The notes under the pieces are model-generated. The model worked only from the letters and a program-made list of their open reading frames with translations, did no database searches and was not told where the DNA came from. This document shows, one piece after another, positions 1-48,509 of a stretch of 48,509 nucleotides of DNA. Positions within the stretch are counted from its first letter, which is position 1. Each line of letters starts with the position of its first letter. The stretch comes from Oscillospiraceae bacterium (GTDB lineage Bacteria; Bacillota; Clostridia; Oscillospirales; Oscillospiraceae): assembly GCA_017436035.1 (NCBI GenBank), contig JAFSDV010000036.1:1-48509 (forward strand). The letters are read 5' to 3'. A program made the position numbers and the translations under genes.

Positions 1-2
1 CA

Positions 3-590
3 ATCCCTACATTGCCAATGACGGAACTATGTGAGATAATTGATGGAGATAGAGGAGCAAACTATCCAAAGCAGGAAGAGTTTTCTGACAACGGTTTTTG
101 CTTGTTCTTAAATGCAAAAAATGTAACTGCCAACGGATTCTCATTTGAAAACTGTATGTTTATTACCGCAGAGAAGGACAAACTCCTGCGGAAGGGCAAA
201 TTAAGTCGTGGTGATGTTGTTTTGACGACACGTGGAACGATTGGTAATTTGGCATTTTATGATGGTGCTGTTCCGTATGAGCATATTCGCATCAATTCTG
301 GTATGGTCATTTTAAGAATGAAACGAGAACGCATCACAGAGAGATTCTTCATTGAGCAGTTCAAAATGCAGTTAGCATCTATAAAAGAGAAAATTGCAAG
401 TGGCTCTGCACAACCGCAGCTACCAATCTCAACGATGAATAAGATTGTGATGTTGGTGCCTGATGTTGAACTGCAACACCAGTTCGCAGCCTTCGTCGAA
501 CAGACCGACAAATCAAAATTGGCAATCCAGCAGAGCCTCGACAAACTGGAATTGCTAAAAAAATCCCTAATGCAGGAATACTTCGGATGA
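3..590 (+). CDS. hsdS: Type I restriction-modification specificity subunit HsdS, 3' part (5' end outside window)
   Basis: The open frame enters from the left edge (first full codon at 3), so this is the C-terminal 195 residues of a DNA-recognition subunit. S subunits carry two target-recognition domains separated by helical spacers and direct the HsdM methylase and HsdR nuclease to the target site. Visible hallmarks are an IIDGDRGANYPK segment, the TTRGTIGN motif typical of the second recognition domain, the SGSAQPQLPISTM motif, and a C-terminal helical spacer ending in LKKSLMQEYFG. A TTG at 12 or an ATG at 18 could start translation, but the conserved sequence already under way argues for truncation by the window. 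The stop is followed at once by the RBS of the HAD gene. The gene is AT-richer than hsdR downstream. hsdM presumably lies further left. Confidence 0.88.
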   Translation: MPTLPMTELCEIIDGDRGANYPKQEEFSDNGFCLFLNAKNVTANGFSFENCMFITAEKDKLLRKGKLSRGDVVLTTRGTIGNLAFYDGAVPYEHIRINSGMVILRMKRERITERFFIEQFKMQLASIKEKIASGSAQPQLPISTMNKIVMLVPDVELQHQFAAFVEQTDKSKLAIQQSLDKLELLKKSLMQEYFG

Positions 591-600
591 GGTGAATTGT

Positions 601-1770
601 ATGGAAAAGAAAATGTATGAAAGAAAGCACAAAGAAGACAAACCGGTCTTGGCGATATGCTATGACTTTGACAAAACATTGTCTCCAGACGATATGCAAG
701 CACAAGGCTTTATCCAATCGGTGGGTTACGATGTTGGTACATTCTGGGATGAGTCTAATGCGCTTGCAGAAAAGAATGATATGGACCAAAATCTTGCATA
801 TATGCTTAAGATGTTGGAGGCAGCCGAAGGGCGAAGACTTTTTACAAAGGACGAACTGCTTAAATGTGGCAAAGATGTCGAATTGTTTCCTGGTGTGGAA
901 AGCTGGTTTGATAGAATAAAAGAGTATGGCGATCAAAAGGGAATCATTGTCGAACACTATGTTATTTCTTGCGGCTTAAAAGAAATGATAGAGGGAACAT
1001 CTGTAGCTGATAAATTCGAAAAAATTTATGCGTGCTCCTTTTATTATAACGAGAAAGGTGTTGCTAAATGGCCGGCACAAGTCATCAACTACACAGGAAA
1101 AACACAATTCCTGTTTAGAATTGAGAAAGGTGTGCTTGATGTCAACGATCAAGGCGTAAATGAGAGTTTTGCTCCAGAGAATATGAGAGTGCCCTTTAGA
1201 AATATGGTGTATATCGGTGATAGCGATACGGATGTGCCTTGCATGAAATTGGTTAATTCATATGGTGGTCATTCAATCGGTGTGTACCATACGCAAACAT
1301 TAGATAAGACGAAAGTTTATAAAATGATGCGAGAAGGACGTATAAAGTTCTTTGCACCGGCAGATTATTCTGAGGGTTCAGAGCTTGATAATTTGGTTAA
1401 GTCTATTATTGACAGAACTGCCGCAAACGAAAAGTTGGAAGATATCCACTATCAATGCAAAAAAGAGAATATAGAAGCAGATAAATTGAATGATGAAGAA
1501 GAAATGAAGAAAATTGATTTACTTATTGCTTTAGAGGATAGTGGTAGTTTCGCCAGAACACATAAACTCATCGAGGAGATGCAAGCAATCAAGAAATGGA
1601 CAACTGAAGATTGCGAGAAGTTATTTAAAATAGCAGTTTCCAATACACAAGTATTCTTTATTTTGGGGGATACAGACTTGCGAGCATTTTTCTCGAAGTT
1701 GCTAAAGAAGCAAAAGGATCTTTCAGAAAATGCTCAAATAGTAAAAGCTGCTATTGAGGACGTGCAATAA
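601..1770 (+). CDS. HAD-family phosphatase-like protein within the type I RM operon
   Basis: This is a 389-residue haloacid dehalogenase superfamily protein. Motif I is DFDKT near the N-terminus (nucleophile Asp and acid/base Asp, in ICYDFDKTLSPDD), a Ser appears in VISCGLKEM, and motif IV is IGDSDTDVPCM, so the Mg-dependent phosphotransfer site looks complete. The substrate is not evident. The last 120 residues are a charged, helical extension with no recognised domain. The ATG at 601 is chosen over a GTG at 592 because a GAGGTGA Shine-Dalgarno overlapping the hsdS stop sits five bases upstream. The gene is sandwiched between hsdS and hsdR (11-base gap to hsdR), so it is co-transcribed with the restriction system. 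A role in defence is inferred from position only. Confidence 0.85.
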   Translation: MEKKMYERKHKEDKPVLAICYDFDKTLSPDDMQAQGFIQSVGYDVGTFWDESNALAEKNDMDQNLAYMLKMLEAAEGRRLFTKDELLKCGKDVELFPGVESWFDRIKEYGDQKGIIVEHYVISCGLKEMIEGTSVADKFEKIYACSFYYNEKGVAKWPAQVINYTGKTQFLFRIEKGVLDVNDQGVNESFAPENMRVPFRNMVYIGDSDTDVPCMKLVNSYGGHSIGVYHTQTLDKTKVYKMMREGRIKFFAPADYSEGSELDNLVKSIIDRTAANEKLEDIHYQCKKENIEADKLNDEEEMKKIDLLIALEDSGSFARTHKLIEEMQAIKKWTTEDCEKLFKIAVSNTQVFFILGDTDLRAFFSKLLKKQKDLSENAQIVKAAIEDVQ

Positions 1771-1781
1771 GGAGGGCAACT

Positions 1782-4700
1782 ATGTCCAACTTCAAATTCC
1801 TACTCTCTGAACCGGGGTTTGCATCCTTTGCGGATGTAGCAATCGCGGCGGAGAAGATCTTACATATCGATCCGGCGGCATGTATTCTCAATTGCCGGCG
1901 GTCCATGGAGTTCGCTGTGAAATGGATGTACTCTGTGGACAAGGAGCTGGAAATGCCCTGGCAGGACAACCTCCAGAGCCTTATGGGTCGGGAGGAGTTC
2001 CGTGCCATCGTGGGTAATGACCTTTGGCAGCGAATGGACTTTATCCGCAAGAAGGGCAATACTGCCGCCCATAATACCGGAAAGATCACAGAGGCCGTGG
2101 CGATGCTCTGCCTTGAGAATCTGCACATATTCCTGGACTTCGTGGCCTACTGCTACGCGGAAACTTACGAGGAAACAAAATTCGATCCGAAGATTGTTCA
2201 GGAGATTGCCACACCAGTCTGCGGACTGGTTCGCAATGACGGGGGAGAACGGATTGCCACGTCGGCTCCGCCTCCTCGCAATGACAGTGTTGACGAGGTT
2301 GATTTAGCAGCGCTGATTGAAGAGAACAAGAAGCTGAAAGAGCAGCTCACTGCCCGTCGTGAGGAACAGCAGCAGACCTATGTACCCAAGCCGCTGGACA
2401 TTTCCGAGTACGAAACCCGGAAATTCTACATCGATGCCATGCTGGAAGATGCCGGCTGGGTAGAGGGCAAAGACTGGATCAATGAGGTGGAGCTGCCCGG
2501 TATGCCCAACAAGAGCGAGGTGGGCTTTGCGGACTATGTCCTCTATGACGATGCCCACAAGCCTCTTGCCGTCATCGAAGCTAAGCGCACCTGCGTGGAC
2601 GTTTCCAAGGGTCGTCAGCAGGCGGAGCTTTATGCGGAGATTCTTGGCAAGAAGTATGGCCGCAAGCCCGCCATCTTCCTGACAAACGGTTTTGAAACCC
2701 ACATCATTGACGGTCAGTATCCGGAGCGCAAGTGCGCATGCCTGTACTCCAAGCGGGATTTGGAGAAGATGTTCAACCTGCGCACCATGCGGGTGTCCCT
2801 AAAGAATGTGATGGTGAAGAAGCACATTGCGGGCCGCTACTACCAGGAAGGTGCAATCAAGGCTGTCTGCGATGCTTTGGATAAGAAGAATCGCCGCAAA
2901 GCGCTGCTGGTCATGGCCACCGGTTCCGGCAAGACCAGAACGGTCATTGCTCTGTGCGATGTGCTACTGCAGCACGGCTGGGTAAAGAATATTCTGTTCC
3001 TAGCTGACCGCAACTCCCTGGTCACCCAGGCAAAGCGCAGCTTCGTCAACTTGCTGCCCGACCTTTCCTGCACCAATCTGTGTGAGGAAAAGGACAACTA
3101 TACCGCCCACTGCGTGTTTTCCACCTATCAGACCATGATGAACTGCATCGACAATGTGAAGGACGAGCATGGCAAGCTCTTTACCTGCGGCCATTTTGAT
3201 TTGGTGATCTGCGACGAGGCGCACCGGTCGATCTACAACAAGTACCGGGATATCTTCAACTATTTCGATGCGCCGCTGGTTGGCTTAACAGCCACTCCAA
3301 AGGACGAGATCGACAAGAACACCTATGAGGTCTTTGAACTGGAAAATGGTGTGCCGACTTATGGCTATGAGTTGGCGCAGGCGGTCAAGGACGGCTATTT
3401 GGTGGACTTCATGTCCGTGGAGACCAAGCTGAAATTCATCGAGCAGGGAATTGCCTACGATGAACTGAGTGAGACCGACCGGGAAGCCTATGAAGCTACC
3501 TTCGAGGACGAGAACGGCGAGTTGCCGGAGAAGATCGTATCCTCCGCACTGAACGAGTGGGTCTTCAATGAGGATACCATTCGGCAGGTACTGCACATTC
3601 TGATGACGGAAGGCATCAAGATCGACTACGGTCAGAAACTGGGCAAGACCATTATCTTTGCCAAGAACCACAGCCATGCGGAGAAGATCTGCGAGGTATT
3701 CAATAAGGAATATCCCCATTTGCCTGGCTTTGCCAAGGTGATCGACAATAAGATTAACTATGCACAGAGCTTGATTGACGAGTTCTCCGATCCCAAGAAG
3801 CTGCCGCAGATCGCTATCTCCGTGGATATGCTGGACACCGGTATCGATGTGCCGGAATGCTTGAATCTGGTCTTCTTTAAGAAGGTTATGAGTAAGGCCA
3901 AGTTCTGGCAGATGATTGGTCGCGGTACTCGTCTGTGCCCCGGCTTGCGGGATGGCGCGGATAAGGATAAGTTCTACATCTTCGACTTCTGCGGAAACTT
4001 TGAATTTTTCCGCATGAATAACGGCAAGCCTACGGCTCTGCAGATCGCGTTGCAAGGCGCTATCTTCAGCTTGAAAGCGCAGATTGCCTATAAACTGCAG
4101 GATATTGCTTACCAGACACCGGAACTGATTGCATTCCGGAAGACCCTGGTGGACGACATGGTTCGCAAGGTGCAGGAACTGAACAAGGAGAACTTTGCGG
4201 TTCGGCAGCACCTCAGGTTCGTGGAACTGTATTCCAATCCGGATAACTATACCGCGCTGACCTATGAGAACACTTTACAGATGCGGGAGGAGTTGGCTCC
4301 GCTGATCACCCCGGATGCAGACGATGCCAAGGCTGTGCGTTTCGATGCGCTGATGTATGGTATCGAACTGGCTTATCTTATGGGGAAGAAGTATGCTAAG
4401 GCAAGAACCGACCTTTTCAAGAAGGTCAGCGGCATTGCTTCTGTTGCCAACATTCCGGAGATTATGGTGCAGAGTGAACTGATCAATAAGATCCTGCACA
4501 CGGATTATCTGGAGAACGCAGGCATCAACGAGTTTGAACATATCCGTGAGAACCTGCGTGACCTCATCAAGTACATTCCTACCGGTAGAATGACCTACAT
4601 CACGAACTTTGCCGATGAGTTGATTTCTATGGATTGGAATGAATCCGAACTGGAAAATGATGATCTAAAGAACTACAAGATGAAAGCGGAGTTCTACATT

Positions 4701-5129
4701 CGTCAGAACCAGGACAATGCGGTCATTGCCAAACTGAAGACCAACAAGCCGCTGACATCTGCGGATGTGAAGGCGCTGGAGGAGATTCTTTGGAGCGAAC
4801 TGGGCACCAAGCAGGACTATGAAAACGAGTACGGCAGCAAGCCTTTGGGCGAGTTTGTCCGGGAAATTGTGGGCCTGGATATGAACGCCGCCAAGGAAGC
4901 TTTTGCGGAGTTCCTGAATGATACTTCTCTTGATAGCAATCAGATCTACTTCGTGAACCAAATCGTGGAGTACATTGTCCATAACGGCCTTATGAAGGAT
5001 ATGTCGGTGCTGCAGGATGCGCCCTTTACGGATAACGGCAGCGTTGTCGAAGTGTTTACTGACCTGACAGTTTGGCTTGATATTAAGCGTGTTATTGACC
5101 AAATTAACGCCAACGCAATTGCAGCATAA
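1782..5129 (+). CDS. hsdR: Type I restriction enzyme R subunit (ATP-dependent translocase/nuclease)
   Basis: This 1115-residue HsdR has a DUF4145-like N-terminal helical domain (about 1-125). A PD-(D/E)xK nuclease follows, with Asp251 in GFADYVLYDD and Glu266-Ala-Lys268 in VIEAKR. The SF2 helicase motor has Walker A ATGSGKT at 379-385, DEAH at 478-481 and the motif VI-type QMIGRGTR at 710-717. A helical C-terminal domain would contact the methylase. It cleaves DNA after ATP-driven translocation when bound to HsdM/HsdS. The start has a strong AAGGAGGG seven bases upstream. All catalytic motifs are intact. Residues about 141-169 are encoded by two palindromic repeats (see separate entries) and form a low-complexity linker between the N-terminal domain and the nuclease. 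Base composition is richer in G+C than the preceding two genes. Confidence 0.95.
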   Translation: MSNFKFLLSEPGFASFADVAIAAEKILHIDPAACILNCRRSMEFAVKWMYSVDKELEMPWQDNLQSLMGREEFRAIVGNDLWQRMDFIRKKGNTAAHNTGKITEAVAMLCLENLHIFLDFVAYCYAETYEETKFDPKIVQEIATPVCGLVRNDGGERIATSAPPPRNDSVDEVDLAALIEENKKLKEQLTARREEQQQTYVPKPLDISEYETRKFYIDAMLEDAGWVEGKDWINEVELPGMPNKSEVGFADYVLYDDAHKPLAVIEAKRTCVDVSKGRQQAELYAEILGKKYGRKPAIFLTNGFETHIIDGQYPERKCACLYSKRDLEKMFNLRTMRVSLKNVMVKKHIAGRYYQEGAIKAVCDALDKKNRRKALLVMATGSGKTRTVIALCDVLLQHGWVKNILFLADRNSLVTQAKRSFVNLLPDLSCTNLCEEKDNYTAHCVFSTYQTMMNCIDNVKDEHGKLFTCGHFDLVICDEAHRSIYNKYRDIFNYFDAPLVGLTATPKDEIDKNTYEVFELENGVPTYGYELAQAVKDGYLVDFMSVETKLKFIEQGIAYDELSETDREAYEATFEDENGELPEKIVSSALNEWVFNEDTIRQVLHILMTEGIKIDYGQKLGKTIIFAKNHSHAEKICEVFNKEYPHLPGFAKVIDNKINYAQSLIDEFSDPKKLPQIAISVDMLDTGIDVPECLNLVFFKKVMSKAKFWQMIGRGTRLCPGLRDGADKDKFYIFDFCGNFEFFRMNNGKPTALQIALQGAIFSLKAQIAYKLQDIAYQTPELIAFRKTLVDDMVRKVQELNKENFAVRQHLRFVELYSNPDNYTALTYENTLQMREELAPLITPDADDAKAVRFDALMYGIELAYLMGKKYAKARTDLFKKVSGIASVANIPEIMVQSELINKILHTDYLENAGINEFEHIRENLRDLIKYIPTGRMTYITNFADELISMDWNESELENDDLKNYKMKAEFYIRQNQDNAVIAKLKTNKPLTSADVKALEEILWSELGTKQDYENEYGSKPLGEFVREIVGLDMNAAKEAFAEFLNDTSLDSNQIYFVNQIVEYIVHNGLMKDMSVLQDAPFTDNGSVVEVFTDLTVWLDIKRVIDQINANAIAA
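2204..2240 (+). repeat. Palindromic repeat unit 1 inside hsdR
   Basis: The unit has outer arms ATTGC (2205-2209) and GCAAT (2233-2237) and an inner perfect 7-bp stem ACCAGTC/GACTGGT around TGCG. It is read in frame as IATPVCGLVRND. The unit has the look of interspersed palindromic repeats common between genes in gut Clostridia (ATTGCCAC...TCGCAATGAC ends); that resemblance is from memory. Confidence 0.75.
2252..2285 (+). repeat. Palindromic repeat unit 2 inside hsdR
   Basis: This second unit begins 48 bases (exactly 16 codons) after the first, with the same ATTGCCAC and CGCAATGAC ends but a different GC-rich core. It is translated as IATSAPPPRND, the same frame as unit 1. The 16-codon phasing keeps hsdR open. 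Confidence 0.75.
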
Positions 5130-5148
5130 GCAATTAAACATCAAAACG

Positions 5149-5193
5149 ATCCGGGAAATTGGAGATAGACTTTCTAACTCTGATTTCCCGGAT
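5149..5193 (+). terminator. Hairpin after hsdR
   Basis: An 11-bp perfect stem ATCCGGGAAAT/ATTTCCCGGAT begins 20 bases after the hsdR stop, with a further TAGA/TCTA pairing in the loop. The following T-tract is poor, so termination may be weak. Confidence 0.55.
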
Positions 5194-5249
5194 TTACTTG
5201 CAATATTTTGACCTGTTTCAAAATAATTTTACCAGTTTCGACAAAAAAC

Positions 5250-5279
5250 ACTGCGTCCTAACTTGACACAAGCAGAGGG
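5250..5279 (+). repeat. Direct repeat A, left copy
   Basis: This 30-base sequence (starting ACTGCGTCCTA, ending CACAAGCAGAGGG) recurs at 6250-6279 with one substitution and two single-base indels. The two copies start exactly 1000 bases apart and bracket the XRE gene. An adjacent open frame, 5263-5493 plus, runs antisense into that gene and is not accepted as coding. Confidence 0.7.
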
Positions 5280-5364
5280 GTTCGTATTAGGAGTTGGTGC
5301 AAAAATGTTTACCATCGCAGGACCTGTTATTGTCTACGGTGTTTCTGCCAGTGCGGTTTATATA

Positions 5365-6153
5365 TTATTCAATTACATTGTACCATATATCGCCGAGCTT
5401 GAACCATTTCACAGGTTCTTGGGTAATGAAAAAGAAACCGTCCTGAAGTTCGTATTCCTCGCCGCTGATAGTGATGGATGTAGCGCAAATTAATTCTACC
5501 GGTATGTCCCAGATCATGGATTCGCCAGGAGTTTCAACTTTGTAGTGCCCTGCTTTGTTAAGCAAATTGTAGTAGCCATTTTTACCCTTGATAGAATAAA
5601 TTTGACCAACCACATAGTTGTCCTTGGTAATCACATGCTTCTGCACGCTGTCATAATCCACAGTGTATCCCCAGAAATGCTTCTGGACAATTTTCCAGCC
5701 TTGCAGATCACTCCAATGGCGACCGTCTTCCCAATCTCCCTCAAAAGTAAAGTAATAGATCCGGCAATCACCAGTGTCGATGAACTCCCGACCTGCGTAA
5801 CTGCCGGCAGCCATATCCGGGGTAAACCCATAGCGTCCGTTATGAATCGCAAAGGGAAGAACACTCATAACGACAAGCAGCACGAGAGCGGCCGACCAAC
5901 CAACGATCTGCCCAACAAGACGCAGTTTACGGTTCTTTGCTACTATCACAGCCTCTGGTTCTTTGGTGGCGATTTCCTGTGAGGCAATATCAAATAGTTC
6001 TTCCAACGCAGCCATAGATTCGGGATTAGGCAAGCCTAATCCGTTTTCCCATTTTGCAACGGTACTACGGCTGACAAACAACTTTTCTGCAAGTTGCGCT
6101 TGAGTCAATCCTTTCTCTGTTCGCAACTGCTTTAGATTGTCTTTGAATTCCAT
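5365..6153 (-). CDS. Membrane-anchored XRE-family transcriptional regulator
   Basis: This 262-residue protein has an N-terminal Cro/C1-type helix-turn-helix (about 6-60: LRTEKGLTQAQLAEKLFVSRSTVAKWENG). A linker and one hydrophobic segment follow (about 83-105, GWSAALVLLVVMSVLPFAI). The remaining 150-residue C-terminal domain would lie outside the membrane and is rich in aromatic residues. This is the common clostridial architecture of a DNA-binding domain tethered to a possible extracellular sensor; the signal is unknown. The start ATG has AGGAGG nine bases upstream. The gene stands alone between two near-identical 30-base repeats and is transcribed toward hsdR. No function beyond regulation can be assigned. 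Confidence 0.88.
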   Translation of the reverse strand: MEFKDNLKQLRTEKGLTQAQLAEKLFVSRSTVAKWENGLGLPNPESMAALEELFDIASQEIATKEPEAVIVAKNRKLRLVGQIVGWSAALVLLVVMSVLPFAIHNGRYGFTPDMAAGSYAGREFIDTGDCRIYYFTFEGDWEDGRHWSDLQGWKIVQKHFWGYTVDYDSVQKHVITKDNYVVGQIYSIKGKNGYYNLLNKAGHYKVETPGESMIWDIPVELICATSITISGEEYELQDGFFFITQEPVKWFKLGDIWYNVIE

Positions 6154-6177
6154 ATAGTGCTACCTCCTGTCGATTAC

Positions 6178-6227
6178 ATTGTAGCAGAATTCTCAGAAAA
6201 GTGGTGTTACTTTTATGTTACTTATGC
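6178..6227 (-). promoter_or_regulatory. Extended -10 promoter and direct-repeat site of the XRE gene
   Basis: On the minus strand TGCTACAAT (the TACAAT is the complement of 6178-6183) is an extended -10 without a good -35. Just upstream, TGTTAC occurs twice eleven bases apart on the plus strand (about 6204-6222), a possible autoregulatory operator. Confidence 0.45.
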
Positions 6228-6249
6228 TTTTTGAAAAATGACCCAAATT

Positions 6250-6279
6250 ACTGCGTTCTACTTGCACACAAGCAGAGGG
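6250..6279 (+). repeat. Direct repeat A, right copy
   Basis: This is the partner of 5250-5279 (ACTGCGTTCTACTTGCACAC, then AAGCAGAGGG). Flanking bases outside the 30-base core do not match, so the repeat has defined edges, as expected of a recombination or insertion boundary. The rest of the 6154-6491 gap holds the XRE promoter and two hairpins. Confidence 0.7.
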
Positions 6280-6317
6280 CAGGTGCGATTCTAAGCGGCT
6301 TATGCTCAATGAATTGA

Positions 6318-6352
6318 AAAAATCGTGTGCCAAATACGGCACACGATTTTTT
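6318..6352. terminator. Bidirectional intrinsic terminator
   Basis: A perfect stem (ATCGTGTGCC, loop AAATAC, GGCACACGAT) is flanked by A-rich and T-rich runs on both sides, so it could stop transcription from either strand. The nearest convergent gene is the MATE exporter. Confidence 0.75.
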
Positions 6353-6417
6353 GCGATTTGTTCAAAACACGGAGTTCTGTGTTTATAGCAGTGTTTGGAA
6401 TATGCGGCGTTTACGGA

Positions 6418-6441
6418 CACCCTGAGGGTGCCTCTTTTTTT
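6418..6441 (+). terminator. Short hairpin with T-tract, no obvious gene upstream
   Basis: CACCC/GGGTG around TGA is followed by CCTCTTTTTTTG on the plus strand. No plus-strand gene precedes it, so it may be left over from a lost gene. Confidence 0.5.
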
Positions 6442-6491
6442 GTTTTTGCAGACGCATTCAGCGGAAAAGGGATACGGCAAAATGGGGCGGA

Positions 6492-7838
6492 TTAATAGGC
6501 ATATTTTTTCCGCATACCCAGCAGAAATGTCATTGAAACGGCTATGCTTAGGATTTCGCTGCCTGCCAAAGAGTACCAAATGCCGTCCAGTCCCCAAATC
6601 ATAGGCATTACAATGGTGCAGATTACCGGTAAAATCAGAGAGCGCATAAAGGAGATAGCGGCAGATACAGGTCCGTTATTCAGCGCAGTGAAGAACGCAG
6701 ATGTATAAATGTTAAACCACATAACCAAGAACGGTGTTGCGCAGATCAAAAATGCGCGGGTGGTCATATCCAACAGAGAGTCATCATAACCAACAAAGAC
6801 AGAACAAATGCTCCGGGCAAAAAGTATGGCAATAGCAGTCAGGATGATGGCTGCCACAGAGAGTATGCCTATGCTTTTTTTAAGGATGTTTTTCATTTCA
6901 GTGTGATTTTGCGCGCCGTAGTGGAAGCCCATAATGGGAGAGCTGCCCTGGGAGTAGCCTGAAAAGACACCAAGGAAAATAAACGCTGCGTACATGACAA
7001 CACCATAAGCTGCAACGCCATCCTCGCCGGCGTAGTTCATCAGCTGGAGATTATAGAGCATACCGGTAACAGATGCTGAGATGCTGGACAGCATCTCGGA
7101 AGAACCGTTTATACAGGCGCTGAGCATGGGTCTGAGCTCCAGCTTTGTCTTACAGAACCTCAGAGCGGAGCGGTTGTGTTTACTTAAAAACCAGACAAGT
7201 GGAATGACGGCGGCAACCAGCTGGCTTGCGCCGGTGGCTAATGCCGCGCCGGCAATACCCATATTGAATACTGCCATAAACAGATAATCCAATACCATAT
7301 TGGTAACGCCGGCAGCGATCACAGCCCACAGCGCCAGATTGGGTTGCCCGGCAACGATCATATAGCTCTGAAAGGTATATTGTGCCTGCAGGGCGGTATT
7401 GAACAGCAGGCAGATCGAACCATAGATCATCACATCCCCGATCATAGCGTCTGTCGCACCGAAAAGATAGGCAACTGGACGCAGCAAGGCGATTCCTATA
7501 ACGGTAGAGAAAATGCTGGTGCCAAGCATCAGCAGCATCATCATGGTGAAATAGCGTCTGGCTCTGGGAATATCGCCCTCGCCAAGGGTCTTTGCGACCA
7601 ATGCGCTGCCGCCTACACCAAGCATAGCGCCTATGCCGCCTAAGATGATCAAGTATGGGATGATCAGATTCACAGAGGCGAATGCGATTTTGCCAACAAG
7701 GTTGGAAACAAAGAAGCCATCCACTGCACCGTAGATGGATGTGAAGATCATCATAAGCATAGAGGGCGCGGTGAAACGGAGCAGGCGTCCACAGGAGAAA
7801 TGATCAGATAATTGGATTTTGGTTGTTGCTTTTTTCAT
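6492..7838 (-). CDS. MATE-family efflux transporter
   Basis: This 448-residue polytopic membrane protein has about twelve hydrophobic segments in two similar halves. It opens with LLRFTAPSMLMMIFTSIYGAVDGFFVSNLVG, the usual MATE N-terminal signature, and has a second-half counterpart near residues 230-300 (SSEMLSSISASVTGMLYNLQ). MATE proteins export cationic compounds and drugs in exchange for Na+ or H+, but the substrate here cannot be read. Length is normal for the family. The ATG has AAGGAGC eight bases upstream. It is a single-gene unit with its own promoter and a CCGCA/TGCGG palindrome over the -10. Confidence 0.93.
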   Translation of the reverse strand: MKKATTKIQLSDHFSCGRLLRFTAPSMLMMIFTSIYGAVDGFFVSNLVGKIAFASVNLIIPYLIILGGIGAMLGVGGSALVAKTLGEGDIPRARRYFTMMMLLMLGTSIFSTVIGIALLRPVAYLFGATDAMIGDVMIYGSICLLFNTALQAQYTFQSYMIVAGQPNLALWAVIAAGVTNMVLDYLFMAVFNMGIAGAALATGASQLVAAVIPLVWFLSKHNRSALRFCKTKLELRPMLSACINGSSEMLSSISASVTGMLYNLQLMNYAGEDGVAAYGVVMYAAFIFLGVFSGYSQGSSPIMGFHYGAQNHTEMKNILKKSIGILSVAAIILTAIAILFARSICSVFVGYDDSLLDMTTRAFLICATPFLVMWFNIYTSAFFTALNNGPVSAAISFMRSLILPVICTIVMPMIWGLDGIWYSLAGSEILSIAVSMTFLLGMRKKYAY

Positions 7839-7869
7839 GTAAAGCTCCTTGATAACTTGCGGTTTGCTT

Positions 7870-7904
7870 CCGCATCATATAGTGCGGTGTATCCAAATTG
7901 TCAA
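7870..7904 (-). promoter_or_regulatory. MATE gene promoter with overlapping palindrome
   Basis: On the minus strand TTGACA (7899-7904) is separated by 17 bases from TATATG (7876-7881). CCGCA and TGCGG arms spaced by eight bases surround the -10, a candidate repressor site. The -35 directly abuts the T-run of the neighbouring terminator. Confidence 0.65.
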
Positions 7905-7935
7905 ATAAAAAAGCGGGGGCTGATACCCCCCGCTT
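7905..7935 (-). terminator. Intrinsic terminator of the Cys-rich small protein gene
   Basis: On the minus strand AAGCGGGGG and CCCCCGCTT form a 9-bp GC-rich stem followed directly by TTTTTT. Confidence 0.9.
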
Positions 7936-7947
7936 GCTTATGGTTAA

Positions 7948-8202
7948 TTAGCCCTCAAAGTCAGCCTCTTCAGCCTGAACTGCAGGCGCTTCTACGGCGG
8001 CTTCTTCATCGGTCAGGGCATCCGCTTCCTCGTCTGTAGGCTCGCAGCAGCACTCCTCACCGCAGCAGTCACATTGGCAGCGGCACAGCAGGTTCTTTGC
8101 CCATGCGACGATCTTGTCGCCGTAGGTGGCAGCTACGTAGACCACACCGACAACGGCAGCCACAGCAGCCAGAATCTTCATAACGGTAGTGAATACTTTC
8201 AT
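7948..8202 (-). CDS. Small membrane protein with a dense cysteine cluster
   Basis: This 84-residue protein starts with one hydrophobic segment (about 6-27, VMKILAAVAAVVGVVYVAATYG). A 14-residue stretch with eight cysteines follows (CRCQCDCCGEECCC, about 40-53), then an acidic Ala/Glu tail (PTDEEADALTDEEAAVEAP). The ATG has GGAGGG seven bases upstream, a good promoter lies before it and a strong terminator after it, so it is a real, probably well-expressed monocistronic gene. The Cys cluster could bind metal or an iron-sulfur centre or be palmitoyl-like/disulfide-rich; none of this can be decided. I do not recognise a named family. Confidence 0.8.
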   Translation of the reverse strand: MKVFTTVMKILAAVAAVVGVVYVAATYGDKIVAWAKNLLCRCQCDCCGEECCCEPTDEEADALTDEEAAVEAPAVQAEEADFEG

Positions 8203-8235
8203 ATAGATCCCTCCATGAATTCATTGTCTACTATC

Positions 8236-8264
8236 AGTATAACCAAAGCAACAGAAAAATGCAA
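8236..8264 (-). promoter_or_regulatory. Promoter of the Cys-rich small protein gene
   Basis: On the minus strand TTGCAT, 17 bases, TATACT; the predicted start lies about 25 bases before the ATG at 8202. Confidence 0.75.
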
Positions 8265-8305
8265 TACAATTTGCAACAAAAAATGCATAAAACAACAGCA
8301 GACTG

Positions 8306-9100
8306 TTATATATATCCGTACATTCCCCGGACGCTTACTTCGCCGGATGTGACAGTGCGGACGCTTCCGTCAGAAAAACAGACGATCAGACCGCCGTTGT
8401 CGTCCAAATCCATAGCTGTTCCGGCGCAGGACTGACCGGACTGTATGACAACAACCTCTTTGCCCAGCGTAATGCAGTCCCGCTTGTATGCCTCCATCAG
8501 GGCTTCTTTTTCTGTAAGCAGCGAGCGGTCCATATGTTCAAGGACAGTGATCATTGCGGCAGCAAGCCTGCAGGGGTCGATAGGCTGTCCGGTGACTGCG
8601 GAAAGAGATGTGGCAATGCTTTGCAGCTCCGGTGAAAAGTCTTTTGTCTGCTGCAGGCAGTTGATGCCCACGCCCACTACAGCATAATCCACGGTGCTGC
8701 TGCCTGGGGACAGTTCTGTCAGAATACCGCCCAGCTTCTTTTTTTCAAATACCAGGTCGTTGGTCCATTTGATTCCCGGGCGTAAGCCGGAAACCTGCTC
8801 GATCGCGTCGCACACAGCCACGGCGACACTGCAGGTCAGGTGCATAAGTGCCGTTGCCGGGCAGTCCGGTCGCAGAATGACCGATAGATAGACGCCCATC
8901 CCGGATGCAGAGGAAAAAGAACGGCCCAATCTGCCCCGACCGGCTGTTTGGTGTTCTGCGATCAGAACAGTGCCGTGAGGAGCGCCGGCGCGGGCGAGCC
9001 GTTTTGCCTCGTTGTTGGTAGAATCAATGGAAGTATACCAATGCAGAGTGTCCCGCCAGGGACACTCTGCAGAAAGATGGCTTAAAATATGTTCTTTCAT
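8306..9100 (-). CDS. birA: Biotin--[acetyl-CoA-carboxylase] ligase, monofunctional
   Basis: The 264-residue biotin protein ligase activates biotin to biotinyl-AMP and transfers it to the carrier lysine of biotin enzymes. Key motifs are STNNEAKRLA, the adenylate-binding GRGRLGRSFSS (about 55-65), the conserved KWTNDLV lysine, and GVGINC. There is no N-terminal winged-helix DNA-binding domain, so it cannot act as the classical BirA repressor. The small C-terminal beta domain (TVTSGEVSVRGMYGYI) is present. The start lies two bases after the stop of the upstream membrane protein gene, indicating co-transcription on the minus strand. Confidence 0.93.
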   Translation of the reverse strand: MKEHILSHLSAECPWRDTLHWYTSIDSTNNEAKRLARAGAPHGTVLIAEHQTAGRGRLGRSFSSASGMGVYLSVILRPDCPATALMHLTCSVAVAVCDAIEQVSGLRPGIKWTNDLVFEKKKLGGILTELSPGSSTVDYAVVGVGINCLQQTKDFSPELQSIATSLSAVTGQPIDPCRLAAAMITVLEHMDRSLLTEKEALMEAYKRDCITLGKEVVVIQSGQSCAGTAMDLDDNGGLIVCFSDGSVRTVTSGEVSVRGMYGYI

Positions 9101-9102
9101 AT

Positions 9103-10521
9103 TCAGTCAATATCGTTTACGATCTCAGTGGGCGGAACATCCAAAAGCTCCGGATGGCGAAGGATGCTGCGGTAATGCTTAAAGAAGGTGGCGTAATAGT
9201 AGCCGTCTACGATCCGCTCGTCCAGAACAAATTTGATGTCAATGTACTTTTTCTGCACAACACTGCCATCCTCCTGAATTTCCAGTGCCCGGCGTTTGCA
9301 GCCAAAGGCACCGAAGACTGGCAGGTTGCCAAAGTCATACAGGTGGTGGTAAATGGGCTTGATACCCAGCGAGCCCATAGAAGTGAAGAAGAGGCTTCCG
9401 TGGAAGGGGCTTAGCTCCAAAAGGAATTTGGGCAGCAGTCCGAAGTAGTCCAGCAGCTTCAGCAGCCATACAACAAATTTCAGCACTACACTGGGAATCA
9501 GATTCAGATAACCGATCAGATTGTCCAGCCCGGAATCCAGCTCCTGGGTGGCTTTTACGCTTTCAATGGCGGCGTTGAGCTTGTTGTATACATCCTCAGC
9601 GGTATCCCGCCGGTTCAGGTGTACCTTGATGGAGGTGTCGGGAGAATCTACAGACATCTCTTTTTTAACCACCATACAGTACTGAATATCCTCGCCCCGG
9701 GAGTATACCTTTTGACCGGAGATAAAGCGGTTCAGCTGGGGATATTTACAAAGTCCCCGGACATAAGCAGCTAAAAGAACATGGGTCAGACCAAAATCCG
9801 TCAGACCCTCTTTCCGTTTTTGACGGATGTACCGCTCCACGTGAGAGATCTCAAAGGATTCTTCGAACAGGTTGGAGCAGGTATTGCGCTCCACCTGAAA
9901 GTATGCGGTGATCTGCGCCATAGGAGCAAGCGTGCGAATCTTACGGCCGTCATTCCGATCACCCCAGGTGGGATGATATTCGCCGGCCGGGTGGATCCGG
10001 ATGGCAAAGACCATCAACATAAAGCCCAGTGTCATCAGCAGATCGGGCGCCAGGGGCGTCAATACCGCGTAGTTGCCGGCGAGTATAGCACCTCTGTTCA
10101 GGTACAGCAGCGCGGCCGCGGGAAATGCCAGCAGGGGAATCAGCGCAAGGGTCAGTTTTTCTCTGCCGGAGGTGATCTGCGTGTAGATGACAGCCATAAA
10201 GAGCAGGGTGATGGCGTACAGCACCACTACCAGCTTGTCAAAACCGAAGCCGGAGAAGACACAGCAATAATAAATGGCGTACATCCATACGGGAATGGCG
10301 GTTTTATAGAACTGTTCTTTGCCGTTAAACAGGGCGATGAGCACATACAGCACGGATGCGGTTGCCGGCAGGATGATTTGACTCCACACCTCCTGTGAGC
10401 TGCCCGTCCCTTTCATACAGGCGATCACAATGCGGGTCACTGCAGAGCATACCATGCACAGTGCCATCAGCCAGGTCAGCACACTTTTGCGGCTGATGTA
10501 AAAATGAGTTTTCTTTTCCAT
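9103..10521 (-). CDS. Membrane protein fused to an E2-type acyltransferase-like domain lacking the catalytic His
   Basis: The protein is 472 residues from the ATG at 10521 (an ATG six codons upstream at 10539 lies inside the -10 region and is unlikely). The N-terminal half (about 8-195) has five or six hydrophobic segments. The C-terminal half (about 205-460) resembles the chloramphenicol-acetyltransferase/2-oxoacid dehydrogenase E2 catalytic fold, ending FVLDERIVDGYYYATFFKHY. In true E2 enzymes this motif is DHRxxDG. Here the catalytic His is replaced by Glu (about residue 435) while the Asp and Gly remain, so classical acyl transfer to CoA is doubtful. No lipoyl domain is present. It is followed immediately by birA. 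A genuine E2 with intact DHRAVDG is encoded at 31723-33609, which gives a direct comparison. Function unknown. Confidence 0.75.
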   Translation of the reverse strand: MEKKTHFYISRKSVLTWLMALCMVCSAVTRIVIACMKGTGSSQEVWSQIILPATASVLYVLIALFNGKEQFYKTAIPVWMYAIYYCCVFSGFGFDKLVVVLYAITLLFMAVIYTQITSGREKLTLALIPLLAFPAAALLYLNRGAILAGNYAVLTPLAPDLLMTLGFMLMVFAIRIHPAGEYHPTWGDRNDGRKIRTLAPMAQITAYFQVERNTCSNLFEESFEISHVERYIRQKRKEGLTDFGLTHVLLAAYVRGLCKYPQLNRFISGQKVYSRGEDIQYCMVVKKEMSVDSPDTSIKVHLNRRDTAEDVYNKLNAAIESVKATQELDSGLDNLIGYLNLIPSVVLKFVVWLLKLLDYFGLLPKFLLELSPFHGSLFFTSMGSLGIKPIYHHLYDFGNLPVFGAFGCKRRALEIQEDGSVVQKKYIDIKFVLDERIVDGYYYATFFKHYRSILRHPELLDVPPTEIVNDID

Positions 10522-10529
10522 ACACAACC

Positions 10530-10558
10530 AGTATAACAAAAAATGACAGGCTTCGCAA
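10530..10558 (-). promoter_or_regulatory. Promoter giving an almost leaderless transcript
   Basis: On the minus strand TTGCGA, 17 bases, TATACT. Only eight bases separate the -10 from the ATG at 10521 and no Shine-Dalgarno is visible, so translation may begin on a leaderless mRNA. Confidence 0.6.
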
Positions 10559-10566
10559 TAAGGAAG

Positions 10567-11460
10567 TCAGGTTTTTTTGCCGGACTTTCCTGCGATGCGG
10601 GCTTTAACGGCGGACAAATGCTCCGGGGTCGTGCCGCAGCAGCCGCCCAGCAGTGTTGCGCCCATTTCTGAGCAATCTCCGAGGATTTTTGCAAATTCCG
10701 CCGGTGACATTGGATAGATGGGGAGATTATCTGCGCCGATCACAGGTGTTCCGGCGTTAGGCTTGCACACCAACGGACCTTTTACGCAGCGGCGCAGCTT
10801 GGAAACCAGATAAGGCGTCATCATGTCTGCCGCAACACAGTTAAAGCCTACTGCCGCCGCGCCGGCTTCTTCCAGGTCTTGCAGTACAGGACCGGCATCC
10901 ATTCCGGAAAACAGAGAGCCGTCGCCTTGCATAGTGAAGGTGTAAAGTACTGCTCCCGCGCATTCCAATTCGGCAGCAGTCAGGATGGCTTCTGCTTCCT
11001 GAGGATAAAGCAGGGTCTCAGCAGCCAGCAAATCCGCGCCGCCGTCTATCAGCCCCCGGATCTGACGGCGGTAATTTTCCACCAAAAAGTCAAATTGGTT
11101 GGGGTCCCAGCTATCGGTAAAGGTGGCAAGGGTGGTCAGGTCGCCGGCGACCAAACAGCCCGGTGCGGCAGAGCGGGTCAGGCTGACCAGATGGGCGTTG
11201 ACGGTCTCTGTCTGCCTTGCTAAATTCACACGCTCCAAAGCCACAGGCTGCGCCTGAAAGGTCGGCGCATACAGGATCTGACAGCCTGCCTGTGCATACT
11301 GCCGCTGCAGGGTGATCAGTGCCTCCGGGTGTGCTAAGATCCATTCTTCAGAGCAGCAGCCCCGGGGCATACCCGCCTTTTGCAGGTTAGAACCGGTCGC
11401 ACCGTCCAGCAGGTAAACGCCGGATGCGATTTTTTCTTGAAATTGTTCTTTCGTTAGCAT
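10567..11460 (-). CDS. Homocysteine S-methyltransferase family protein
   Basis: The protein is 297 residues from the ATG at 11460, which has GGAGG seven bases upstream; the longer open frame to 11568 runs through its own promoter and is rejected. The fold is the zinc-dependent (beta/alpha)8 methyltransferase of MetH N-terminal/BHMT type. LLDGATGSNLQ is at the N-terminus, a Cys lies in GFNCVAADM, and the paired zinc cysteines are in LLGGCCGTTPEHL near the C-terminus. It would move a methyl group from S-methylmethionine, betaine or a folate/corrinoid partner to homocysteine; the donor cannot be told. No cobalamin domain is attached, and no MetH partner lies nearby. Confidence 0.88.
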   Translation of the reverse strand: MLTKEQFQEKIASGVYLLDGATGSNLQKAGMPRGCCSEEWILAHPEALITLQRQYAQAGCQILYAPTFQAQPVALERVNLARQTETVNAHLVSLTRSAAPGCLVAGDLTTLATFTDSWDPNQFDFLVENYRRQIRGLIDGGADLLAAETLLYPQEAEAILTAAELECAGAVLYTFTMQGDGSLFSGMDAGPVLQDLEEAGAAAVGFNCVAADMMTPYLVSKLRRCVKGPLVCKPNAGTPVIGADNLPIYPMSPAEFAKILGDCSEMGATLLGGCCGTTPEHLSAVKARIAGKSGKKT

Positions 11461-11490
11461 AATCTGCCTCCGATTAAAAAGAGTGGTTTT

Positions 11491-11519
11491 ATTATAGTGC
11501 AAGATGGGAAAGATTGCAA
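11491..11519 (-). promoter_or_regulatory. Promoter of the homocysteine methyltransferase gene
   Basis: On the minus strand TTGCAA (11514-11519), 17 bases, consensus TATAAT (11491-11496), about 30 bases before the start codon. Confidence 0.85.
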
Positions 11520-11523
11520 CATA

Positions 11524-11552
11524 TTGACGGGAGAGGGAAAAACTGTTAAACT
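11524..11552 (+). promoter_or_regulatory. Promoter of the aminopeptidase gene
   Basis: TTGACG, 17 bases, TAAACT on the plus strand, nearly touching the divergent minus-strand promoter. Confidence 0.6.
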
Positions 11553-11581
11553 GTAAAAAGCTTGCCAAAGGAGCAAAAGTG

Positions 11582-12805
11582 ATGAAAAAGACTGTTTTAA
11601 GAAAATATGCCCGGCTGATCGTGCGCTGCGGCGTGAATGTTCAGAAGGGACAGGAGGTTTTGGTCCACGCTGATCTGGATCAGCCGGAGTTCGTAAAGCT
11701 GGTTGTGGAAGAAGCGTATAAAGCAGGAGCAAAGGAAGTTACGGTGCTGTGGAATTATCAGCCCTTGCAGAAGATCCACACCCGTTTTCAGTCTGTCAAA
11801 ACACTCGGTGAGGTAAAGCAGTGGCAAATTGCCCGGCAGGAGCATTACTGTCAGACCCTGCCGTGCCGTATTCACCTGATCAGCGAAGATCCGGACGGGC
11901 TGAAGGGCGTGAATATGGAAAAAGCAGCAAAGGCCCGCCAGCACAGCTACCCGATCCTGAAGCCGTATATTGACCGGCGGGAAAACCGGCAGCAGTGGTG
12001 CATCGCTGCAGTTCCCGGTGCAGCTTGGGCAAAAAAAGTGTTCCCCGGCGTGCCGAAGGGGAAGGCGGTGGAACAGCTGTGGGCGGCGATTCTGAATGCG
12101 GCAAGAGTGTATGAAGATCCTATAAAGGAATGGGAAAAGCACAACGCTGATCTGCGGGCACGCTGTGATTACCTGAACAGCCTTGGCATTGAGAGCCTGC
12201 ATTATACTGCCGATAACGGCACAGACCTTACGGTGGGTATGATTGCCGAGGGCTGCTTCCGGGGCGGTGCGGATACCAGCTTACAGGGGATCGGATTTAA
12301 TCCCAATATTCCTACAGAAGAATGCTTTATCTCGCCCATGAGAGGAAAGGCGGAGGGCATCGTTTATGCCACCAAGCCTCTGAGCTATCAGGGTCAGCTG
12401 ATTGAAGATTTTTGGATGCGCTTTGAAAATGGAAAAGTGGTGGAGGCACAGGCTCGGAAAGGCGGAGAGCTGCTCAACACGCTGATCTCGATGGATGATG
12501 GAGCTGCGTATTTGGGCGAGTGTGCCCTTGTGCCGGAGGCCAGTCCCATTGCCGAAAGCGGTCTGCTGTTCTACAATACGCTGTTTGACGAAAACGCCGC
12601 CTGTCATTTGGCGATCGGTATGGGCTTTGCGGATACGATCCGGGGTTTTCAGGACCGGACGCTGGAGGAATGCCGGCAGCTGGGTGTCAACGATTCTATG
12701 ATCCATGAGGATTTTATGATCGGCTGTCCGTCGATGAATATCGATGCTGCCACCCGGGACGGTCAGGTCATTCCCATCTTCCGAAACGGGAATTGGGCGT
12801 TTTGA
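11582..12805 (+). CDS. Aminopeptidase, M29 family (AmpS/PepS-like)
   Basis: This 407-residue cytosolic metallo-aminopeptidase releases N-terminal amino acids from peptides. It has the M29 features RKYARLIVRCGVNVQKGQEVLVHADL at the start, GAKEVTVLW, TDLTVGMIAEGCFRGG, NIPTEECFISP (metal-binding Glu region) and LGECALVPEASPI. Near the end come HLAIGMGF and HEDFMIGCPSMNIDA with the expected His/Asp ligands. Length is normal for the family. The ATG at 11582 is preferred to the GTG immediately before it because AAAGGAG lies eight bases upstream. It is divergent from the methyltransferase gene and probably monocistronic. A weak A/T hairpin follows the stop. Confidence 0.93.
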   Translation: MKKTVLRKYARLIVRCGVNVQKGQEVLVHADLDQPEFVKLVVEEAYKAGAKEVTVLWNYQPLQKIHTRFQSVKTLGEVKQWQIARQEHYCQTLPCRIHLISEDPDGLKGVNMEKAAKARQHSYPILKPYIDRRENRQQWCIAAVPGAAWAKKVFPGVPKGKAVEQLWAAILNAARVYEDPIKEWEKHNADLRARCDYLNSLGIESLHYTADNGTDLTVGMIAEGCFRGGADTSLQGIGFNPNIPTEECFISPMRGKAEGIVYATKPLSYQGQLIEDFWMRFENGKVVEAQARKGGELLNTLISMDDGAAYLGECALVPEASPIAESGLLFYNTLFDENAACHLAIGMGFADTIRGFQDRTLEECRQLGVNDSMIHEDFMIGCPSMNIDAATRDGQVIPIFRNGNWAF

Positions 12806-12837
12806 TCGGTGTTTTTTCAAAAAAACGAAAAAAACAC

Positions 12838-12866
12838 TTGCAATCTGGATATTCCTGTGTTATGAT
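12838..12866 (+). promoter_or_regulatory. rpmE promoter
   Basis: TTGCAA, 17 bases, TATGAT; the predicted start is about 60 bases before the rpmE ATG. Confidence 0.8.
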
Positions 12867-12931
12867 ATCCGGGCGATTAAAGATTGTTGGGGTTTTTATG
12901 CCCTTTAACTGATAAGAAAGAGGTGAACAAC

Positions 12932-13132
12932 ATGAAGGAAGGTATCCATCCCAATTACGAACAGACCACAATTCGTTGCGCCTGTGGCAATGTCTTTACG
13001 ACCGGTTCCACCAAGAAGGACATCCGAGTTGAAATCTGCTCCAAGTGCCACCCTTTCTATACCGGCAAGCAGAAGCTGGTTGACACCGGTGGACGTGTTG
13101 ATCGGTTCAACAAGAGATTTGGCCTGAAGTAA
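12932..13132 (+). CDS. rpmE: 50S ribosomal protein L31, zinc-binding type
   Basis: This 66-residue L31 begins [22 protein letters not shown], with the C+ set of cysteines (RCACG and [15 protein letters not shown]) that coordinate zinc. It sits on the 50S subunit at the intersubunit bridge. The ATG at 12932 has GAGGTG seven bases upstream; an in-frame ATG 16 codons earlier has no RBS and no conserved sequence. It is a monocistronic gene with a strong promoter and terminator. The zinc-containing form is typically used when zinc is sufficient; no zinc-free paralogue is visible here. Confidence 0.97.
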
Positions 13133-13136
13133 GACA

Positions 13137-13171
13137 AAATCCGCACTGCGCCCATGCAGTGCGGATTTTTT
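13137..13171 (+). terminator. rpmE terminator
   Basis: AAATCCGCACTGC and GCAGTGCGGATTT form a 13-bp stem around six bases, followed by TTTTT. Confidence 0.93.
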
Positions 13172-13191
13172 GCGTATTTTTGTCGAAAATG

Positions 13192-13221
13192 TTGTGTCAA
13201 TGACCGGTGATGTGGTATAAT
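13192..13221 (+). promoter_or_regulatory. hflX promoter
   Basis: TTGTGT, 18 bases, consensus TATAAT inside TGTGGTATAAT, an extended -10. A near-identical block precedes dnaG. Confidence 0.8.
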
Positions 13222-13253
13222 AACGATAATTGATGTTTGGCGTTGGAGGAACA

Positions 13254-14516
13254 ATGGAATCGAATTTTGAAACGCGGCAGGAGCGGGCGGTGCTGGTTGG
13301 TCTGAACGCGGACTGCTTTACAAAAGCACAGACGGCAACCGATGAGACTTTGGAGGAGCTGGAGGCGTTGCTGGAAACAGCCGGCGGCTTCTGTACCGGC
13401 AAGATCCTGCAAAACCGTCACACCCCGGATTCTCACAGCTTTATCGGTGAGGGAAAAGCGCAGGAAGTGAAGATGCTGGCGGAGTTCACGGAAGCCACTA
13501 TGGTGATCTTTGATAATGAGCTTTCTCCCGGGCATATCCGGGCGTTGGAAGAGATTCTGGGCGTGACGGTGTTGGACCGCAGTTCTTTGATTTTGGATAT
13601 TTTTGCCCAGCGGGCCAAGACCCGGGAGGGTCGGCTGCAGGTGGAGCTGGCACAATATAAATATTTGCTGCCCCGGCTGTCCGGTATGGGAAAGAGCCTG
13701 TCCCGGCAGGGCGGCGGCATTGGAACCCGGGGTCCCGGCGAGACAAAGCTGGAATCAGACCGGCGGCATATTCGGGAGCGGATCGCCCGTCTGCAGACAG
13801 AGCTGGAGCAGGTCCGTCAGGTCCGGAGCGTGCAGCGGGAGCGCAGAATGAAAAATTCCGTGCCGGTGGTGGCAATCGTAGGCTATACCAATGCGGGAAA
13901 ATCCACTTTGCTCAACTGCCTGACAGATGCGGGTATTCCCGCCAATAACCGGCTGTTTGACACGCTGGATACCACATCCCGGCAGCTGACAGTATCGGAT
14001 AATTTAGACGTGATTCTGTCGGATACAGTGGGCTTTATCGCAAAGCTGCCCCACCATCTGGTGGACGCTTTTCGGGCAACCTTGGAGGAGCTGGAATATG
14101 CGGATCTGCTGCTCCATGTAATCGATGCCGCCGATCCCAATCGGGAGGAGCATATTCAAGTGGTGGACAGCCTGATCACAAAGCTGGCAAAGCCCGGCAC
14201 GAAGGTGCTCCGGTGCTATAACAAAGCGGAATTGGTCAGCCCGGAGGATATTCCTGTAGGCGCGGATGTGGTGAAGATCTCCGCGCTTAAAGGCGAGGGG
14301 ATGGAGCAGCTGCTCCAAGCCATTGAAGCGGCACTGGGACACAGCCGTCATCATATCGTTGTAAAGCTACCCTATTCTATGGGCGGTATGGTGGAAACCC
14401 TGCACAGCAGTGCCCAGGTGCTGAATGTGGAATACACGGAAGAGGGAATTGCTGTGGAGACGGTCGTTGACCCGATCCTTTACGGAAGGCTGAAGGAGTT
14501 TATCGTCAAGGAGTGA
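13254..14516 (+). CDS. hflX: GTPase HflX (ribosome-associated)
   Basis: This 420-residue Obg/HflX-type GTPase in other bacteria binds the 50S subunit and splits stalled or heat-damaged ribosomes. The N-terminal HflX domain carries THTPDSHSFIGEGKAQE-like and DNELSPGHIRALE motifs. The coiled linker RLSRQGGGIGTRGPGETKLE-type sequence is conserved. The G domain shows G1 GYTNAGKST, G3 DTVGF and G4 NKAE. The ATG at 13254 follows GGAGG by four to five bases; TTG and ATG codons eight and seven residues upstream lie too close to the transcription start. It heads a run of tightly spaced plus-strand genes. Confidence 0.95.
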   Translation: MESNFETRQERAVLVGLNADCFTKAQTATDETLEELEALLETAGGFCTGKILQNRHTPDSHSFIGEGKAQEVKMLAEFTEATMVIFDNELSPGHIRALEEILGVTVLDRSSLILDIFAQRAKTREGRLQVELAQYKYLLPRLSGMGKSLSRQGGGIGTRGPGETKLESDRRHIRERIARLQTELEQVRQVRSVQRERRMKNSVPVVAIVGYTNAGKSTLLNCLTDAGIPANNRLFDTLDTTSRQLTVSDNLDVILSDTVGFIAKLPHHLVDAFRATLEELEYADLLLHVIDAADPNREEHIQVVDSLITKLAKPGTKVLRCYNKAELVSPEDIPVGADVVKISALKGEGMEQLLQAIEAALGHSRHHIVVKLPYSMGGMVETLHSSAQVLNVEYTEEGIAVETVVDPILYGRLKEFIVKE

Positions 14517-14522
14517 TGAAGC

Positions 14523-15155
14523 TTGGAGGAATATTTGGTTCCTTCCGGTTTTGGTGAGGATGAATTTGTGGAGAAAAAGTCCCGGTTCATCGGAAGAGTA
14601 TGGCTTGCAGAGACTGAGGAAGAGGCGTTGGCACGGATTCAGGAGATGAAAAAGCAGCACCATGATGCCACCCACAACTGCTGGGCCTATGTGATCAAGG
14701 ACGGTCCTGCCCGGTTTTCGGATGACGGAGAGCCGGGCGGCACTGCGGGCAATCCAATGATGCAGGTGCTGCAGCGGGAACAGCTTCACAATGTTGTGTG
14801 TGTAGTGACCCGGTACTTCGGCGGTGTGCTGCTGGGAGCAGGCGGTCTTGTGCGTGCCTATACCAAAGGCGCGAAAATTGCGGTTGATGCCGCAGGCAAA
14901 TCTGTCAAACGGGTTTGGTCTGTGCTGTATGTACCATGTCCGTACAGCTTTTATGAACGGATCAGGCTGGAAGTGGCGGCCTTTGGCGGTGTTTTGCGGG
15001 ATACGACGTTTGGCGCGGAGGTCGAGCTGGAGATTTTGGTGGCAAGGGAGCAGACGCAGCCGTTTTTGGACCGGCTGACAGATCTGACTGCCGGAACAGT
15101 GGAAGGCATGGAAACGGGACAGGAGTACAGAGCGTTCCCTGTGGAAAATACATAG
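14523..15155 (+). CDS. YigZ/IMPACT family protein (UPF0029), TTG start
   Basis: This 210-residue protein has the YigZ N-terminal domain (FVEKKSRFIGRVW, then HHDATHNCWAYV, DDGEPGGTAGNPM and VVTRYFGGVLLGAGGLVRAY) and a C-terminal DUF1949-like ferredoxin-type domain. Family members bind RNA or ribosomes; the exact role is not established. The start is a TTG at 14523, with AAGGAG nine bases upstream inside the end of hflX; no ATG or GTG serves the conserved N-terminus. Six bases separate it from hflX, so the two are co-transcribed. Confidence 0.93.
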   Translation: MEEYLVPSGFGEDEFVEKKSRFIGRVWLAETEEEALARIQEMKKQHHDATHNCWAYVIKDGPARFSDDGEPGGTAGNPMMQVLQREQLHNVVCVVTRYFGGVLLGAGGLVRAYTKGAKIAVDAAGKSVKRVWSVLYVPCPYSFYERIRLEVAAFGGVLRDTTFGAEVELEILVAREQTQPFLDRLTDLTAGTVEGMETGQEYRAFPVENT

Positions 15156-15173
15156 TAAACGAGGGGATCCATT

Positions 15174-16184
15174 ATGCTATTGCGGGAAGAATTGGAGCGG
15201 CAGGAGCACCTGCGGCTGAATACAAAGGCCGCATTTTCCGATGAAAGCCGGGGGCGGCTGCGCCGGACTGCCGTTGACGATTCAGATGTGCGGACCTGCT
15301 ATCAGCGGGATACAGACCGAATTGTCCATTGCAAAGCGTTTCGGCGGCTGATGCACAAGACACAGGTGTTTTTAAGTCCGGAGGGCGATCATTACCGAAC
15401 CCGTATGACCCATACCATTGAGGTGGCGCGGATCGCCCGCACCATTGCCAGAGCCCTCAATTTGAATGAGGATCTGACAGAGGCGGCGGCAATGGGTCAT
15501 GATTTGGGACATACACCCTTTGGGCATGCGGGAGAAAGCGCCCTCAGCGAAGTGATGGGACAGCCGTTTCGGCACAATGAGCAAAGCTTGCGGGTCGTAG
15601 ATGTACTGGAAAATGACGGCGCAGGCTTGAATCTGACCTATGAGGTCCGGATGGGTATCTTGGGACATACCGGCAGCTTTGTTCCGGAAACGCTGGAGTG
15701 TCAGATCGTGCGCCGGGCAGATCAGATTGCCTATGTGAACCACGACATTGATGATGCAGTCCGCGCCGGGATCTTAAACGACTGGGATATCCCGAAATCC
15801 GTTTCCAGAATTCTTGGAAAGACCCACTCCGAACGGATCAATACCTTGGTGTGCGATGCAGTCAATACCTCCGCGGAGGCGGGGACGATCCAGCTGTCGC
15901 CCAAGGTGGATCAGGCGTTGGCGGAGCTGCGGGCGTTTATGTTTGAACGGGTATACAGAAGCCCGGTCGCCAAGGCGGAGGAATTGAAGGCCAAGGATAT
16001 GCTTAAGCGGCTGTATGAGTATTATTACAACCATCCGGAGGCGATCCCGGACCATTTTCAGCCCCAGCTTTCCTTTGAGGGCATGGAGCGGACCGTGTGT
16101 GACTATATAGCAGGCATGACAGATAACTATGCAGCAGATAAATTTACAGAACTTTTTATTCCCACAGGCTGGCATGTTCGGTGA
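15174..16184 (+). CDS. dgt: Deoxyguanosinetriphosphate triphosphohydrolase-like protein (HD domain)
   Basis: This 336-residue HD-superfamily dNTP triphosphohydrolase splits dNTPs to nucleoside and tripolyphosphate. Seen are DTDRIVHCKAFRRLMHKTQVF, HYRTRMTHTIEVARIARTIAR (first His), AAAMGHDLGHTPFGHAGE (the HD pair) and the later NHDIDDAVRAG Asp. Length suits the short Firmicutes dGTPase-like class. The ATG follows GAGGGG by seven bases, 18 bases after the previous stop. In many Clostridia this gene sits directly before dnaG, as here. The true substrate preference is unknown. Confidence 0.94.
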   Translation: MLLREELERQEHLRLNTKAAFSDESRGRLRRTAVDDSDVRTCYQRDTDRIVHCKAFRRLMHKTQVFLSPEGDHYRTRMTHTIEVARIARTIARALNLNEDLTEAAAMGHDLGHTPFGHAGESALSEVMGQPFRHNEQSLRVVDVLENDGAGLNLTYEVRMGILGHTGSFVPETLECQIVRRADQIAYVNHDIDDAVRAGILNDWDIPKSVSRILGKTHSERINTLVCDAVNTSAEAGTIQLSPKVDQALAELRAFMFERVYRSPVAKAEELKAKDMLKRLYEYYYNHPEAIPDHFQPQLSFEGMERTVCDYIAGMTDNYAADKFTELFIPTGWHVR

Positions 16185-16187
16185 TGA

Positions 16188-16198
16188 TGTGGTATAAT
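16188..16198 (+). promoter_or_regulatory. Extended -10 promoter before dnaG
   Basis: TGTGGTATAAT directly after the dgt stop matches the hflX promoter core (both within GGTGATG...TGGTATAATAA). There is no convincing -35. Confidence 0.7.
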
Positions 16199-16246
16199 AA
16201 AGTATTCTAAGGAGAAAAACGGACTTTTGGGAAGGAGGCGAAGACT

Positions 16247-17986
16247 ATGGCATTTCCAGCATCGTTTATAGATGAGCTTGTTGCCCGCAACCGAATAGAG
16301 GATGTGGTGGGACAGTACGTGAGCCTGAAGCGCTCGGGCGCCAATATGTTCGGTCTTTGCCCGTTTCATGGAGAAAAGACAGCCTCTTTCTCGGTTTCCC
16401 CGGACAAGGGAATCTACTATTGCTTTGGCTGCCATAAGGGTGGCGGACCGATCAATTTTATGATGGAGATCGAGGGACTGAGCTATCCGGACGCAGTGCG
16501 GGCTCTTGCCAAGCGGTCGGGAATGGAGGTCCCGGAGGACGAGCAGTATCAAAGCAGGTATCGGCATCAGGAGCGGTTATGGGCGCTGATGAAGGAAGCC
16601 GGACGGTTTTTCCATAAGCAGCTTTATGCACCGGCAGGTGCTCAATGTCTGGGCTATGTGCAAAAGCGCGGACTGAACAAGGCAACTGTCACACGGTTTG
16701 GGATCGGCTTTGCACCCAACTCCTGGAATGCGCTGACAGATGCTATGCGTAAAAAGGGCTATACAGATCAGGAGCTGCGGGATGCAGACCTTGTGGGTGA
16801 GAAAAACGGGCGGGTTTATGATCGTTTCCGTAACCGGCTGATGTTCCCGATCTTTGATGTTCGGGGGAATGTGATCGGCTTTGGCGGGCGGGTGCTGGAT
16901 GACTCCAAGCCCAAGTACCTGAACTCCAATGAAACACTGATCTTCAACAAGAGAAAGAATCTGTTCGGTCTGAATTTCGCGAAAAAAACCAAACAGCCCA
17001 ACATGATTCTGGTAGAAGGCAATATTGATGTAGTGACCCTGCATCAGTACGGTTTTGACAACGCGGTGGCATCTTTGGGTACATCTTTGACAGAGGAACA
17101 GGTGGCGCTTCTGAGCCGTTATACCGAGCAGGTAGTGCTGACATACGACGGCGATGAAGCCGGACAGCGGGCAGCTCAGCGTGCAATTCCTATGCTGGAA
17201 AAGGCGGGAATTCAGGTGAAGGTCCTGCAAATGAAGGATGCAAAAGATCCGGATGAATTTCTCCATAAGTTCGGACCGGACCGGTTCAAGCTGCTGCTGG
17301 AGGATTCTTCCAATCGGGTGGAGTACCAGTTAAACGCCATCCGAAGGAAGTATAATCTGAACATTGATGATGAAAAGATCAAATTTGTTCATGAGGCAGC
17401 TGAGCTGATCTGTACGCTGGACAGCTCTGTGAAGCGGGAGGTATACGGAGGACGGGTGGCAGAGGCTGCCGGTATCAGTATGGATGCCATGAAGCTGGAG
17501 GTGAATAAGGCCTTCAAGCGGCGGATCGCCAGAGAAAAGAAAAAGCAGGAGCGGATCGATTTGGCACCGGTTAGAGCGTTGCAGCCCAAGGAACGCTCCA
17601 TCCGCTATGATAATGTAAAGTCCGCTGTGGCGGAGGAGGGGATCATCGCGCAGATCCTTCGGGAGCCTGTGCTGTTGGAACAGATCTCAGAGTTGACCCG
17701 GGAACAGTTCTCTGTTCAACTGTTTGGACGGGTATTTAGTCTGCTGCAGCAGCGTTATAAACAAGGGCAGGAAGTGTCGCTGGCGGTACTGGAGGATTTC
17801 AGCCCGGAGGAAATATCCCATATTGCCGGGGTTATGCAGCGGCAGGAAGGACCGGTCAATGAAGCGGCTTTCAAAGACTGTGTCCGTATTGTGTTGGCGG
17901 AGCATCAGAGTACAGGTGTGCACACAGATGATGACCTGATGGCACTGCGCAGCAAATTTCAGGAAAGAAAAGGAACAAGAGCATGA
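16247..17986 (+). CDS. dnaG: DNA primase
   Basis: This 579-residue primase makes RNA primers at the replication fork. The N-terminal CHC2 zinc-binding domain (CPFHGEKTASFSV...YYCFGCHKGG), the RNA-polymerase catalytic core with EGNIDVVTLHQYGF, and the TOPRIM acidic motif LTYDGDEAGQRAA are intact. The DPDEFLHKFG motif follows. The C-terminal helicase-interaction region is present but divergent. The ATG has GGAAGGAGG ten bases upstream. Its last four bases overlap the start of the sigma gene (ATGA), the classic primase-sigma operon. Confidence 0.97.
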   Translation: MAFPASFIDELVARNRIEDVVGQYVSLKRSGANMFGLCPFHGEKTASFSVSPDKGIYYCFGCHKGGGPINFMMEIEGLSYPDAVRALAKRSGMEVPEDEQYQSRYRHQERLWALMKEAGRFFHKQLYAPAGAQCLGYVQKRGLNKATVTRFGIGFAPNSWNALTDAMRKKGYTDQELRDADLVGEKNGRVYDRFRNRLMFPIFDVRGNVIGFGGRVLDDSKPKYLNSNETLIFNKRKNLFGLNFAKKTKQPNMILVEGNIDVVTLHQYGFDNAVASLGTSLTEEQVALLSRYTEQVVLTYDGDEAGQRAAQRAIPMLEKAGIQVKVLQMKDAKDPDEFLHKFGPDRFKLLLEDSSNRVEYQLNAIRRKYNLNIDDEKIKFVHEAAELICTLDSSVKREVYGGRVAEAAGISMDAMKLEVNKAFKRRIAREKKKQERIDLAPVRALQPKERSIRYDNVKSAVAEEGIIAQILREPVLLEQISELTREQFSVQLFGRVFSLLQQRYKQGQEVSLAVLEDFSPEEISHIAGVMQRQEGPVNEAAFKDCVRIVLAEHQSTGVHTDDDLMALRSKFQERKGTRA

Positions 17987-18849
17987 GCACAGCCCTGTTG
18001 GATAAACAAAAGGATGAGCCGGTCAGCTGCGGTGATGATGTGGGTCAGTTTTTACAGGAGATCCGTCAGTATCCCCGGCTGAGTCCTCAGGAGGAACGGG
18101 CGCTTGCCAAGCTTTGCGCCGAAGGCGATGAGGATGCTATTCGCACCATGGTCAATTCCAATTTGCGATTGGTGGTATCGGTTGCAAAGGAATATATGGG
18201 ACGGGGTGCGCCGCTGTTGGATATGATCCAGGAAGGAAGCATCGGACTGTTGGCAGCAGCCAGAAAGTTCGATTATACGCTGGACTACCGATTCTCTACC
18301 TATGCTACCAAGTGGATCCGGCAGGGTGTTACCCGGTGTGTAATGGAGCATGGAGAATTGATTCGGGTGCCCCGGCACACGGCAGAACGGATCAGGAAGC
18401 TGCTGGACGCAAAAAAAGAGCTGCAGGCACAGGATGGATGCCAGCCTACGCTGGAGCAAATTGCTTCCTACAGCGAAATGACGGTCAAAAAAGCGGAGGA
18501 GCTGTTGGGGCTACTGCCGGAGATCTGTTCACTGGATGCGCCTGCCGGCGATGAGGATGGAACATTGCAGCTGCTGCTGGAGAATATGCACGCGCCACAG
18601 CCCCATGAGGAGCTGGTCCGTCAGGAAATGAAGCGTATCCTTGAGGGACTGCTTAGTATGCTTACAGAACGCCAGCGGCAGGTTTTGCGTTTGCGTTTCG
18701 GTATGGAGGACGGTGTGTGCCACAGTCTGGAGAAGGTTGGACAGCATTTGGGCGTTTCCAAGGAAAGAGCCCGTCAGATCGAGCATCAGGCGGTGGAAAA
18801 GCTGCAAAAACTGGGCGCAGGTCTGGGATTGGAGGAATTCCTTGAATGA
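17983..18849 (+). CDS. Primary-type sigma-70 factor lacking region 1.1
   Basis: At 288 residues this is shorter than the usual clostridial RpoD (about 350-400). It starts at region 1.2 (DVGQFLQEIRQYPRLSPQEE). Region 2 is intact and primary-like, with DMIQEGSIGLLAAARKFDYT, the FSTYATKWIRQG motif for -10 melting and the RVPRHTAERI linker. Region 3 and region 4 follow, with LRFGM and the helix-turn-helix SLEKVGQHLGVSKERARQIE for -35 recognition. It therefore looks functional on TTGACA/TATAAT promoters. It overlaps dnaG by four bases and the next gene by four bases. Region 1.1, which normally blocks free sigma from binding DNA, is absent here but present in the next gene. I leave it unnamed because another rpoD may exist elsewhere. 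Confidence 0.9.
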   Translation: MSTALLDKQKDEPVSCGDDVGQFLQEIRQYPRLSPQEERALAKLCAEGDEDAIRTMVNSNLRLVVSVAKEYMGRGAPLLDMIQEGSIGLLAAARKFDYTLDYRFSTYATKWIRQGVTRCVMEHGELIRVPRHTAERIRKLLDAKKELQAQDGCQPTLEQIASYSEMTVKKAEELLGLLPEICSLDAPAGDEDGTLQLLLENMHAPQPHEELVRQEMKRILEGLLSMLTERQRQVLRLRFGMEDGVCHSLEKVGQHLGVSKERARQIEHQAVEKLQKLGAGLGLEEFLE

Positions 18850-19883
18850 TGGAGTTTACATTTGAACAAAGCCCCTGGGAAGCGGAGCTTCAGCAGTTGG
18901 GGCAGGGAGACAGCCTGTCTGCGGTGCGGTTTCTGACCTTGCTGGAGGATGCCGCAGATGAAGAATTGGAGAATGCCTTTTCTGAGCTGGAGGAGCGGCG
19001 GATTACACTGGATATTTCTTCTCTGCCGATGTTTTCGGTTGTCGGTGCCGGTGGACTGCGCCTTCGGCAGGAGCAGGAGCTTGTTGAAAAGGGAAGGCTG
19101 TTGGAGGGACTGGAGGAACAGGATCCTCTGCGGCTGTATTTAGAAGAGCTTGCCCGGACACCGGCTGCAGGAGATGTGACCATGCTTGCCCGGGATTGTG
19201 CCATGGGTGACCGGTCTGCTGCGGAGCGGTTGGTGACGTTACAGCTGAGCCGGACGGTTGAACTGGCAATGGAGTACACCGGAAAGGGTGTGCTGCTGCT
19301 GGATTTGATGCAGGAGGCCAGCTTGGGTCTTTGGCGCAGTATTTTATGCTATACCGGCGGTGATTTTGAAGCTCACAGCGATTGGTGGATCCGGCAGTAT
19401 TTGGCAAGAGCTGTGGTCATACAGGCGCGCGCCGGCGGGCTGGGGCAGAAGCTGCGTCAGGGTCTTGAGGATTACCGGGATGTGGAGATGCGCCTGTCAG
19501 GCGAACTGGGCCGTGGCGCGACGGTTGAGGAGATCGCTGAGGCAATGCACGTAACCGGGGATTATGCTTCGGTTTTAGAAGGAATGCTCAGCTTGGCCAA
19601 AGGAAAACAGCTTATGGCAGAACCCGAGGAGTCCGGGAAAGAGTTGGAGGATGAAGATCAGTCTGTGGAAAACACAGCGTATTTTCAAAGCCGTCAGCGG
19701 GTTCTGGAGCTGCTGTCAACCATATCTGAAACGGAAGCAAATGTGTTAACCTTGCGTTTCGGCTTGGAAGGCGGGCTGCCGCTGAATCCGGAGCAGACCG
19801 GTAAAAAACTGGGCTTGACACCGGAGGAAGTGGCGCGTATAGAAATGCAGGCGCTTGCAAAGCTGCGTCAAGAATCTGATTAA
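18846..19883 (+). CDS. Degenerate sigma-70-like protein carrying a region 1.1-like domain
   Basis: This 345-residue protein is homologous along its length to primary sigma factors but eroded at functional spots. Residues about 15-60 (QLGQGDSLSAVRFLTLLED...LEERRITLDI) look like sigma region 1.1. DPLRLYLEELA matches region 1.2. Region 2 keeps LLLDLMQEASLGLWRSI, but the melting motif FSTYAT has become FEAHSD before WWIRQYL. Regions 3-4 (LTLRFGLEGGLPLNPEQTGKKLGLTPEEVARIE) are recognisable, with altered helix-turn-helix residues. The start ATG overlaps the upstream stop (ATGA), with GGAGG ten bases before. It may be an anti-sigma-like regulator, a partner of the upstream sigma, or a sigma with altered specificity; all are inference. 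Confidence 0.82.
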   Translation: MMEFTFEQSPWEAELQQLGQGDSLSAVRFLTLLEDAADEELENAFSELEERRITLDISSLPMFSVVGAGGLRLRQEQELVEKGRLLEGLEEQDPLRLYLEELARTPAAGDVTMLARDCAMGDRSAAERLVTLQLSRTVELAMEYTGKGVLLLDLMQEASLGLWRSILCYTGGDFEAHSDWWIRQYLARAVVIQARAGGLGQKLRQGLEDYRDVEMRLSGELGRGATVEEIAEAMHVTGDYASVLEGMLSLAKGKQLMAEPEESGKELEDEDQSVENTAYFQSRQRVLELLSTISETEANVLTLRFGLEGGLPLNPEQTGKKLGLTPEEVARIEMQALAKLRQESD

Positions 19884-19895
19884 AGAGAGGGAACG

Positions 19896-20579
19896 ATGAT
19901 GACAAAGACCTATGCGATCGCGATCGACGGACCTGCAGGGGCGGGAAAAAGTACCATTGCCAAGGCTTTGGCGGCAGAGTTGGGCTTCCGTTACGTGGAT
20001 ACCGGCGCTATTTACCGGACGGTAGCGTATTTTCTGGACCTATTGGGTGTCAGCCCCAAGGATGTTGACGGTGTTGAGCGGTACATCGACGAGCTGACCA
20101 TCGGTATTGAATACGATGAAAACGGAAAACAGCATATGCTGATGAACGGTATGGACGTGTCTGATGAGATCCGAACCCAGGATATTTCTCAGAAAGCGTC
20201 ACTGGTTTCTGCCCATCCGGTGGTCCGGGAAGTGCTGCTGGATATGCAGCGGGATGTTGCCCGGAAGAATAACGTGATCATGGATGGACGGGATATTGGA
20301 ACAGTGGTCCTGCCTAAGGCGGATGTAAAGATTTTCCTGACGGCGTCAGTAGAGGTACGGGCAAAGCGCCGTTACGACGAATTGATCGCCCGTGGACAGA
20401 AGGCACAGCTGGCTCAGATCCAGAAGGAGATTGAGCAGCGGGACTATCAGGATACCCACCGCCCTATTGCGCCGCTGAAGATGGCAAAGGATTCGATCAA
20501 GCTGGACACCTCGGAGCTGGATGTTTCCGGCGTGTTGGCGGAAATGAAGCGGATCATCGGGGAGAAGCTGCCCTTATGA
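19896..20579 (+). CDS. cmk: Cytidylate kinase
   Basis: This 227-residue CMP/dCMP kinase makes CDP from CMP and ATP. The P-loop IDGPAGAGKSTIAK is at the N-terminus, followed by YVDTGAIYRTVAY, GRDIGTVVLPKADVKIFLTAS and RRYDEL with conserved Arg residues. Length is normal. Two ATG codons in a row open the gene, with GAGAGGG just upstream; either may be used. The gap to the sigma-like gene is 12 bases and the stop overlaps the ispH::rpsA start, so the block is translationally coupled. Confidence 0.96.
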   Translation: MMTKTYAIAIDGPAGAGKSTIAKALAAELGFRYVDTGAIYRTVAYFLDLLGVSPKDVDGVERYIDELTIGIEYDENGKQHMLMNGMDVSDEIRTQDISQKASLVSAHPVVREVLLDMQRDVARKNNVIMDGRDIGTVVLPKADVKIFLTASVEVRAKRRYDELIARGQKAQLAQIQKEIEQRDYQDTHRPIAPLKMAKDSIKLDTSELDVSGVLAEMKRIIGEKLPL

Positions 20580-22534
20580 GTGTTCAGGTCGCAAAAAGTG
20601 CCGGATTTTGCTTTGGTGTAAACCGGGCGGTCGAGCTGGTAGAGCAGGCAGTCAAAACCGGAAAGCGGGTGTGCACCCTTGGACCGATCATCCATAACCG
20701 CCATGCAGTGGAACGGTTTGAGCAGATGGGCGTCGGCGTGATCGACAGGCCGGAGCAGGCACAGTCGGGGGATACGGTGATCATTCGTTCCCATGGAGTC
20801 GCCGAGGCGGTTTACGAACAGCTTAAAGACCGGGGCGCGGAAATTATTGACGCAACATGCCCCTTTGTAAAGCGTATTCACGGCATCGTGCATACTGCTG
20901 ACGAGGAAGGACGTTTGCCGATCATTATCGGTACACGCACCCATCCGGAGGTGGAAGGGATCGCAGGTTGGTGCAGCAAATGCGAGATATTCGAGACCCC
21001 GGAAGAGCTTGAAAATTGGAGCAAAAACGCCGAAGAACGGGCACGGTTGCTAATTTGCCTTGTTTGTCAGACAACTTCCACAGAATCTTTGTGGAAAACG
21101 TGCGTAAAAATCGCAAAAAAACAGTTTACTAACTTGAAAATTTTTGATACAATATGTAAGGCTACTGAATTTCGGCAAAGAGAGGCGGCGCAATTAAGCG
21201 CAAGCTGTCAGGCAATGGTGGTTGTTGGCGACACACACAGCTCCAACACCGGCCGGCTTGTTACAATATGTCGGGAACACTGCGAACGGGTCGTGCTGGT
21301 AGATAATGCCGGCGAGCTGGACCCCGGGTTTTTCCGCGGTGTGCATCAGGTTGGAGTCACTGCCGGAGCATCTACACCGGCGTGGATTATAAAGGAGGTC
21401 AACAAGACGATGAGCGAAATTACAAATGTTGAGGCTGTACAGGAGGAGAACTTTGCGGAGCTTCTTGAGCAGTCCATCAAAACTTTAAATACAGGAGATA
21501 AGGTTACAGGTATCGTTACCGGTATCGGCAATACCGAGGTCCAGGTGGACCTGGGCACCAAGCATGCCGGTTACATTCCCTACGATGAAGTCAGCACCGA
21601 TCCTTCTGTGAAGCCTGAGGATGTTCTGAAGGTTGGCGACGAGATTCAGGTCTTTGTCGTTCGCGTGAACGATCAGGAAGGTACTGTTCAGCTGAGCAAG
21701 AAGAAGCTGGACGGCATGAAGGTGTGGGAAGATCTGGCTGCATGGTGCGAGGAGAAGACCACTGTTGACGGCACTGTGACTGAAGAGAATAAGGGCGGTC
21801 TGGTAGTGAACGTAAAGGGTATCCGCGTGTTCGTTCCCGCGTCCCAGTCCGGCATTGCCAAGGGCGGCGATATGAGCGCTCTGGTGGGCAACCCCGTGCA
21901 GCTGAAGATCACTGAAGTGAACCGTGCCCGCCGCCGTGTGATCGGCTCCATCCGGGCAGTCAGCTCCGAGAGCCGCAAGGCTGCTCAGGAGAAGATCTGG
22001 AACGAGATCGAAGTTGGTGCTAAGTACCACGGTACTGTCAAGTCCCTGACCTCTTACGGCGCGTTCGTGGATATCGGCGGTGTTGACGGTATGGTCCATG
22101 TGTCCGAGCTGAGCTGGAACCGGATCAAGACTCCCGCTGATGTGATCAGTGTTGGTGACGAGATCGATGTTTATGTGATCGCCTTTGATCCTGAGAAGCG
22201 CAAGATCTCTCTGGGCTACAAGACTGCGGAGATGAATCCGTGGAATCAGTTTATGACCAACTATAATGTTGGCGATGTGGTCGATGCCAAGATCGTGAAG
22301 CTGATGACCTTTGGTGCATTTGCTGAGATCCTGCCCGGTGTGGACGGTCTGATCCACATTTCTCAGATCGCGGACAAGCGCATCGGCAAGCCTGAGGATG
22401 TGCTGAGCGAGGGTCAGGAGGTTCAGGTGAAGATCACCGATGTAGACGCTGAGAATAAGCGTATCTCCCTGTCCATTCGCGCTCTGCTGGAGGAGGCTCC
22501 TGCTGAGGCAGAGGCTGAGACTGAGGCTGAGTAA
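20576..22534 (+). CDS. ispH: IspH (HMBPP reductase) fused to ribosomal protein S1
   Basis: The 652-residue fusion has two parts. Residues 1-278 are 4-hydroxy-3-methylbut-2-enyl diphosphate reductase of the MEP isoprenoid pathway, with the three 4Fe-4S cysteines Cys12 (GFCFGV), Cys95 (DATCPFVKR) and Cys194 (DTICKATEFRQ) present. Residues about 300-640 hold four S1 RNA-binding domains (for example GTVTEENKGGLVVNV and GTVKSLTSYGAFVDIGGVDGMVHVSELS), then an acidic AEAEAETEAE tail. IspH-S1 fusions are known in Clostridia. Codon use changes sharply at the junction to the highly expressed type. A Shine-Dalgarno and ATG exactly at the junction (separate entry) suggest that S1 may also be made alone. 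A strong terminator follows. Confidence 0.95.
   Translation: MSVQVAKSAGFCFGVNRAVELVEQAVKTGKRVCTLGPIIHNRHAVERFEQMGVGVIDRPEQAQSGDTVIIRSHGVAEAVYEQLKDRGAEIIDATCPFVKRIHGIVHTADEEGRLPIIIGTRTHPEVEGIAGWCSKCEIFETPEELENWSKNAEERARLLICLVCQTTSTESLWKTCVKIAKKQFTNLKIFDTICKATEFRQREAAQLSASCQAMVVVGDTHSSNTGRLVTICREHCERVVLVDNAGELDPGFFRGVHQVGVTAGASTPAWIIKEVNKTMSEITNVEAVQEENFAELLEQSIKTLNTGDKVTGIVTGIGNTEVQVDLGTKHAGYIPYDEVSTDPSVKPEDVLKVGDEIQVFVVRVNDQEGTVQLSKKKLDGMKVWEDLAAWCEEKTTVDGTVTEENKGGLVVNVKGIRVFVPASQSGIAKGGDMSALVGNPVQLKITEVNRARRRVIGSIRAVSSESRKAAQEKIWNEIEVGAKYHGTVKSLTSYGAFVDIGGVDGMVHVSELSWNRIKTPADVISVGDEIDVYVIAFDPEKRKISLGYKTAEMNPWNQFMTNYNVGDVVDAKIVKLMTFGAFAEILPGVDGLIHISQIADKRIGKPEDVLSEGQEVQVKITDVDAENKRISLSIRALLEEAPAEAEAETEAE
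21125..21153 (+). promoter_or_regulatory. Possible internal promoter within the IspH part
   Basis: In an unusually AT-rich stretch, TTTACT, 17 bases, then TGATACAAT (extended -10) lie about 255 bases before the S1 start. It could boost expression of the S1 half. Confidence 0.35.
21392..21412 (+). promoter_or_regulatory. Internal RBS and ATG at the IspH/S1 junction
   Basis: AAGGAGGT precedes an in-frame ATG (codon 279, MSEITNVEAV) by ten bases, just where IspH sequence normally ends. The same bases encode the conserved IspH end (IKEV), so the site could be coincidental, though a purine-rich match this complete is striking. Confidence 0.5.
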
Positions 22535-22541
22535 AAAATAC

Positions 22542-22571
22542 ATACCGGAGCCGTAAGGCTCCGGTATTTTA
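22542..22571 (+). terminator. Terminator after ispH::rpsA
   Basis: ATACCGGAGCC/GGCTCCGGTAT, an 11-bp stem with a GTAA loop, is followed by TTTTAA. Confidence 0.9.
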
Positions 22572-22589
22572 ATGTTGAGGAGGATTCAT

Positions 22590-22874
22590 ATGGTTAAGCA
22601 TATTGTGATTTATACACTTAAAGAGGGCGTTAACAAGACGGAGGCGGTGGAGTTGATCCGCTCTGTCTTAGAGCCGCTGGTGGGCAAGATTCCCGGTCTG
22701 CTGTCTATGCAGATCAGATCCTGCTACCAGGGCGGTATGGATTACGCTCTTTACTCGGAATTTGACAGCAAGAAGTCTTTAGCCGGCTATGGGGAGCACC
22801 CTGCTCATTTAGAAGCGAAGAGCCATTTTTGGCATATGCTTGACAGCAGAGTCTGCGCGGACTATGAGGTGTAA
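22590..22874 (+). CDS. Dabb (stress-responsive A/B barrel) domain protein
   Basis: This 94-residue single-domain protein fits the dimeric alpha/beta barrel family: MVKHIVIYTLKEG at the start, LVGKIPGLLSMQI in the middle, YALYSEFDSKKSLAGYGEHPAHLE near the end. Its function is not established; family members include stress proteins and small oxygenase-like folds. The ATG at 22590 follows GAGGAGG by seven bases, and an ATG six codons earlier contains that RBS. Three bases separate it from the ACT gene, so it probably heads the ACT-DUF711 unit. Confidence 0.85.
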   Translation: MVKHIVIYTLKEGVNKTEAVELIRSVLEPLVGKIPGLLSMQIRSCYQGGMDYALYSEFDSKKSLAGYGEHPAHLEAKSHFWHMLDSRVCADYEV

Positions 22875-22877
22875 CGG

Positions 22878-23147
22878 ATGAAAGCAGTCGTTACAGTTGT
22901 CGGAAAGGACCGGGTGGGCATTATTGCGGCAGTCTGCACCCAGCTTGCGGCGTATCAGGTGAATGTACTGGATATCAGTCAGACGGTTATGCAGGGATAT
23001 TTTACCATGATGATGGTGGTGGATGTATCCCAGAGCACCTTGCCGCTGGCAGAGCTGGCACAGCAGATGGATGAAAAGGGCAAACAAATGAATTTGTCCA
23101 TCCGTCTGCAGCGGGAAGATATTTTTGATGCTATGCACCGGGTGTGA
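22878..23147 (+). CDS. ACT-domain protein (UPF0237 type)
   Basis: This 89-residue protein is a single ACT domain ([36 protein letters not shown]) followed by [23 protein letters not shown] domains bind small ligands, usually amino acids, and this class resembles the GcvR-type regulators. It sits directly before a DUF711 gene, a pairing common in Firmicutes and Archaea, suggesting a shared role. The ligand is unknown. The start ATG follows the previous stop by three bases. Confidence 0.9.
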
Positions 23148-23155
23148 GGGATTGT

Positions 23156-24514
23156 ATGCTGAATATCAATGATATTTTATCAACCCAGGATATGATCGAC
23201 AAGCGTCACTTGGATATTCGTACGATCACTATGGGCATTTCTCTTTTAGACTGCGGGCATGAGGATGTAAAGACCTGTGCCCGGAAGATCTATGACAAGA
23301 TCACCCGCCGTGCGGAGAATTTGGTAAAGGTGGGTCAGCAGATTGAGTGGGAATTTGGTATTCCCATCGTCAATAAGCGCATTTCTGTAACACCTATTTC
23401 CATTGTTGGAAATACCTGCCGGACCGATTCCTATGTGCCGCTGGCGATTGCGATGGATGCGGCGGCAAAGCAGTGCGGCGTAAACTTTATCGGCGGCTTT
23501 TCTGCCTTGGTGCAGAAGGGCTGTACCCAGGGAGACTGGATCCTGATGGATTCCATTCCGGAGGCAATGAAGGCCACGGAGCGGGTCTGTGCCAGCGTCA
23601 ATGTGGGCTCCACCAAGGCCGGTATCAATATGGACGCTGTGGCAAAAATGGGTCAAATCATTAAAAAGACCGCCCAGCTGACGGCGGATAACGACGGGTT
23701 GGGCTGCGCAAAGCTGGTGGTGTTTGCCAATGCGGTAGAGGACAATCCTTTTATGGCGGGTGCGTTCCACGGTGTAGGCGAGCCGGAAACTGTTTTGAAC
23801 GTCGGTGTTTCCGGACCGGGTGTGGTGTACCACGCCTTGCAGGGTGTCAAGGGCCAGCCTTTTGATGTGGTTGCGGAGACGATTAAGAAAACAGCCTTCC
23901 GGATTACACGGATGGGGCAGATCGTAGGCGTGGAAGCCTCCAAACGGCTGGGCGTTCCTTTTGGGATCGTAGACCTGAGCCTTGCGCCGACACCGGCTGT
24001 TGGCGACAGCGTTGCCCGGATCCTGGAGGAGATGGGACTGGAGGTTTGCGGTACCCACGGTACGACTGCTGCACTGGCATTGCTGAACGATGCGGTGAAA
24101 AAGGGCGGCGTTATGGCAAGTAATCACGTAGGCGGTTTGTCCGGCGCGTTTATCCCGGTGTCTGAGGATGAGGGTATGATCGCTGCCGCAGAAGCCGGTG
24201 TGCTGCAGCTGGACAAGCTGGAAGCAATGACCTGTGTTTGCTCTGTAGGTCTGGATATGATCGCAGTACCCGGAGATACCTCCGCGGAAACGATTTCTGC
24301 CATTATTGCCGATGAAGCGGCCATCGGAATGGTCAATTCCAAGACGACGGCAGTACGGATCATTCCCGCACCCGGTAAGGTTGTGGGAGACCGGGTAGAG
24401 ATGGGCGGCTTGCTGGGCAGTGCGCCGGTTATGCCGGTTCACGGTCAGTCCAGCGCGGAATTTATTGCCCGAGGCGGCAGGATCCCTGCACCGCTGCAAA
24501 GCTTGAAAAATTAA
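23156..24514 (+). CDS. PFL-family/DUF711 (UPF0210) protein
   Basis: This 452-residue member of UPF0210 has a structural relationship to glycyl-radical/pyruvate-formate-lyase-like folds; no biochemical activity is established that I can name. Family marks include [14 protein letters not shown] at the N-terminus, [28 protein letters not shown]-like [39 protein letters not shown] and [11 protein letters not shown]. The ATG at 23156 has GAGGG five bases upstream; a GTG four codons earlier overlaps the ACT gene and is less likely. A long perfect hairpin overlaps its stop codon. Confidence 0.93.
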
Positions 24515-24559
24515 AATAGTTGAGACTTGCTGTGTTATACAGCAAGTCTCAACTATTTT
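24513..24559. terminator. 21-bp perfect bidirectional terminator
   Basis: The arms at 24513-24533 and 24539-24559 pair perfectly around GTTAT, ending in ACTATTTT on either strand. The left arm overlaps the DUF711 stop codon. Confidence 0.93.
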
Positions 24560-24565
24560 GGTCAA

Positions 24566-24605
24566 CAAAAAAGAACAGGAGACGGTTTTTGCAAACCGTC
24601 TCCTG
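24566..24605 (-). terminator. gltX terminator
   Basis: CAGGAGACGGTTT/AAACCGTCTCCTG (13 bp) with a T-rich run on its minus-strand 3' side, five bases after the gltX stop. Confidence 0.92.
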
Positions 24606-24610
24606 AATGG

Positions 24611-26257
24611 TTAGTGCAGTTTTTCAATTACGGTCCGGATTCTGGAAACCGTTCTGTCAAAGCCCAGGATCTGCATAACCGTATACAGATCCGGTGAATT
24701 GGTCTTGCCGGTGACAGCCTGGCGGATGAAGGTGGATACATCGGCGACTGTGCCGGGGAAGGCAGAGGGATCTGCTTTGTAGGCCTTCATATCGGAGGTG
24801 AAACCCAGCTCTTCGGTAATTTCTTTGACTTTTTCAAACCATACACCGGAATCGTCGGCAATGTCGAATTTTTCCAGGAATTTGGTCAGCGCAGTGATAA
24901 CGGTTTCTTTGCTGAATTTCTCATCAAACACCGGTTCTTCCAGATAATCATCATAGAAGAATCCCATATAAGGCTTGGCTTCCTTCCAGGTGGACAGGTC
25001 TTTGCGGGGCTTTTTGCCGCCCCTGCCGATGGCTAAAATGGATGTTGCGTAGGCGGGATCGGCCTTGAGCTTGGAAGCGAAGTCCGGGTCGAAATCCTCT
25101 GCCCATTCAACAAGCAGCTTGTAGACCTGATCTGCGTCCATTTTGGCAATCTCATTTTTACTGACGTCTGTCAGCTTGGCGTAATCAAACAGGTTGCCTG
25201 CCGGGTTCAGCTTCTTGGGGCTGAATTTGAACTCTGCGGCAGGAGCGTTGGGGTTGGCACGGCGCCAATCCTCGTAATTGGAGTTCAACAGGGTCATGAT
25301 GTATTCATAGACCGCTTCCACAGGGAAGCCCTCTGCCTTATAGAAGGTCAGCGCCAATTCACGATCCTTGCGCTTGGACAGCTTCCGCTTGGAAGTGCCG
25401 TCCATTTTCATCAGCGGTCCAATATGAACGTATTTGGGCAGCTTAAAGTCCAGTGCCTTAAACAACTGCAGGTGGAACGGAAGGGTGGGCAGCCATTCAT
25501 CACCCCGGACCACATGGGTTGTTCGCATCAGATGGTCATCTACCGCGTGGGCAAAGTGATAAGTTGGAATACCGTCGGATTTAAGGAGTACATGGTCAAT
25601 GTTGTTCTCTGTGACCGTCAGCTTTCCCTTCACCAGGTCTTCGAACTTGAACTGATTTTCCGCGTTTCCGGTGGAACGGAAGCGCAAGACCCAAGGCTTG
25701 TTTTCAGACAGCTGGGCCTGGATGTCTTCCAGGGGGCGGTCACGCCACAGGGCGTATGCACCGTAATAACCGGTAGTTTCCTTGTTAGCCTCCTGCTGTT
25801 CGCGCATAGCGGACAGCTCCTCTTCTGTGCAGAAGCAGGGGTACGCCATGCCGTTTTCTACCAGCTTCTTTGCATATACGTGGTAGATGGAGGCACGCTG
25901 CCGCTGACGGTAAGGTCCGTACAGACCGCTGTCACCGTCGATCACAGCACCTTCATCAAAAGAAATGCCATAGTGCTTCAGGGTGTTCAAAAGGACCTCT
26001 ACCGCACCGGGAACTTCCCGCTTGGCGTCGGTATCCTCTACCCGTAAAAACAGCACGCCGCCGGACTGGTGCGCCATCCGCTCTGCGGTCAGTCCCTGTA
26101 CCAGATTGCCCAAATGGACGAAGCCGGTGGGGGAAGGTGCCATGCGGGTGACGATCGCGCCCTCGGGAAGATTGCGGGGCGGATAGCGGTTTTCCAATGC
26201 TTCCGGTGTGTCGGTCACAGTTGGAAACAGCAGCTGCGCCAAAATGTTGTTATCCAT
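24611..26257 (-). CDS. gltX: Glutamate--tRNA ligase
   Basis: This 548-residue class I synthetase charges tRNA-Glu (in many Firmicutes also tRNA-Gln, corrected by GatCAB). The HIGH signature is APSPTGFVHLGNL and the KMSKS signature is KRKLSKRKD. VRGDEWLPTLPFHLQLF and FLRVEDTDAKRE are also typical. It is longer than the roughly 480-residue classical enzyme, as in several clostridial versions, with extra sequence in the C-terminal half. The ATG at 26257 is preferred over a GTG three codons upstream since GAGGTGG lies five bases before it. It is divergent from trpS and has its own promoter. Confidence 0.96.
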   Translation of the reverse strand: MDNNILAQLLFPTVTDTPEALENRYPPRNLPEGAIVTRMAPSPTGFVHLGNLVQGLTAERMAHQSGGVLFLRVEDTDAKREVPGAVEVLLNTLKHYGISFDEGAVIDGDSGLYGPYRQRQRASIYHVYAKKLVENGMAYPCFCTEEELSAMREQQEANKETTGYYGAYALWRDRPLEDIQAQLSENKPWVLRFRSTGNAENQFKFEDLVKGKLTVTENNIDHVLLKSDGIPTYHFAHAVDDHLMRTTHVVRGDEWLPTLPFHLQLFKALDFKLPKYVHIGPLMKMDGTSKRKLSKRKDRELALTFYKAEGFPVEAVYEYIMTLLNSNYEDWRRANPNAPAAEFKFSPKKLNPAGNLFDYAKLTDVSKNEIAKMDADQVYKLLVEWAEDFDPDFASKLKADPAYATSILAIGRGGKKPRKDLSTWKEAKPYMGFFYDDYLEEPVFDEKFSKETVITALTKFLEKFDIADDSGVWFEKVKEITEELGFTSDMKAYKADPSAFPGTVADVSTFIRQAVTGKTNSPDLYTVMQILGFDRTVSRIRTVIEKLH

Positions 26258-26286
26258 AAGCTCCACCTCGTTTTGAAATTTTCAAT

Positions 26287-26316
26287 AGTATAACATATTT
26301 GATAGGGTAAAGTCAA
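26287..26316 (-). promoter_or_regulatory. gltX promoter
   Basis: On the minus strand TTGACT (26311-26316), 18 bases, TGTTATACT extended -10 (26287-26292). No T-box leader is present. Confidence 0.8.
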
Positions 26317-26323
26317 TTTTTCG

Positions 26324-26352
26324 TTGCGTTTTTCTTTGGTCTGTGGTAGAAT
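26324..26352 (+). promoter_or_regulatory. trpS promoter
   Basis: TTGCGT, 17 bases, TAGAAT in the context TGTGGTAGAAT. Only about 55 bases of leader remain, too short for a T-box. Confidence 0.75.
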
Positions 26353-26413
26353 AGCGGAAATATGGATCGGATACGTGAAAATCGGTATTCGGTCATGGGA
26401 AAGAGGCGTTTTT

Positions 26414-27427
26414 ATGGAAGAAATCGTTGCAAAGAAGCGAATGTTGTCCGGTATCAAGCCCTCCGGGGATTTGACGCTGGGCTCTTACTTAGGAGCGGTC
26501 AAAAACTGGGCAGAGCGTGCCGATCAGTATGAGTGCTTTTATTTTATGGCAGACCTGCATGCGATCACTGTGCGGCAGAATCCGGCTGATCTGCGCCGCC
26601 GTACACTGGAGCAGCTGGCTCAGTATATTGCCTGCGGCCTGGACCCGGAGAAGAACACGCTATTCATTCAGAGCCATGTGCATCAGCATGTAGAGCTGGG
26701 CTGGGTGTTGGATTGTTATTCCATGTTCGGTGAGCTGAGCCGTATGACTCAGTTTAAGGACAAGTCCGCGAAAAATGCAGATAATATCAACGCGGGATTG
26801 TTTACGTATCCCAGCCTGATGGCGGCGGATATTCTGCTGTATCAGCCGGATCTGGTTCCGGTTGGTGAAGATCAGAAGCAGCATGTAGAGCTGACCCATG
26901 TGATCGCCCGCCGCTTCAACGGCATTTACGGGGATGTGTTTAAGCTTCCGGAACCCTTTGTGCCCAAGGTAGGTGCCCGGATTATGAGTCTGACCAATCC
27001 CGCTGCAAAGATGTCCAAGTCTGAAAATGAGGATACCGGTCGTGTACTGCTGATGGACCCTCCGGAGGTGGTAATGAAGCAATTTAAGCGGGCGATCACG
27101 GACTCGGATACGGAGAACTGTATCCGCTATGATAAGGAAAACAAGCCCGGTGTTGCGAACCTGATGACGATCTACTCAGCTGTGACCGGAAGGACCTATG
27201 AGGAGATTGAAAATGAGTTTGCAGGCTGCGGTTACGGAGCGTTCAAGCCGGTAGTCGGTGAGGCAGTGGTTGAGCATCTGCGTCCCATTCGGGAGGAGGC
27301 TCAGCGGCTGATGAAGGATAAGGCATATTTGGAAGCGGTGTACCGTGCCGGCGCGGAGAAAGCCAGCTATGTGGCGGAAAAGACCTTGAGAAAGGTCTAC
27401 AAAAAAGTGGGCTTTGTGGCAAAATAA
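26414..27427 (+). CDS. trpS: Tryptophan--tRNA ligase
   Basis: This 337-residue class Ic synthetase charges tRNA-Trp. It starts MEEIVAKKRMLSGIKPSGDLTLGSYLGAV, where TLGSYLG is the HIGH-equivalent, and carries the KMSKS motif as AAKMSKSEN. PVGEDQKQHVELTHVIARRFN matches the tryptophan/adenylate pocket. The ATG at 26414 has AAGAGG seven bases upstream; the longer frame starting at 26324 begins within the promoter. It is monocistronic, ending in a strong terminator. Confidence 0.97.
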   Translation: MEEIVAKKRMLSGIKPSGDLTLGSYLGAVKNWAERADQYECFYFMADLHAITVRQNPADLRRRTLEQLAQYIACGLDPEKNTLFIQSHVHQHVELGWVLDCYSMFGELSRMTQFKDKSAKNADNINAGLFTYPSLMAADILLYQPDLVPVGEDQKQHVELTHVIARRFNGIYGDVFKLPEPFVPKVGARIMSLTNPAAKMSKSENEDTGRVLLMDPPEVVMKQFKRAITDSDTENCIRYDKENKPGVANLMTIYSAVTGRTYEEIENEFAGCGYGAFKPVVGEAVVEHLRPIREEAQRLMKDKAYLEAVYRAGAEKASYVAEKTLRKVYKKVGFVAK

Positions 27428-27431
27428 AAGT

Positions 27432-27463
27432 AAAATCGCACTGCTGCGGCAGTGCGATTTTTT
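27432..27463 (+). terminator. trpS terminator
   Basis: AAATCGCACTGC and GCAGTGCGATTT stem around TGCG, then TTTT. It also faces the end of the convergent gene at 27470. Confidence 0.92.
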
Positions 27464-27469
27464 AGAGCA

Positions 27470-28081
27470 TTAAAGACGCTTTATTAGTGTGCAAAATGCA
27501 GACACGGTAGAACGGATGGGGTGAGGAAGGGGCTTTGAAGCATAATATACAGTATCCTGATAATCGGAGACAGGGGCTGGACCGGTATAATGGGCATAAG
27601 GCAGCAAAAGCTGCTCCAGCTGCTTCAGACTGTAAAACTTGCCGGGTGTTACGGAAAGACCAATGCTGTGAAGAATCTCCACACAGAATTCCACACAGGT
27701 GTATGAATCGGGTGCCTTTACGGTTTTTTTGAAGGGAACAGCAAGGGCGGAAATGTGATTGTATAAGTATTGATCCTGCCGGGAAAGCATATAATCAATG
27801 TGTCGGTGCAGCTGGGCGAGCTGTTCCTGTGAAACCGGAATGCGAAACACCCGCAGGTGCGCCGCAGGGCCCTTTGGATGGTATCGGGAAAGGGATTCTT
27901 TTACAAAGCCGCCGTAAAATGGTGTGCTATAGAAATGGCGGGCAAAGCTGTAAAGGGGTTCAAGCTTGCTGTCAAAGCTAATGCTTATATGATTAAAGGA
28001 ATTGCGGGTATATCGCCGGATAAACGCGCCTGTGCGGGTTGGGGTAGCGGATAATACTACATACAAGAACGGTTCGGTCAT
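27470..28081 (-). CDS. Putative papain-like (permuted NlpC/P60-type) cysteine hydrolase
   Basis: This 203-residue protein has no signal peptide or membrane segment. Two conserved spots suggest a permuted papain-like fold: NSFNHISISFD near residue 30 (candidate catalytic His) and DSYTCVEFCVEILHSIG near residue 130 (candidate catalytic Cys in a helix start). The Firmicutes have many such proteins of unknown substrate. The ATG at 28081 has AGGTG six bases upstream; an ATG seven codons earlier lacks an RBS. It is convergent with trpS and has its own promoter. The assignment rests on two motifs and should be treated as tentative. Confidence 0.6.
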   Translation of the reverse strand: MTEPFLYVVLSATPTRTGAFIRRYTRNSFNHISISFDSKLEPLYSFARHFYSTPFYGGFVKESLSRYHPKGPAAHLRVFRIPVSQEQLAQLHRHIDYMLSRQDQYLYNHISALAVPFKKTVKAPDSYTCVEFCVEILHSIGLSVTPGKFYSLKQLEQLLLPYAHYTGPAPVSDYQDTVYYASKPLPHPIRSTVSAFCTLIKRL

Positions 28082-28117
28082 AAAAACACCTAAAATTTTC
28101 AAAAATTAATTTTTTAT

Positions 28118-28146
28118 AGTATATCATACTTTTTTTAATGTGGCAA
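28118..28146 (-). promoter_or_regulatory. Promoter of the cysteine-hydrolase-like gene
   Basis: On the minus strand TTGCCA, 17 bases, TATACT. Confidence 0.75.
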
Positions 28147-28213
28147 GCCGCGAACAGGCTGATTTTCGGAGGATTGCAAACAAAATCGCCTGCTATGCCA
28201 TTTTACGGCGGTA

Positions 28214-28275
28214 TTGACAAAATTCCAGCCTATCAATATAATAATATCGATATCGTTAGAGGGAAAAAGCCCTCG
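28214..28275 (+). promoter_or_regulatory. Consensus promoter and leader hairpin of the lactate/malate dehydrogenase gene
   Basis: Perfect TTGACA (28214-28219), 17 bases, perfect TATAAT (28237-28242). The palindrome ATATCGATAT follows at once, a possible repressor site, then a GAGGG/CCCTC hairpin in the leader. Confidence 0.88.
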
Positions 28276-28295
28276 ATAATAAGGAGTGGACAGTT

Positions 28296-29240
28296 ATGAG
28301 TAAAATCAGTGTTATAGGTGCCGGAAATGTGGGTGCTGCAATAGCCAACGACCTGATGATCCAGGGGGTAGCTTCGGAGATCGTTTTGATCGATGTGAAT
28401 AAGAAAAAAGCGATTGGAGAGGCACTGGACGTGTATCAGGGTGCGCCGTTTTTCTCTCCTGCCATTGTGCGCCCCGGTGATTATGATGCGGCAGAAGGCT
28501 CGGACATTGTAGTGATCACTTGCGGTATGGCAAGAAAACCCGGGATGTCCCGGCTGGATCTGGCGCAGACAAATGTAAATATCATTAAGGATGTGGCGGC
28601 AAATGTAGTGCCTTACGCACCTAATGCGATTTATGTGATCGTCTCCAACCCGGTGGACGTTCTGACTTATGTTTTCACAAAGATCTCCGGCGTGCCGGAG
28701 CGTCATATAATCGGATCCGGTACGATTTTGGATACCAGCCGGCTTCAGTCTGAACTGGCGAGAAGATTTTATATCAACCCTAAAAATGTCCATGCCCATG
28801 TCTATGGCGAACACGGTGACAGCTCTTTTGTGCCCTGGTCTCTGGTGCATATTGCCAACAACCATGTGGACGAATATAAAGCCAGCTCGCCGGATAAGGA
28901 TCGGATCAAATGGAATCAGGATTATGAGGATGTAGAGGAATTTGTCCGTAAGTCCGGTGCGAAGATCATTGAAAACAAAGGCGCAACCTTCTATGCGGTG
29001 GCAATGTCGGTCTGCCATATCTGCAAGTGTGCCCTTTCTGATGCAGGCACAGCTTTGTCGGTATCCACAATGATGCACGGTGAATACGGTGTAGAGGATG
29101 TGTGCCTATCTACACTGACGTTGGTAGACCGCACAGGTGTCCGTGGAAAGATCCGCAACGAACTCACCGAGGAGGAGATCCGGAAGCTGCATATTAGTGC
29201 GGATAAGCTCAAATCAGTGATCGCACAGATCGAATATTGA
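28296..29240 (+). CDS. L-lactate/malate dehydrogenase family enzyme, malate-type specificity residue
   Basis: This 314-residue NAD-dependent 2-hydroxyacid dehydrogenase has a Rossmann motif VIGAGNVGAAIA at 6-17, catalytic Asp146/Arg149 in DTSRL, His173 in GEHGDS, and Asn118. The substrate-specificity loop reads CGMARKPGMSRLDL. Arg80 occupies the position that is Gln in lactate dehydrogenases (QKPGETR) and Arg in malate dehydrogenases (ARKPGMSR), so oxaloacetate/malate is the better guess although the family name often given is L-lactate dehydrogenase. The rest of the sequence is LDH-like. The ATG follows AAGGAGTGG by seven bases. It is monocistronic, with a consensus promoter implying high expression. 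Confidence 0.9.
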   Translation: MSKISVIGAGNVGAAIANDLMIQGVASEIVLIDVNKKKAIGEALDVYQGAPFFSPAIVRPGDYDAAEGSDIVVITCGMARKPGMSRLDLAQTNVNIIKDVAANVVPYAPNAIYVIVSNPVDVLTYVFTKISGVPERHIIGSGTILDTSRLQSELARRFYINPKNVHAHVYGEHGDSSFVPWSLVHIANNHVDEYKASSPDKDRIKWNQDYEDVEEFVRKSGAKIIENKGATFYAVAMSVCHICKCALSDAGTALSVSTMMHGEYGVEDVCLSTLTLVDRTGVRGKIRNELTEEEIRKLHISADKLKSVIAQIEY

Positions 29241-29246
29241 AGAGAA

Positions 29247-29277
29247 GGGGGCGTTGCAGTTTAATTTGCAACGCCCC
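29247..29277 (+). terminator. Hairpin after the dehydrogenase gene, no U-tract
   Basis: GGGGCGTTGCA/TGCAACGCCCC, 11 bp, six bases after the stop. It is followed by TGAAATC rather than a T-run, so it may stabilise the mRNA or terminate weakly. Confidence 0.6.
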
Positions 29278-29416
29278 TGAAATCGTATATTTACTGGATG
29301 CAGCAACGACTCGCCGCCTGACGTTGTGTTCCGGAATGGTGATCGTTTCGGGCGACCGATGGCCGCCATACAGACTCTATGAGAGGATTCCTGGGTTTTG
29401 AAACACACCCTTTTTG
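29278..29416. other. Intergenic region, no feature recognised
   Basis: This is a GC-rich 139-base gap between convergent genes. Minus-strand open reading exists but has no RBS or recognisable product. CAACG/CGTTG pairing near 29304-29326 is the only local structure seen. Confidence 0.4.
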
Positions 29417-30403
29417 CTATATGGACTGTTCGGACAGCATCGCGCAAAGATCCAAAGCTGTTTGGGAATCGGGAACGGCACAGCGCAAAGCCGTGCTCAT
29501 ATCCGTCAGATTGAAACGGCAGCCGGAAAGGGCGCGCTCAAGCGCGGCAGGAAGCTGCCAGTCCATAGCGTCGGAGTAGACCTTGGCGGTTGTGATAATG
29601 CCGTCCTTTGCCTGAAGCTGAAGCTGGATACCGCCCCAAGGGAAGCGTGCCTGACATTCAAAGCTAAAAGGCAGCGGTGTGCCGTACAGGTAATCCCAGC
29701 TGCTGTATTCTGTTCGAAGCTCTTCAATCACAGAATAATCAGCAGAAGTAAGCAGCACCGGTTCTGCGGGAAGTCCGTAAACATCCTCAAATGCGGCAGA
29801 CATATTTGTTTTCATCCTTTGGCAGGTCAGTCCGGGAGAGAGGGTGCTTAGATTGACCACCCGGGAACGTACAGAGGCAACGCCTTTAGCTTCCAGCTTT
29901 GCTTTGGAAGGGCTGAGATAGCGCTGCAATTTTTCCAGATCTGCGTCGATAAGCAGTGTCCCGTGGTGATAGGCCCGGTCTGCGCTGTGGTAAAAAGCAT
30001 TGCCGGAAAACTTGCGGCCGCCGGCGAGCAGGTCGTTCCGACCGGACTGCTCCGCATGGATACCTGTCATAGCGCAGGCGGCTTGGATCACAGATAATTG
30101 CCGGGGAACATCGTAGTCTTCCTGGGATAATAGAAAAGTAAAGTTCAGGTTGCCCAGATCGTGAAATACCGCGCCGCCGCCGGAGAGCCGCCGTGCCAGC
30201 TTGCCGCCTTCAGATTCCAGCAGCGAGGTGCGGCACTCCACCCAGGGGTTCTGATTTTGTCCGATGACGACGGTGTTTTGGTTCTGCCAAAGATAGAGGA
30301 TACATTCGCCGGGCTTTGTCAGATCCATCAGGTGCTTTTCAACTGCCAAATTCCAGTAGGGATCTACGCAGGTGCTTTCGAATATACGGAGTCTACGGAT
30401 CAT
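29417..30403 (-). CDS. lplA: Lipoate--protein ligase A
   Basis: This 328-residue ligase activates lipoate with ATP and attaches it to the lysine of lipoyl domains. Motifs are LWQNQNTVVIGQNQNP, RRLSGGGAVFHDLGNLNFTF, the lipoyl-AMP-binding GGRKFSGNAFY, and the C-terminal accessory domain (SSWDYLYGTPLPFSFE). The start ATG has AAGGAG nine bases upstream and a consensus promoter. It is divergent from the deoR gene and close to the E2 with three lipoyl domains, its obvious substrate. No lipoate synthase is visible in the window, consistent with scavenging. Confidence 0.95.
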   Translation of the reverse strand: MIRRLRIFESTCVDPYWNLAVEKHLMDLTKPGECILYLWQNQNTVVIGQNQNPWVECRTSLLESEGGKLARRLSGGGAVFHDLGNLNFTFLLSQEDYDVPRQLSVIQAACAMTGIHAEQSGRNDLLAGGRKFSGNAFYHSADRAYHHGTLLIDADLEKLQRYLSPSKAKLEAKGVASVRSRVVNLSTLSPGLTCQRMKTNMSAAFEDVYGLPAEPVLLTSADYSVIEELRTEYSSWDYLYGTPLPFSFECQARFPWGGIQLQLQAKDGIITTAKVYSDAMDWQLPAALERALSGCRFNLTDMSTALRCAVPDSQTALDLCAMLSEQSI

Positions 30404-30434
30404 AACTGCGCTCCTTTTTGCTCATTTTTATACT

Positions 30435-30463
30435 ATTATAAAAATCCTTTACAGGTCCGTCAA
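30435..30463 (-). promoter_or_regulatory. lplA promoter
   Basis: On the minus strand TTGACG, 17 bases, TATAAT. It lies 20 bases from the divergent deoR promoter. Confidence 0.85.
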
Positions 30464-30482
30464 TCGGTTTTTGAAAAAATGA

Positions 30483-30539
30483 TTGACAATCCTGATGAAA
30501 TAATGTTATATTTGTGTTAATGTTGTTAAAATATAACAT
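30483..30539 (+). promoter_or_regulatory. deoR promoter with 10-bp inverted-repeat operator
   Basis: TTGACA (30483-30488), 18 bases, TATATT extended -10 (30507-30512). ATGTTATATT (30503-30512) over the -10 and AATATAACAT (30530-30539) are perfect inverted arms 17 bases apart, fitting autoregulation by the DeoR-type product. Confidence 0.75.
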
Positions 30540-30552
30540 GCAGGGGGCTATT

Positions 30553-31302
30553 ATGAACAAGCTGCGGCAGGAGATCATGAAGAAGTTTATTGAAGATCGT
30601 AATGCAGTTACTATTCGGCAGCTGCAGGAGCGGTTTCCCGACGTTTCACTGATGACGATCCACCGGGATTTGGATGTGCTGACGGAAAATGGCAGCATTG
30701 TAAAGTTCCGCGGCGGGGCGCGATCTGTGCGCCATGCGGTCGATCCTGAGTTTAATGTACGCATGCGGGAGAATGTAGCGGGGAAGATGGAGATTGCCCG
30801 CAAGGCGTTAGAGCTGATCCAACCCCACAGCTCTGTGTTCATGGATGCCAGCACCACCAATCTGGCACTAGCCAGACGTATGCCGGATCTGAATTTGAAT
30901 ATTTTTACCACCGGTCCCAGTGTGGCCATCGAACTGTGCAAACTTCAGAATCCCATCGTGACGCTGTGCTGTGGCACAGTCAACAGAAAAAACCTGGCAG
31001 TATCCGGACAGAACACCCTGGAAATGCTGGATAAGATCAACATTGATTTGGCGTTTATCGGCGTATCCGGATGTTCTGCGGAGGTGGGACTGACCTGCGG
31101 TACGGAAAGCGATATGCTGGTCAAGAGCATGATGATCCGAAAAGCCCGCAGGAGTGTGGCGATGTGCAGCAAGGAGAAGCTGAGCTGTCTGATGCCCTAT
31201 ACCTTTGCCAAACTGGAGGAGCTGGATTACCTGATCAGCGATGAGCCTCTGCCTGAGACCTTTGTCAAGGCGGCAGAGCAGGCGGGTGTAACGGTGCTGT
31301 AA
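30553..31302 (+). CDS. DeoR/GlpR-family transcriptional regulator
   Basis: This 249-residue regulator has an N-terminal winged helix (about 4-58: AVTIRQLQERFPDVSLMTIHRDLDVL, then GSIVKFRGGARSV) and a C-terminal DeoRC sensor domain. The sensor is related to sugar-phosphate isomerases (SVFMDASTTNLALARRMP, NIFTTGPSVAIEL, GVSGCSAEVGLTCG, VAMCSKEKLSCLMPYTFA). Such proteins repress sugar or polyol operons and respond to a phosphorylated ligand, which is unknown here. The ATG at 30553 has CAGGGGG five bases upstream; an earlier in-frame ATG lies inside the operator. It stands between lplA and the 2-oxoacid dehydrogenase operon, whose promoter has a similar TGTTA half site. Confidence 0.92.
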   Translation: MNKLRQEIMKKFIEDRNAVTIRQLQERFPDVSLMTIHRDLDVLTENGSIVKFRGGARSVRHAVDPEFNVRMRENVAGKMEIARKALELIQPHSSVFMDASTTNLALARRMPDLNLNIFTTGPSVAIELCKLQNPIVTLCCGTVNRKNLAVSGQNTLEMLDKINIDLAFIGVSGCSAEVGLTCGTESDMLVKSMMIRKARRSVAMCSKEKLSCLMPYTFAKLEELDYLISDEPLPETFVKAAEQAGVTVL

Positions 31303-31332
31303 AATACAAAGGAGTGTGCTTGGGCAGACGCA

Positions 31333-31590
31333 CATAGGGATTTACACGGTTTTGAAAGACTCTTTTTCCCCATAGGAAATCCATCGTTCTTGAAATACAT
31401 CCAGTATTTCTTCGTCCCCTGAATGTTCCTGTAAGAAAAAAATCTTTCCTTCAAAACTGCGAAGCACTCCAAAGAAAGATATTTCTGCAAGACCAGATAA
31501 AACGCCACGGCAAGGCTTGACGCCTGCCGTGGCGTTTTGACGCAGTATTGGGGGAAAAGATCCAATTTGGAGCGTATAAATCCCCATATG
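31333..31590. repeat. Possible small element bounded by imperfect inverted repeats
   Basis: The 420-base gap between deoR and the E2 gene holds a segment with CATAGGGATTTA at its left and TAAATCCCCATATG at its right, an imperfect inverted pair. A strong hairpin lies inside. The minus strand stays open for 116 codons across it (31342-31692) without an RBS. It may be a degraded miniature element; evidence is limited to the ends and the hairpin. Confidence 0.3.
31499..31538. terminator. Strong symmetrical hairpin between deoR and the E2 gene
   Basis: AAAACGCCACGGCA and TGCCGTGGCGTTTT pair perfectly over 14 bp around 12 bases, with T-runs on both strands. It isolates the E2 operon from deoR. Confidence 0.85.
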
Positions 31591-31656
31591 AGGCCGCCCT
31601 TTAGCAGACTCCTGCTGTTTTGGAGGAAAATACAGTGTATTCGTATAAAAATGGTA

Positions 31657-31694
31657 TTGACACGTTCTGTTATGAGGTGTTATAATTAACATGC
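31657..31694 (+). promoter_or_regulatory. Promoter of the 2-oxoacid dehydrogenase operon with palindrome
   Basis: TTGACA (31657-31662), 18 bases, TGTTATAAT extended -10 (TATAAT 31681-31686). The -10 lies inside TGTTA-TAAT-TAACA, an inverted repeat resembling the half site of the deoR operator (TGTTATA). Confidence 0.78.
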
Positions 31695-31722
31695 TATATC
31701 ATCCATTAAAGGAGGACAAACA

Positions 31723-33609
31723 GTGGCAAGTGCAGTAATCATGCCCAAGGCGGGCATAACGGTCGAAAGCTGTATTATCGGTGAGTGGAAGAAGAAGGTG
31801 GGCGATCCGGTCAAGATCGGCGACATCCTGTTTACCTACGAAACGGATAAGGCAAGCTTTGAATGTGAATCTACGGCAGAGGGCGTTTTGCTTGAGATCT
31901 TCTTTGAAGAAGGCGACGAGGTTCCCTGCCTTGTGAATGTGTGCGCGGTGGGCAATCCCGGCGAGGATGGCTCTGCGCTCCGGGGCGGAAGCGGCGCATC
32001 TGCGGAGGAAGCACCTGCCGCGGCTCCTGCTGCAGCACCGGCAGCTCCTGCTGCAGCACCTGCGGCTGCAACCAACGCAAAGGGTATTTTAATGCCCAAG
32101 GCTGGTATTACCGTGGAAAGCTGCATCATCGGCCAGTGGCTGAAGAAGGTGGGCGATCCGGTAAAGGTCGGCGATATCCTCTTTACTTATGAGACGGACA
32201 AGGCTTCCTTTGAATGTGAATCCACTGCAGATGGCACGCTGCTGGATATTTTCTATGAGGAAGGCGACGAAGTGCCCTGTCTGACAAATGTTTGCGCTGT
32301 TGGCACGCCTGGCGATGAAACTGCCTGCCTGAAGGGTATTGGCGGTGCGCCTGCGGCAGCTGAGGAGGCTGCTGCTCCGGCTGCTCCCGCGGCACAGACT
32401 GCTGCGCCTGCGGCCGCCGGTGTAGAAACGGTGATTATGCCCAAGGCGGGTATTACTGTGGAGAGCTGCCTGATCGGCCAGTGGCTGAAGAAGGTGGGCG
32501 ATCAGATCAATGTAGGCGATGTGCTGTTCACCTACGAAACAGACAAGGCTTCCTTTGAATGCGAATCTACTGCGGCAGGCACACTGCTGGAGATCTTCTA
32601 CCAGGAGGGTGACGAAGTGCCCTGCCTGGCAGGTGTGTGTACTGTGGGCGTGGAAGGCGGTGCGGCTGCACCTGCTGCTTCCGGCACTGCTGCCGTATCT
32701 CCCAGAGCGAAGAAGCTGGCTGAACGCGCCGGCGTGGACGCTTCTATGGCTGTGGGCACCGGTCCCAACGGCCGGATCATTGAGCGGGATGTTCGGGAGC
32801 TGATGGCGAATCCGCCTGCAAAGCAGGATGCTCCTGCTGCGGTGGCTGCCGCACCTGTTGCAGCTGCAGCGCCGGCAGCTCCTGTGGCTACGCCTGTGGC
32901 TGCGGAAGCAGAGGCAGAGTACAAGGACGTGAAGTTCAGCGGTATTCGCCGTGCTATCAGCAAGTCTATGCATACCTCCCTGTCTACAATGGCACAGCTG
33001 ACCCACAACACATCCTTTGATGCTACCGCAATCCTGAACTACCGCAAGCAGCTGAAGGCTGCCGGCGGTGAGCTGGCAGGCATCACATTGGGCGACATCG
33101 TGCTGTACGCAGTTTCCCGCACACTGCTCAATCATCCCGATCTGAACGCCAATATGCTTAACGATAACAGCATCCGCCTGTTCAGTCATGTGAATCTGGG
33201 CGTTGCAGTAGACACACCCAGAGGTCTGATGGTGCCCACCATCCGTCACGCGGATGAGATGAGCCTGCTTGAGATCTCCAAGGCTGTGAAGGAGCTGGCT
33301 GCGGAATGCCGCGGCGGCGCGATCAGCCCCGACAAGCTCAGCGGCGGCAGCTTTACTGTCTCCAATCTGGGCAGTATGGGCGTTGAGTCCTTTACACCTG
33401 TGATCAACCCGCCTCAGACCGGTATTTTGGGTGTCTGCGGTACGATTGACCGTGTGCGCAAGGCTGCTGACGGATCTATCGAGATCTATCCCGCGATGGG
33501 TCTGAGCCTGACTTATGACCACCGGGCGGTGGACGGAACGCCTGCGGCAAGGTTCCAGAAGGAGCTGTGCCAGAATCTGGAAAACTTCACGACGTTGCTT
33601 GCAAAGTAA
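31723..33609 (+). CDS. 2-oxoacid dehydrogenase E2 (dihydrolipoamide acyltransferase) with three lipoyl domains
   Basis: The 628-residue E2 core component accepts the acyl group from E1 on a swinging lipoyl arm and passes it to CoA. Three tandem lipoyl domains (about 3-78, 120-195, 235-310) carry lipoyl lysines Lys43, Lys160 and Lys275 in ETDKASFE, and are joined by Ala/Pro linkers. Each also has four cysteines at equivalent places. The E1/E3-binding domain follows (about 325-362, SPRAKKLAERAGV...GRIIERDV). The catalytic domain ends with the active DHRAVDG (His601). The start is GTG, seven bases after AAAGGAGG. It is the first gene of E2-E3-E1. The substrate (pyruvate, acetoin or branched-chain) is not certain. 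Confidence 0.95.
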   Translation: MASAVIMPKAGITVESCIIGEWKKKVGDPVKIGDILFTYETDKASFECESTAEGVLLEIFFEEGDEVPCLVNVCAVGNPGEDGSALRGGSGASAEEAPAAAPAAAPAAPAAAPAAATNAKGILMPKAGITVESCIIGQWLKKVGDPVKVGDILFTYETDKASFECESTADGTLLDIFYEEGDEVPCLTNVCAVGTPGDETACLKGIGGAPAAAEEAAAPAAPAAQTAAPAAAGVETVIMPKAGITVESCLIGQWLKKVGDQINVGDVLFTYETDKASFECESTAAGTLLEIFYQEGDEVPCLAGVCTVGVEGGAAAPAASGTAAVSPRAKKLAERAGVDASMAVGTGPNGRIIERDVRELMANPPAKQDAPAAVAAAPVAAAAPAAPVATPVAAEAEAEYKDVKFSGIRRAISKSMHTSLSTMAQLTHNTSFDATAILNYRKQLKAAGGELAGITLGDIVLYAVSRTLLNHPDLNANMLNDNSIRLFSHVNLGVAVDTPRGLMVPTIRHADEMSLLEISKAVKELAAECRGGAISPDKLSGGSFTVSNLGSMGVESFTPVINPPQTGILGVCGTIDRVRKAADGSIEIYPAMGLSLTYDHRAVDGTPAARFQKELCQNLENFTTLLAK

Positions 33610-33618
33610 AGGTGTGCT

Positions 33619-34986
33619 ATGGAATTGTTTGATTTATTGGTTTTAGGCGGCGGTCCCGGCGGTTATTTGTGCGCGGAGCGCGCGGCGCAAAATGGCATGA
33701 AGGTTTGCCTGTTTGAAAAAAGAGCCCTTGGAGGCACTTGCCTGAACGAAGGCTGTATTCCCACCAAAACATTGCTGAATTCTGCCAAGATGTACCGGCA
33801 TGCCACGGAAAGCGCGGCGTTCGGCGTTACCGCGCAGAATGTCAGCTATGACCATGGCAAGGTGGTGGAGCGGAAAAACAAGGTAGTCAAAACGCTGGTT
33901 TCCGGCGTGGGTGCTACGATGAATGCAAATAAGGTTACTGTGATCTCTGCCGATGCCCTGATCCGGGGCAGGGCAGAGGGCGGTTTCCAAATCGAGGCCA
34001 ACGGTCAGGTATATACCGGTAAACGGCTGGCGATTGCTTCCGGTTCGGAGACGGTTGTACCGCCTGTACCCGGACTGAAGGAAGGTCTGGCTTCCGGTTT
34101 TGTTCTGACAAACCGGGAGGTTTTGGACGAAAAGCAGCTTCCTAAGAAGCTGGTTGCCATCGGCGGCGGTGTCATCGGCTTGGAAATGGCTTATTACTTT
34201 GCCAGCGTTGGCGTTGATGTGACGGTCATTGAAATGATGCCCAAGATCGCCGGCGCAACAGACCCGGAGATCTGCAAGGTCTTAAGCGATGCGTGTGTCA
34301 AGCGTGGTATGACCTTTAAGCTGTCTTCCAAGGTTTTGGAAGTGAAAAACGGCTCTGTGGTTTACGAGGAAAACGGTGAGAAGAAGGAGATCGCCTGTGA
34401 CAAGGTGCTCCTGTCTGCCGGTCGGAAGCCTGCTACTGCCGGTATTGGCTTGGAGACGCTGGGGCTGGAGATGGACCGGGCTGCTATTGTGGTTGACCGG
34501 CATATGTGCACCACTGTTTCCGGTGTTTACGCCATTGGTGACTGCAACGGCAAGCTGATGCTGGCACATACAGCCTACCGGGAAGCAGAGGTTGCGGTGA
34601 ATCACATGCTGGGCAAGCCTGACGAGATGCGCTATGATGTGATCCCCTCTGTGATCTATACCGATCCTGAGGTAGCATCTGTTGGCTTGAGCAAGGAAGC
34701 TGCTGAAAGCCGCGGTATGGCTGTCAAAGAAGTAAAGCTGCCGCTGTCCTATGCAGGACGTTACCTTGCGGAAACCGAGGGCGGCAAGGGCTTTATCAAG
34801 CTGGTGGTAGATACCGATAAGAAGCGTTTGGTGGGCTGCCACATGGTTGGCTCCTACGCTTCTGAGATCATCATGACTGCGACAATGATGGTGGATACCG
34901 AGCTGACCCCCAACCGGCTGGAAAAGCTGGTCTTCCCCCATCCCACAGTTGCAGAAATTATCCGTGAAGCAATTTTCCATATTTAA
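33619..34986 (+). CDS. lpdA: Dihydrolipoamide dehydrogenase (E3)
   Basis: This 455-residue flavoprotein disulfide oxidoreductase reoxidises the lipoyl arm of E2 and reduces NAD. The FAD motif GGGPGGYLCAERAAQNG is at the N-terminus. The redox pair is in GGTCLNEGCIPTKTLL, the NAD motif is VAIGGGVIGLEMAYYFAS, the second FAD motif is YAIGDC, and the His-Glu base is in FPHPTVAEIIREA. No extra lipoyl domain is fused to it. The gap to the E2 gene is nine bases with a modest AAAGGTG site. Confidence 0.96.
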   Translation: MELFDLLVLGGGPGGYLCAERAAQNGMKVCLFEKRALGGTCLNEGCIPTKTLLNSAKMYRHATESAAFGVTAQNVSYDHGKVVERKNKVVKTLVSGVGATMNANKVTVISADALIRGRAEGGFQIEANGQVYTGKRLAIASGSETVVPPVPGLKEGLASGFVLTNREVLDEKQLPKKLVAIGGGVIGLEMAYYFASVGVDVTVIEMMPKIAGATDPEICKVLSDACVKRGMTFKLSSKVLEVKNGSVVYEENGEKKEIACDKVLLSAGRKPATAGIGLETLGLEMDRAAIVVDRHMCTTVSGVYAIGDCNGKLMLAHTAYREAEVAVNHMLGKPDEMRYDVIPSVIYTDPEVASVGLSKEAAESRGMAVKEVKLPLSYAGRYLAETEGGKGFIKLVVDTDKKRLVGCHMVGSYASEIIMTATMMVDTELTPNRLEKLVFPHPTVAEIIREAIFHI

Positions 34987-35001
34987 GGAGGATACATAAA
35001 A

Positions 35002-37476
35002 ATGCCTAAGAGTTTATTTGTCGATCCTGCCGTTGTCCGTGCGCCCGGTAAGGTCACCTTCAACGAGATCCCCGTGAACCAGTACAACAAAACCGTCAAA
35101 GAAGAACTGAAGTCCGGTAAGTTTACTAAGGAAGACCTGATCCGGATTTTCCGGGATATGACTGTTCTGCGTGAGTTTGAGACCATGCTGAACCTGATCA
35201 AGACCCAGGGCTCTTACAACGGCGTTGACCACACCTATCCCGGTCCTGCCCACCTGTCCATCGGTCAGGAGGCTGCCTGCGTCGGTCAGGCTTACCTGCT
35301 GGATGAGAATGACTTTGCGTTCGGTTCTCACCGCAGCCACTCTGAGATCCTTGCCAAGGCTCTGTCTACTATCAACAAGATGAGCGACGAGCAGCTGATG
35401 GCTGTTATGGAGGGCTTCCTGGAGGGTAAGTGCCTGCGTTCCACCCAGAAGCTGGGCGAAACCAAGGATGTGAAGGAGCTGGCAATCCGCTTTATCCTGT
35501 ATGGCACGCTGTCTGAGATCTTTGCCCGTGAGACCGGCTTCCATATGGGTATGGGCGGCTCGATGCACGCCTTCTTCCTGCCCTTCGGTATCTACCCCAA
35601 CAACGCCATCGTTGGTGGCTCTGCTACCATTTCCACCGGTTCTGCGCTGTATAAGAAGGTCAACAACAAGAAGGGTATCTGTGTCTGCAACATCGGTGAC
35701 GCATCTATGGCCCGCGGTCCTGTTTGGGAAGCTCTGAACTTCGCTGCTATGGATCAGTACAAGACTCTGTGGGAGTCCCACAACGACGGCATGCCCATTC
35801 TGTATAACATTTTCAACAACTCCTACGGTATGGGCGACCAGACCCGCGGCGAGACCATGGGTCAGGGCGTGATGGCACGGATCGGCTCCGGTGTCAGCCC
35901 CACCCAGTTCCATGCAGAAACTGTTGACGGCTTCAATCCTCTGGCTGTGATCGATGCCATGGAGCGGAAGCTGGAGCTGCTGCGGAACGGTCAGGGTCCT
36001 GTTATGCTGGAAACCCTTACTTACCGCTTCTCCGGTCACTCTGTTTCCGACCAGAATGCATACCGCACCAAGGAAGAAATGGATGCATGGAAGGAAGTTG
36101 ACCCCATCGTAACATATCCTGCTGCACTGATCGAAGCCGGTGTGATCACCCAGGCTGAGGTGGATGCGATCCTGGCTGAGACCAAGGAGCGTATGACCAT
36201 GATCTGCAAGGCGGCTGCCGATCCTGAGATCAGCCCCTACTGCGATTTCAAGAAGGACCCCGCTGTGGTTGAACGTCTGATGTTCTCCAACCTGAAGGCT
36301 GAGAAGCTGGACGACCGTGAGCCTGAATTTACTGTTCCTAAGGAAGAGGCTGAGGGCTATAAGAAGATCAAGAGCAAGATCCGTACACCCTTTGATGCAG
36401 ACGGCAAGCCTGTATCCAAGATGAAGATGTACAACCTGCGCGACGGTATTTCCGAGGTCATTTGGGATCGCTTCTATGAAGATCCGACCCTGATCGCTTA
36501 CGGTGAAGACTGCCGTGACTGGGGCGGCGCATTCGCGGTTTACCGTGGCATGATGGACGCTCTGCCTCATAGCCGTCTGTTCAACTCTCCTTTGGCTGAG
36601 GCTTCTATCGTGGGTACTGCTGTCGGTTATGCGATGTCCGGTGGCCGTGCGCTGGTCGAGCTTATGTATGCAGACTTTATCGGCTGCGCCGGTGATGAGA
36701 TCTTCAACCAGATGTCTAAGTGGCAGTCTATGTCCGCCGGCATTCTGAAGATGCCCGTGGTTCTGCGTGTTTCCGTTGGCTCCAAGTACGGCGCGCAGCA
36801 CTCTCAGGACTGGACCGCACTGTGTGCACACATTCCCGGTCTGAAGGTTTGCTTCCCTGCAACACCTTGGGAGGCAAAGGGTCTGATGGAGACTGCACTG
36901 AAGGGCACAGACCCTGTAGTCTTCTTCGAAAGCCAGAGAATTTACGATGTGGGTGAGCAGTTCCATGAAGGCGGCGTGCCTGAGGAGCGTTATGAGATCA
37001 CCATTGGCGACACCAACAAGGTGCGCGACGGTAAGGATGTGACCATCTTGACCTTGGGTGCAGTTTTGTACCGCGCGATGGATGCCGCGAAGACCCTGTC
37101 CGAAAAGTACGGCATGGAGGCGGATGTGATCAACCTGCACTCTCTTGCACCGTTGGATTACACCAAGATCATCGAGTCTGTCAGAAAGACCGGTCGTGTT
37201 GTACTGGTGTCTGATGCTTGCGCCCGCGGCGGCTTTATGAATGACGTTGCCCGGAATATCACCGAGCTGTGCTTCGACGATCTGGATGCACCTCCTGTTG
37301 TGATCGGTGCCAAGAACTGGATCACACCTCCCTTCGAGTTCGACGAGTTCTTCTTCCCCCAGGCAAGCTGGATCCTGGATGCGATCCACGAAAAGATCGT
37401 TCCCCTGAACGGCTACACTGTAGAGAACGGCTGCTCCGAGGCAGAGCAGATCCGCCGGGCAAAGGAAGGCGTGTAA
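35002..37476 (+). CDS. Fused E1 alpha-beta subunit of a 2-oxoacid dehydrogenase (TPP-dependent)
   Basis: The 824-residue protein joins both E1 subunits. The alpha part (about 35-430) has GPAHLSIGQEAACVGQA, FGSHRSHSEILAKA and FHMGMGGSMHAF. Its TPP site is GDASMARGP (232 onward) with NNSYGMGDQTRGE, and the phosphorylation-loop-like YRFSGHSVSD is present. The beta part (about 470-815) has AYGEDCRDWGGAFAVYRGM, FNSPLAEASIVGTAVGYAMSGGRALVELMYADF and VVLVSDACARGGF. It decarboxylates a 2-oxoacid or cleaves acetoin and acylates the lipoyl arm. Two-in-one E1 proteins occur in Bacteroidetes, Chlamydiae and some Clostridia. The AAGGAGG site is eight bases before the ATG. It is coupled to E3 and followed five bases later by a metallo-hydrolase gene. 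Confidence 0.94.
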   Translation: MPKSLFVDPAVVRAPGKVTFNEIPVNQYNKTVKEELKSGKFTKEDLIRIFRDMTVLREFETMLNLIKTQGSYNGVDHTYPGPAHLSIGQEAACVGQAYLLDENDFAFGSHRSHSEILAKALSTINKMSDEQLMAVMEGFLEGKCLRSTQKLGETKDVKELAIRFILYGTLSEIFARETGFHMGMGGSMHAFFLPFGIYPNNAIVGGSATISTGSALYKKVNNKKGICVCNIGDASMARGPVWEALNFAAMDQYKTLWESHNDGMPILYNIFNNSYGMGDQTRGETMGQGVMARIGSGVSPTQFHAETVDGFNPLAVIDAMERKLELLRNGQGPVMLETLTYRFSGHSVSDQNAYRTKEEMDAWKEVDPIVTYPAALIEAGVITQAEVDAILAETKERMTMICKAAADPEISPYCDFKKDPAVVERLMFSNLKAEKLDDREPEFTVPKEEAEGYKKIKSKIRTPFDADGKPVSKMKMYNLRDGISEVIWDRFYEDPTLIAYGEDCRDWGGAFAVYRGMMDALPHSRLFNSPLAEASIVGTAVGYAMSGGRALVELMYADFIGCAGDEIFNQMSKWQSMSAGILKMPVVLRVSVGSKYGAQHSQDWTALCAHIPGLKVCFPATPWEAKGLMETALKGTDPVVFFESQRIYDVGEQFHEGGVPEERYEITIGDTNKVRDGKDVTILTLGAVLYRAMDAAKTLSEKYGMEADVINLHSLAPLDYTKIIESVRKTGRVVLVSDACARGGFMNDVARNITELCFDDLDAPPVVIGAKNWITPPFEFDEFFFPQASWILDAIHEKIVPLNGYTVENGCSEAEQIRRAKEGV

Positions 37477-37481
37477 ACAAC

Positions 37482-38123
37482 GTGGAAATCAAAAGAACGG
37501 CAAATGCAGGTGTACTGCTGAAAATGGATGGCAAACGGATTTTGATGGACGGTTTGAGCCAAGAGGTCAAGCCTTATTTGGCAACGCCCCGGCATATTCG
37601 GGAAGCACTGCTGAAGGAGCTTCCTGACGCCCTGCTGTTTACCCATTGCCATGAAGACCATTACGATGCCACTTTTGTTTCCGAATATCTGCAAATGGCC
37701 GCAGGTCCCATATTGGGACCTGCGGATATTCCCTTTTGCAGCCAAATGAAGCAAAAGATTGGTGAAATATGTGTTACACCGATTCCCAGCCGGCATGTAG
37801 GAAAATATGACCAGATCGGGCATGTCAGCTTTGTCCTTGAGGGGTCACAGTGTGTATGGTTTATGGGTGATGCTTCTCCGCTTCAGTGGGGAAAGCAGAC
37901 CGAACTGCCAAAGCCGGATGTGCTGGTTGCGCCGTATGCTTACGGCGTGGGTAATGGATGGAATGTTGTGAAGGGGCTTGGTGCAAAGAAGCTGGTGCTG
38001 CTGCACCTTCCTGCACGAAATGCAGATCCGTTTGGGCTCTGGGATGCCATAGAGTCCTCGCTGGATCAAAAAGGGGATGTGGAGCTTTATATTCCGGACA
38101 TGAACGAAACGGTGAATATTTAA
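37482..38123 (+). CDS. Metallo-beta-lactamase-fold hydrolase
   Basis: This 213-residue MBL-fold protein opens VEIKRTANAGVLLKMDGKRILMDG. It has the metal motif HCHEDHYD (HxHxDH) near residue 55, a further His in PSRHVGKYDQIGHVSF, the Asp of WFMGDASPL, and a late His in LLHLPAR. The reaction is unknown; UlaG-like and nuclease-like relatives share this pattern. The start is taken as GTG at 37482, because upstream codons in the same frame lie inside the E1 gene; the ribosome site is weak (AAGGA about 16 bases away). An ATG at 37524 is an alternative. It is the last gene of the E2-E3-E1 operon by position. Confidence 0.78.
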   Translation: MEIKRTANAGVLLKMDGKRILMDGLSQEVKPYLATPRHIREALLKELPDALLFTHCHEDHYDATFVSEYLQMAAGPILGPADIPFCSQMKQKIGEICVTPIPSRHVGKYDQIGHVSFVLEGSQCVWFMGDASPLQWGKQTELPKPDVLVAPYAYGVGNGWNVVKGLGAKKLVLLHLPARNADPFGLWDAIESSLDQKGDVELYIPDMNETVNI

Positions 38124-38185
38124 GCAAAATGGACAAGTTTACCAAAAACAACTAAATCTTTATCAAAACAGACACAAATTCATGC

Positions 38186-38213
38186 TTGACAAATCCTGAA
38201 AATATGCTAAGAT
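38186..38213 (+). promoter_or_regulatory. nagB promoter
   Basis: TTGACA, 16 bases, TAAGAT preceded by TGC (extended -10). Confidence 0.75.
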
Positions 38214-38245
38214 TTTTATATACCAAATTATTGGAGGGTGTTAAC

Positions 38246-38977
38246 ATGATTCATGTACGCGTTATGAAAGCTAAGAATCCTGAGGAGATGGGCAAGCTGG
38301 CAGCTGACCAGTTTGAAGCGATGATTCAAACAAAGCCTGCCTGCGTCATCGGTCTTGCCACCGGTTCTACACCCCTGCCTCTGTACCGTGAGCTGATCAA
38401 ACGGGAACAGGAAGGGAAGATCGACTTCAGCAGAGTGCGCTCCGCAAATTTGGACGAGTATAAGGGCTTGGGACCGGACCATCCCCAAAGCTACCGTAAG
38501 TTTATGCAGGAAAACCTCTTTGACCACATTTCCATCAAGCCGGAGAACACTATTGTTCCCGATGGCTTGGCAGAGGATGTTCAGCAGATGTGTGCGGCCT
38601 ATGAGCAGAAGATTGAGGAGTGGGGCGGGGTAGACCTGCAGCTTCTGGGTATCGGTCACGACGGCCACATCGGCTTTAATGAGCCGGAGGACTATTTCCC
38701 CGGTATGACCCATGAGGTCCAGCTGACTGAAATGACCATTGATGCCAATAAGCGGTTCTTTGATTCTGTAGACGATGTACCGAGAGCGGCATTCACCATG
38801 GGCATCGGAACAATCATGGCTGCAAAGAAGATCGTTATGGTCGTTACCGGCGCAGACAAGAAGGAGATCCTGCACAAGACCTTCTGGGGTCCTGTCGATC
38901 CTCAGGTTCCGGCTTCCATTCTGCAGTTCCATCAGGATGTAACCCTGATCTGTGATGAGGCGGCGTATCCGCTGTAA
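38246..38977 (+). CDS. nagB: Glucosamine-6-phosphate deaminase
   Basis: This 243-residue enzyme converts glucosamine-6-phosphate to fructose-6-phosphate and ammonia in amino-sugar use. It has VIGLATGSTPLPLYRELI, SANLDEYKGLGPDHPQSYRKFM (catalytic Asp region), LLGIGHDGHIGFNEP and the FTMGIGTIMAAKKIVMVVTG motif. Length is normal for the short bacterial form. The ATG at 38246 has GGAGGG six bases upstream; an upstream in-frame ATG at 38186 lies in the promoter. NagA and a dedicated transporter are not adjacent. It ends at a strong terminator before the tRNA pair. Confidence 0.96.
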   Translation: MIHVRVMKAKNPEEMGKLAADQFEAMIQTKPACVIGLATGSTPLPLYRELIKREQEGKIDFSRVRSANLDEYKGLGPDHPQSYRKFMQENLFDHISIKPENTIVPDGLAEDVQQMCAAYEQKIEEWGGVDLQLLGIGHDGHIGFNEPEDYFPGMTHEVQLTEMTIDANKRFFDSVDDVPRAAFTMGIGTIMAAKKIVMVVTGADKKEILHKTFWGPVDPQVPASILQFHQDVTLICDEAAYPL

Positions 38978-38988
38978 TCGTGTTTTTC

Positions 38989-39024
38989 GGGCGCACTGTG
39001 CATAGCAGTGCGCCCTATATTTTT
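38989..39024 (+). terminator. nagB terminator
   Basis: GGGCGCACTG/CAGTGCGCCC around seven bases, followed by TATATTTTT. Confidence 0.9.
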
Positions 39025-39060
39025 AGAATAAAGCTTTTATAAAAAATATAGAAAAAAGGC

Positions 39061-39089
39061 TTGACAAACGGTACTGCCGTGGCTATAAT
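39061..39089 (+). promoter_or_regulatory. tRNA promoter
   Basis: Perfect consensus TTGACA, 17 bases, TATAAT, 22 bases before tRNA-Thr. Confidence 0.93.
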
Positions 39090-39110
39090 AAGCGTGTTCT
39101 GTTTTGAGCC

Positions 39111-39186
39111 GCCGGTATAGCTCAGTTGGTAGAGCAACTGATTTGTAATCAGTAGGTCGGGGGTTCGAGTCCGTCTACCGGCTCCA
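39111..39186 (+). tRNA. tRNA-Thr (anticodon TGT)
   Basis: A 76-base cloverleaf: acceptor GCCGGTA/TACCGGC, D arm with AGCTCAGTTGGTAGAGC, anticodon stem CTGAT/ATCAG with loop TTTGTAA, T arm GGGGGTTCGAGTCC, discriminator T, encoded CCA. Confidence 0.97.
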
Positions 39187-39208
39187 AGCAGACGGTAGAA
39201 TTGAATAT

Positions 39209-39293
39209 GGGGGATTTCCCGAGTGGCCAAAGGGGACAGACTGTAAATCTGCTGGCTATGCCTTCGGTGGTTCGAATCCACCATCCCCCACCA
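39209..39293 (+). tRNA. tRNA-Tyr (anticodon GTA)
   Basis: An 85-base class II tRNA: acceptor GGGGGAT/ATCCCCC, anticodon stem CAGA/TCTG with loop CTGTAAA, long variable arm, T arm GGTGGTTCGAATCCACC, discriminator A, encoded CCA at 39291-39293. It is co-transcribed with tRNA-Thr. Its final CCA is also the first three bases of the repeat element that follows. Confidence 0.97.
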
Positions 39294-39414
39294 AAAATCC
39301 TCGTACGAAAGTACGGGGATTTTTACTTTTTCACTATTACCTTTTCACTCTTCACTTTTCTCTTATCTACGAGGATTTTTGGAAGGTAATAAGTAATAGT
39401 GAATAGTGAAGAAG
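39291..39414 (+). repeat. Alternative-pairing repeat element, copy 1
   Basis: The order is X (39291-39306, CCAAAAATCCTCGTAC), its near partner X' (39311-39324, GTACGGGGATTTTT), a TTCAC-rich tract Y (39325-39360), a second partner X'' (39368-39382, TACGAGGATTTTTGG, exact complement of the first 15 bases of X), and Y' (39383-39414, with AGTAATAGTGAATAGTGAAG) complementary to parts of Y. X can pair with either X' or X''. Copies 2 and 3 share Y and Y' but have unrelated X families. It begins at the CCA of tRNA-Tyr. The 39294-39702 gap holds this, an inverted tRNA-like module, a terminator and the ECF promoter. Confidence 0.8.
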
Positions 39415-39448
39415 TAAAATACGCCAACGGCACAATATCACTAAAATC

Positions 39449-39502
39449 TCCGTCAAGGTGGATTCGAACCACCAAAGTAAAAATAATGGGCAGATTTAGT
39501 GA
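39449..39502 (-). repeat. Degenerate inverted tRNA-like module, copy 1
   Basis: On the minus strand this reads TAAATCTGCCC, then GGTGGTTCGAATCCACC, the same T arm as tRNA-Tyr and a similar anticodon-stem edge (TAAATCTGC), with a degenerate variable arm and no 5' half. It looks like a tRNA 3'-half remnant in reverse orientation. A related copy lies at 41611-41665. Confidence 0.65.
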
Positions 39503-39560
39503 TTTATGATTGCTATTTCGCTCCGTCGGTCGCTGTTATCGTTGGCAACAAATTGTTCTC

Positions 39561-39607
39561 ATAATATGAAAGGGCATCACGCGGTGGTGCCCTTTCATAT
39601 TATTTTG
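39561..39607. terminator. 20-bp hairpin
   Basis: The arms 39561-39580 and 39584-39603 pair over 20 bp with one G-T, loop GCG, then TTTTG. It isolates the ECF operon from the tRNA region. Confidence 0.85.
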
Positions 39608-39612
39608 AAAAA

Positions 39613-39681
39613 TGTTATAATTCAGGTGGGAGTTTTTGCGGAGTCATCCGTTTAATAAGTGAAAGGACATAAAACTTGTAC
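39613..39681 (+). promoter_or_regulatory. Promoter and leader of the ECF sigma operon
   Basis: TGTTATAAT extended -10 (TATAAT 39616-39621), then a leader containing TAATAAGTGAAAGGACA (about 39653-39669) that recurs at 41290-41306. Confidence 0.6.
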
Positions 39682-39702
39682 CTTTCGGGAAGGAGAAAAT
39701 CA

Positions 39703-40260
39703 ATGGATAACGGTGCAAGTAGCTACCGCCGTTTCCTTGATGGTGACGATGGGGGCATTGTTGAGATAATCAAGGATTATAAGGACGGTCTGACTCTATA
39801 TCTTAACGGATATGTAAATAACATTTTTGCTGCCGAAGAATTGATGGAAGAAACCTTCTTTAAGCTTATGATGAAAAAGCCGAGATTCAACGGTAAGTAT
39901 TCTTTCAAAACGTGGCTTTACACCATCGGGCGAAATGTTGCAATCGATTATATACGGCATAATGAAAAGGTTTCTGATACGCCGTTAGAGGATATTGAAA
40001 ATTACCTGTCTGAAGAAGACAGTGTGGAGAGATCCTACCTGCGTGAAGAAAGAAAAATTGCCGTACATAAAGCACTACGCAAACTAAAGGCTGAATACAG
40101 ACAGGTACTATACCTAATTTACTTTGAGGGCTTTAGTAATTCTGAAGCAGCATCCGCAATGAAAAAGAGTAAACATCAACTTGAAAACCTTGTTTATCGA
40201 GCAAGAATGTCGCTCAGATCAGAACTTGACAAGGAGGGCTTTGTTTATGAAGAATTATAA
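39703..40260 (+). CDS. ECF-type RNA polymerase sigma factor
   Basis: This 185-residue sigma-70 factor carries region 2 (about 20-95: YKDGLTLYLNGYVNNIFAAEELMEETFFKLM, then FKTWLYTIGRNVAIDYIR) and region 4 (about 125-180: LKAEYRQVLYLIYFEGFSNSEAASAMKKSKHQLENLVYRARMSL) only. Such factors direct polymerase to stress or envelope genes when released from an anti-sigma. The ATG at 39703 has GGAAGGAG eight bases upstream. It overlaps the next gene by 14 bases. The gene lies in AT-rich accessory DNA. A second copy of its leader sequence without a gene lies at 41237-41325. Confidence 0.92.
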   Translation: MDNGASSYRRFLDGDDGGIVEIIKDYKDGLTLYLNGYVNNIFAAEELMEETFFKLMMKKPRFNGKYSFKTWLYTIGRNVAIDYIRHNEKVSDTPLEDIENYLSEEDSVERSYLREERKIAVHKALRKLKAEYRQVLYLIYFEGFSNSEAASAMKKSKHQLENLVYRARMSLRSELDKEGFVYEEL

Positions 40261-41197
40261 TGAAATTGCAAACGATCTTTTTGAACGCAGAGATAAGTGT
40301 ATTACAGAACAAAAGGCAAGAAGAAAAACTATTACACGCCTAACGACCTCAATCTGTTCTTTTGTGCTCGTGGCTCTTTTGGGCATAGGCGTATGGCAGT
40401 CCGGTTGGCATAACCCTGTAACACCGCCAAACACGGATGATCCGGCAATTAGCGGTGACAGTCAAACATCCAATACTGATAAAACAGTTGGCATCACACC
40501 GGATGCTCCTATTATCTGGGGTGAGTCAAACGGGGAAATTCAGGATATGGGTTATACCACGTGGAATGGAAAAACAATCACCTTGCCTCTGCAAGAAGTG
40601 TTGTCTGATGAAAAGAACAAAAACCGTCTCATTGCCATTGGCGTAGGATTTGAACTTGATAACGAATTCGTTTACAATGGCAGATCAATTGCTGAATATG
40701 ATGCTGAAGCCAATAGAGAGGATTCTGTTCTGAACGGTATGGGTTTATTGCTCAAGACTGGTGACGAATTAAAATATGGAGAAGCATTGTATAAAACAGG
40801 AACTCCCGACGGAAAGAAATGGGCAAAACAGTTATATGATGAAACAGTAGAGCAAATTGGTAAAGATGTGCTGGCGAAATATATTGTCAATGGAGAATTC
40901 TTAAAAGAACAGCTCGAATCCGATATAGCAAATTATACCGCTCACATAATCAGCCGTGAGAACTGGGATAAAGCTATTGAAGCGTATTATGACTATATTG
41001 CCAGTGAAACGTGTAAACACCTAACAGAAAAAGGAGTTAACTGTGAAATAAGAAATGGCTTGACAGTATATATGACCGCCGAAGAATTTGCTACCCTTGA
41101 AATTGACAACGTGCTGTTTTATAGTTTGGCGATAAAAGATAGTGAAGGAATGGATATGTCATCAACTCCAAAAGATGATGTTGTAACTCAATACTGA
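40247..41197 (+). CDS. Putative membrane-bound anti-sigma factor
   Basis: This 316-residue protein has a short basic cytoplasmic N-terminus, a single membrane segment (about 29-51: LTTSICSFVLVALLGIGVWQSGW) and a large external domain. The external domain is acidic, opens with a Pro/Thr/Asp-rich linker and is not recognised. This layout, translational overlap with the ECF sigma gene and the AAGGAGGG site nine bases upstream of the ATG at 40247 make an anti-sigma role likely. No zinc-type HxxxCxxC motif is seen in the cytoplasmic part, so it would be a non-ZAS anti-sigma. What it senses is unknown. Confidence 0.75.
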   Translation: MKNYNEIANDLFERRDKCITEQKARRKTITRLTTSICSFVLVALLGIGVWQSGWHNPVTPPNTDDPAISGDSQTSNTDKTVGITPDAPIIWGESNGEIQDMGYTTWNGKTITLPLQEVLSDEKNKNRLIAIGVGFELDNEFVYNGRSIAEYDAEANREDSVLNGMGLLLKTGDELKYGEALYKTGTPDGKKWAKQLYDETVEQIGKDVLAKYIVNGEFLKEQLESDIANYTAHIISRENWDKAIEAYYDYIASETCKHLTEKGVNCEIRNGLTVYMTAEEFATLEIDNVLFYSLAIKDSEGMDMSSTPKDDVVTQY

Positions 41198-41205
41198 TAG
41201 ACTGG

Positions 41206-41233
41206 AGGCGTCGCAGAAATGCGGCGCCTTTTC
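41206..41233 (+). terminator. Terminator of the sigma/anti-sigma operon
   Basis: GGCGTCGC/GCGGCGCC around AGAAAT, then TTTTC. Confidence 0.8.
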
Positions 41234-41236
41234 AAA

Positions 41237-41325
41237 TGTGGTATAATATTTTTAGAAAATACTGTGAGGTTTTCGCCTCCAATTTCGTGTAATAAGTGAA
41301 AGGGCAAGAAAATCGTATCTCGAGA
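41237..41325 (+). other. Orphan promoter and ECF-like leader without a gene
   Basis: TGTGGTATAAT (41237-41247), a small GAGG/CCTC hairpin, then TAATAAGTGAAAGGGCA (about 41290-41306), matching the ECF sigma leader at 39653. No sigma-like frame follows. It may be the stump of a deleted second sigma operon. The 41198-41695 gap otherwise contains repeat copy 2 and a terminator. Confidence 0.5.
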
Positions 41326-41429
41326 TTGAAATTTCTTTTACTTATAATACTTGCGATAGCGAAGTCTAATTTTTAATAAAAGACGGAATCATAATAAAAA
41401 AGCGCTGATTTTAGCTTTTTTTGAAAAAC

Positions 41430-41576
41430 CAAAGTGGCATCTAAATGGTTCGGAAGAGCCAAAATCGACAATCTTCGACAGAAGGTTGTCGATTTTACTT
41501 TTTCACTCTTCACTTTTCACTATTCTCTACCGTCGATTTTGGCAGAAGTAATAAGTAATAGTGAATAGTGAAGAAG
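41430..41576 (+). repeat. Alternative-pairing repeat element, copy 2
   Basis: A 31-base lead module (41430-41460, CAAAGTGGCATCTAAATGGT start) is shared with copy 3. Then come X (41459-41476, CCAAAATCGACAATCTTC), X' (41481-41496, GAAGGTTGTCGATTTT, one G-U), Y (41497-41527), X'' (41532-41542, GTCGATTTTGG, exact complement of the first 11 bases of X) and Y' (41543-41576, including AGTAATAAGTAATAGTGAA). Confidence 0.8.
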
Positions 41577-41610
41577 TTCGGCGTCTGCTTCGCAGACGAA
41601 ATATAAAACA

Positions 41611-41665
41611 TCCGTCAATATAGATCCGAACGACCGAAACAGAATAAAATGGGCAGATTTAGCAA
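41611..41665 (-). repeat. Degenerate inverted tRNA-like module, copy 2
   Basis: It is related to 39449-39502 over its whole length (shared TCCGTCAA, GATCCGAAC in place of GATTCGAAC, AATGGGCAGATTTAG) but more eroded in the T arm. The order relative to the repeat element is the same as in copy 1. Confidence 0.6.
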
Positions 41666-41689
41666 TTACTTTGCCAAGTCTGCCCATTA
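41648..41689 (-). terminator. Terminator of the membrane-protein operon
   Basis: On the minus strand ATGGGCAGA and TCTGCCCAT pair, with an inner GCAA/TTGC, followed by TTTATTC. It lies a few bases after the stop at 41696. Half of it is formed by the tRNA-like module. Confidence 0.75.
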
Positions 41690-41695
41690 TGCTAT

Positions 41696-42511
41696 CTATT
41701 TTTTCTTTTTTAATCTTGCCTTTGCTTCCTCTATAGTTTCACCGTCCTTGGTGAGATAAGTATCTACAAACTTATCTTCGATGTTGGTGTAACCACCAAC
41801 AATACCTTGCTCTATTTTCTTGTAGCCGTCAACTACACCCTTTTCAATTATTTTGTAACCGCCGGTTACTGCTTTTGCAGTTTTGTCAATTGTTTTAACA
41901 ATCTTAGATTTTGCCATATCGATTCTTTTTCCTCCAATCAAATTGATTCCGAGAAACAGAACGGTAATCCAAACCGCTGTCCCTGTTAAAATGTTGAGCA
42001 GCTGAATTTCTTTCGGATTCATCCCCGGAAATGACACAAGCATCGATCTTTGCATTGTGTAGATGGAAACACACGCATCTGCTAATGATATGTTGCGAAG
42101 TGTCTTTAGCACAGGTGAGACGGATTGCTTTGCCTTTACCATACCCATAATCGCTATTGTGATTTTGCTGAATGTGTAGGTTGCAATGGCAATCATAATG
42201 ATTTCGTGGAAGGCTGTACCACGTTCTTTTATAGCAGATAAAATGTTCACACCTACTATGCAGGAAGAAAGTACAACCAATAAAATTCCCGTAATGCGCC
42301 GTGCAAAAAGCTCGGTATCATAATTGCCCATTGCTTTACGTTTAACCTGCAACACAGAAAACCTTGTAATTGCAAGTACGGTATAATACGCACCTACTGT
42401 AATAAACCACCACGAATGTATAAGAAAACCTATAATACAGTTGCCGAATGCATAAGCAGCGTTCAATACAAGGCTTGTATAAGGGCTTCTTACAAGATTT
42501 AATGCTTTCAT
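41696..42511 (-). CDS. Membrane protein with an 11-residue-repeat amphipathic tail
   Basis: This 271-residue protein has about six hydrophobic segments in the first 210 residues (for example IIGFLIHSWWFITVGAYYTV and ITGILLVVLSSCIVGVNIL). The tail has an 11-residue periodicity: GYKIIEKGVVD, GYKKIEQGIVG, GYTNIEDKFVD, then TYLTKDGETIEEAKARLKKKK. The tail should form a long amphipathic helix. The related ending GYKKIEDKFVDxYL is something I recall from other gut Firmicutes proteins, function unknown. The ATG overlaps the stop of the upstream small membrane protein (ATGA). Transcription is probably controlled by the divergent TetR protein, so a transport or envelope role is possible but unproven. 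Confidence 0.75.
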   Translation of the reverse strand: MKALNLVRSPYTSLVLNAAYAFGNCIIGFLIHSWWFITVGAYYTVLAITRFSVLQVKRKAMGNYDTELFARRITGILLVVLSSCIVGVNILSAIKERGTAFHEIIMIAIATYTFSKITIAIMGMVKAKQSVSPVLKTLRNISLADACVSIYTMQRSMLVSFPGMNPKEIQLLNILTGTAVWITVLFLGINLIGGKRIDMAKSKIVKTIDKTAKAVTGGYKIIEKGVVDGYKKIEQGIVGGYTNIEDKFVDTYLTKDGETIEEAKARLKKKK

Positions 42512-42876
42512 TTGATGCCTTTGATCATTGGAATGAGCGCAATCAGCATAATGATTCCAAGCAGACCGACGAGTGTGCCCCAAATGATTTGTTGCCATAC
42601 AAGGCACATACACATACCTACGCCAAGCACCAAAGCGGCAATGACGGCGTAAATAGTACGGAACAGATTTTTACCGCTCATTTTTGGCAATTTCTTGTTT
42701 TCCATCTTGCACCAAACGAGTGCAGTGATGATACCTAAAACAATACCAATACCGCCAAAGACGATACCTTCCGTAAGTGCGTTCCATTCCGGTAAGAGAG
42801 CCATACACATACCAAGTGCGAAAAGAACACCACTCACAGTTCCCATAATGAGCGCAACAAAACTACTCTTTTTCAT
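42508..42876 (-). CDS. Small four-segment membrane protein
   Basis: This 122-residue protein has four hydrophobic segments (about 5-27, 33-54, 72-94 and 97-118), the signature MGTVSGVLFALGMCMALLPEWNALTEG, and a mirrored VLGVGMCMCLVWQQIIWG. The two halves resemble each other, suggesting an internal duplication. The ATG at 42876 has AAAGGAG nine bases upstream; an ATG six codons earlier lacks one. It is the first gene of a two-gene unit divergent from tetR. No named function. Confidence 0.8.
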   Translation of the reverse strand: MKKSSFVALIMGTVSGVLFALGMCMALLPEWNALTEGIVFGGIGIVLGIITALVWCKMENKKLPKMSGKNLFRTIYAVIAALVLGVGMCMCLVWQQIIWGTLVGLLGIIMLIALIPMIKGIK

Positions 42877-42898
42877 CTGAAAATCTCCTTTCATTAAA

Positions 42899-43028
42899 CC
42901 AACACTTGTGTTTCTATTGCATTTATAGTATAATAGCTTTATTAAAGCAAAACAACCAACATTTAATCAACAGTTGTTGGAATAAAAGAAAATGCGACCA
43001 TCAGTTTGGGCGCAAGTGTTGGTATAAT
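42899..43028. promoter_or_regulatory. TetR-type intergenic control region with repeated CCAACA boxes
   Basis: The minus-strand promoter is TTGTTT (42950-42955), 17 bases, TATACT (42927-42932). CCAACACTTG (42899-42908) and its exact inverse CAAGTGTTGG (43013-43022) stand at the two ends. CCAACA (42956-42961) and TGTTGG (42975-42980) form a second pair, the first abutting the -35. The tetR -10 TATAAT is at 43023-43028, directly after one box. Confidence 0.7.
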
Positions 43029-43039
43029 GGAGAATTATT

Positions 43040-43558
43040 ATGAACATAAAGAACAATAAGCGGCGCAGAGAGTCGCAAGAGAAAATCGAACGGGCGTTTA
43101 TAGAACTGTTGCAAACCTATGAAATTAAGGACATCACCGTTTCAGATCTTATTAAAATGACGGAATTGAATCGTAGTACCTTCTATGCAAACTACATTGA
43201 TATATTCGATCTTGCCGATAAAATGAGAGAAAAACTCGAAAATGATTTCAGTAAGCTGTTTGCTGATTATGATTATTTTAATGAACGTGGTGGCGCACTT
43301 AAGATGTTTACACATATCAAGGAAAATCAAATTTTCTATAAAACATATTTCAAACTGTGTTATGACGACAAACACCTCGTTTCAATATATGATACAAGGC
43401 GAGCTGAACAAGAACATATTGATAGTAACATCAAATATCATATTGAATTTTTTAGAAACGGTCTAAATGCCATTATTAAGTTATGGCTTGCGAACGGCTG
43501 TCAGGAATCTCCCAAGGAAATGGCAGAGGTTCTAAAACAGGAATATAGAGGCAGATAA
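43040..43558 (+). CDS. TetR/AcrR-family transcriptional regulator
   Basis: This 172-residue regulator has an N-terminal helix-turn-helix (about 8-58: SQEKIERAFIELLQTYEIKDITVSDLIKMTELNRSTFYANYIDIFDLADKM). Its short C-terminal ligand domain resembles the TetR_C group of Firmicutes (FKLCYDDKHLVSIYD, YHIEFFRNGLNAIIKLWLANGC). It likely represses the divergent membrane-protein pair and itself through the CCAACA boxes. The -10 lies only about 11 bases before the ATG, so the message may have almost no leader although GGAG sits in that gap. The ligand is unknown. Confidence 0.92.
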   Translation: MNIKNNKRRRESQEKIERAFIELLQTYEIKDITVSDLIKMTELNRSTFYANYIDIFDLADKMREKLENDFSKLFADYDYFNERGGALKMFTHIKENQIFYKTYFKLCYDDKHLVSIYDTRRAEQEHIDSNIKYHIEFFRNGLNAIIKLWLANGCQESPKEMAEVLKQEYRGR

Positions 43559-43567
43559 ATGTTAAAT

Positions 43568-43719
43568 CAAAGTGGCATCTAAACAGTTCGTAACAGCCAA
43601 AAGTTCTGAATGCGAAAGCGTTCAGGACTTTTGCTTTTTACCTCTTACTTCTTCACTATTCACTTTTCACTAAAAACGCATTCAGGACTTTTGGGAAGTA
43701 ATAAGTAATAGTGAAGAAG
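43568..43719 (+). repeat. Alternative-pairing repeat element, copy 3
   Basis: The lead module 43568-43598 matches copy 2 at 27 of 31 bases. X is 43597-43614 (CCAAAAGTTCTGAATGCG), X' 43619-43633 (CGTTCAGGACTTTTG), Y 43634-43671, X'' 43677-43694 (CGCATTCAGGACTTTTGG, complement of X with one G-U), and Y' 43695-43719. It lies just after the tetR stop. No tRNA-like module follows it. Confidence 0.8.
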
Positions 43720-43727
43720 CATATTTT

Positions 43728-43750
43728 GCAAGGCTTTGCCTTGCTTTTTT
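43728..43750 (+). terminator. Terminator after tetR and repeat copy 3
   Basis: GCAAGGC/GCCTTGC with a TTT loop, then TTTTTT. Confidence 0.85.
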
Positions 43751-43780
43751 ATTTTGGTTAATTTTTCTCAACTAAAATAA

Positions 43781-43815
43781 GCACCCGATGCTTTGATTTG
43801 ATATGCATCGGGTGC
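43781..43815 (-). terminator. Terminator of the small XRE gene
   Basis: GCACCCGATGC/GCATCGGGTGC around 13 bases, T-rich on its minus-strand exit; it abuts the stop codon. Confidence 0.88.
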
Positions 43816-44016
43816 TTATTCTTTTTCAAACCGTATGATATCCTCTGTGCTGCAGTCCAATGCATAGCAAAGGGAATCAAGGGTTTTCGTGCTGATTGCT
43901 TCTCCTTTTTTTATTCGATGAAGCGTATTTGCAGAAAAACCTTGTTTGAAGATCAGATGATATTCAGTTATTCCTTTTTTGAAAAGGGTCTCATAAAAGG
44001 GCTTGTAGCTGATCAT
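43816..44016 (-). CDS. Small XRE-family helix-turn-helix regulator
   Basis: This 66-residue single-domain Cro/C1-type regulator reads MISYKPFYETLFKKGITEYHLIFKQGFSANTLHRIKKGEAISTKTLDSLCYALDCSTEDII. The helix-turn-helix spans about 18-55. The ATG at 44016 follows GGTGAT by four bases; in-frame ATGs two and four codons upstream are possible starts. It is divergent from the acyltransferase gene, with both promoters sharing one perfect palindrome, so it probably represses that gene and itself. Confidence 0.85.
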   Translation of the reverse strand: MISYKPFYETLFKKGITEYHLIFKQGFSANTLHRIKKGEAISTKTLDSLCYALDCSTEDIIRFEKE

Positions 44017-44037
44017 GTTCATCACCAATGATATACT

Positions 44038-44081
44038 AGCATACTTAATTGCTTGACTATACTCAACAAATTGAGTATAAT
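44038..44081. promoter_or_regulatory. Overlapping divergent promoters with a shared 9-4-9 palindrome
   Basis: Plus strand: TTGACT (44053-44058), 17 bases, TATAAT (44076-44081). Minus strand: TTGAGT, 17 bases, TATGCT (44038-44066). TATACTCAA (44058-44066), CAAA and TTGAGTATA (44071-44079) form a perfect palindrome lying inside both promoters. Confidence 0.82.
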
Positions 44082-44111
44082 GAATATCAATTTGTTGGAG
44101 GTGAAGAAGTT

Positions 44112-45212
44112 ATGATACAGCCGATTAAAGGTGTTGCTGCGGAAGAGTCCTTATCTCAGGGGGAGAAAAGAGTCGCTTGGGTCGATGTTATGCGGGCGGT
44201 TATGATGTTCGCGATTGCATTGGGGCACGCGCTTGATGCGCGGCCGACCAGTGGCAGTATGCTCAACCAATACGTTTATTCTTTTCATGTTCCGGCGTTC
44301 TTTTTTCTCTCCGGTCTTTTATTTAGGGGCAAAAAAGAATCCTTTTTTGCGTTTACAGTTAAGAAATTCAAATCACTGATGATCCCGTACTATATTTTTT
44401 CGATTCTCAGCATTCTGATTTTTCTGGTTTTAGGCAGCGTGGCATCGGATGGCTTGGGTGTGGCTGTAAAAACTACCGATTTGCTGCCAAATCTGTGGGG
44501 TATGCTGTATGGAAACGGAAGCACAGGTTATATGAAGTGGAACTTGCCGTTGTGGTTTGTTCCTTGTTTGTTTATAACCTCACTGATATTCTACTGGATT
44601 GATCGTGTTGTATTGGCTGACGGGAAAAGGAACAGTCGTAAGTTTATCGGTATGATGGTTGGTTCTTTGGCTTTGTCATTTTTGAATTATTACGTATTAG
44701 GGATTCAGAAGCTGCCCTTTGGGCTTGAAACGGCAGTTTATATGCTTCCGTTTTTTGTGGTAGGGTATTGGACCGGCAGAACGGATATGCTTTCAAAGTT
44801 ACAATCCGGGGTTAGATACGGGTTGGGAGCGGCATTTGTAATTGCCGGGGCAATATTGGCGTTTGTCAATGGACCGCGTGTGGGTTATGTTGGCTCAGCA
44901 TACAATAACCTGGCTGTTTACTATAGTTCTGCAATGTTGTCTACGGCAGGGGCTGTGATGCTTTTACAGACTGCTTCAAATAAGCTTCTTATATATGTTG
45001 GAAGAAATACGCTTCCCATATTGCTTATGCATAAGTTCCCAATCGTATTTTTCCAGATGTTTTTAGTTGATACGATGGCAAAAAATGAGTTGCTTGGTGT
45101 GTCTATCGCAATTGTTATAGCTGGGGCGTCTTGTGCTATGGCACTTTTAGCAGGCGAAGTGATCAGACGGATTGCGCCGTTTGCATTGGGAAGAGTAAGA
45201 AAACAGAATTAA
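44112..45212 (+). CDS. Acyltransferase 3 family membrane protein
   Basis: This 366-residue protein has about ten membrane segments and the AT3 signature: RVAWVDVMRAVMMFAIALGHA (conserved His), YVYSFHVPAFFFLSGLLF, an FKSLMIPYYIFSI segment and LPLWFVPCLF. AT3 proteins move acyl groups, usually acetyl, onto cell-surface sugars or peptidoglycan. No extra SGNH domain is fused. The ATG at 44112 follows GGAGGTGAAG by a few bases; the upstream in-frame start lies in the promoter. Regulation by the adjacent small XRE protein is likely. The natural acceptor is not known. Confidence 0.92.
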   Translation: MIQPIKGVAAEESLSQGEKRVAWVDVMRAVMMFAIALGHALDARPTSGSMLNQYVYSFHVPAFFFLSGLLFRGKKESFFAFTVKKFKSLMIPYYIFSILSILIFLVLGSVASDGLGVAVKTTDLLPNLWGMLYGNGSTGYMKWNLPLWFVPCLFITSLIFYWIDRVVLADGKRNSRKFIGMMVGSLALSFLNYYVLGIQKLPFGLETAVYMLPFFVVGYWTGRTDMLSKLQSGVRYGLGAAFVIAGAILAFVNGPRVGYVGSAYNNLAVYYSSAMLSTAGAVMLLQTASNKLLIYVGRNTLPILLMHKFPIVFFQMFLVDTMAKNELLGVSIAIVIAGASCAMALLAGEVIRRIAPFALGRVRKQN

Positions 45213-45225
45213 ACATAAAGAGAAA

Positions 45226-45262
45226 GGGTGCGTTGTTTCAAAAAGTGAAGCAACGCACCCTA
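45226..45262 (+). terminator. Terminator of the acyltransferase gene
   Basis: AGGGTGCGTTG/CAACGCACCCT, 11 bp, 15-base loop, then AAAATAAT rather than a long T-run. The stretch 45263-45384 after it shows no gene or site that I can support. Confidence 0.75.
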
Positions 45263-45384
45263 AAATAATAGGTATTCCTATCAGAAGAAAGTTGGACTGA
45301 ACGCTTCAAAGACGGCATACTATAGAGCACAACCGGCAGGTGATCGTGCCTTGGATAATTGTTCCGTTTTGTGTACGCCAAATA

Positions 45385-45413
45385 TTGACATATACTTCAC
45401 AATCTGTTAAAAT
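45385..45413 (+). promoter_or_regulatory. Promoter of surface-protein gene 1
   Basis: TTGACA, 17 bases, TAAAAT preceded by TGT (extended -10). The expected start leaves a leader of about 142 bases. Confidence 0.85.
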
Positions 45414-45483
45414 GTCTGCAAAGATTTTTAGCTTCTTTCTTTGATCGGTACGAGGACTATGTGCCTTTTCGAAGAAGCGATTT

Positions 45484-45554
45484 TGTGTAAATGAGCGGCA
45501 TACGGGCGCAATAGCAACTGCCGCTTTTTGCAGATACCCATAAACTTGAGGAGG
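45484..45554 (+). ncRNA. Structured leader RNA element, copy 1
   Basis: Stem AGCGGCA (45494-45500)/TGCCGCT (45519-45525) runs into a TTTTT tract. The loop contains GGG (45504-45506), which can pair with CCC (45537-45539) just before the GAGGAGG ribosome site, giving an H-type pseudoknot. The same layout occurs at 47643-47720. It lies 8-70 bases before the start codon and could act as attenuator or translational switch. I do not match it to a riboswitch class I know. Confidence 0.55.
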
Positions 45555-45561
45555 AACAATA

Positions 45562-47355
45562 ATGAAAACATGCAAACGTCTGTCAGCGATCCTGCTGGCA
45601 ATCTGCCTGATTTTCTCCATGGTGATCCCGGCTGTATACGCCAGTGGAGTGAGCGCAGGTATGAGCAGCAGCGGCACAACGCTGACCTACAAGTTTGGCT
45701 ATGATGCTAAGACTGCAACAGGCAGCAGTGGAGTAAGAGGCGCGAAGGCCACTTGGCCCAGCGCACCGGTAAAGTTGAACGGTGATGGAGAGGGCGTCAC
45801 AAATGACAGCTACTTCCTGAATATGAACTCCGGCCGCGGTTATGATGCTTACGAAAGCCAAGCAACATTCCGTACGAATGCTACGAAGATCTGGTTTGCT
45901 TATAAAATCTGCGGTGTAAAGGCCGGAACCTATAACATGACCTTCGATACTACATTTGTTACCGGCTCTGACGGTACGGTAGGCAAGGCCAATGTATATA
46001 TCGTGAAGGATGACGTATACGCTGCTGCCATTGCAGGCCAGGAGTCTATTCTGGCAACTGTTGCCGATGGAAAGAATACTGCTGACGTTACTCTTATAGA
46101 TGCGTTGACCGATAAAGTGGCTGCGTTCTCTATCGGTGGAACTGATGGCGCAACGACTTATGAAAAGAAAGACATTGCTTTCCCTGCTGACGATGATTAT
46201 GTGATCGTTTTCAGAACCACTGTTAAGGGCAATATCCAGATGCGTGGCCTGACTATGACGGCTGAGACGGTGGAAGATAAGCCTGCCGAAAACGACAAGC
46301 CCGCTGAAAATGACAAGCCTGCGGAAACTCCTTCCGACAAGCCCGCTGAGAACGATAAGCCTGCAGAAACTCCTTCCGACAAGCCCGCAGAGGATAAGCC
46401 CGTCCTTAGCGCCGGCTCTCTGGCATATCGGTTTGGCTATGCTGGCGGATCTGTAAGAAAAGGCGACGCAGGCTGGCCCGGTTCGGAAATTTCCTTCTAC
46501 TATGAGGGCACAGATTACAACGGCCCGGACGCTGACCGCGGATATTCCAAGAGTTCCTTCCTGAATATGAATACAGGCCGTGGCTTTGATGCTTATTACA
46601 ACAATGTTAGCCACGACAACAGATATATCAACTTCCGGATCAATGGCTCCAAGGGCTGGTTCGCACTGAAGATCTACGGTGTAAAGGCCGGTACGTATGA
46701 TATGGCCTTTGATGCAACACTTGGCGAAGAAACGATCCTTTATGTGCTCACCGGTAATGCGTATCAGACTGCTGTTGCCGGTTATCAGAGCGAGCTGAGC
46801 GCCCTTCCTGAGGATGCGACCCGGCATGCTGTTGAGATCTTCGATGACCTGACTGGTGTAGCGACGCTCACAAGCGACAAGCTGACCGCTCAGCAGGTGA
46901 CCTTTGCTGCGGATGGCGCAGATGTTGGCGAGTATGTGCTCCTGTTCAGAACCAGCAAGGCTGCGAAGATGTTCGGCTTGATCATGACTCCTGCTGAGGC
47001 GCCGGCGCCTTCCGCTGTGGATACTTTGGTTCAGTCCATCGATGCCATCGGAACTGTGACATTGGAGTCTGAGGCAGCGATCACCGCCGCCCGTACAGCT
47101 TACGACGCACTGTCTGAGGCGGATAAGGCACTGGTTACCAACTACAGCAAGCTGACCGACGCAGAAACTGCTTTGGCTGCACTGAAGACACCGGTTGAGC
47201 CCAGTGAGAGCCAGAAGCCGGATGATCAGAAGCCTGACGATCAGAAGCCTGAGGAGAAGAAGAACGACATCATCGTTCCTGTGATCATTGTAGCAGTGGT
47301 TGTCGCTGCTGCGGTAGCTGTGGCTGTAATCATCATCAAAAAGAAAAAGAAGTAA
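45562..47355 (+). CDS. Exported surface protein with two similar beta domains and a C-terminal anchor
   Basis: The protein is 597 residues. A signal peptide (1-27, KRLSAILLAICLIFSMVIPAVYA) is followed by two related domains of about 190 residues (about 39-236 and 288-477). Both open with a YKFGY/YRFGY strand and share SYFLNMNSGRGYDAY / SSFLNMNTGRGFDAY, then IWFAYKICGVKAGTYNMTFD / GWFALKIYGVKAGTYDMAFD. A PAENDKPAETPSDK repeat links them. A helical domain (about 480-550, AITAARTAYDALSEADKALVTNYSKLTDAETAL) of the kind common in Firmicutes surface proteins, a QKPDD repeat, one membrane segment and KKKKK complete it. There is no LPXTG. It is probably a membrane-anchored adhesin or carbohydrate binder. 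The ATG follows GAGGAGG by seven bases. Confidence 0.88.
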   Translation: MKTCKRLSAILLAICLIFSMVIPAVYASGVSAGMSSSGTTLTYKFGYDAKTATGSSGVRGAKATWPSAPVKLNGDGEGVTNDSYFLNMNSGRGYDAYESQATFRTNATKIWFAYKICGVKAGTYNMTFDTTFVTGSDGTVGKANVYIVKDDVYAAAIAGQESILATVADGKNTADVTLIDALTDKVAAFSIGGTDGATTYEKKDIAFPADDDYVIVFRTTVKGNIQMRGLTMTAETVEDKPAENDKPAENDKPAETPSDKPAENDKPAETPSDKPAEDKPVLSAGSLAYRFGYAGGSVRKGDAGWPGSEISFYYEGTDYNGPDADRGYSKSSFLNMNTGRGFDAYYNNVSHDNRYINFRINGSKGWFALKIYGVKAGTYDMAFDATLGEETILYVLTGNAYQTAVAGYQSELSALPEDATRHAVEIFDDLTGVATLTSDKLTAQQVTFAADGADVGEYVLLFRTSKAAKMFGLIMTPAEAPAPSAVDTLVQSIDAIGTVTLESEAAITAARTAYDALSEADKALVTNYSKLTDAETALAALKTPVEPSESQKPDDQKPDDQKPEEKKNDIIVPVIIVAVVVAAAVAVAVIIIKKKKK

Positions 47356-47378
47356 GAACAACTTAAAATGATCAAAAA

Positions 47379-47411
47379 GCACAGCAGGGTGTAATGCCCT
47401 GCTGTGTTTTT
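47379..47411 (+). terminator. Terminator of surface-protein gene 1
   Basis: CACAGCAGGG/CCCTGCTGTG stem, then TTTTT. The 47356-47727 gap also holds the next promoter and leader; 47412-47540 is AT-rich without a recognised feature. Confidence 0.92.
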
Positions 47412-47543
47412 GACTTTGGGACGTTTGTTGGCGGCATCTTTGAGACCGTCCAGTAACTCGGGGCAATCAGGATAAATATGCAAAATAAACAAAAAAAGTC
47501 GAAAAATGTCGAAAAAAAAGAAGCAAAATGCACATAAAAGGTA

Positions 47544-47572
47544 TTGACACGGAGTGGTTGGTGTGTTAATAT
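47544..47572 (+). promoter_or_regulatory. Promoter of surface-protein gene 2
   Basis: TTGACA, 17 bases, TAATAT preceded by TGT. The predicted leader is about 148 bases, close to that of gene 1. Confidence 0.85.
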
Positions 47573-47642
47573 ACTTCCAACAAATTTCCAAATAAACAAG
47601 ACATACGACAGTGTTGGCTATTGGTTCAGTAAATTTGACAAC

Positions 47643-47720
47643 GTGTAATAAAGCGGCACGGGGCCGTAATAAAGTGTCGCTTTTTACAAATATAGACCCC
47701 ATTATAAATACACGAGGAGG
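47643..47720 (+). ncRNA. Structured leader RNA element, copy 2
   Basis: GTGTAATAAAG leads into stem AGCGGCAC (47652-47659)/GTGTCGCT (47674-47681, one G-U), then a TTTTT tract. Loop GGGG (47660-47663) can pair with CCCC (47697-47700), followed by GAGGAGG. Stem, loop G-run, T-tract, downstream C-run and ribosome site keep the order and spacing of copy 1 while the paired bases differ (GGG/CCC there, GGGG/CCCC here). Confidence 0.55.
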
Positions 47721-47727
47721 AACATTA

Positions 47728-48509
47728 ATGAAAACAAGCAAACGTCTGACGGCAACATTGTTGACGCTGTGCATGCTGCTCTCCGTGTTCGTTCCGGCGT
47801 CTTACGCCGAAGGAGACGAAACAAGCACAACGTTGCCTGTTGCGCCCCAAATCGAATGTGAAAACATCATCTACACGGTGCAGTGTGAGATCGCTGCTAC
47901 CGGTGAGGTCAACGGCAAGGATTATCTGTACCTGTTCTTTAAGGACGGATTGATGCTGGTGTATGACCTGGATACCGATACATTGGTTGATACTGAAAAC
48001 AATGTATTTACGACACCGGTGGATGTTTATATCGATGAGAATGATGTGGTATGGGTCAGCGGCGCGACCCGTAAGATCTATAAGTACGACCCCCAGACCA
48101 AGGTTGGCACTACCTATACGATCCCGTCGGGGCTGTTTCCCGGCATTTCCAGCTTCAGTATGTACGGCCTTACTGGAGACGGACAGGGCAGTTTGTATTT
48201 TGGTACTTACAACAGCGCTTATCTTGGAAAGTTCGATACCACCACCAATACATTTACCCAAGTTAGCGGTGAACTGGATGCAGATGCGGCATATGCCGGA
48301 AAAGGTGGCGTATACATCCGGGACGGATTTGCCTATCTGACAGTCAACGGCAACAAAAACGGTGACAACCAGTATACCCACAAGATCATCAAGTATAATC
48401 TGAGCACCAATCAGGTCGTCCAAAGTCTGGATTACAGCCACCTGATGGGGTTGACCAAGAAAATGCCCGACTATACCACCCTTGTTGGCGATTACCTGAT
48501 CTGCAGCAC
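47728..48509 (+). CDS. Exported protein with beta-propeller-like repeats, 5' part (runs off the right edge)
   Basis: The 260 codons visible have no stop. A signal peptide (1-27, KRLTATLLTLCMLLSVFVPASYA) is near-identical in its first residues to that of the previous gene (MKTSKRL vs MKTCKRL). The mature part has repeating strand-rich units such as DGLMLVYDLDTDTLV, DVVWVSGATRKIYKYDPQT, GSLYFGTYNSAYLGKFDTTTN and DGFAYLTVNGNKNGDNQ, typical of seven- or eight-bladed propellers (NHL/PQQ/Kelch-like). It probably binds a ligand at the cell surface; the C-terminal anchor is outside the window. The ATG at 47728 follows GAGGAGG by seven bases. Confidence 0.85.
   Translation, partial: MKTSKRLTATLLTLCMLLSVFVPASYAEGDETSTTLPVAPQIECENIIYTVQCEIAATGEVNGKDYLYLFFKDGLMLVYDLDTDTLVDTENNVFTTPVDVYIDENDVVWVSGATRKIYKYDPQTKVGTTYTIPSGLFPGISSFSMYGLTGDGQGSLYFGTYNSAYLGKFDTTTNTFTQVSGELDADAAYAGKGGVYIRDGFAYLTVNGNKNGDNQYTHKIIKYNLSTNQVVQSLDYSHLMGLTKKMPDYTTLVGDYLICS

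Follow-up and report, generated by a model that had tools for sequence, protein, structure and literature searches.

The window analysed here is a stretch of 48,509 nucleotides from an Oscillospiraceae bacterium (GCA_017436035.1, contig JAFSDV010000036.1), in which three copies of a structured block separate two gene cassettes. Each block is made of five segments in the order X, X', Y, X'', Y'. An earlier reading of the letters alone (the sequence-only reading) had proposed this order, which is borne out in copies 1, 2 and 3, and its coordinates for the copies were off by a few bases at most. The features are as follows.

39209..39293, plus strand: tRNA-Tyr gene (ARAGORN; Rfam tRNA), its CCA end being the left edge of copy 1
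39291..39306, plus strand: copy 1 X, the tRNA CCA end and the 5' arm of the predicted terminator hairpin
39311..39324, plus strand: copy 1 X', the 3' arm of the predicted terminator hairpin, then a T-rich stretch
39325..39366, plus strand: copy 1 Y, a heptad-like TTCACTN stretch
39368..39382, plus strand: copy 1 X'', a 15-base reverse complement of CC plus X
39383..39415, plus strand: copy 1 Y', complement of Y and right arm of the second hairpin
39294..41461, plus strand: cassette 1, from the tRNA-Tyr CCA to the next CCA (inferred edges)
39457..39477, plus strand: T-arm of tRNA-Tyr in inverted copy, close to the left end of cassette 1 (inverted-repeat pair I5)
39703-40260: cassette 1, sigma-70-family, ECF-like factor
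40250-41197: cassette 1, 315-aa protein with no Pfam match
41431..41461, plus strand: tRNA-like 3' end of cassette 1, terminating in CCA (repeat family D3)
41459..41476, plus strand: copy 2 X
41481..41496, plus strand: copy 2 X'
41497..41531, plus strand: copy 2 Y
41532..41542, plus strand: copy 2 X'' (11 bases)
41543..41577, plus strand: copy 2 spacer and Y', beginning with C; in this copy a G precedes the CCA
41462..43599, plus strand: cassette 2 (inferred edges)
41696-42613, minus strand: cassette 2, 305-aa protein with no Pfam match
42508-42894, minus strand: cassette 2, 128-aa protein with no match over the cut-off
43040-43558, plus strand: cassette 2, TetR-type regulator
43569..43599, plus strand: tRNA-like 3' end of cassette 2, terminating in CCA (repeat family D3; a similar end in L234)
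43597..43614, plus strand: copy 3 X
43618..43633, plus strand: copy 3 X'
43634..43676, plus strand: copy 3 Y
43677..43694, plus strand: copy 3 X'' (18 bases)
43695..43719, plus strand: copy 3 Y'

On its left the block begins at a CCA end, which belongs either to a tRNA gene or to the tRNA-like end of a cassette; in copy 1 the CC of X is part of the CCA end of the tRNA-Tyr gene. X and X' form hairpins of 14, 16 and 16 pairs in copies 1, 2 and 3, and these have the form of an intrinsic terminator, a G+C-containing hairpin followed by a T run. Y and Y' are the inverted-repeat arms of a short non-coding body, as in a MITE, and X'' lies in the apical loop region of the predicted Y:Y' fold, both in the window copies and in three examples with other Y alphabets (see below). 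Between X'' and Y' there are 0-5 bases. X'' is an inverted copy of the junction, comprising base 73 in many G73 cases, CC and X, and it measures 11-21 bases at most sites. Together X and X'' resemble attC sites in having inverted complementary arms and a variable middle, and the two strands of the window copies each give a good predicted fold (z from -5.1 to -8.65). Judged from these features and predicted folds, an anatomy of CCA start, terminator-form hairpin and inverted copy in the loop is well supported.

The complementarity of X'' to its own X, as claimed in the sequence-only reading, proved real: the X:X'' runs reach 15 pairs in copy 1, 11 in copy 2 and 18 in copy 3, and none of 2000 dinucleotide shuffles of each downstream stretch reached the observed run (largest chance runs of 11, 9 and 13). 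The Y' motif, with at most 3 mismatches allowed, matches the window five times, always at the three copies, where 0.01 matches are expected. G-U pairs had been described as tolerated in both pairings; this is true of X:X', where most wobble is found, and hardly of X'', which is nearly all Watson-Crick where it is paired.

All copies had also been placed within 4.5 kb, with a middle of X unrelated between them; a wider search shows that the block is not confined to that stretch and that an X sequence is not unique to one copy. A motif scan whose pattern fixed six bases at the end of X'' together with a part of Y' found at least 128 sites beyond the three window copies. The block follows many tRNA genes in gut Clostridia: among the matches listed, 75 of the 128 adjoin the 3' end of a tRNA gene, with 26 isoacceptors represented, and at 73 of these 75 sites the distance from the tRNA end to the TTTTGG that ends X'' is 67-93 bases. 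Many X sequences recur at other tRNA genes and in other species. In the same genome, one X type is found following both tRNA-Leu(tag) and, on a different contig (C22), a tRNA-like end (L010), and a decayed block follows tRNA-Thr(ggt). Of 27 tRNA ends taken from this genome with no use of the Y' motif, four show two inverted copies of the trailer, one near and one far (at 79-88 bases), in two Y alphabets; a third Y alphabet comes from a relative. The three alphabets have a common anatomy, with an X'' that lacks the CC in the second.

Among the best 46 pairs of sites, units identical rightwards of the CCA are found on different tRNAs (L099 on Met and L140 on Cys; L081 on Cys and L139 on Ser), and other pairs diverge at the end of Y' (L067/L068, L043/L070 and L120/L122). 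In L063 two different terminators are followed by an almost identical Y-X''-Y', and one X'' is common to three X sequences in L009, L018 and L027. Palindromes with Y'-like ends occur elsewhere in relatives (L014, L024, L032), and a bare terminator with the X-L-X' of copy 2 stands at a different locus behind tRNA-Ser (L212). The same blocks and intervening cassettes were also seen on different tRNA genes, in different families. Copy 1 had no match in the plasmid collection. In positions 38000-45000 only two tRNAs reach the Rfam gathering score, and no known RNA family was found at the blocks, either there or in an Rfam scan of nine loci. A literature search recognised no described relative of the block, which is weak evidence of absence, as most subscription papers fall outside its coverage.

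The proteins of cassette 2 have counterparts of 73-82% identity in six other families. A tRNA gene is present in 6 of the 14 stretches fetched for these loci and none was seen in the other 8 (3-4 kb fetched); cassette 2 follows the tRNA in L234, L235, L238 and L239. Only L229 and L234 of the 14 carry the Y motif; cassette 2 of L234 closes with a tRNA-like CCA end almost identical to that in the window, and the block behind it has another X. The window's contig gave no Phage_integrase match at 1e-8. Tyrosine recombinases as a whole family (PF00589) are encoded in 7 of 7 genomes searched, none of them on that contig. No clean case of an empty and filled pair at one orthologous locus was found.

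The 128 listed sites and the three of the window make 131, and 123 of these were parsed; the others had fewer than 100 bases upstream or no hairpin (L045). The pairing test covered the 96 sites beginning with C/T-CAAA and left out 27 that have another triplet before the A run (such as ACA), begin with CCAG (two sites) or contain misparsed hairpins. Wobble was counted over 92 distinct rows, and base 73 was tested over 74 and 99 rows. Relatedness among the sites means that these counts are not independent observations. With one site taken for each of the 31 X types among the matches listed, an average of 5.16 out of 7 positions are paired between X'' and its own X, above all 5000 permutations of X'' (mean 2.96, maximum 3.84), and for 26 of the 31 distinct trailer sequences at least one listed site has a loop match of at least 11 bases. 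The earlier claim of sequence change with complementarity kept is therefore real and extends far beyond three copies, to 31 X types among the matches listed; many of these are variants of each other, and one Y/Y' type is common to all. Loss of X:X'' pairing in copies that keep Y and Y', which had been named as the observation that would count against the idea, is seen in a minority: 20 of the 96 sites have a run of 10 or less, near the mean of 8.5 obtained with X'' from another X class. Hybrids with a foreign X'' are present.

Inside the X:X'' run, where all positions are paired by definition, X'' is Watson-Crick with X at 34 of the 38 places at which X' has a wobble or mismatch, and this rules out X'' as a target site duplication of X'. 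Within the same helix (542 positions) wobble occurs at 13 positions for X'' versus 36 for X', a difference that favours DNA over RNA. Across the entire arm, X', whose pairing with X is built in because hairpins were selected by their pairing, has wobble at 103 of 988 positions; at those 103 positions X'' is Watson-Crick at 47, wobble at 13 and mismatched at 43, and over the whole arm it departs from X far more than X' does. The X:X'' match is strongest beside the CC and weaker outwards, the Watson-Crick share of rows being 0.93 at positions 9-10, 0.56 at position 15 and 0.34 at position 16, and it may extend past the arm into the loop (20 bases in L150, 21 in L044). Inversion of the X-X'' site was set aside as a candidate: 119 pattern matches in flipped order also fit an ordinary block on the other strand, as those inspected were, although this leaves its absence unproven.

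Where G precedes the CCA, X'' is followed by C, and 86 of 99 sites among the matches listed agree with this correspondence, versus a mean of 67.6 and a maximum of 80 upon permutation within X class. For A73 the expected T is found at just 1 of 32 sites; the rule thus holds for G73 and not for A73, so that copying or pairing at base 73 is not general. X'' otherwise covers the CC of the unpaired tRNA end and the trailer, and reaches deeper into the acceptor stem at only three tRNA-Ser sites.

The sequence-only reading had taken the kept pairing as a sign of selection on an RNA or single-stranded DNA structure with two exclusive folds, possibly a switch. This interpretation is partly supported: the pairing is kept through sequence change, but two exclusive folds acting as a switch find no support. 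In a model that leaves pseudoknots outside, X:X' plus Y:Y' was the more stable fold in all 13 blocks tested (the three of the window and 10 picked from 120 others), and forcing X:X'' cost 3.2-27.5 kcal/mol as RNA and 0.2-16.7 kcal/mol as DNA, L135 being nearest to parity (3.2 and 0.2 kcal/mol, respectively). The two comparably stable folds of a riboswitch or attenuator are thus not seen. A pseudoknot of simultaneous X:X'' and Y:Y' is unlikely because so few bases link X'' to Y'. Additionally, X'' comes after the terminator, so that in the sense direction it would be transcribed too late to act in anti-termination. By these predicted energies and the order of transcription a switch acting in cis is unlikely, and we rejected it. 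A mobile-element end or a target-addressing device, also raised in that reading, fits better.

It is unusual for small mobile DNA to carry a copy of the site it occupies. Our preferred explanation, held tentatively and at somewhat less than even confidence, is that the block may be the junction, acting as DNA, of small mobile units with a habit of inserting at tRNA 3' ends. The inverted junction copy could serve as an address, leading the hairpin module to a matching tRNA end or letting it recognise one; alternatively, it could be a further core site, in inverted orientation, for cutting and joining units between CCA and A. The terminator arm would keep the tRNA properly ended after insertion, so that the host would be little disturbed. 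In favour of this explanation are the position of listed sites behind tRNA genes at a steady distance, the units common to different tRNAs, the fit of X'' to its own X, the link to the base before CCA and the recurrence of cassette 2 beside tRNA genes. Against mobile units stand the lack of a recombinase or transposase tied to the block (no Phage_integrase match on the window's contig) and of a clean empty and filled pair, the capacity of ordinary homologous recombination to spread blocks, the frequent occurrence of cassette 2 without a block, the failure of the base rule at A73, the departure of X'' from X over the whole arm, and the poor X:X'' match at 20 of the 96 listed and window sites tested. 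A bolder proposal, which we consider unlikely, is that of a self-addressed mobile hairpin: the loop would hold a base-pairing address of one tRNA 3' end (base 73, CC, trailer) and be rewritten from the new host sequence during or after insertion, and rows of blocks would make tRNA ends into landing places for cassettes without a dedicated integron. If X'' is an address, it would represent a new sort of nucleic-acid guide, and a way for gut bacteria to gather genes behind tRNA genes.

The match may instead have no function. Replication slipping between nearby inverted repeats could rewrite X'' from X, and the block would then be a terminator with an adjacent mobile palindrome, in which nature would have recorded template switching between inverted repeats cleanly. 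The few wobble pairs, the fading of the match away from the CC, as expected for copy tracts of variable length, and its extension into the loop in L150 and L044 are all consistent with this. However, X' is closer to X and should be corrected first, yet it retains its 103 wobble pairs; the arrangement persists with similar spacing across three Y alphabets; and random tracts leave unexplained how X'' is tied, mostly as C to G, to the base preceding CCA. We regard template switching as rather improbable.

An action at the RNA level, with the X'' loop antisense to the tRNA 3' end and trailer, or a two-way insulator with long-range pairing in read-through or antisense transcripts, could account for the terminator-like X:X', the folding of both strands and the span of X'' over the tRNA end. 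We consider it unlikely in view of the distance of X:X'' from the best fold in cis, the position of X'' behind the terminator, the rarity of wobble in X:X'' compared with X:X' at the same positions, and the missing CC in the second Y alphabet. X and X'' could also be terminal inverted repeats bound by one DNA-binding protein, with X types as transposon subfamilies; they are indeed inverted and about 80 bases apart, in units common to several tRNAs and species. We hold this to be very unlikely, since 31 X types with one Y/Y' type are many for matched proteins, Y' lies outside the would-be element at every site (though the scan pattern required Y'), X'' relates to the host tRNA base, and foreign-X'' hybrids exist.

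The mobile junction that we favour can be compared with several known systems. Integron attC sites differ in sequence from cassette to cassette yet preserve inverted complementarity around a variable middle, have an R-box consensus and stand at cassette joints. Their extrahelical bases are described in PMC3053210. The block is similar in varying with inverted complementarity kept and in standing at cassette joints. It differs in that the fold predicted as stable does not pair its two junction copies with each other (13 of 13 blocks, with a difference of 0.2 kcal/mol as DNA in L135), its joints lie at the CCA of tRNA genes, each block has a terminator hairpin, and no IntI-type integrase was tied to it in this analysis. 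Bacterial MITEs and REPIN-type palindromes are short, non-coding and palindromic with many related copies, as is the block, whose loop, unlike theirs, is tailored to its neighbour and which prefers tRNA ends. IS200/IS605-type ends use about 4 guide bases, an internal stretch complementary to the flank-element junction; the block has such a stretch, but its match is mostly 11-21 bases and its hairpin is placed differently. Tycheposons are integrative elements that target tRNA 3' ends and have repeated partial tRNA ends. Our units use both, whereas they measure about 0.2-2 kb, start with their own terminator, carry an inverted rather than direct junction copy and, in the two cassettes of the window, lack a recombinase gene. 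Group IIC introns settle behind terminator hairpins, where the block also sits; no group II intron was matched at the blocks of the window region or of the nine loci scanned, and the one match to exceed the gathering score, at 73-137 in L089, is away from the block.

On re-examination of the sequence, the three copies described by the sequence-only reading are present with the claimed layout. Each consists, in the same order, of a terminator-like hairpin (X:X') after CCA, a heptad-like Y, X'', and Y', which is predicted to form a second hairpin with Y. The blocks alternate with two gene cassettes, whose edges are putative:

39209-39293: tRNA-Tyr gene, whose CCA end is the left edge of block copy 1
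39291-39415: block copy 1
39294..41461: cassette 1, a sigma-70-family (ECF-like) gene and its 315-aa partner
41459-41577: block copy 2
41462..43599: cassette 2, a 305-aa protein, a 128-aa protein and a TetR-type regulator
43597-43719: block copy 3

The complementary runs between X and X'', counted from CC, are 15, 11 and 18 bases long in copies 1, 2 and 3, lengths never reached in 2000 shuffles per stretch. Upstream of the sigma-factor gene, at 39561-39603, two 20-base arms separated by 3 bases form a near-perfect inverted repeat.

With up to two mismatches allowed, the motif GTAATAAGTAATAGTGAA occurs at six places in the same genome, whose 36-contig draft assembly is 62% complete: the three window copies, a block behind tRNA-Leu(tag), a decayed block behind tRNA-Thr(ggt), and a place on contig C31, where the match represents no such block. 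A second pattern recovered a further block behind a tRNA-like end on contig C22 (L010; L numbers denote fetched loci of this genome or its relatives), and its X is that of the tRNA-Leu(tag) block. A scan of named genomes returned at least 120 stretches holding at least 128 sites; the 80 whose titles are listed all belong to Clostridia or its members (Oscillospiraceae, Clostridiales, Ruminococcaceae etc.), and many are from the ruminant gut. Within the order, the strict motif was found in 26 of 295 genomes, this one included, and in 24 of 148 genera; a control pattern gave zero matches in any listed genome. Copy number is low, with 1 to 5 strict sites per genome in the 29 genomes known as carriers.

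The block is tied to tRNA ends. A tRNA predicted by ARAGORN precedes 75 of the 128 sites listed, covering 26 isoacceptors, and in 73 of these 75 the distance from the tRNA end to the TTTTGG of X'' is 67-93 bases. Several other sites follow only the 3' part of a tRNA (e.g. L058, L089, L153). Of the parsed sites, 99 have CCA ahead of the A run; ARAGORN reported no tRNA at 26 of them, some of which lie at tRNA-like tails such as CATCTAAACCATTCGGCTCTTCCA, and in a further group ACA replaces CCA.

Within this arrangement, X'' is an inverted copy of the junction, CC plus X. Among 31 distinct X sequences (defined by their first 14 bases, one site each, many being variants of each other), X'' pairs with its own X at 5.16 of the 7 positions that follow the shared start, versus 2.96 when permuted, with a permuted maximum of 3.84 in 5000 trials. 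The proposal that each X'' complements its own X holds beyond permutation for these sequences. At 20 of 96 sites the run is 10 bases or shorter; the match is best adjoining CC and weaker outwards. Wobble pairs make up 13 of 542 in the X:X'' helix, and X' has 36 of 542 at those positions (bootstrap range of the difference in share, 0.022-0.063).

X'' was also considered as a duplicate of the terminator right arm X', and this was rejected because X'' follows X at the telling positions. Inside the X:X'' run, X'' is Watson-Crick with X at 34 of 38 places where X' wobbles or mismatches; across the full arm with its distal part, the 103 X' wobble positions correspond to 47 Watson-Crick pairs, 13 wobbles and 43 mismatches.

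X'' is further linked to base 73, the tRNA base before CCA. C follows X'' at 20 of 25 sites on G73 tRNAs, 3 of 32 on A73 and 0 of 16 on T73. Of the 99 CCA sites, 86 combine either G before CCA with C after X'' or another base before CCA with a non-C. This count exceeds all 5000 permutations within X classes, and the Fisher test value is 9.5e-9 for 82 distinct rows after collapsing, although the sites share kinship and these figures overstate independence. At three tRNA-Ser sites the match is prolonged to CGG.

The block itself is made of interchangeable parts. Among the 46 most similar pairs listed, several diverge exactly left of CCA, with different tRNAs beyond, and several diverge rightwards at the end of Y' or past a following hairpin. 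L063 carries two different terminators, each followed by a nearly identical Y-X''-Y'; one X'' is common to L009, L018 and L027 (two families) beside three different X; and the copy 2 terminator also stands bare behind a tRNA-Ser of this genome (L212). The terminator and second hairpin, matched in most sites, can therefore separate. In this genome tRNA-Cys and tRNA-Leu(taa) are followed by the same layout built on another Y (TTCATTN heptads), and a third alphabet, TTCTCTN, follows a relative's tRNA-Tyr; the three are alike and may be of common descent. Among tRNA ends fetched without the Y' motif, near and far inverted trailer copies occur at 4 of 27 in this genome, the far copy lying 79-88 bases away. 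They also occur at 4 of 25 tRNA-Tyr ends of relatives, where one (L176) is of another kind.

The two exclusive folds proposed earlier as a switch fare poorly in prediction. Compared with shuffles, the predicted folds of the window copies are far better on both strands (z -5.1 to -8.65), and in these copies and three other-alphabet examples the predicted fold is the terminator hairpin followed by a long hairpin tipped by X''. When the best fold was compared with the best X:X''-containing fold in 13 blocks (3 from the window, 10 hand-picked), the latter was costlier in all 13, by 3.2-27.5 kcal/mol as RNA and 0.2-16.7 as DNA, and because of this a cis switch is not a likely use of the block. An RNA role is possible, since X'' spans just the tRNA end and its trailer.

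In the reading we favor, small mobile units would settle at the 3' ends of tRNA genes, with the block as their junction element at the DNA level; a role of X'' as an address or second core site is a tentative proposal, to which we give somewhat less than even weight. In the main rival reading, template switching simply copies neighboring inverted repeats into one another. The A73 tRNAs speak against pairing or copying as a full rule, since the expected T after X'' was seen at 1 of 32 sites. The system closest in working is the integron attC site, whose joint sequence varies while an inverted joint copy is kept (attC features from PMC3053210). Unlike attC, the block has a preferred predicted fold that does not come from the two joint copies, and no integron integrase is shown; for both reasons we do not file it as attC.

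Among the 295 genomes of the order, 110 hold a relative of the 305-aa protein of cassette 2, and in eight genomes belonging to six other families the identity is 73-82%; cassette 1 is rarer (10 of 295, this genome counted in both). Window DNA from 41623 to 43749 matches L234 at 79%; there, cassette 2 lies behind tRNA-Thr and tRNA-Tyr, separated from them by other hairpin sequence. It closes with a tRNA-like CCA end nearly identical to that in the window, and a block with a different X comes next. Fourteen loci of other genomes were fetched by the 305-aa protein, and six contain a tRNA gene: cassette 2 is downstream of it in L234, L235, L238 and L239, in L232 the tRNA gene lies about 440 bases upstream, and in L240 it faces cassette 2 from the opposite side. 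The other eight have no tRNA gene in the 3-4 kb fetched, and among the fourteen the Y motif is present only in L229 and L234. Cassette 2 is thus mobile and frequently settles at tRNA genes, though this block does not accompany it in every case. In L230, L231 and L233-L236 the part of the homolog matched by the 305-aa protein contains one or two TAA codons in frame, which may be terminal stops, decay or assembly errors.

Elsewhere, 23S_rRNA_IVP proteins (PF05635; L043 2457-2804, L089 5517-5870, L076 5013-5354), which are four-helix bundles, are the products of three cassettes or first genes that stand behind the block. A promoter-like stretch, gaaagttgtatagtgaaaaagg or variants, lies directly behind or near Y' in L017, L018, L027, L034, L118 and L151 and is common to genomes of different families. 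On the reverse complement of L089 (1300-1720; genome G048, contig C37), a tyrosine recombinase gene ends just before a block-carrying tRNA 3' remnant, resembling the distal end of an integrated element. Two Gut-1 RNA (RF01706) matches stand behind a tRNA-Tyr gene in L163 (1858-1933 and 1952-2036). A second kind of tRNA-linked element, seen in L058 (3635-3730), L103, L163, L169 and L183, comprises an inverted T-arm (GGATTCGAA...), two or three hairpins, a copy of the neighboring tRNA 3' end with CCA, and another terminator. Palindromes of about 110 bases with Y'-like outer ends (L014, L024, L025, L032, L033) have no tRNA ahead in the flanks inspected and occur in several copies in relatives.
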